DNA of 34,764 nt, from contig CANFQO010000030.1 of the NCBI GenBank assembly GCA_947449135.1, forward strand, positions 1-34,764, read 5' to 3'. The number at the start of each line of letters is the position of its first letter. Position 1 is the stretch's first letter. Under the pieces are notes generated by a model. The model saw only the letters and a list, made by a program, of their open reading frames with translations, was not told where the DNA came from and made no database searches. Origin of the DNA: Planctomycetaceae bacterium (lineage in GTDB: Bacteria; Planctomycetota; Planctomycetia; Pirellulales; UBA1268). Of the stretch, positions 1-34,764 are shown piece by piece. A program made the translations under genes and the position numbers.

Positions 1-150
1 AACTTGTCCGGGTGGCCCATGCTGACTGACTCACTGGTGAACAGATACTTGCCTTGTGCCACGGCGTGTGCCTCGTGCGGGTGTAAAAGGAAATGCTTTC
101 CAGGTCTGAAAGATTCGATTATTGGCGGAGCGGCTCATTCTTGGCAACCG

Positions 151-1479
151 CTATATCAGGGCCTTTGTCGGGGGCAGCCGTTGCAGGATCGCCACGGCCG
201 TCGCGGCCGTCGAGCCCCGTTGCGAGGCAACGAGATCGGCGGCCCGGTGGCCCAGATCCGTGGCGAACCCCTTGGTCTCCAGGCACGTCCTCACGAACGC
301 AGTCAGGGCGATGCCGTCGGCGACCACCACCGCTGCGTCAGCTGAAAGCAGCCGCCGCACTTCGTCGCGAAAGTTGCGGGTGTGAGGGCCAAACGCCACG
401 GCCGCCCCGTAGGCCGCTGGCTCCAGCATGTTCTGGCCGCCGCGTTTGCCGTCGAGGCTACCCCCCACGAAGGCGATCGCCGCCGTGCCCCACCACCAGC
501 CGAGTTCGCCGGTCGTGTCGACCAGCAGGATTCGGGACCGCGGGTCGGCCGGAAGTGCGGCGTCGGGCTGGCCGAGCCGGCTTCGCAGCTGCCAGCGGAG
601 CCCTGACCGGTCGAGAATGGCCGCGATCTCGGACGTCCGCTCCACATGCCGCGGCACGATCACCAGCCGCAGTTGGGGATGCGTCTCCGCCAAGGCGTGG
701 AAGGCATCGAGGGCGAGTTGCTCCTCCGGGGCCTGCGTGCTGCCGGCGAGAAACACCAGGTCGTCGCCGTGGAAGCCAGCCAGTTGACGCAGTCGCGTGA
801 CCTCTGAGGCCTGCCGATCTCCCTTCACGCCGTCGAACTTCATCGAGCCGGTGACGATCACGTCACAGCCGCCTGGCGGCGTGAATGACGCGAACCGGTC
901 GGCATCTTCCTGCGACCGCGCGATCACGAGCGACACGTTCCCGAGCATGCGGCGGACGAGCGGGCGGATGCGGCCGTAGCCCTGCGCACTCTTCTCGCTC
1001 ATCCGCGCGTTGGCCACGACGATCGGGATGCCGCGGGCATGGGCACAGGCCAGAAGGTTTGGCCAGAGTTCCAGTTCGCCCAGCACCAGCAGCTCGGGCC
1101 GTACGCGATCGAGCACACGGTTCACGGCCCAGGTGAAGTCGAGTGGGCAGGGGAAAGTGTGGTCGACACCAAAACGTTTGGCGGCGACCTCGAGGCCTGT
1201 CGTCGTGGAGCTGGAAATGACGCAGTCGACCGGCCGGCCGGCCGCGTCGGCCTGCCGGCGAATCTCGGCGGCGAGCACGGAGAGCAGCTGCACTTCGCCC
1301 ACGCTCACACCGTGGAGCCAGATGCGGGCAACGCCAGTGTCGCAGCGGGGCAGGGGAGCGATGCCGCCGGTGAACCGTGTCCAGGGGGCGGCCACCGGTC
1401 GCCCGCCCGAGAGCTTCCGCCACGCCACCCACGGCAGGAGGACCACGAAGGCGACGAGATAGACGGCGTTGAGCAGCAT
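151..1479 (-). CDS. waaA: 3-deoxy-D-manno-octulosonic acid (Kdo) transferase
   Basis: This is a GT30-family, GT-B-fold glycosyltransferase that adds Kdo to lipid A at the inner membrane. The sequence shows an N-terminal hydrophobic anchor (LLNAVYLVAFVVLLPW), then HGVSVGE, which matches the family's S-x-GE motif with the catalytic Glu. LGELELWPN and a C-terminal donor-site stretch VGGSLDGKRGGQNMLEPAA follow. The start at 1479 puts the anchor at the N-terminus and gives about 442 residues, near the usual 420-440. An in-frame ATG at 1596 would add 39 Arg/Pro-rich residues. Neither start has a clear Shine-Dalgarno sequence. It lies downstream of the rhamnose genes on the same strand but is probably functionally separate from them. 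It implies a lipopolysaccharide-bearing outer membrane. Confidence 0.93.
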   Translation of the reverse strand: MLLNAVYLVAFVVLLPWVAWRKLSGGRPVAAPWTRFTGGIAPLPRCDTGVARIWLHGVSVGEVQLLSVLAAEIRRQADAAGRPVDCVISSSTTTGLEVAAKRFGVDHTFPCPLDFTWAVNRVLDRVRPELLVLGELELWPNLLACAHARGIPIVVANARMSEKSAQGYGRIRPLVRRMLGNVSLVIARSQEDADRFASFTPPGGCDVIVTGSMKFDGVKGDRQASEVTRLRQLAGFHGDDLVFLAGSTQAPEEQLALDAFHALAETHPQLRLVIVPRHVERTSEIAAILDRSGLRWQLRSRLGQPDAALPADPRSRILLVDTTGELGWWWGTAAIAFVGGSLDGKRGGQNMLEPAAYGAAVAFGPHTRNFRDEVRRLLSADAAVVVADGIALTAFVRTCLETKGFATDLGHRAADLVASQRGSTAATAVAILQRLPPTKALI

Positions 1480-1615
1480 GCGGCGGAGGGCGGACAGAAG
1501 GCGGGGAACGCGCCGGGAGTTGGGCGGCGTGTCAGGAGCCGCATCGATTCCAAGGCTACCCGTCGGCGGAAAAATCCGTCCACGCCCTTTTCGCATCGGC
1601 CGCTGCCACTGCGGT

Positions 1616-1783
1616 TCAGGCGACCTTCATCCAGAACGGGGCCGCCGCGAACCACACGATTGTGGAGAGCAGCATGATCGACTTCACCGTGTCGAGAGGA
1701 ACGGCATGCAGCATGAAGAGGACGGCCGGCACAATCGTGCCGGCCAGTGCAGCCAATCCCAGGCATGTGGCGATCGTTCGCAT
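1616..1783 (-). CDS. 55-residue membrane protein in the rhamnose operon
   Basis: This is a small protein with two predicted membrane segments, roughly residues 4-24 (CLGLAALAGTIVPAVLFML) and 30-50 (IMLLSTIVWFAAAPFW). The start at 1783 is chosen because an AAGGA lies 8 bases before the ATG. A longer reading up to 1876 would overlap the permease gene and add a charged, non-conserved-looking stretch. It begins 22 bp after the permease stop, so it is probably the third gene of rhaA-permease-small protein. I recognise no family. It could be an accessory subunit of the permease or a pathway-linked membrane protein, but that is inference from position only. Confidence 0.7.
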   Translation of the reverse strand: MRTIATCLGLAALAGTIVPAVLFMLHAVPLDTVKSIMLLSTIVWFAAAPFWMKVA

Positions 1784-1805
1784 GAAAGTTCCTTGGTGTC
1801 GCTGC

Positions 1806-3218
1806 TTACGTTCGGGCGGCCGTTGCCCGGCCAGATGACCACTTGGAGAGGAGATAGTAGAGGAAGCCGCAAGCAAGGGCGCAGGGCAGCGGCAGGTACG
1901 ATGCGAACACGTGGTGAACCTGGTAGCAGTAGAGCGCCACTGCCACCGGAATCAGCCAAGCGAGAAGAACATTGACATTGAAGGTCGAGCCCGCGTGCTC
2001 CGCCGGATCACGGGGGATGCCCAGTCGTTCCGCCAGAAAATGATCGACGACAATGATCGCCCCTACGGGGGCGAGTACGGTGCCATAAAGCCCCACGAAG
2101 GAGAGCAGGTTCATCGCGAAGGCAGGGAAGATTCCGGCCGCGATGCACAGGGCCCCAGCCATCAGCGTGGCGGTGGTTCGCGAGATCCCGGGAAGCATGC
2201 CCTGGAAGGCGAGGCCCGCGCGGTAGATCGTGGGATTTGCCGTCGTCCAGCCCGCGATGATGACGCAGATGAGTCCGGCCCAACCTACGGCGTCGTCAAC
2301 CATCGTGCCCGGATCCTTTCCCTTGGTCGGATCGACTCCGTGGGCGCGAACCCAGTAGACCAGCAGCAACGCGGCGCAGATCCACGCCACGTAATGGCCC
2401 AGGAACATCCCCGACGCGCTCGCCCAGCCAGCCGTCGGCTTCCTGGCAAACCGCAGCACGGAGAGGTCGGCCATGCCGATGTGCATCGCCGCGTTGCAGA
2501 ACCAGGAGAAGAACACGATGCCGAGAAAGCTGATTTTCTGTTCGGTGCCGGGAGGCGGTGTCAGCAACTGCCAGACATCGAGGGTGTCAAGTTTGCCGAG
2601 CGTCACGCAGGCGCAGGCCAGGAACACGAAAAACATCCACGGGGCGGCGTAATGGCCCATCTGGGCGATCACTCCGTAGCCCTTGAGTGCCACGAGCGTC
2701 ATCGCCGCGCCGATCACGATGCAGGAGACGATCCAGGCCGGGCCTGTTGGCATCGTCGAATCAAACGTCGGCATCTCGATCGCGCCGGCCGGAAACAACG
2801 GCCCTACAGCCGTGGCCGAGACGGTAATCATCGAACCTGCCAGGAAGCAGAAGAGCAGGCCGTTGGCGAGGTTGTAGATAGCCACGAGGTTACGGCCGGC
2901 GATTTTTTCCATCTTGTAGTAGAGCGTGAGCCGTTCATCGCAGGCGATCACCGCCGTCAGGTAGCGCCAAGTGAGGACGGCCAGCAGGTTGCCCAGGAAC
3001 AGTCCGAAGACCAGCCCGGCAGCACTGGCGCCCCAGGCGACGAAGAGGGGGCCGATCATGAACTCAGTGCCGGCGGTATGTTCACCCGCATACATGCCCC
3101 AGAAGGCGGATGGCCCCTTGAGTTCGCTCTCGGGCACACGCTCGCGTTCGAATTCCGACGCCGCTCGCGACGTGCTGGTGTCTGTGTCGGTTGCATCCAG
3201 TGCGGCCGTGGCATTCAT
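1806..3218 (-). CDS. NCS1/purine-cytosine permease-like transporter
   Basis: This is a 470-residue polytopic membrane protein with about 12 hydrophobic segments. A soluble, acidic N-terminus of about 35 residues is followed by a [15 protein letters not shown] segment of the kind seen in APC-superfamily NCS1 permeases. The family usually carries nucleobases, hydantoins, allantoin or related compounds with Na+ or H+. Here the start codon overlaps the rhaA stop (ATGA, 3215-3218), so the two are co-translated and the substrate may instead be rhamnose or a rhamnose-derived compound. A dedicated RhaT also lies nearby at 5595-6653, so the island has two different transporters. The superfamily call is fairly secure, but the substrate is unknown. 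Confidence 0.8.
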
Positions 3219-4498
3219 CGTCGCTTCCCCGTCACTTCCCGTTCATATTGCTGGATGGGCTCGAGCCACTCCGCGCCGACCGGAACGCCCTGCAGTTCGC
3301 AGTAATGATCCCAAACCGCAGCGAAGGGCAAGCCCTTCGCCTCCTCCTGCAGCACAAGCCGGGTTGTCGTGTCGCCTTCCGCCTCCGCCTCACGGATTGC
3401 CGGTGGTTCCAGGAGCGCGACCAGCAGGGCCTTGAGCATGTTTCGCGTGCCGATGGTCCAGGCCGCAATCCGGTTGATGCTGGCATCGAAATAATCGAGC
3501 CCGATGTGCACACGGGACGGGTTGCCGATCACAATGATCTCCCGAGCGATGGCCAGTAGGTCGTCAGTGAACGTGACGACATGGTCGCTGTCCCAGCGGA
3601 CACCCCGGCTCACGTGCAGGAGGATCTCGGGCAGGTAGAGCATGACGCTCGAAATCTTGTCGGCAATCGATTCGGTCGGGTGGAAGTGACCCGCGTCGAG
3701 GCAGAGCAGTTTTTTCCGGCTGATGCAGTAGCCGAGATAAAACTCAGCTGAGCCTACGGTGCAACTTTCCGAGCCGATGCCGAAGAGCTTCGGCTCGACC
3801 GCGTCGAGGTTGTGGGCAGGATGCAGCGGCTTTGCGAAGACCTGGTCGAGCGCCGCTGCGAGGCGTTCCCGCGGGGCCGCGCGGTCGGCAGGCGTGTCCT
3901 TGAAGCCGTCGGGAATCCAGACGTTGGTCACGCAGGGTGTGCCAAGGGCCGCGCCGAACGCTGCGCCGATCTCGCGGGCTCGTCGGCAGTGTTCGATCCA
4001 GAACTCACGGATCCCAGCGTCGCGATGCGAGAGCGTGAAGCCGTCGGCCGCCTTGGGGTGGGCGAAGCAGGTGGGGTTGAAGTCGAGACCGAGACCGCGT
4101 TCCCGTGCCCACTCGATCCAGTTGTGGAAGTGTTCGGGGCCGATGGCATTGCGATCGACCCGGCGGCCAGCGAATTCGCCGTAGAGGGCGTGGAGGTTCA
4201 CTCGGTGCCGCCCCGGGATCATTGCCAGGGCCGCATCGAGGTCGGCGCGGAGTTCTTCGGGAGTGCGTGCGCGGCCCGGGTGATTTCCCGTCACCGCCAG
4301 TCCGCCTCCCGGTGGGCCGAACTGTTCCTCGAAGCCTGTGACGTCGTCTCCCTGCCAGCAGTGGAGCGAGATTGGGATCCGGGATAGTGCCGAGATCGCG
4401 GCGTCGACATCGACGCCCAGATGAGCATACTGTTCCCGTGCGAGACGAGCCGCCCGATCGATGCTATCGTGTCGTGACGAAGTGCCATGCAGCCGCAT
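3215..4498 (-). CDS. rhaA: L-rhamnose isomerase
   Basis: The enzyme converts L-rhamnose to L-rhamnulose (EC 5.3.1.14) in the cytoplasm, using divalent metals in a TIM barrel. The 427 residues match the usual length of about 420. Recognisable family blocks are [15 protein letters not shown] near residue 40, [16 protein letters not shown], and the metal-site region [12 protein letters not shown] followed by VRWDSDHVV. The start at 4498 gives MRLHGTSS. Upstream in-frame codons reach 4954 but run through the divergent regulator gene and do not resemble the family. It is the first gene of a leftward operon with the permease (4-base overlap). The AraC-type regulator starts only 33 bp away on the other strand and is the obvious candidate controller. 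The kinase and aldolase of the pathway are not in this window. Confidence 0.95.
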
Positions 4499-4531
4499 GG
4501 CCGTGCTCGGGTCTAACGTGGGAACAGTGGC

Positions 4532-5485
4532 ATGGGACAGTCGCCAACCAGATCCGATTTTCGTTACCTGCCCGTACGGCCCCGAGACATCCAGTGGGGG
4601 CTGCATGTCTGCGGCGCCGGCCATTCCGTTATTCCCCCCGGTGGTACCTACCCGCCCGCCGGCCATCCGGAGCTCTACGACTTCAGTTGGCAGAAGGGCC
4701 GGAGCCTTCCCGAATACCAGATCGTTTACATCACTGCCGGCGAGGGGGTGTTTGAGACTGGCGTCACGGGACTCAAGCAGATCGTGGCCGGTACGGTCCT
4801 GCTCCTGTTTCCTGGCGTGTGGCATCGCTATCGTCCCGAGAAGAGTGTGGGGTGGGAGGAGTTTTGGGTTGGTTTCAACGGCGAGCAGGTCGACCGACTG
4901 GTGCTCAACCGATTTCTCTCCCCGGATCAACCGGTCTTGCGATGCGGGCTGCATGAGTCAATCCTCTCGCCGTTTCATGTGTTGATGGACCGTCTGCGGG
5001 CTGCGCCGGCCGGGTTTCCTCACTTGATTGCTGCGAACGCGCTCGAGATCCTTGCCGCGATCATCGCCGCCACGCCCGAGGAGGCCCACCAATTGATCCT
5101 GCAGGGGCCGCGCGATGTAACGGCGCTGACAGATCGTGTTGTAAGCGATGGCCTGCGAGTAATCTGGAGCGGTAGCCACCTTCAACTCACCGTGGCGTCC
5201 CTGGCAAAAATGCTGCATATCACATCCCGTTCGCTTGAGCGAAGGTTTCAGGAGGCCCTCGGCCGAACGGTTCGCGAGGAAATCCTCCGCTGCCGTCTCG
5301 ACCGCGTGAAGCGGCTGCTCATCGACACCGATCTCTCCGTCTCCGAAATCGTCTCCGCATCCGGCTTTTCGAGTCCCGACGCCATGACACGCGCCGTCCA
5401 GAAAGCGGAAGGCGCGACGCCCCTCAAGCTCCGTAAACAGCTTCGCGCCGAACGCGCCGGCAGTCAACGCGATCGGGCGACATAA
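4532..5485 (+). CDS. AraC-family transcriptional regulator
   Basis: This is a 317-residue regulator with an N-terminal cupin-like ligand-binding domain (about 30-170; [17 protein letters not shown], then [13 protein letters not shown]). The C-terminal double helix-turn-helix spans about 210-305: [20 protein letters not shown] is the first, and [20 protein letters not shown] the second. The layout is that of classic sugar-responsive AraC/RhaR-type proteins. It is divergent from rhaA with 33 bp between start codons, so it probably responds to L-rhamnose or a related sugar and regulates rhaA and rhaT (inference). The start has no good ribosome-binding site and the gap is too short for two full promoters, so the true start may lie slightly further in. 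Confidence 0.9.
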
Positions 5486-5488
5486 AAG

Positions 5489-5502
5489 CCGCATTTTGCG
5501 AC
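5489..5502 (+). promoter_or_regulatory. Single CCGY-N4-TGCGAC motif copy
   Basis: CCGC, four bases, then TGCGAC, preceded by AAAAG. It begins four bases after the AraC-family stop codon and matches the three-copy array at 17102-17167 at every defined position. A weaker GGCGAC lies 21 bp to its left at 5476, inside the end of the regulator gene. It sits in the 109-bp gap between two converging genes, so it does not precede a start codon that I can see. Binding-site status is inference. Confidence 0.35.
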
Positions 5503-5594
5503 AGCGGCGACGTCTCGTGTAGAGCCCTTCAGAGGTATGCAGCCGCCCATGCGGATGAGTCCGACTTTCGTTTGGCCGTTTCGACGACAGTCGT

Positions 5595-6653
5595 TCAGTG
5601 CTGGCTCGCGCCGCTGTTGCAGGCGAGGTAGTTGCTCAACCCGACCACGAGCGTGCTCAGAAAGACGATCGCGATGCCCGAGATGATCAGCCGCAGCGTG
5701 CGTGGCTTCGCCTCCCGCCACTCACCAAGAAGGATCGCCCAGAGGTTGCTGAAGACGATGATAAAAGCCATATGGAGAGTCCAGCTGCTGAAGTCGTACG
5801 CGCCCATTTGTGTCGAGCCCATGCCGTAGAACATGAACTGCAGATACCAGGTCACGCCTGCTATGGCAGCCAGCAGATAATTGAGCGCTGTCGACGCCGC
5901 GGTGCGGCCCAGGTAGTCACCGAAGCTGCGATGCCTGGCATTGAGGAGGAGACACCAGATTGCGTTGGTGGTGAAGCCGCCCACGAGGATCACGACCAGC
6001 ACCGGGGTGTTTTTCCAGAGCTCCGCGACGCCGTGACGGGTCGCCAGCTCCGCGATCGGAGCCCCGGCAGCAAAACCGAACGACATACAGGCGCTCATCA
6101 GACCTGCGAAGATCGCAACGAACAGGCCTTTCGTAAAGCTGAAATCTGCCGCCCGGCCCGCAGCGTGGGCCGCGGCCAGATCGTGCTCCTTGGCCATGCC
6201 CGCGGCGCCGCAGACGGCGATGCCCAGCAGGCACACACACAGTCCACCGAGCAGCACAAACCCCGGCACCTGACCGAGCAGGGTGCCGAATGTGCCCTCG
6301 TAGATCGGCGGCACGATGGTCCCAAAGACGGCACAGAAGCCGAGGGCCAGCGCATAGCCGAGCGACAGTCCGAGGAAGCGGCATGAGAGCCCAAAGGTCA
6401 GCCCGCCGATGCCCCAGAGGAGGCCGAATAGGTACGTCCAGCCGAGCGTGGCCGACGGCACTGCGGTGAGAAGTCCGCGCAGGTCCGGCACGACGAGCCA
6501 TGCGACGACCAGGGGCGCGATCAGCCACGAGAAAATGCCGTTGATCAGCCAGCCGCTTTCCCACGACCAGCCGCGAATCCGGCTGAGAGGTAGGTAAAAT
6601 GTGCCCGCGGCGAAGCCACCAATGGCGTGCAGGAGCACTCCGAGTGAAACCAT
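5595..6653 (-). CDS. rhaT: L-rhamnose-proton symporter
   Basis: RhaT imports L-rhamnose with a proton across the inner membrane. The 352-residue product has about ten hydrophobic segments and matches the RhaT family (E. coli about 344 residues). Family-like blocks are WSWESGWLINGIFSW near residue 30, LFGLLWGIGGLTFGLSCRFL near 90, and a central hydrophilic loop at about 155-175 before FTKGLFVAIFAGLMSACMS. It follows the isomerase-like gene by 19 bp on the same strand, so the two are probably co-transcribed. It converges on the AraC-type regulator gene, which ends 109 bp away. Confidence 0.93.
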   Translation of the reverse strand: MVSLGVLLHAIGGFAAGTFYLPLSRIRGWSWESGWLINGIFSWLIAPLVVAWLVVPDLRGLLTAVPSATLGWTYLFGLLWGIGGLTFGLSCRFLGLSLGYALALGFCAVFGTIVPPIYEGTFGTLLGQVPGFVLLGGLCVCLLGIAVCGAAGMAKEHDLAAAHAAGRAADFSFTKGLFVAIFAGLMSACMSFGFAAGAPIAELATRHGVAELWKNTPVLVVILVGGFTTNAIWCLLLNARHRSFGDYLGRTAASTALNYLLAAIAGVTWYLQFMFYGMGSTQMGAYDFSSWTLHMAFIIVFSNLWAILLGEWREAKPRTLRLIISGIAIVFLSTLVVGLSNYLACNSGASQH

Positions 6654-6672
6654 GGTTCGGTAGTCCGGGCCT

Positions 6673-8097
6673 TCAGCAGACGGTGACGGTTTCCATTCCG
6701 AGCAACTTTCCGAGCTTCTCGATCTTGTGCGCGATGTGGCCGATGCCCACGGCGCAGTGGTGAGCCGGTCCGTGGATGTTCCATTCGTTCACGAAGCGGC
6801 GGGCGCCGATCGTGAACCTGTAGCGGGAATTCGTGTTGCCGATTTCGAGGATCGGTCCCGGTACGCTCTCCCCTTCCGCGACGAGAAAGATGAGCCTGCC
6901 GTCCACCGTCTGAACCACGCTGAGCAGCGTAACGGGGCCGTGCCTCACGCTCATCTCCACGCTCAGTCCGCGGCCCACCTTGCCATGATAGACCGCCAGC
7001 GGCCGCACCTTCGTTTTGCCCTCCGCGATGGCGATGTGGCCGGGGCCATCATGGCCCATCAGCACCACGTCGTCGCGCCAATCCATCGCGTAGTATTCGG
7101 TGAACGATCCACCCACGCCGAAGCTGTCGAGAATCTTCATGGCCTGAGCGTTCTTCACCTCATACTCTCCCGCCACGGGCACGCCGCGGGCGGTGAGCAG
7201 CGAATTCCCGAGGATGATCGAGCTGAGCGCGTCCTCGTTTTCCTCGTTGCCAGAGCCCATGTGGTAGTAGGCCATCGAGCCCAGCGAGTGCTCGGCCACC
7301 AGTCGGTCCAGCGCCACCGATGTCCGCGCCGCCCGCTCGAGCTCTGCCTGCGAACAGTCCGGCTGCACCGCGAATACCTGCTCAAAATGCGCCACTCTTG
7401 CCGCGATCTCGGCGGGCGTGACGTCACGTCGCAGTGCCGCCAGTTCCTCGACCTCAATGATCTCCATGTGCCCGCCGAAGAAGGCGCACTGTTGAGTGAG
7501 GTCGGAGTAGATGTCGAGCATCCCGCCGTAGTAGTGACCCATCAGGCCGAGCCGATTGTGCCACATCACGCCAGCGACTTTCGCCGCGTCCATCCAAGCG
7601 TCCACTTCCTGCCAGCACTCCGGGTCGTCGTGCAGTTGGCCTGTGATCTGGTGGAAATCGATGCGAGCCCGGTTGAAGACATTCGCGATCTCCGGCACCG
7701 GGCACGCGCTGCAATGTGCCAGCCACTCGCCCGTCATCAGCGTGCGATTCCCCATCGCGTTGAACGCGTCGTAGTCGATTGCCGCCGTGGGCGAGAGGTT
7801 GAGGATGATCACCGGCACCTTGGCCCGCTGTACCACCGGCAGCACCGTGGAACTCAGGGCGTAGGTCGTCACGTGCAGAAAAATCAGATCCACGTCCGCC
7901 TGCCGGAACGCATGCCCCGCATCGAACGCCTTCTCGGGCGTGTCGATCAGCCCGAGGTTGACGATCTCGACGCCGTCCCTGGCGAGCTTCTGTTGGACCA
8001 CACCGAGGTATCCCTCGAGCTGCTCTTTGAGCCCGGCGAACTGCGGCCAGTAGGCGTCAAGGCCGATGCCAAACAGTCCGACTTTTATGGTGCGCAT
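6673..8097 (-). CDS. L-arabinose/L-fucose isomerase-family protein
   Basis: This 474-residue cytoplasmic sugar isomerase is of the AraA/FucI superfamily. The N-terminal Rossmann-like half runs to about residue 270 (LFGIGLDAYWPQF; LIFLHVTTYALSST). The C-terminal catalytic half carries GGSFTEYYAMD (likely metal or catalytic Glu334), MGHDGPGH (Asp350, apparently at the second acidic position where AraA has Glu and FucI has Asp), VYHGKVGRG (His371) and HGPAHHCAVG (His447). These assignments come from motif comparison by eye. It is slightly shorter than AraA (about 500). Its place 19 bp upstream of rhaT suggests a deoxysugar or pentose substrate released with rhamnose, but arabinose, fucose and others remain possible. 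It is clearly unrelated to the RhaA at 3215-4498. Confidence 0.82.
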   Translation of the reverse strand: MRTIKVGLFGIGLDAYWPQFAGLKEQLEGYLGVVQQKLARDGVEIVNLGLIDTPEKAFDAGHAFRQADVDLIFLHVTTYALSSTVLPVVQRAKVPVIILNLSPTAAIDYDAFNAMGNRTLMTGEWLAHCSACPVPEIANVFNRARIDFHQITGQLHDDPECWQEVDAWMDAAKVAGVMWHNRLGLMGHYYGGMLDIYSDLTQQCAFFGGHMEIIEVEELAALRRDVTPAEIAARVAHFEQVFAVQPDCSQAELERAARTSVALDRLVAEHSLGSMAYYHMGSGNEENEDALSSIILGNSLLTARGVPVAGEYEVKNAQAMKILDSFGVGGSFTEYYAMDWRDDVVLMGHDGPGHIAIAEGKTKVRPLAVYHGKVGRGLSVEMSVRHGPVTLLSVVQTVDGRLIFLVAEGESVPGPILEIGNTNSRYRFTIGARRFVNEWNIHGPAHHCAVGIGHIAHKIEKLGKLLGMETVTVC

Positions 8098-8140
8098 GGG
8101 TCATCAGGAACGAGGAGTGGCCGGGGGGCACGGTTCGCGG

Positions 8141-8812
8141 TCACGGTGACACAGGTGATTTCGGTGGCACTGCCGTGAGGATCACCTTGGCCGGATCGGT
8201 GGTGGTGTCGACGTTGATCGACCAGCCAGCGGCGCCGTTGTGAGCTTTGATGAGGTTGTGTGCGACCCAGAACTTCACGTTATCAAGCTGGCTGCTGGCT
8301 GTGATGAACGTGCCTTTGTCTGAGATGTTCATCGCCGCACCTCCCGTACTGTTGATCGACAAGGCTGTGCTCTCCACGATGCCACCGGAGATGTCGATCT
8401 TTCCGTCCTTGCCGCCGGCGCCGAGGTTCAGGTAGCCGCTCATCCTCAGCAATCCGCCGGTCACGATCACGCCACCACTGTTGCCATTGGCTCCGGTGAT
8501 GAGGTCGGTCATCGACAACTGCCCGCCGGACGACACGTTGAGACCGGCACCAGTTCCGATATAGACCTGTCCGGCTGTCTTGTTGCCCATCGTGCTGACA
8601 ACAGGCACTGCGTTCGGGGAGCCTTGATTGATGACGGTGTTGCCGGCGGCGGGGTCCGACGGGGAGCCACCGCTCCAGTTCGACGCGATCGACCAGTCGC
8701 TACTTGTTGACCCATTCCAGGAAATGTCGGCAATCGCCTGCGCGCTGGCCAACGCTGCGCAGCAGCCAATCCACACGATCGCGAATCTGAAAGAAGTTTT
8801 CACCGATGGCAT
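8141..8812 (-). CDS. Exported beta-strand-repeat protein, function unknown
   Basis: This 223-residue secreted protein has a signal peptide (about 1-28, FAIVWIGCCAALASAQAIAD). The mature N-terminus, ISWNGSTSSDWSIASNWSGG, is the W-x-G...W...NW-x-G opening seen in autotransporter-associated beta-strand repeat proteins of Planctomycetes and Verrucomicrobia. The body is Gly/Ser/Asn-rich with short strand-turn units (VYIGTGAGLNVSSGGQLSMT; GVIVTGGLLRMSGYLNLGAG), which suggests a beta-helix. No membrane anchor, autotransporter barrel or sorting tail is visible, and it is short for the group. It lies 43 bp upstream of the isomerase gene on the same strand, so it may be the first gene of that operon. 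A carbohydrate-binding or surface role is only a guess. Confidence 0.75.
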   Translation of the reverse strand: MPSVKTSFRFAIVWIGCCAALASAQAIADISWNGSTSSDWSIASNWSGGSPSDPAAGNTVINQGSPNAVPVVSTMGNKTAGQVYIGTGAGLNVSSGGQLSMTDLITGANGNSGGVIVTGGLLRMSGYLNLGAGGKDGKIDISGGIVESTALSINSTGGAAMNISDKGTFITASSQLDNVKFWVAHNLIKAHNGAAGWSINVDTTTDPAKVILTAVPPKSPVSP

Positions 8813-17183: not shown

Positions 17184-18266
17184 CTACTGTGACTTGTTTC
17201 GGTCATCACAGAACGGCGCCACTGATGCGTCGCCCCGATCTTCCTCCCGCGCGTTGAAGTGGGCGTCGGGGCGGAAAGTGACTAGCCGGCGCAGTCCGGG
17301 AGCAAGAATCTTCTGCCGCGGCGTGACCCGATCGGCGTGGACAGCAGAGAGCCCATCGCCGTCGCGGAAGATAAGCGGTGATTCGGCGAGGAAACGCATC
17401 ACCGCCGGCGTGGCGGTGCTCCAGCGGATGAGGAGGTCGTAGGCATTGTCGGGCTTGTCCTCGACCGCTGTGCCGTTCTTGCGCTTCATGAAGAACAGTG
17501 GATCATACAGGCACGGTCTGCAGCCCCGCATGTCGAGGGACGTCAGGCCGAGCGAGCGGGCGCACTCGAAACTGAAGAGGTAGCCTCCCGCGAGGGCGAC
17601 TTGACGCAGCAGACCTTCGTCAGCCCCCACGCACGCCACCGTCGACAAACGAAAGACAGGATATTCCTGTTCGAAGACGAGTCCCGCGATCGGCACGCCC
17701 TCTCTCACGACCCAGAGAAGCCCGCCCCTGCGAAAGGAGGTTCTCATCCATCGCGGTGATTGGACGAAAGAGTCATCGCCGTGCCGGAGTCGGGTGCAGG
17801 GATATTAGTCGCGGTCGAGATACGTGGTGATCTCATCGGCGTCGTGACTGACTCGCCAGGCAAGTCTGCTTCTCGTGACGACACGCATGTCGCTCCGCAC
17901 GCTGCTCGTCGTGAAGTCGCGATTCGACGCAGGCACCGGTGCCGCCATCCGGATCCATTCGGGCACCCGCAGGTATTCAGCGGCGGGGAAGTGACGGGCC
18001 GTTATCCGATCAGCACGGGCCACGGTGATGTCGGCGGCATCGCGCCAGCGCCGGAGCAACTGGGGAAGTTGCCACGTCCAGTAGCTCCCGAGGTGTCGGC
18101 TCTCCCGCGGCCCGCTGCCGAAAAAGCGGCCTGGCAGATGCCGCGACCAGCGGACCTCGCCCGCCACCAGCATGCTGCCTGCAGTGCCCGAATACAACAC
18201 GAGTGGCACCCGTCGAAGGGTGTTGTCCACAGCACAGTGCAGCGATGTCTTGAGCGTCGGATGCAT
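17184..18266 (-). pseudogene. GNAT/FemAB-like acyltransferase gene with one in-frame TAA
   Basis: Two open stretches, 18266 to 17805 and 17804 to 17184, are in the same reading frame and separated only by a TAA at 17805-17807. Together they give about 360 codons, a normal length for planctomycete GNAT-like proteins. The first part (LRRVPLVLYSG ... WRVSHDADEITTYLDRD) ends just before YPCTRLRHGD. This leads straight into RRGGLLWVVREGVPIAGLVF and the acetyl-CoA-fold end YDLLIRWSTATPAVMRFLAE. The ATG at 17747 that could restart the second part has no ribosome-binding site. The gene is therefore a recent single-nonsense pseudogene, or the base is a sequencing error. TAA is not a codon for selenocysteine or pyrrolysine, so recoding is unlikely. 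Confidence 0.7.
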
Positions 18267-18347
18267 GGTGCTATCGCCAGAGTACCGTCCGTGGCCTGAC
18301 CGGCGGTACCATTGCGTTCACGGCACCAACACCGCGACGCATGAACG

Positions 18348-19151
18348 ATGACAATCGGCCGGCAGGAATACTGGGACTCCGTCGGTGCCGACTGGCAGAG
18401 GCGGCGCCCGCACAGAATGTGGCTGGAGTTCACGGACCGCCAGCAGATCGGATTGCTCACGCGATGGCTGAACGGCTGGATCTGGGGTGCGAGCCGGCCC
18501 GATCTGCTCAAGACCGACCTCTTCGACGAGGTGGCCAGTCAGGGAATCGTGCCATGGTTGCTCGCCAGCGGAGCGCACGTCACGGGCATCGATGTTGCGC
18601 CGGCGATCGTGGCAGAAGCGGTGGCTCGAAATCCCGGCCGGGAAGCCGTCGTCGCCGACGTGCGATCGCTGCCGTTTGTCGAGGCATCGTTCGACGTCGT
18701 GTTGTCAGGATCGACGCTCGACCATTTCGAGTCGGCAGCCGATATTCAGACGGCGCTTGGCGTACTCCGCCGCGTGCTGCGGCCCGGCGGCACGCTGACC
18801 CTGACGCTCGACAATCCCTCCAATCCGCTCATCTGGCTGCGGAACGGGCCGCTGATCAGCCTGCTTCGCCGCAGTGGCATCGTGCCCTATCAGGTGGGGG
18901 CGACGCTCCCGCCGCGGTCGCTCAAGCGGGCGGTGCAGGCCGCGGGCCTCGATGTCGTTGAGACGACCGCTGTCATGCACTGCCCACGGGCGATCGCGGT
19001 GGCGCTGGCCGGGTTGATGAAGCGGCTGAGTAGATCTTGGCAGGAGGCGTTTCTGCGCAACCTCCAGACGTGGGAGCAGCTGGAACGTTGGCCGACGCGG
19101 TGGCTCACCGGGCACTACGTGGCGGTTCACGCAGCAAAGCCGCGAGCGTGA
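18348..19151 (+). CDS. Class I SAM-dependent methyltransferase
   Basis: This 267-residue cytoplasmic methyltransferase carries LKTDLFDEVASQG in place of the usual glycine-rich motif I. VTGIDVAPAIVAEAV (acidic loop binding the ribose), VVADVRSLPFVEASFDVVLS (motif II region) and VLRRVLRPGGTLTLTLDNP (motif III) follow. The substituted motif I resembles a subgroup of type 11 methyltransferases. The C-terminal part (about 175-267) is basic and aromatic-rich and probably forms the substrate cap. It is divergent from the GNAT-like pseudogene with 81 bp between them, a pairing that hints at glycan or lipid modification, but the substrate is unknown. Confidence 0.85.
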   Translation: MTIGRQEYWDSVGADWQRRRPHRMWLEFTDRQQIGLLTRWLNGWIWGASRPDLLKTDLFDEVASQGIVPWLLASGAHVTGIDVAPAIVAEAVARNPGREAVVADVRSLPFVEASFDVVLSGSTLDHFESAADIQTALGVLRRVLRPGGTLTLTLDNPSNPLIWLRNGPLISLLRRSGIVPYQVGATLPPRSLKRAVQAAGLDVVETTAVMHCPRAIAVALAGLMKRLSRSWQEAFLRNLQTWEQLERWPTRWLTGHYVAVHAAKPRA

Positions 19152-19178
19152 CGCTCATCCCAGGACTCACCCCTGAAT

Positions 19179-22100
19179 TCACCCTGCTGCAACGCCGCTC
19201 GATTTGCCGCAGCAGTTCTTGAATTTCTTGCCACTGCCGCAGGGGCATGGATCGTTGCGACCGACCTTCTGGGCCAGGTTGCGGATCGGCTCCACCGCCT
19301 GCACACCCCGCGTGTCGCCTGCTGCTTCGGCCTGACCACCGGCCGACTGACCCTGCTCCGGCAGCGTCGCGGAAGAGGCCTCCGCATGGATGGCAGCCGT
19401 CTCCTTCCACGTGCTCCGCAACTCGTCGTCCTCGACCTGCTCGATCCGGTAGACGATGTCGGTAACGCGTTCGTCGATGCCCTTCCACATCAAGTCGAAG
19501 GTCCGCATCCCTTCCCGCTTGTATTCCACCTTTGGGTCGACCTGGGCGTAGCCGCGCAGGCCAACGCTTGCCCGCAGGTGGTCCATGGCCAGGAGGTGGT
19601 CCTTCCAGGCGTTGTCGAGGATCTGCAGGAGCACCGACCGCTCCATCCGCTTCATCTCGTCGCGGGAGTCGTCGGGCTGGGCATGCCGTCGCCGGCTTGC
19701 CGTCGTGAGCACCGCCTTCAGTTCATCGAGATTCGACGACGCGAGATCGCTTGCCGTAATCGAGGGGTCGAACCGCTCTTGTGCCCAGGCGAGCAGCCCT
19801 TCGCGGTTGAGGCCGCGGGTGCCGTCCGGCAGCCGGCCGGAAAAGTGCGACAGCCCAACGAGCACCGGATATTCGATCTCGCGGCGTGCGTAGACCTCGC
19901 GGGCCTTGCGGCGGACGAGCTGTTTGAAGGCCTGCGGGTCGGCAGCGTTCTTGTCGATCGCAGCGAGTTCCTGCTGGTCGAGGCCGATGCCGAATCGCCA
20001 TTCCGTCCAGCCGCAGGCGGTTCGTAGACCGAAGTCGGAGTCCAGGAATCGCGCACCCTCGGAAAGATCGATCTTGTGGATCGCCTCCCGCGCTCGTTCC
20101 TGAAGGAATTCGGCGACGTCGTCGCGGCCAACCCGCTTCAGATCACGGTCGTTGACGGAGAGCTTCCAGCGGGTGTTGGCGAATGAAGCCAGAGCCGACC
20201 AGTTCCACTCCGCCTCGTCCTCGCCGGTCGGGAGGTTTTCCTCGACGGCCTCGAAGATCTGCGACTCCGACTGCCGCACGGCCTCGTCCACTGCCCGCCG
20301 CTGGGCCTCCTCCGGCGACATGCCGCGGTAGTCGTTGCCTTCAAGCTCGCAGGAGAGTTGGCCCGACGCCCAGGAGGCGTACGTCTGGGTGCCATAATCG
20401 CGGTCGAGAAAGGTGCCGATGTTTTGGTCGATTTGGCGGTCGACCATGTCGAGAATGATCTCGCGACAGGGCTCACCGTCCAAGATTCGCTGGCGGAAGC
20501 CGTAGACACGCTTCCGCTGCTCGTCCATCACTTCGTCGTACTCGAGCAGATTCTTACGGACTTCAAAGTTGCGCTCTTCGACCTTCTTCTGCGCGGCCTC
20601 AACCCGGCGGGTCACCATTCGGCTCTCGATTGCCTCGCCATCCTGCATGCCGAGCCGCGTGAGCACGTTCTTCACCCACTCGCCGGCGAAGATCCGCATC
20701 AGGTCGTCCTCGAGCGAGAGGAAAAAACGGCTCGAGCCGGGGTCTCCTTGACGGCCGCAGCGGCCGCGAAGCTGGAGGTCGATGCGACGGGCCTCGTGCC
20801 GCTCAGTGCCCACGATCTGGAGGCCGCCCATGTCACGGACGATCGTCCCTTCTTCCTTCATCTTCTCGCGGGCCGAGATCTCGGCGACCAACGCATCCCA
20901 CTCTTCCTTGGGAACATCAAGCCGCGTCGCATACGTATTTTGAAGCTTCGCCCATGCGAGGGTGTCGGGATTGCCCCCGAGGATGATGTCGGTGCCACGG
21001 CCTGCCATGTTGGTGGCAATGGTGACGGCGCCGAGCCGGCCCGCCTGGGCGATGATTTCGGCCTCCCGCTTGTGCTGCTTCGCGTTGAGCACCTGATGGT
21101 CCACGCCCCGCTTTTCAAGCAACTCCGAGAGCCGCTCGCTCTTCTCGATCGAGACGGTGCCGACCAGCACGGGCAAACCCTTGCGCTGGACCTCCTTCAC
21201 CTTGGCGACCGGGACCATTTCGGTGGTCCGCTCTCCCTTGGGCTGGAATTCGTGCATGCCATCGGCCGTCTTGAAGATCGTGCCCATCTTCCAGGTGCCG
21301 TCGGTCATGGCCAACGTATCCCAGCGGTTGATTCGCTCCACTTCGTCGGCCACCGCCACCCACTTCTCTCGCTCGGTGCGGTAGATGACGTCGGGGTGGT
21401 TGAGCCGCTTCATGCCGCGGTTGGGCGGGATGGCGATGACGTCGAGCTTGTAGATCTTCCAGAACTCGTTCGCCTCGGTCATGGCCGTGCCGGTCATGCC
21501 GCCGACCTTCTTGTAGAGCTTGAAGAAGTTCTGCAGGGTGACGGTGGCGAGGGTCTGCGACTCTTCCTTGACCTTCACCCCCTCTTTCGCCTCGACCGAT
21601 TGGTGAAGGCCGTCGGACCACTGCCGCCCAGGCATGAGCCGGCCGGTGAATTCGTCGACGATGACCACCTCGCCGTTCTGCACGACATAGTTGACGTCAC
21701 GCTTGTAAAGGTGGTGGGCCTTGAGCGAATTGTCGATGAGGTGCGGCCACTCCATGTTACCGGCGGTGTAAAAGCTCTCCACGCCGGCGAGCTTTTCGGC
21801 CGTCCGCACGCCCTCTTCGGTGAGGGCCACGGTGTGTTCCTTTTCCTTCACCTCGAAGTGCTGTTCGGCCACCAACTGCCTGGAGATCTGGTCGGCCTTG
21901 GTGTATTTGGTGACGTCGTCGTGAGCGGGGCCCGAGATGATCAGCGGTGTGCGGGCCTCGTCCACGAGGATGTTGTCTACCTCGTCGACGATCGCGAAGT
22001 TGAGCGGTCCCTGGCTCTGCTGCATGTGCTTGGGGAAACGGTCGTCGCCCCGTGCGGCCATCCGCATGTTGTCGCGGAGGTAGTCGAAGCCGAATTCGTT

Positions 22101-22697
22101 GTTGGTGCCGTAGGTGATGTCGCGGGCATACGACTCCTGCCGTTCGCCCGAGTCCATTCCAGACTGGATCGCACCGACCGTGAGGCCGAGTCCCATGTAG
22201 AGCGGGCCCATCCACTCCATGTCGCGGCGGGCGAGGTAGTCGTTGACGGTCACGACATGGACGCCCTTGCCTTCGAGGGCGTTGAGGTAGGCCGGCAGTG
22301 TGGCGACGAGCGTCTTGCCCTCGCCGGTGATCATTTCAGCGATGGCCCCCGAGTGGAGCACCATGCCACCGATGAGCTGCACGTCGTAGTGCCGCATGCC
22401 GAGGAACCGGCGGCCACCCTCCCGGCAGACGGCAAAGGCCTCGACCAGGATGTCGTCGAGGGTTTCGCCGCCGGCAAGCCGGCGACGAAATTCCGCAGTC
22501 TGGCCGCGGAGTTCTACCTCGGACATGGCCTGGTATTTCGGCTCCAGCGAGTTGATCGCCTCGATCTGGGGTTCCAAGCGTCGGAGGTACCGCGCATTAG
22601 ACGAGCCGAACAGCCCGGTGATGAACCGCTCCAGTCGGGAGCCGGCACCGGCAGCCACGTTCGAGAAACCGTCCCAGATCCGTTCGAGCTGTTGCAT
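19179..22697 (-). CDS. secA: Preprotein translocase ATPase SecA
   Basis: SecA drives Sec-dependent export through SecYEG. The 1172-residue product has Walker A TGEGKT (about 124-129), the DEVD Walker B (238-241) followed by DEARTPLIISGP, and a preprotein cross-linking domain. NBD2 contains ATNMAGRGTDIILGG, and SLEDDLMRIFAGEW leads into the helical scaffold. The tail CPC...CC (Cys1151, 1153, 1162, 1163) is the zinc-binding SecB/ribosome contact motif. It is about 270 residues longer than E. coli SecA. Extra sequence lies before NBD2 (WKMGTIFKTADGMHEFQPKG) and in the helical wing region (about 800-1000). The start at 22697 gives MQQLERIWDGF with AAAGGA 12 bases upstream; an ATG at 22751 adds 18 unlikely residues. 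Confidence 0.97.
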   Translation of the reverse strand: MQQLERIWDGFSNVAAGAGSRLERFITGLFGSSNARYLRRLEPQIEAINSLEPKYQAMSEVELRGQTAEFRRRLAGGETLDDILVEAFAVCREGGRRFLGMRHYDVQLIGGMVLHSGAIAEMITGEGKTLVATLPAYLNALEGKGVHVVTVNDYLARRDMEWMGPLYMGLGLTVGAIQSGMDSGERQESYARDITYGTNNEFGFDYLRDNMRMAARGDDRFPKHMQQSQGPLNFAIVDEVDNILVDEARTPLIISGPAHDDVTKYTKADQISRQLVAEQHFEVKEKEHTVALTEEGVRTAEKLAGVESFYTAGNMEWPHLIDNSLKAHHLYKRDVNYVVQNGEVVIVDEFTGRLMPGRQWSDGLHQSVEAKEGVKVKEESQTLATVTLQNFFKLYKKVGGMTGTAMTEANEFWKIYKLDVIAIPPNRGMKRLNHPDVIYRTEREKWVAVADEVERINRWDTLAMTDGTWKMGTIFKTADGMHEFQPKGERTTEMVPVAKVKEVQRKGLPVLVGTVSIEKSERLSELLEKRGVDHQVLNAKQHKREAEIIAQAGRLGAVTIATNMAGRGTDIILGGNPDTLAWAKLQNTYATRLDVPKEEWDALVAEISAREKMKEEGTIVRDMGGLQIVGTERHEARRIDLQLRGRCGRQGDPGSSRFFLSLEDDLMRIFAGEWVKNVLTRLGMQDGEAIESRMVTRRVEAAQKKVEERNFEVRKNLLEYDEVMDEQRKRVYGFRQRILDGEPCREIILDMVDRQIDQNIGTFLDRDYGTQTYASWASGQLSCELEGNDYRGMSPEEAQRRAVDEAVRQSESQIFEAVEENLPTGEDEAEWNWSALASFANTRWKLSVNDRDLKRVGRDDVAEFLQERAREAIHKIDLSEGARFLDSDFGLRTACGWTEWRFGIGLDQQELAAIDKNAADPQAFKQLVRRKAREVYARREIEYPVLVGLSHFSGRLPDGTRGLNREGLLAWAQERFDPSITASDLASSNLDELKAVLTTASRRRHAQPDDSRDEMKRMERSVLLQILDNAWKDHLLAMDHLRASVGLRGYAQVDPKVEYKREGMRTFDLMWKGIDERVTDIVYRIEQVEDDELRSTWKETAAIHAEASSATLPEQGQSAGGQAEAAGDTRGVQAVEPIRNLAQKVGRNDPCPCGSGKKFKNCCGKSSGVAAG

Positions 22698-22846
22698 AGT
22701 GAAATGTCGTCCTTTGAAACGATTGTCGCGGTCAGCCCGCGCATGGGTCAAGGCGACCCGGTGCTGTACTCATGGAAAAAAGTCGTCATATTGCTCGCTG
22801 CCACGCCGGCGAACTGGCGTGCTCACCGCCCCCACGAGCTGGTTCC

Positions 22847-23659
22847 ATGACGTTGACGCCCGCCGAACCGGGGATGTTTCGCGATGTTTCCGGGCAGTTG
22901 CTCTTCCTTGGCACCGGCACGAGCGTGGGTGTGCCCGTGGTGGGCTGTGCCTGCGCGACCTGCCGCAGCGGCGACGCCCGCGACAGCCGCACCCGCACGA
23001 GCGTCGTCCTTGGCCTGCCGGGCGGGACGCTGCTCGTCGACACGACGCCCGACCTCCGCACCCAGCTGCTCCGCGAACGCATCGAGGGGGTGGATGCCGT
23101 GCTCTACACGCACGACCACGTCGACCATGTCTACGGTCTCGACGATATCCGGCCGATCTGCTTTGCCTCCGGCCGGTCTCTGCCGCTCCACTGCGAGGAA
23201 CGGGTTGAGCGGCGGATCCGCACCGCCTTCGACTATGCCTTTTCTTCGGAGCCACCGGCGGGCGGGGGTGTGCCCAAAGTCGTTTTTGAACGGATCGGGC
23301 TCGAGCCGTTCGAACTACTCGGACAACGGATCGTGCCGCTGCGGCTCCGGCACGGGCCATTCGATGTACTTGGCTTTCGCTTCGGGAACGTCGCCTACTG
23401 CACCGACACCAACGGCATTCCCGACGAGACCTGGCCGCTCCTCGAGGGCGTCGACACGCTGATCCTCGACTGCCTGCGGCTGACGCCACATCCGACGCAT
23501 TTCTCACTCGCCGAGTCGGTTGCCGTGGCGGCCAGGGTGAAGGCCCGCCGCACGCTCTTCGTCCACATGTCGCATGAGCTGTCGCATGCCGCCACGCAGG
23601 CGGCGCTGCCGGCCGGCGTCGAACTGGCTTACGACGGGCTGTCGTTGCCGCTGGCGTGA
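22847..23659 (+). CDS. PhnP-like metallo-beta-lactamase-fold phosphodiesterase
   Basis: This cytoplasmic metallohydrolase of about 270 residues resembles PhnP (phosphoribosyl 1,2-cyclic phosphate phosphodiesterase). The opening FLGTGTSVGVPVVGCACATC includes the extra Cys cluster (Cys34, 36, 39) typical of PhnP-type proteins. The metal site THDHVDH is at 88-94. Later ligands are in RLRHGPFDVLGF, YCTDTNGIP and LIFVHMSHELSH-like FVHMSHELSH near the end. No phn genes for C-P lyase are nearby, so it may act on another cyclic phosphate. The start could also be the ATG at 22874 (MFRDVSG), which puts the first strand nearer the N-terminus. It is divergent from secA. Confidence 0.85.
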   Translation: MTLTPAEPGMFRDVSGQLLFLGTGTSVGVPVVGCACATCRSGDARDSRTRTSVVLGLPGGTLLVDTTPDLRTQLLRERIEGVDAVLYTHDHVDHVYGLDDIRPICFASGRSLPLHCEERVERRIRTAFDYAFSSEPPAGGGVPKVVFERIGLEPFELLGQRIVPLRLRHGPFDVLGFRFGNVAYCTDTNGIPDETWPLLEGVDTLILDCLRLTPHPTHFSLAESVAVAARVKARRTLFVHMSHELSHAATQAALPAGVELAYDGLSLPLA

Positions 23660-23679
23660 CAGACTGCTGGTGACGGTTC

Positions 23680-23810
23680 GGGGCTGCCCATGCCCCGTCG
23701 CCGGACGTTCGCTGCGGACATCCTGTCCTTCGCTCACTCGATGCTGACTGCGCTCCGGCATCCTGCCTGCGCTGGTCAGCAACGCCGGCTCTCGGGACAT
23801 GGGCAGCCCC
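23680..23810. repeat. Long-spaced inverted repeat with internal hairpins
   Basis: GGGGCTGCCCATG (23680-23692) is a perfect inverted copy of CATGGGCAGCCCC (23798-23810). Between the arms are two short hairpins with the same three-base loop: GGACA-TCC-TGTCC (23716-23728) and GGCA-TCC-TGCC (23757-23767). Read on the other strand these are CA-GGA-TG hairpins like those of the element to the right and of the copy at 26146-26280. It begins 20 bp after the metallohydrolase stop. No transposase or target duplication is visible. Confidence 0.6.
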
Positions 23811-23857
23811 TCACGGATGCATCCGGCCGGCGAGCAAGGCAGCAACCAATCAGCTCC

Positions 23858-23930
23858 CGTGCCGAAGGCACGTGTAAGCACCAGCCGACGGAGGTCGGCC
23901 AAGCGAAAATGGCAGGATGCCATGTTTCGC
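23858..23930. repeat. Dispersed hairpin repeat, copy 1
   Basis: Three hairpins sit in a row in the convergent gap between the metallohydrolase and trpD. The first is CGTGCC-GAA-GGCACG (23858-23872) and the second GCCGAC-GGAG-GTCGGC (23884-23899). The third is a 12-bp stem at 23903-23930 with outer arms GCGAAA/TTTCGC, inner arms ATGGCA/TGCCAT, loop GGA and one bulged G at 23924. A T-run follows at 23945-23950, running into the trpD stop. The second and third hairpins and their linkers recur at 26200-26246 with compensatory stem changes. Confidence 0.7.
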
Positions 23931-23948
23931 GTGAACACAGCACCTTTT

Positions 23949-24998
23949 TTAAGCGAGGCGGTCGAGCAGGCGGGCTGCGTCGCCGGAATCGATGGCAGCT
24001 TCGGCGGTCGCGCGGGCGGCGGGTAAATCGCTGGCCCTGCCGGCGGCCCAGAGCACCGCGGCCGCATTGAGCACCACGACGTCGCGGCGGGGGCCCCTCG
24101 CACCCGCGAGCACGTCGCGGATCGCGGCAGCGCTCTCCGCAGGGCCAGCGACCGTCAGTTCCGCGAGGCGATCTGCGGGCTGCATCGCAATACCAAAGTC
24201 TTCAGGCGTCCAACGCGACCGTGTGGTCGAGCCGGCCGACACGTCGATGACGTCGGTGGGCCCAAACAGACTGATCTCGTCGAAGACATTCTTATTCGTG
24301 TCGTCGCCAATATGACCTGAGACGACGAGCGTGCGCTTCGCGCCGAGCAGCCGAGCGGCCTCGGCCAGTGGTTCCCGCGCGGTGGCCCGTCCGACACCGA
24401 TCACCTGCACGGTGGCCCCGGCAGGATTGCAGAGCGGGCCGACGAGGTTGAATACGGTCGGCCGGCCGAGTGACCGCCGCAGCGGGCCGACACGGGCCAT
24501 GGCCGGATGATGCACCGGAGCGAGGCAGAAGCAGAATCCTTCCTGCTTGAGCAGGTGTGCGGATGTCTCCGGCGGCACCCCGACCGCCACGCCGAGCTGT
24601 TCGAGCACGTCGGCCGATCCGGTGCGGCTGGTCACCGCGCGGTTGCCATGCTTCGCGACGGGCAGGCCAGCCGCCGCCGCGACCACGGCCGCCGCCGTCG
24701 AGATGTTGAACGAGCCACAGCCGTCGCCTCCGGTGCCACAGGTGTCGGCCACGACCGCGTGCGTCGTGTGAACCGGAAGCATCCTGCCCCGCAGGGCCTC
24801 GGCCACGCCGGCGATCTCGTCGGCCGATTCGCCGAGGTCGGCCAGCGCCAGCAGCCATTGGCCGAAGAGTTCCAGATCGACCGTTCCCGCCAGAACACCG
24901 TCGACGAGTTGTCGAGTTTCGTCACGGCCAGCATGGATGCCCTGCCGCAGCCCTTCGAGAGACCGGAGCAGGTCGGGTGTGTCGGTCGATCGGTCCAT
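23949..24998 (-). CDS. trpD: Anthranilate phosphoribosyltransferase
   Basis: TrpD joins anthranilate to phosphoribosyl pyrophosphate in tryptophan synthesis (EC 2.4.2.18), in the cytoplasm. The 349 residues fit the family (about 340). Key motifs are DTCGTGGDG (85-93, PRPP binding), FNISTAAAV, KHGNRAVTSRTGSADVLE (116-133, anthranilate and metal sites), FCLAPVHHPAMARVGPLRR and FNLVGPLCNPA. The start at 24998 gives MDRSTDTPDLL. Longer in-frame readings reach 25445 but have no family similarity and cross the promoter of the divergent nucleoside hydrolase. No other trp gene is in the window, so it stands alone. Confidence 0.95.
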   Translation of the reverse strand: MDRSTDTPDLLRSLEGLRQGIHAGRDETRQLVDGVLAGTVDLELFGQWLLALADLGESADEIAGVAEALRGRMLPVHTTHAVVADTCGTGGDGCGSFNISTAAAVVAAAAGLPVAKHGNRAVTSRTGSADVLEQLGVAVGVPPETSAHLLKQEGFCFCLAPVHHPAMARVGPLRRSLGRPTVFNLVGPLCNPAGATVQVIGVGRATAREPLAEAARLLGAKRTLVVSGHIGDDTNKNVFDEISLFGPTDVIDVSAGSTTRSRWTPEDFGIAMQPADRLAELTVAGPAESAAAIRDVLAGARGPRRDVVVLNAAAVLWAAGRASDLPAARATAEAAIDSGDAARLLDRLA

Positions 24999-25202
24999 GA
25001 AAATCTCACAGCAGCTGTGGTGCCAGACCCGGGCGGACGGCACGGCGGTCTGGTTTCGGCTACCATTCTGCAACAGCCTACCCCGCAGGGATAGGTGTTG
25101 AGCACAGGCGGAGCACCACGCCACCATGTCCACCATGCCCGCACACGAGTTGACCACAGTGCCGAGTGAAGAAAAAAACTCGCGACAGAGGAGCCTGCCA
25201 CC

Positions 25203-26141
25203 GTGCCACGCAAGGTGATCCTGGATCTCGACCCCGGGATTGATGATGCCGTGGCGTTGACCATGGCCCTCTTCGATCCACGGCTGGAGGTGTTGGCTGT
25301 CACTGCGGCTGGTGGCAACGTTCTCCCCGAACAGGCCACCGGCAACCTCCAGGCGCTCGTGGCCTACCTCGATCCGCCGCGGCTGCCGCGGATTGGCGTC
25401 GCTCCCGGCGACACAGCGATGCCTGAAAAGCCATTCAACATGCATGGCAGTGACGGACTGGGTGGCATCAACCTACCGCGGGCCCAACTGCATGGCGGGC
25501 ATGTCTCGGAGAAGGTGATGTGGGAGACGATCCGCGCGAATCCGCGGGAGGTCACGATCATCGCTCTGGGGCCGCTCACGAATCTCTCCCGCCTGCTGAG
25601 GCGGGATCCATCGATCGCGGAGATCATCGACCGGGTGATCATTTCTGGCGGCACCGTGCATGGAAGCGGCAACGTGACGCCGGTTGCCGATCTCAACTTC
25701 TATTGCGATCCGCTGGCGGCCCGGCATGTGGTCCGCGAGCCGCTCACCAAGTCGCTCGTCCCACTCGAGACCACCAGTCAGGTGTTGCTCGAGTTCGATT
25801 TCCTGGATCATCTGCCGGACGAGACCTCACGGGCCGGCCTGTTGCTCCGGCGGATGCTGCCGCATGCCTACAGGGCCCATCGCCAGCTGCTCGGGAGCGA
25901 GGGGGTCTGGTTGCATGATGTGGTGGCGCTCGTCGCGGCCACGAATCCGGAACTGTTTGAGCGAACGGCCATCGTGGCTGACGTGGAGACTTCCGGCGAC
26001 CTCACGGCCGGCATGCTGGTGATTGACCGCCGGCAGGTCCGCCAGCAGCGGCCGAACGCTGACCAGTTCATCAACTGCGACGTGCCGGCGGTGAAGGACT
26101 GCATCCTACGGTCGCTGGCGGCTGCCGCGGCAGCAACGTGA
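25203..26141 (+). CDS. Inosine-uridine-preferring nucleoside hydrolase family protein
   Basis: This 312-residue enzyme cleaves the N-glycosidic bond of ribonucleosides and is presumably cytoplasmic. The family's calcium site DLDPGIDDA is at 8-16, close to the start. Further family blocks are IALGPLTNLSRLLRRDP, IISGGTVHGSGNVTPVADLNFYCDP (the E/D-FN-x-x-x-DP substrate motif) and GVWLHDVVAL with the late calcium-binding Asp. The start is a GTG at 25203 with GAGGAG 9 bases upstream, a good ribosome-binding site. It is divergent from trpD (204 bp) and converges on the protease gene. The substrate base cannot be told from the sequence. Confidence 0.92.
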   Translation: MPRKVILDLDPGIDDAVALTMALFDPRLEVLAVTAAGGNVLPEQATGNLQALVAYLDPPRLPRIGVAPGDTAMPEKPFNMHGSDGLGGINLPRAQLHGGHVSEKVMWETIRANPREVTIIALGPLTNLSRLLRRDPSIAEIIDRVIISGGTVHGSGNVTPVADLNFYCDPLAARHVVREPLTKSLVPLETTSQVLLEFDFLDHLPDETSRAGLLLRRMLPHAYRAHRQLLGSEGVWLHDVVALVAATNPELFERTAIVADVETSGDLTAGMLVIDRRQVRQQRPNADQFINCDVPAVKDCILRSLAAAAAAT

Positions 26142-26145
26142 AGCG

Positions 26146-26280
26146 GCCGTGTCGTGCGTCTCCTCACCGCTGCAGGGCAGGATGCCCTGCGCAGCACCAG
26201 CGGGCGGAGGCCCGCCAAGCGAAAACGACACGATGTCGTGTTTCGCGTGAAGCAGAACGGCAGGATGCCGTGTCGTGCGT
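26146..26280. repeat. Dispersed hairpin repeat, copy 2, with 14-bp direct repeats
   Basis: This element fills the convergent gap between the nucleoside hydrolase and protease genes. The direct repeat GCCGTGTCGTGCGT lies at 26146-26159 and 26267-26280. Between or at its edges are four hairpins: GCAGGGCA-GGA-TGCCCTGC (26172-26190), GCGGGC-GGAG-GCCCGC (26200-26215), a 12-bp stem at 26219-26246 with outer arms GCGAAA/TTTCGC, inner arms ACGACA/TGTCGT and loop CGA, and ACGGCA-GGA-TGCCGT (26257-26271). The second and third match copy 1 at 23884-23930, including the bulged G (26240). Confidence 0.7.
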
Positions 26281-26282
26281 AA

Positions 26283-27563
26283 TTACGGCGATTCGAACTG
26301 CTCGCGGCTGGCCACCGGCATGCGCAGTGAAATCCGCTCGCCATCGCGAAATACGATGAGCGTCACCGTGCGGTCGGTGGGCGTCACGCTCACGAGACTC
26401 ACCAGGTGGTCGTCATCCTCGATCGCCTCGCCATCCACCTCCAGGATCACGTCGTCGGCCTGGATGCCGGCGACGTCTGCAGGGGAACCCTTGGTGACCC
26501 CCGACACGTGCGCCCCCACGGCCCGTAGCATGCCCAGACGGTTGGCCGCCTTCTGCGTGAAGACACGGTCGAGCGTGACGCCGAGGTAGGCCCGCGACAC
26601 CGTGCCGGTCTCCACCAGTTGCCGCGTCACGAACATCACCATCGAGATCGGGATCGCGAAACCGATTCCCTCGCTGCCGCCGGAATTGCTGGCGATGGCT
26701 GTGTTGAGACCGACCACCTCGCCGCGGAGGTTTACCAGCGGCCCGCCGCTGTTGCCCGGATTGATGGCGGCATCGGTCTGGATGAAGTTCTGGAACTTGA
26801 CGTTGCCCTCACCCAGTTCGAGATCGCGGCGGCCTTTTGCCGACACGATGCCGAGCGTCACGGAATGCGAAAGACCGAACGGGCTGCCGATCGCCAGCAC
26901 CGTGTCGCCGATCTGCAGGGAATCGCCATTGGCCAGCCGGGCCGTTTCGAGATCGTCTCCCTCGATCTCCATCACGGCGATGTCGGTACTCGGATCCGAC
27001 CAGAGCCGGACCGGCCGGATCTCCCGGCCACCGTCGAGGCGAATGGTGATGTTGTCGAGTTCCGCACGATCGACGACATGCCGGTTGGTGATGACCACCG
27101 TCCGGCCAGCCACCAGCGTGATCACCCCCGATCCGGCCTCGTCTTCGCTGGCCTTGCCGTTTTTGGGTCGGAGGGCCGGCTTCTTGGCGTCGATGTGCAC
27201 GACCGTCGGACGGAGCAACTGTGTGAGCCGACGGAGTTGGGCGCCCTGCCGTTCGAGCTCTTCCGCATCGCGGGACACCTGCTCATAGAGCTTCTCGCGT
27301 TCCGCGTTCGACAGCCGCAGCGATCGCATGGGATCGACTCGTCCGCCGCTGCCGGCCGCCTGTCGCTCGATCGGCGTCAGCCGCACCGAGGGCGGCTGCT
27401 GAACCGACGGCGCCGGCTCTTCAGCGCGACTGCTGCGCACTTCCGCGACGACGAGCAGCAGCGCGAGAACCGCCGCGTTGGAAAGGCAAATGCTTGTCAC
27501 GCTGCGTTCGACAGGCATCATGAAACGCTCGCTCGGGGCCGGGATCGAATGGCCGAGTTCCAT
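26283..27563 (-). CDS. HtrA/DegP-type serine protease with one PDZ domain
   Basis: This 426-residue trypsin-like protease is probably exported or membrane-anchored for envelope protein quality control. The hydrophobic segment AAVLALLLVVAEV (about 30-42) is a signal or anchor. The triad is His162 (TNRHVVD), Asp194 (STDIAVM) and Ser272 (NPGNSGGPL). A single PDZ domain spans about 325-415 (LGVTLD ... GSPADVAGIQADDVILEVDG). A coiled-coil-prone stretch with AEREKLYEQVSRDAEELERQ precedes the protease domain. With one PDZ it resembles DegS or short HtrA forms rather than two-PDZ DegP. An ATG at 27521 (MMPVERSVTS) would put the signal segment closer to the N-terminus and is a good alternative start. 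Confidence 0.92.
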   Translation of the reverse strand: MELGHSIPAPSERFMMPVERSVTSICLSNAAVLALLLVVAEVRSSRAEEPAPSVQQPPSVRLTPIERQAAGSGGRVDPMRSLRLSNAEREKLYEQVSRDAEELERQGAQLRRLTQLLRPTVVHIDAKKPALRPKNGKASEDEAGSGVITLVAGRTVVITNRHVVDRAELDNITIRLDGGREIRPVRLWSDPSTDIAVMEIEGDDLETARLANGDSLQIGDTVLAIGSPFGLSHSVTLGIVSAKGRRDLELGEGNVKFQNFIQTDAAINPGNSGGPLVNLRGEVVGLNTAIASNSGGSEGIGFAIPISMVMFVTRQLVETGTVSRAYLGVTLDRVFTQKAANRLGMLRAVGAHVSGVTKGSPADVAGIQADDVILEVDGEAIEDDDHLVSLVSVTPTDRTVTLIVFRDGERISLRMPVASREQFESP

Positions 27564-27613
27564 CGGCAGATCGATCCACCGAGCGACAGCATATCACCCG
27601 TCGCTGGACCGGT

Positions 27614-28039
27614 TCAGAACTCAAGGTCGCCGGTGACGGTTTCCTCGGCCTGTTCCTCCCGGTCGTCGTGTCGCGACAGTCCGGACGAGCCCGACCGCTC
27701 CAGATCCCGCTGGCATTCGATGCACATGGTGGCGTAGGGCAGGGCGTTGAGCCGAGCCAGCGGAATTTTGCCGTTACAGACCTCACAGGAGCCGTATTTG
27801 CCGGCACTCATGCGGTGCAGGGCATTCTCGATGTTGGCCAGTTCGCGGCTTTCCACTTCGGCGAGTTGGGAACTGATCTCGTCCTGAGTCGAATCGTATG
27901 CCGCGTCGATGACGTCGCCGGGCGACTCGCTGCGCAGATCCTTCAACAGGGACAGGTCGCCAGCCAGCGCGCTTCGCAACGCGTCGCGGCGGCGGACAAG
28001 AATCGCCCGCAGGTTCAAAAGAGAGTCTTTTCGTGCCAT
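27614..28039 (-). CDS. DksA/TraR-family zinc-finger protein
   Basis: This 141-residue protein of the DksA/TraR family binds RNA polymerase through the secondary channel and tunes transcription, often with ppGpp. It has an N-terminal coiled-coil region (about 10-75) with SPGDVIDAAYDSTQDEISSQ, and a four-Cys zinc site C85-E-V-C88 ... C106-I-E-C109 framed by KYGSCEVCNGKIPLARLNAL. The acidic tip residues of DksA (D-x-x-D) may correspond to DVIDAAYD, though it could equally be a regulator-specific paralogue. GAGGAG lies about 9 bases before the start. It is 50 bp ahead of the protease gene on the same strand and may be co-transcribed. Confidence 0.88.
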   Translation of the reverse strand: MARKDSLLNLRAILVRRRDALRSALAGDLSLLKDLRSESPGDVIDAAYDSTQDEISSQLAEVESRELANIENALHRMSAGKYGSCEVCNGKIPLARLNALPYATMCIECQRDLERSGSSGLSRHDDREEQAEETVTGDLEF

Positions 28040-28192
28040 TGTGGTGCTCCTCGCCCGGTCATTCGGCCGTACTAAGGCCGTTCAAGACCGAGTCGCATCC
28101 AATACTACGGACCGCCTCCGGAGTTGGTTCGCTTTCCGTCCCCTCTATCCCAATTTGTCGAATATCGACCGGCATTGGGTCAGAAATGCAGG

Positions 28193-28237
28193 AAAAATTG
28201 ATCCTGACATTTGGAACAGTTCGGGAACGGCGTCAGG
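28193..28237 (-). terminator. Candidate terminator of the decarboxylase operon
   Basis: On the minus strand CCTGAC (28237-28232, overlapping the decarboxylase stop codon) is mirrored by GTCAGG (28208-28203). ATCAATTTTT then follows at 28202-28193. The loop is long (23 bases) and the stem only 6 bp, so this is a weak intrinsic terminator. The remaining gap to 28040 carries the DksA-like promoter region, in which no clear boxes stand out. Confidence 0.35.
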
Positions 28238-29690
28238 CCAGCCTGGAAATCTCCCGCCAGGCGGTTTCCACGTCCTCTCGCCGGGTGAGCGTGCCTCCGA
28301 CAGCCAGTCGCAGGGCGTGGCGGCCGCCGACCCGTGCGGGGCTGAGAAGCACCCGGCCGCCACGGTTGATCCGGTCGAGCAGGGCCTCCGCGGCCTCGTC
28401 GCCAGCCCGCAGGCCAAAGGCCACGAGGCTCAGGGACGGCTCTGCCAGGAGTTCGAACCGCCGATCGGCCCGTACCCAGTCGGCAAACTCGGCCGCCCAG
28501 GCGACATGGTCGCGAATCCGCTGCCGCAGGGCTGCGGCGCCGATCATCCGCAGCGTCATCCAGAGCTTGAGCGCCCGGAACCGGCGGCCCAGCGGCACCT
28601 GCCAGTCGCTGTAGTCGATGACGCTGCCGCTTTCGGTGGCAGCATTGCGGAGGTAGTCGGGCTTCATGGAAAGGGCCCGAACGAACGGCCTGCGGTCAGC
28701 CACCCAGAGCGTGTGGCAGTCGAAGTTGACGAGCAGCCACTTGTGCGGATTGAAGCCCCAACTGTCTGCCGCCTCGGCGCCGGCAACGATGCCGCCGCGC
28801 AACTCCGGGCAGATGGCCGCCGCTCCCGCCCAGGCGGCGTCGACGTGCAGCCAGGCGTTGTGTCGCTGCGTGGCCGCCGCGATCAGTGGCACGGCGTCGA
28901 ACGCGCCGGAGGAGGTCGTGCCGACCGTGGCGGCCACGAAGAACGGGATCATTCCATTCCTCGCGTCGGCATCCATCCTGGCGGCGAGCCTGTCAGCATC
29001 CATCTCGCCACGATCATTCGTCTCGATCTTCCGGAGCCGCTGCCGGTCGATGCCGGCAATCCCGAGTCCCTTTTCAATGCTGGAATGCGCGGCGGCACTG
29101 GTGTACGCCACGAGCGGTTGGCGCTGCTCTGGGCTGCCGGCAGCGGTTTGCTCAGCCGTGCACTCAAGGGCCCGCTCGCGGGCGGCAACGACCGCGCAGA
29201 GCAGGCCACTGGAGGCCGAGTCGTGGATCACGCCACCACCAACGCCGGCGCTGGCAAATCGATCGGGAAGGCCGAGCAGCTCCCGCAGCCAGTCAAGCAC
29301 GTGGGTCTCGAGTTCCGTGCAGGCTGGTGACGTGGCCCAGAGCATCCCCTGGACGCCCATCCCAGCGGACAGCAGTTCGCCGAGAATCGATGGCCCGCTC
29401 GCGCTTGCCGGGAAGTAGGCGAAGAATCCCGGATGCTGCCAGTGCGTCAGGCCGGGCACGATGATGCGATCGAGGTCGGCGAGCACGGCGGCGAGCGGTT
29501 CGGGCTGCTCGGGCGGATGCCCGGGCAACTGCGACCGCACCCAGCCCGGATCGACCGACGACTGCACCGGCCTGTCGGCCACCGTCTGCCAGTAGTCGGC
29601 GATCCAGTCAACGACTGCCCGCCCCTCGCGGCGGAAGCGCTCCGGATCGAAGGCCGGCAGCGGCTCGGTTGGCATGCTGTCATTCCCCAT
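28233..29690 (-). CDS. PLP-dependent aromatic-amino-acid-type decarboxylase
   Basis: This 485-residue group II pyridoxal-phosphate decarboxylase is of the aromatic-L-amino-acid/tyrosine/histidine type. HPGFFAYFPASAS (86-98) matches the substrate loop. SAAAHSSIEKGLGIAG has His202 stacking on PLP, HVDAAWAG has Asp284 pairing with the pyridine nitrogen, and SWGFNPHKWLLVNFDC has the Schiff-base Lys317. The product would be an aryl- or alkylamine and CO2, in the cytoplasm. The start overlaps the YjbQ gene by 11 bases, indicating translational coupling; a second ATG at 29675 avoids the overlap. It is the last gene of the leftward operon. The amino acid substrate cannot be told from the sequence. 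Confidence 0.92.
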   Translation of the reverse strand: MGNDSMPTEPLPAFDPERFRREGRAVVDWIADYWQTVADRPVQSSVDPGWVRSQLPGHPPEQPEPLAAVLADLDRIIVPGLTHWQHPGFFAYFPASASGPSILGELLSAGMGVQGMLWATSPACTELETHVLDWLRELLGLPDRFASAGVGGGVIHDSASSGLLCAVVAARERALECTAEQTAAGSPEQRQPLVAYTSAAAHSSIEKGLGIAGIDRQRLRKIETNDRGEMDADRLAARMDADARNGMIPFFVAATVGTTSSGAFDAVPLIAAATQRHNAWLHVDAAWAGAAAICPELRGGIVAGAEAADSWGFNPHKWLLVNFDCHTLWVADRRPFVRALSMKPDYLRNAATESGSVIDYSDWQVPLGRRFRALKLWMTLRMIGAAALRQRIRDHVAWAAEFADWVRADRRFELLAEPSLSLVAFGLRAGDEAAEALLDRINRGGRVLLSPARVGGRHALRLAVGGTLTRREDVETAWREISRLA

Positions 29691-30099
29691 GCAGCGTGAT
29701 CACGAGCCGGCGGGGGCCACCACGGTCGCGGTGCTCGCACAGATAGATACCCTGCCAGGTACCGAGGCAGAGCCGGCCGTCTTTGATCGGCACGGTGATG
29801 GAACTGCCGAGCATCGAGGCCTTCACATGGGCCGGCATGTCGTCGGGCCCCTCGAGCGTGTGCACGTAGGGAAAATCCTCCTGGGCAATCTTGTTGAAGG
29901 CCATTTCGAGATCCACGGGCACGTCTGGATCGGCATTTTCGTTGATCGAGAGGCTGGCCGAGGTGTGCTGGATGAAGACGTGCAGAAGTCCGACGCGAAG
30001 TTGTTCCATGCCCGCCACTGCCGCCTCGACCTCGGATGTGATCAGGTGGAAGCCGCGGCGACGTGGTGCCAGCCGGATCTCCGTTTGCAGCCATGCCAT
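29680..30099 (-). CDS. yjbQ: YjbQ/UPF0047 family protein
   Basis: This 139-residue protein of the conserved YjbQ family has been reported in other bacteria to have weak thiamine-phosphate synthase activity. Family features are LRVGLLHVFIQHTSASLSIN (the HTSA motif), NENADPDVPVDLE, a HVKASMLGSS block and the end LCLGTWQGIYLCEHRD. The length is typical. It lies between the beta-propeller gene (59 bp) and the decarboxylase (overlap of 11 bases). The tight coupling to a PLP enzyme is notable, but its role here is unknown. Confidence 0.93.
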   Translation of the reverse strand: MAWLQTEIRLAPRRRGFHLITSEVEAAVAGMEQLRVGLLHVFIQHTSASLSINENADPDVPVDLEMAFNKIAQEDFPYVHTLEGPDDMPAHVKASMLGSSITVPIKDGRLCLGTWQGIYLCEHRDRGGPRRLVITLHGE

Positions 30100-30158
30100 G
30101 ATCGATCGTCCTGTCTGGTTCAGCGGACTGGTTCAGCGGCCTTCTTCAGCCATCGTGT

Positions 30159-31387
30159 TCAGCCGTCTGGGGATGAAAAGCACCAGACGGTGCCATCATC
30201 GGAGGCGATCACGACGTGGCCCGCCGCCACGGCAGCCCCCGCCGAAAAGCCGCCGCCGGCGTCGAATTCCCAGGCGGTTTCACCTGTCGTCACGTCGAGG
30301 GCCGCGATCTTTCCGGCACTGTCGGCCACGATTGCCACCTCTCGCCCGCCCTCAGTGGCCGTCACGATCGGTGAGGCATCGACCTTTCCTCGCATCGGAT
30401 GCCGCCATCGCCTCTTACCATCTGCGCGGCAAAACGCTTCGACTGCCTTGCCCCGCGAGCCCACGATGACGAGATCGCCGGCGATGACGGCGCTCGACCG
30501 GTACGACTGGCCGTTGACCGCCGCCTGGGATCGCCAGGCCACCTCGGCCTTTTGGAAATCGATCGCGAAGAAGCCGCCCCCCTCCGTGCCGAAGAACACC
30601 CGGTCGGCGGCGGCTGCGGGAGTAGTGCCGGTCGGACCATCGATTGGCACAGCCGCTTTCTCGTCGCCGCTCTCCACATCGATCACGTGCAGCTTGCCGT
30701 CGCAGCCGGCGAGGAACACGCGGTCACCCTCCGCGGAGCCGGCCACGGTTGGCGAACAGCGGATCTGATCGGCGATTGAATGCTTCCAGAGCAGCGTGCC
30801 GTCGGCGAGTTGCAGACATGAGAGCGAGGCGTCCTGCGAGCCGACGAGCACGCGGCCGCCATTGGCACCAGCGAGCAGCGTAGGGCCGCCGGAGATCTCC
30901 CCCTGGGTTTCGTAGTGCCAGACCGGCGTGCCGGTCGCACGGTCGAAGGCCCGCACCACGCCGGTGTCGTCGCCAACCACCACGAGCGGCAAGGCGGGAT
31001 CGAGCGACACCGCCGCCGCCGAGGGAAATCCTGCCGCGTCGGCTTTGAACGACCACCGCGTGGCTCCCGTATCGATGGCCATCGCATAAAACGTGCCATC
31101 GAGATCGCCGAGATAGATCGTGCCATCGGCGATCACGGGCACGGCGCCGAAGGCCGTTTTCTCAAAGCCGCGATGCCACCGTTCAGCCAGCGGCAGGCGG
31201 AGCGTGGTCGCCGATCGTCCGGTGCCGGCCGGGCAGCCGCGGGCCATCGGCCAGGCGTCGGCAGGGGCGGCGTTGAGAGCACCATCGAGGGCGGCTGGTG
31301 CTGCCTCGTCGGCAACGGCAGGCAGCGGGGGCAAGACAAGCGGCGGCACGACGAGCGGTAACAGCGTCACAAGGAGGAGCAGGCGTC

Positions 31388-31391
<4 letters not shown>
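30159..31391 (-). CDS. Exported PQQ-like beta-propeller repeat protein
   Basis: This 410-residue protein has a strongly hydrophobic signal peptide (about 1-27, LLLLVTLLPLVVPPLVLPPL). A series of PQQ/WD-like blades with the G-x-x-Y/V-x-x-D/G-x-x-G pattern follows: GTIYLGDLDGTFYAMAIDTG, VVGDDTGVVRAFDRATGTPV, RVFLAGCDGKLHVIDVESGD, RVFFGTEGGGFFAIDFQ, and SDDGTVWCFSSPDG at the end. About seven blades can be counted. Catalytic residues of PQQ dehydrogenases are not evident, so it is more likely a scaffold like BamB than a quinoprotein. Its start overlaps the alcohol dehydrogenase stop by 4 bases (ATGA), so it is part of that operon. Confidence 0.88.
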
Positions 31392-32566
<1,175 letters not shown>

Positions 32567-32569
32567 GGG

Positions 32570-34006
32570 CTAGGCGAGCGAGGCCACCGTCTCCGCCGGC
32601 ACCTGGAGGGCCCGCGAACGATAGAGGAAGTCGATGATGTTGCCCTCGTGCGGCTGGAGCCAATCGAGCTTTGTCGTGGGAATCGGGCCGAGGTTGAGCC
32701 GGTCGATGGCCGTACAGTCGGAGAGCGACGATTGAAACGCCGGATCGCCAGTGATCGCGGTGCAGACGAGTGTCGGGCCGATCTTTTCGAGCATCTGCCG
32801 CTGCGGGCATTCCACCACGCTCACGAAGGGAAACATGTATTCAGCCTTGGCGATTTCCGGTTCGGGCGACGTGCAGTGGGCCACCACCGGACGGAGCCAG
32901 CCGCACCGCTCCCCCTCCACCAGACGATCACCGTAGGCGGCGGTCATGTGCGTGACCCCAGGGGCCTTCAGTCCCGCTTCGATCTGTCCCCAGATTGCCT
33001 TGGCTGCACCGGGAATCGTGAAGGCGGCGAGCTTGGCGTCGGGATCCTGCGGCGGCTTGACGTCGATCGGCCCGAGCCGCTCCGCAAGAGCGGCGGCGAT
33101 CTCCTTCGTGTGGCGACTGGCGTAGATCGCCGACGCATTGATGCAGCCGCGGCCGCTGTTGATGGCAACGCTTTCCGCCATCAGGTCGAGATGCCGCTCC
33201 CAGTTGTCAACGCAGTCGTCGGCGATGATGATCTTCGAGAAGCCGGGCCCGTGCACCTGCACGCCGGGGTTGGCCCGATACTGTTCGACCGTCTTCGCAC
33301 TGCCGAAGATCATGCTCCGCCGGCAGGCGTTGAGGATTCCGGCGCCGACGTCGGTCGATCCTGGATAGAGACTGATCGCCTCGGCAGGGATGCCCGCCTC
33401 GATCATCGCGGCGGCCATGCGGTAGGGGGTCCAGGGCTCCTGGCTGCCCGGTTTCATCACGAGGCCCACGCCGAGCGCGATCACGGGGAGCCAGAGCGTG
33501 TGCACGCCCGGAGAATTGCTCGGCAGCACGAGCCCCAGCACCGGCGACTGTGCCTGGTAGCTGACGACCACGCCGCGATGCTCGGTGCCGTATCCCTTCC
33601 AGAGGATCTCGGGTGGCAGGCCGCGGGAGAGGGCGTCGAGCATGCGGTCCATGTTGGCGAGCACGAACATGTTTTTCTGCATGTTGGCCCGGCAGAGCGA
33701 TTCGGGCAGGCCGGTGGTCGCCGACTGCTGCTTCACAAAGTCTTCGGGCGACTGCTTTTCATCGCCGACGGTAAGCGTGCCGTGGGCGTAGAGATTGCCG
33801 GCGGTCTGCAGGCGCTCGACGATCTCCTCCGGATCGATGGCCAGCAGTGCCGCGCGGGCCTGCGCAGCCTTCGGCAGGTCCCGGCCGACGATCGCACCCC
33901 CAACCTGACTCACCTCCGCCACCTTTTCGCCGGTGAGGAAGTGGACGAGCGTGTCGCGTTCGAGCGATTCGTAGGGCTTGCCAAACCGATAGGCGGGGAG
34001 ATGCAT
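32570..34006 (-). CDS. Aldehyde dehydrogenase-superfamily protein, probably CoA-acylating
   Basis: This protein of about 478 residues has the ALDH fold. LPSNSPGVHTLWLPVIALG (about 161-179) and VMKPGSQEP (Lys185) form the nucleotide site, and the catalytic Cys288 is in INSGRGCINAS. Where hydrolytic ALDHs have the general-base Glu of ELGGK, this protein has VHGPGFSK, as expected for CoA-acylating or acyl-CoA-reducing members that lack that Glu. The start at 34006 is chosen because AAGG lies 8 bases upstream; an upstream in-frame codon at 34072 adds 22 unlikely residues. It sits between an adenylating ligase and an alcohol dehydrogenase, which supports an acyl-CoA to aldehyde step. The substrate is unknown. 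Confidence 0.85.
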   Translation of the reverse strand: MHLPAYRFGKPYESLERDTLVHFLTGEKVAEVSQVGGAIVGRDLPKAAQARAALLAIDPEEIVERLQTAGNLYAHGTLTVGDEKQSPEDFVKQQSATTGLPESLCRANMQKNMFVLANMDRMLDALSRGLPPEILWKGYGTEHRGVVVSYQAQSPVLGLVLPSNSPGVHTLWLPVIALGVGLVMKPGSQEPWTPYRMAAAMIEAGIPAEAISLYPGSTDVGAGILNACRRSMIFGSAKTVEQYRANPGVQVHGPGFSKIIIADDCVDNWERHLDLMAESVAINSGRGCINASAIYASRHTKEIAAALAERLGPIDVKPPQDPDAKLAAFTIPGAAKAIWGQIEAGLKAPGVTHMTAAYGDRLVEGERCGWLRPVVAHCTSPEPEIAKAEYMFPFVSVVECPQRQMLEKIGPTLVCTAITGDPAFQSSLSDCTAIDRLNLGPIPTTKLDWLQPHEGNIIDFLYRSRALQVPAETVASLA

Positions 34007-34101
34007 CACTGAACCTTTCGCATGGATGATCGCATGATCGGCGAGGTGCACCTTGCCGACGCCAGGCTGCACGGGCCATGGAGGGCCGTGGAGCCGTGAA
34101 G

Positions 34102-34764
34102 CTAGTAGACTCCGACAGTGGTGGAAGCCGCCAGGGCTCGGAACGGACGTACGCCGCTGATGCCGTCCCAGGGATACTTGGCATAGGGGAGTTCGCGTTC
34201 GCCCTCGTCACGTTCGAGGAATCCCGGGATGAACGTCTCGTGGGTGAGCGTGGTGAGGCGGACGCGGCCGGTGCCGCCGTAGGGGACGACTTCGTTCGTG
34301 TTGTCGAAGTCGACGACCTCGATCACGGCCCGCGGCTGCGGGGCGTAGTAGGCGATCGTGTAGCCGTCGGCCGGCACGACCGGCCGCGAGGCGGCCAGAC
34401 CCATGAGCGTGTTGCCATAGGTGGGCGTCATGTAGGCGCCGTCGAGCAGTTCCTCCACGGCAAACCGGGTCCACTGCGGCGTGAACTCGGTGCCGCCGGA
34501 GAAAATCCCGGTGATGCCCGCCTTGCGGATCGTCGTGCCCTTCTTTTCGAGCGCCAGAGCCAAGGACTCCAGCAGTTTCGGCGTGGTGAACATGCAGCGG
34601 ATGTCGTGGCCGGCCTCGAGGATCGTGATCGCCTGATCGATGCAGTGCTGCTTGTAGGCTTCGAGGTGCTCCATCCAGCCCTTCTGGATGAGCTTGATCA
34701 CCCAGCGCGGATCGAGGTCGACGCAGAAGCAGATGCCGCCGCGGTGTTGGGCGAGGTGCTCGAT
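34102..34764 (-). CDS. Adenylate-forming acyl ligase-like protein, C-terminal part
   Basis: The window contains the last 220 or so residues; the reading frame is open to the right edge (upstream residues IEHLAQHRGG continue it). Visible blocks are IRCMFTTPKLLESLALALEK and ITGIFSGGTEFTPQW (resembling the GGE region of PaaK-type ligases). MTPTYGNTLMG (at the place of the YGxTE motif, but with Asn-Thr-Leu) and GGTGRVRLTTLTHETFIPGF (hinge-like) follow. It most resembles phenylacetate-CoA ligase or LuxE-type acyl-activating enzymes, which make acyl-AMP and then a thioester. It is 95 bp ahead of the aldehyde dehydrogenase gene on the same strand. The missing N-terminus limits the call. Confidence 0.65.
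   Translation of the reverse strand: MEHLAQHRGGICFCVDLDPRWVIKLIQKGWMEHLEAYKQHCIDQAITILEAGHDIRCMFTTPKLLESLALALEKKGTTIRKAGITGIFSGGTEFTPQWTRFAVEELLDGAYMTPTYGNTLMGLAASRPVVPADGYTIAYYAPQPRAVIEVVDFDNTNEVVPYGGTGRVRLTTLTHETFIPGFLERDEGERELPYAKYPWDGISGVRPFRALAASTTVGVY

Follow-up and report, generated by a model that had tools for sequence, protein, structure and literature searches.

Two elements in a 34,764-nt stretch of planctomycete DNA (the window) belong to an interspersed family of repeats of about 85-90 bp, each made of three hairpins (H0, H1 and H2). Their stems change on both sides with pairing retained, and their placement follows the ends of neighboring genes. Known REP repeats are similar, but neither their signature nor the enzyme that usually accompanies them is found here, and the family is not a canonical REP. 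Judged from sequence and genomic placement, it is probably a REP/BIME-like, non-autonomous element that moves as folded single-stranded DNA. The window is contig C30 of a draft genome of 3.69 Mb in 169 contigs.

Two Copies in the Window

The whole elements lie on the minus strand, which is taken as the sense strand, with H2 coming first behind the gene end; the hairpins are given below as read on the plus strand. Copy 1 (23858-23940) consists of H0 (23858-23872, CGTGCC-GAA-GGCACG, found by DNA folding), H1 (23884-23899, GCCGAC-GGAG-GTCGGC, 6 bp with a GGAG loop) and H2 (23903-23930, 6 bp, a bulged G, 5 bp and an AGGAT loop), followed by the tag ACAG at 23937-23940 (CTGT on the sense strand), where the conservation of the family stops. 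Copy 2 (26170-26255) reads CTGC-H0-H1-H2-tag, with a tag one base shorter than usual. Its hairpins are H0 (26172-26190, GCAGGGC-AGGAT-GCCCTGC, from sequence and DNA folding), H1 (26200-26215, GCGGGC-GGAG-GCCCGC, 6 bp, GGAG loop) and H2 (26219-26246, 6 bp, a bulged G, 5 bp and an ACGAT loop). In both copies, H1 and H2 were delimited from sequence and alignment. Folded as DNA, the plus strands of copies 1 and 2 gave z-scores of -4.7 and -6.2, respectively, and none of 200 shuffles was equally stable.

The sequence-only reading had proposed that the hairpin pairs at 23884-23930 and 26200-26246 are homologous, and direct reading of the sequence reproduced these coordinates exactly. The two differences in the H1 stem (C-G to G-C and A-T to G-C) and the two in the H2 stem (T-A to C-G and G-C to A-T) are all compensated as claimed, and the bulged G has an identical location. 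The near-identity of loops and linkers holds for the GGAG loop and for the CAA linker between H1 and H2, but the H2 loops differ at one base. The third hairpin, H0, lies upstream in both copies and had been overlooked.

Copy 2 sits beside a remnant of an older element, half an H2 at 26256-26280 on the minus strand (AACGGC AGGAT GCCGT G TCGTGC GT). In a same-site comparison, this hairpin is intact in genome G003 and a shorter remnant is left in G001. The 13-bp sequence CCGTGTCGTGCGT occurs at 26147-26159 and again at 26268-26280, thus flanking copy 2; the repeat is probably the same H2 arm of an older element.

Positions 23672-23823 of the window hold a different interspersed repeat, a palindrome of about 150 bp whose inverted ends are GGGGCTGCCCATG and CATGGGCAGCCCC. 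It is present in many copies with 90-98% identity in all five genomes of the genus, and some copies of the hairpin family, copy 1 included, lie inside or against it.

Copy Number and Host Distribution

A blastn search with copy 1 gave 46 matches in its own genome, and a covariance model built on 42 copies gave 92 at E<=0.01, most of them strong. Neither of the two outcomes named beforehand as speaking against the reading, an absence of further copies or copies with uncompensated stems, arose. Copy numbers are minima, as draft genomes break at repeats. Element copies lie near the ends of contigs C48, C51, C77, C79, C84, C91, C102 and C110 of genome G000; the assembly probably breaks at such copies, and their number is therefore underestimated.

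The repeat was found in 24 of 36 genomes of the taxonomic family, the own genome counted, and in none of 23 genomes from other families of the order (59 genomes searched in all). Under stricter filters, a phylum sample of 294 genomes showed it in the own genome and in none of the 293 others. Copy number is patchy even within genera, ranging from 0 to 92. Among the carriers are G000-G003, G012, G015, G023 and G029; G006, G008, G010, G014, G022 and G030 lack the repeat. Nearly all named records that match the H1 consensus bear the label of a planctomycete MAG, some are of lake origin, and a few species labels look doubtful. Viral contigs gave no match to the 25-base H1 consensus. The hosts are one family of freshwater planctomycete bacteria, around whose genomes the repeats seem to jump. 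The family is undescribed in the literature covered, namely open-licence PMC papers.

Anatomy and Modularity

On the strand used in the sequence-only reading, the order of the family is H0, the linker AGCACCA, H1, CAA, H2 and GTGAA-NN-C-A/G-G, with conservation ending at the last G. H1 has 6 bp and a loop that is mostly GGAG or TGC. In H2, about 6 bp are followed by a G bulged out on the 3' side and another 5-6 bp, with a loop that is mostly AGGAT or ACGAT. On the sense strand the end tag is fixed as C-T/C-G-N; it reads CTGA in part of the copies, and many have CT within this outer tag. Of 80 distinct copies, 59 have an H0 that pairs perfectly over at least 5 bp, compared with 6.6% of shuffles. 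Seven of the 92 matches scored below 40 bits and were left out of the end-tag, stop-offset, wobble and gene-context counts; for wobble pairs and loops, another 20 of the remaining 85 were omitted as duplicates or because their hairpins could not be parsed, leaving 65 copies. The stems are modular, with 10 different H1 arms and, in the 65 copies, 31 combinations of lower and upper H2 arms.

Nine of the 92 matches are 87-89 bases long, with an extra stretch inside H2 that in several forms a further hairpin. Variants with an extra H2 hairpin, for example CTGACTCCAGCCGGGCATCCGCCCGGCATTGCG, were observed at loci L017, L036, L150 and L043 (C8:4508, C42:1280, C42:1429, C166:2660 and C7:76490). Another repeat, GATGCTGAGGAGCCGGTCGGAGGCACGCGCAGGAG, frequently follows the element (L013, L016, L017, L018). 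On inspection by eye, neither H2 nor H0 is followed on either strand by the conserved T run of an intrinsic terminator. The CAC and GTG linkers might have formed a closing stem, but this idea was dropped, as their bases showed no covariation by eye.

Stem Covariation and Wobble Pairs

In the alignment of 42 copies, 94.4% of the stem cells pair. Changes on both sides were found at 13 of 17 pairs and in 111 cells, against 31.5 in shuffles and at most 18 in slid controls. The 119 matches from other loci, nearly all in other genomes, pair in 97.9% of cells and contain 372 double-changed cells compared with 126.8 after shuffling; here the alignment follows the model by construction, and related copies are counted more than once. 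The expectation that a model search would reveal more compensated changes was thus borne out in the own genome and beyond it. One-sided stem changes are very rare in both alignments, and loops, linkers and the bulged G are conserved while the stems vary.

Wobble pairs make up 12 of 1134 cells (1.1%), whereas eight distinct local tRNAs have 17 of 190 (8.9%; Fisher p 2.6e-8, with cells that are not fully independent). Since selection on an RNA fold should pass through wobbles more often, their scarcity points to a constraint or a copying process that probably operates on DNA, and it favors such a process over a structured RNA. In GTAG repeats, GT pairing is "often observed" according to PMC3733652.

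The compensated differences between the two copies had been taken to indicate selection on the folded structure. The fold is indeed kept by compensated changes, but selection is only one possible cause, because block exchange or arm-to-arm copying would give the same pattern, and block exchange is seen in comparisons of the same site.

Gene Context and Stop-Codon Register

Both copies had been described as lying between converging genes, and a check for enrichment in such gaps had been proposed. Among the 85 copies of at least 40 bits, 33 lie in convergent gaps, 3 in divergent gaps, 2 inside a called gene and 12 at a contig edge; in co-directional gaps, the H2 end faces the stop in 26 copies and points the other way in 9. 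Convergent gaps therefore hold 33 of 71 classified copies compared with 23% expected from gap length (p 2.9e-5), and divergent gaps are under-represented (p 1.0e-5), the background being taken from the same element-bearing segments. Genes were called with our own caller, which missed the gene at 25203-26141 as the start of trpD was called too early.

The convergence rule can be refined: H2 points toward the 3' end of an opposite-strand gene, often exactly at its stop. Past H2, the next gene runs on the opposite strand for 60 of 73 copies. The element starts exactly after the stop codon in 15 of the 73 (offset 7, counted from the CGT closing H2), while 19 copies are scattered among the 39 remaining offsets under 40 (Poisson 1e-17 for offset 7). 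At the other loci, offset 7 was again the commonest, with 9 of 90 sites and at most 5 for the next. Read in the orientation of the gene, the offset-7 copies consist of the last codon, TGA or TAG, N-T-T/A-CACG and H2.

Comparison of Orthologous Sites

Orthologues of metG, phoU and ppdK were sought in 40 genomes of the family, with 30 loci examined per gene. Immediately after the stop codon, the start pattern was present at 3 metG, 4 phoU and 6 ppdK loci, against a background frequency of 0.0018; several of these patterns are remnants only. Since such remnants occur in sister species, copies evidently decay, and any single copy is under weak selection. Where an orthologue lacks the element, the coding end is at or near the same place, which indicates that the element stands behind natural stops and has created no truncated genes. 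For the copy at C3:92967, the corresponding site of a related genome (L160) is empty, with its stop codon at the same place and no evident duplication.

The site of copy 2 holds elements with other hairpins in G002 and G003, only the remnant in G001 and something else in G004. Between C9:63176 and its counterpart in another species (L203), H0 is the same, H1 has one compensated change and the upper stem of H2 is changed as a block. At phoU, H2 is common to G000 and G001 and H0 differs. These same-site comparisons show that copies come, go and swap modules.

At the 3' end of ppdK (L330-L333), TAG-CTTCACG is found in G000, G002 and G003, and TGA-ATACACG in G001. Among ppdK orthologues lacking the element, those that share TAC as the last codon stop with TGA.

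Search for an Enzyme Partner

The own genome has one Y1 gene, which is RAYT-like and scores 60.1 bits against NCBIfam REP_Tyr_transpos (cut-off 80). No convincing element was found with models R1 and R2 beside 12 Y1 genes (the own one and 11 of relatives) in a scan of 13 sources, of which L009 and L010 hold the same gene; the flanks covered about 1.5 kb and were in some cases cut by contig ends, so that a neighbor could be missed. The single match, of 13.7 bits, is inside a gene. Genome G015 has 92 repeat matches and no Y1 hit, and over the 59 genomes in which Y1 genes were counted, repeat numbers with and without Y1 differ weakly (Mann-Whitney p 0.075).

A search for an autonomous parent with the same ends, using a model of H2 only (R2), found none, as 74 of its 75 matches are whole-element matches by eye. 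An H2 end without H1 is thus present in at most 1 of 75 matches, and there is no convincing solo end.

Discussion

The family shares the REP habit of high-copy palindromes outside genes, with 92 matches in the genome and 2 of 85 copies inside a called gene. At the 5' hairpin foot, where a GTAG or GT[AG]G would be expected of a REP, the alignments of 42 and 72 copies have other conserved bases. The proposed likeness to REP/BIME elements is therefore sound as to habit, but membership of the GTAG REP family failed in two tests. According to PMC3733652 and PMC8266576, what is shared extends to bulged hairpins in high-copy extragenic repeats, alternative complementary stem residues and mosaic composition, and the CT at the outer end is like the cleavage site of TnpA_REP. 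The family here is set apart by three hairpins in a fixed order, the missing GTAG foot, the lack of a flanking RAYT in the scan and the exact stop-codon register.

Non-autonomous derivatives of IS200/IS605 have subterminal imperfect hairpins and a defined short junction sequence. The family shares both of these traits, and no long target duplication was seen; it differs in that no parent element with these ends was detected. Among described repeats, the hairpins of class 3 TnpA_Y1, which according to PMC6006769 occur mainly in Planctomycetes and Acidobacteria, have the 5' foot CnGA and flank a Y1 gene, may be the closest published relatives, being likened here by description and not by sequence. 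They too are atypical, high-copy non-GTAG hairpins in planctomycetes, and the sense tag here is often CTGA; the repeats here differ in that no Y1 gene was found beside them and the tag lies some bases away from H2. The TAACTGA repeats of Beggiatoaceae are likewise abundant intergenic repeats in environmental bacteria (PMC4679880), but they are heptamer direct repeats with no hairpins.

Mutation and recombination, rather than selection, could mainly lie behind the compensated changes, by hairpin template switching and by gene conversion of modules. This is a serious possibility that falls somewhat short of probable. It would explain why wobble and one-sided intermediates are almost absent and why the same H2 upper arm stands on several lower arms (31 combinations in 65 copies), and it agrees with the block change of H2 beside a kept H0 at C9:63176 and with the shared H2 beside different H0 hairpins at phoU. 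Pure copying of arms, however, leaves the conserved loops, linkers and bulged G unexplained, and it accounts for the pairing but not for the mobility or the stop-codon register. That register, together with the fixed orientation and the stable folds, would also be expected of a structured RNA at mRNA 3' ends, whether a terminator, an exonuclease barrier or a regulatory 3' UTR, with selection on the RNA fold. This is nevertheless unlikely: G-T cells are far rarer than in tRNAs, the deviation from shuffles is stronger when the repeats are folded as DNA than as RNA, copies are degenerate or missing behind the same gene in sister species, and Rfam gave no match at gathering score in the window. 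Of the two roles suggested from the window, a folded-DNA target thus fits better than one in transcript 3' ends, wobble being nearly absent.

A REPtron, in which a canonical GTAG REP family is moved by the RAYT that it flanks, would match the copy number, the extragenic position, the bulged hairpins and the presence of a RAYT-like gene in the genome; as the alignments show neither GTAG nor GTGG at the foot and no copy lies close to any of the 12 Y1 genes examined, it is quite improbable. Still far less credence is given to the repeats being decoys for a CsrA/Rsm-type protein that binds GGA in hairpin loops. Below the Rfam threshold, the two copies in the window match best to rsmX (17 bits) and RsmZ (15.3 bits), and CsrA is found in 59 of 59 genomes, but these scores are far under the gathering scores of 56 and 44, GGA is missing from 27 of 65 H2 loops and 22 of 65 H1 loops, the presence of CsrA does not track the repeat, and transcription reading through from the gene that H2 faces would yield RNA of the opposite strand. 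In the 59 relatives searched, several copies of CsrA per genome are common, with up to 14 matches.

Movement as folded single-stranded DNA fits best with the outer C-T/C-G tag, the bulged hairpin, the orientation rule and the lack of an evident duplication. The enzyme would be a nuclease/ligase for single strands that acts in trans, most likely of the Y1 (HUH) type as in TnpA_REP or IS200/IS605; it would recognise the folded hairpins, and the element would be inserted 3' of a CT dinucleotide. The E. coli TnpA_REP cleaves at CT and requires a bulged hairpin (PMC8266576). Insertions at C-TGA or C-TAG would spare the gene product and survive, while others in genes would be purged. With the folded single strand as the substrate, perfect pairing would be kept, and the exchange of whole modules between copies would help; an effect on mRNA 3' ends may follow as a secondary consequence. 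A more specific and rather doubtful version has the family as a new class of single-strand hairpin transposable repeat, inserted 3' of CT, which would use stop codons as a safe harbor and rebuild the last two bases of the stop (GA or AG). The stop switch at ppdK, TGA without the element and TAG with it in G000, G002 and G003, is a hint of a stop rebuilt on insertion.

With about 90 copies per genome and independent copies in several species, the family is a natural data set for comparing selection on folded DNA with arm copying in REP-type stems. The base-exact placement of a mobile repeat behind stop codons would explain how it spreads without breaking genes, and should the enzyme prove not to be a RAYT, these planctomycetes hold a hairpin-processing enzyme that is new.
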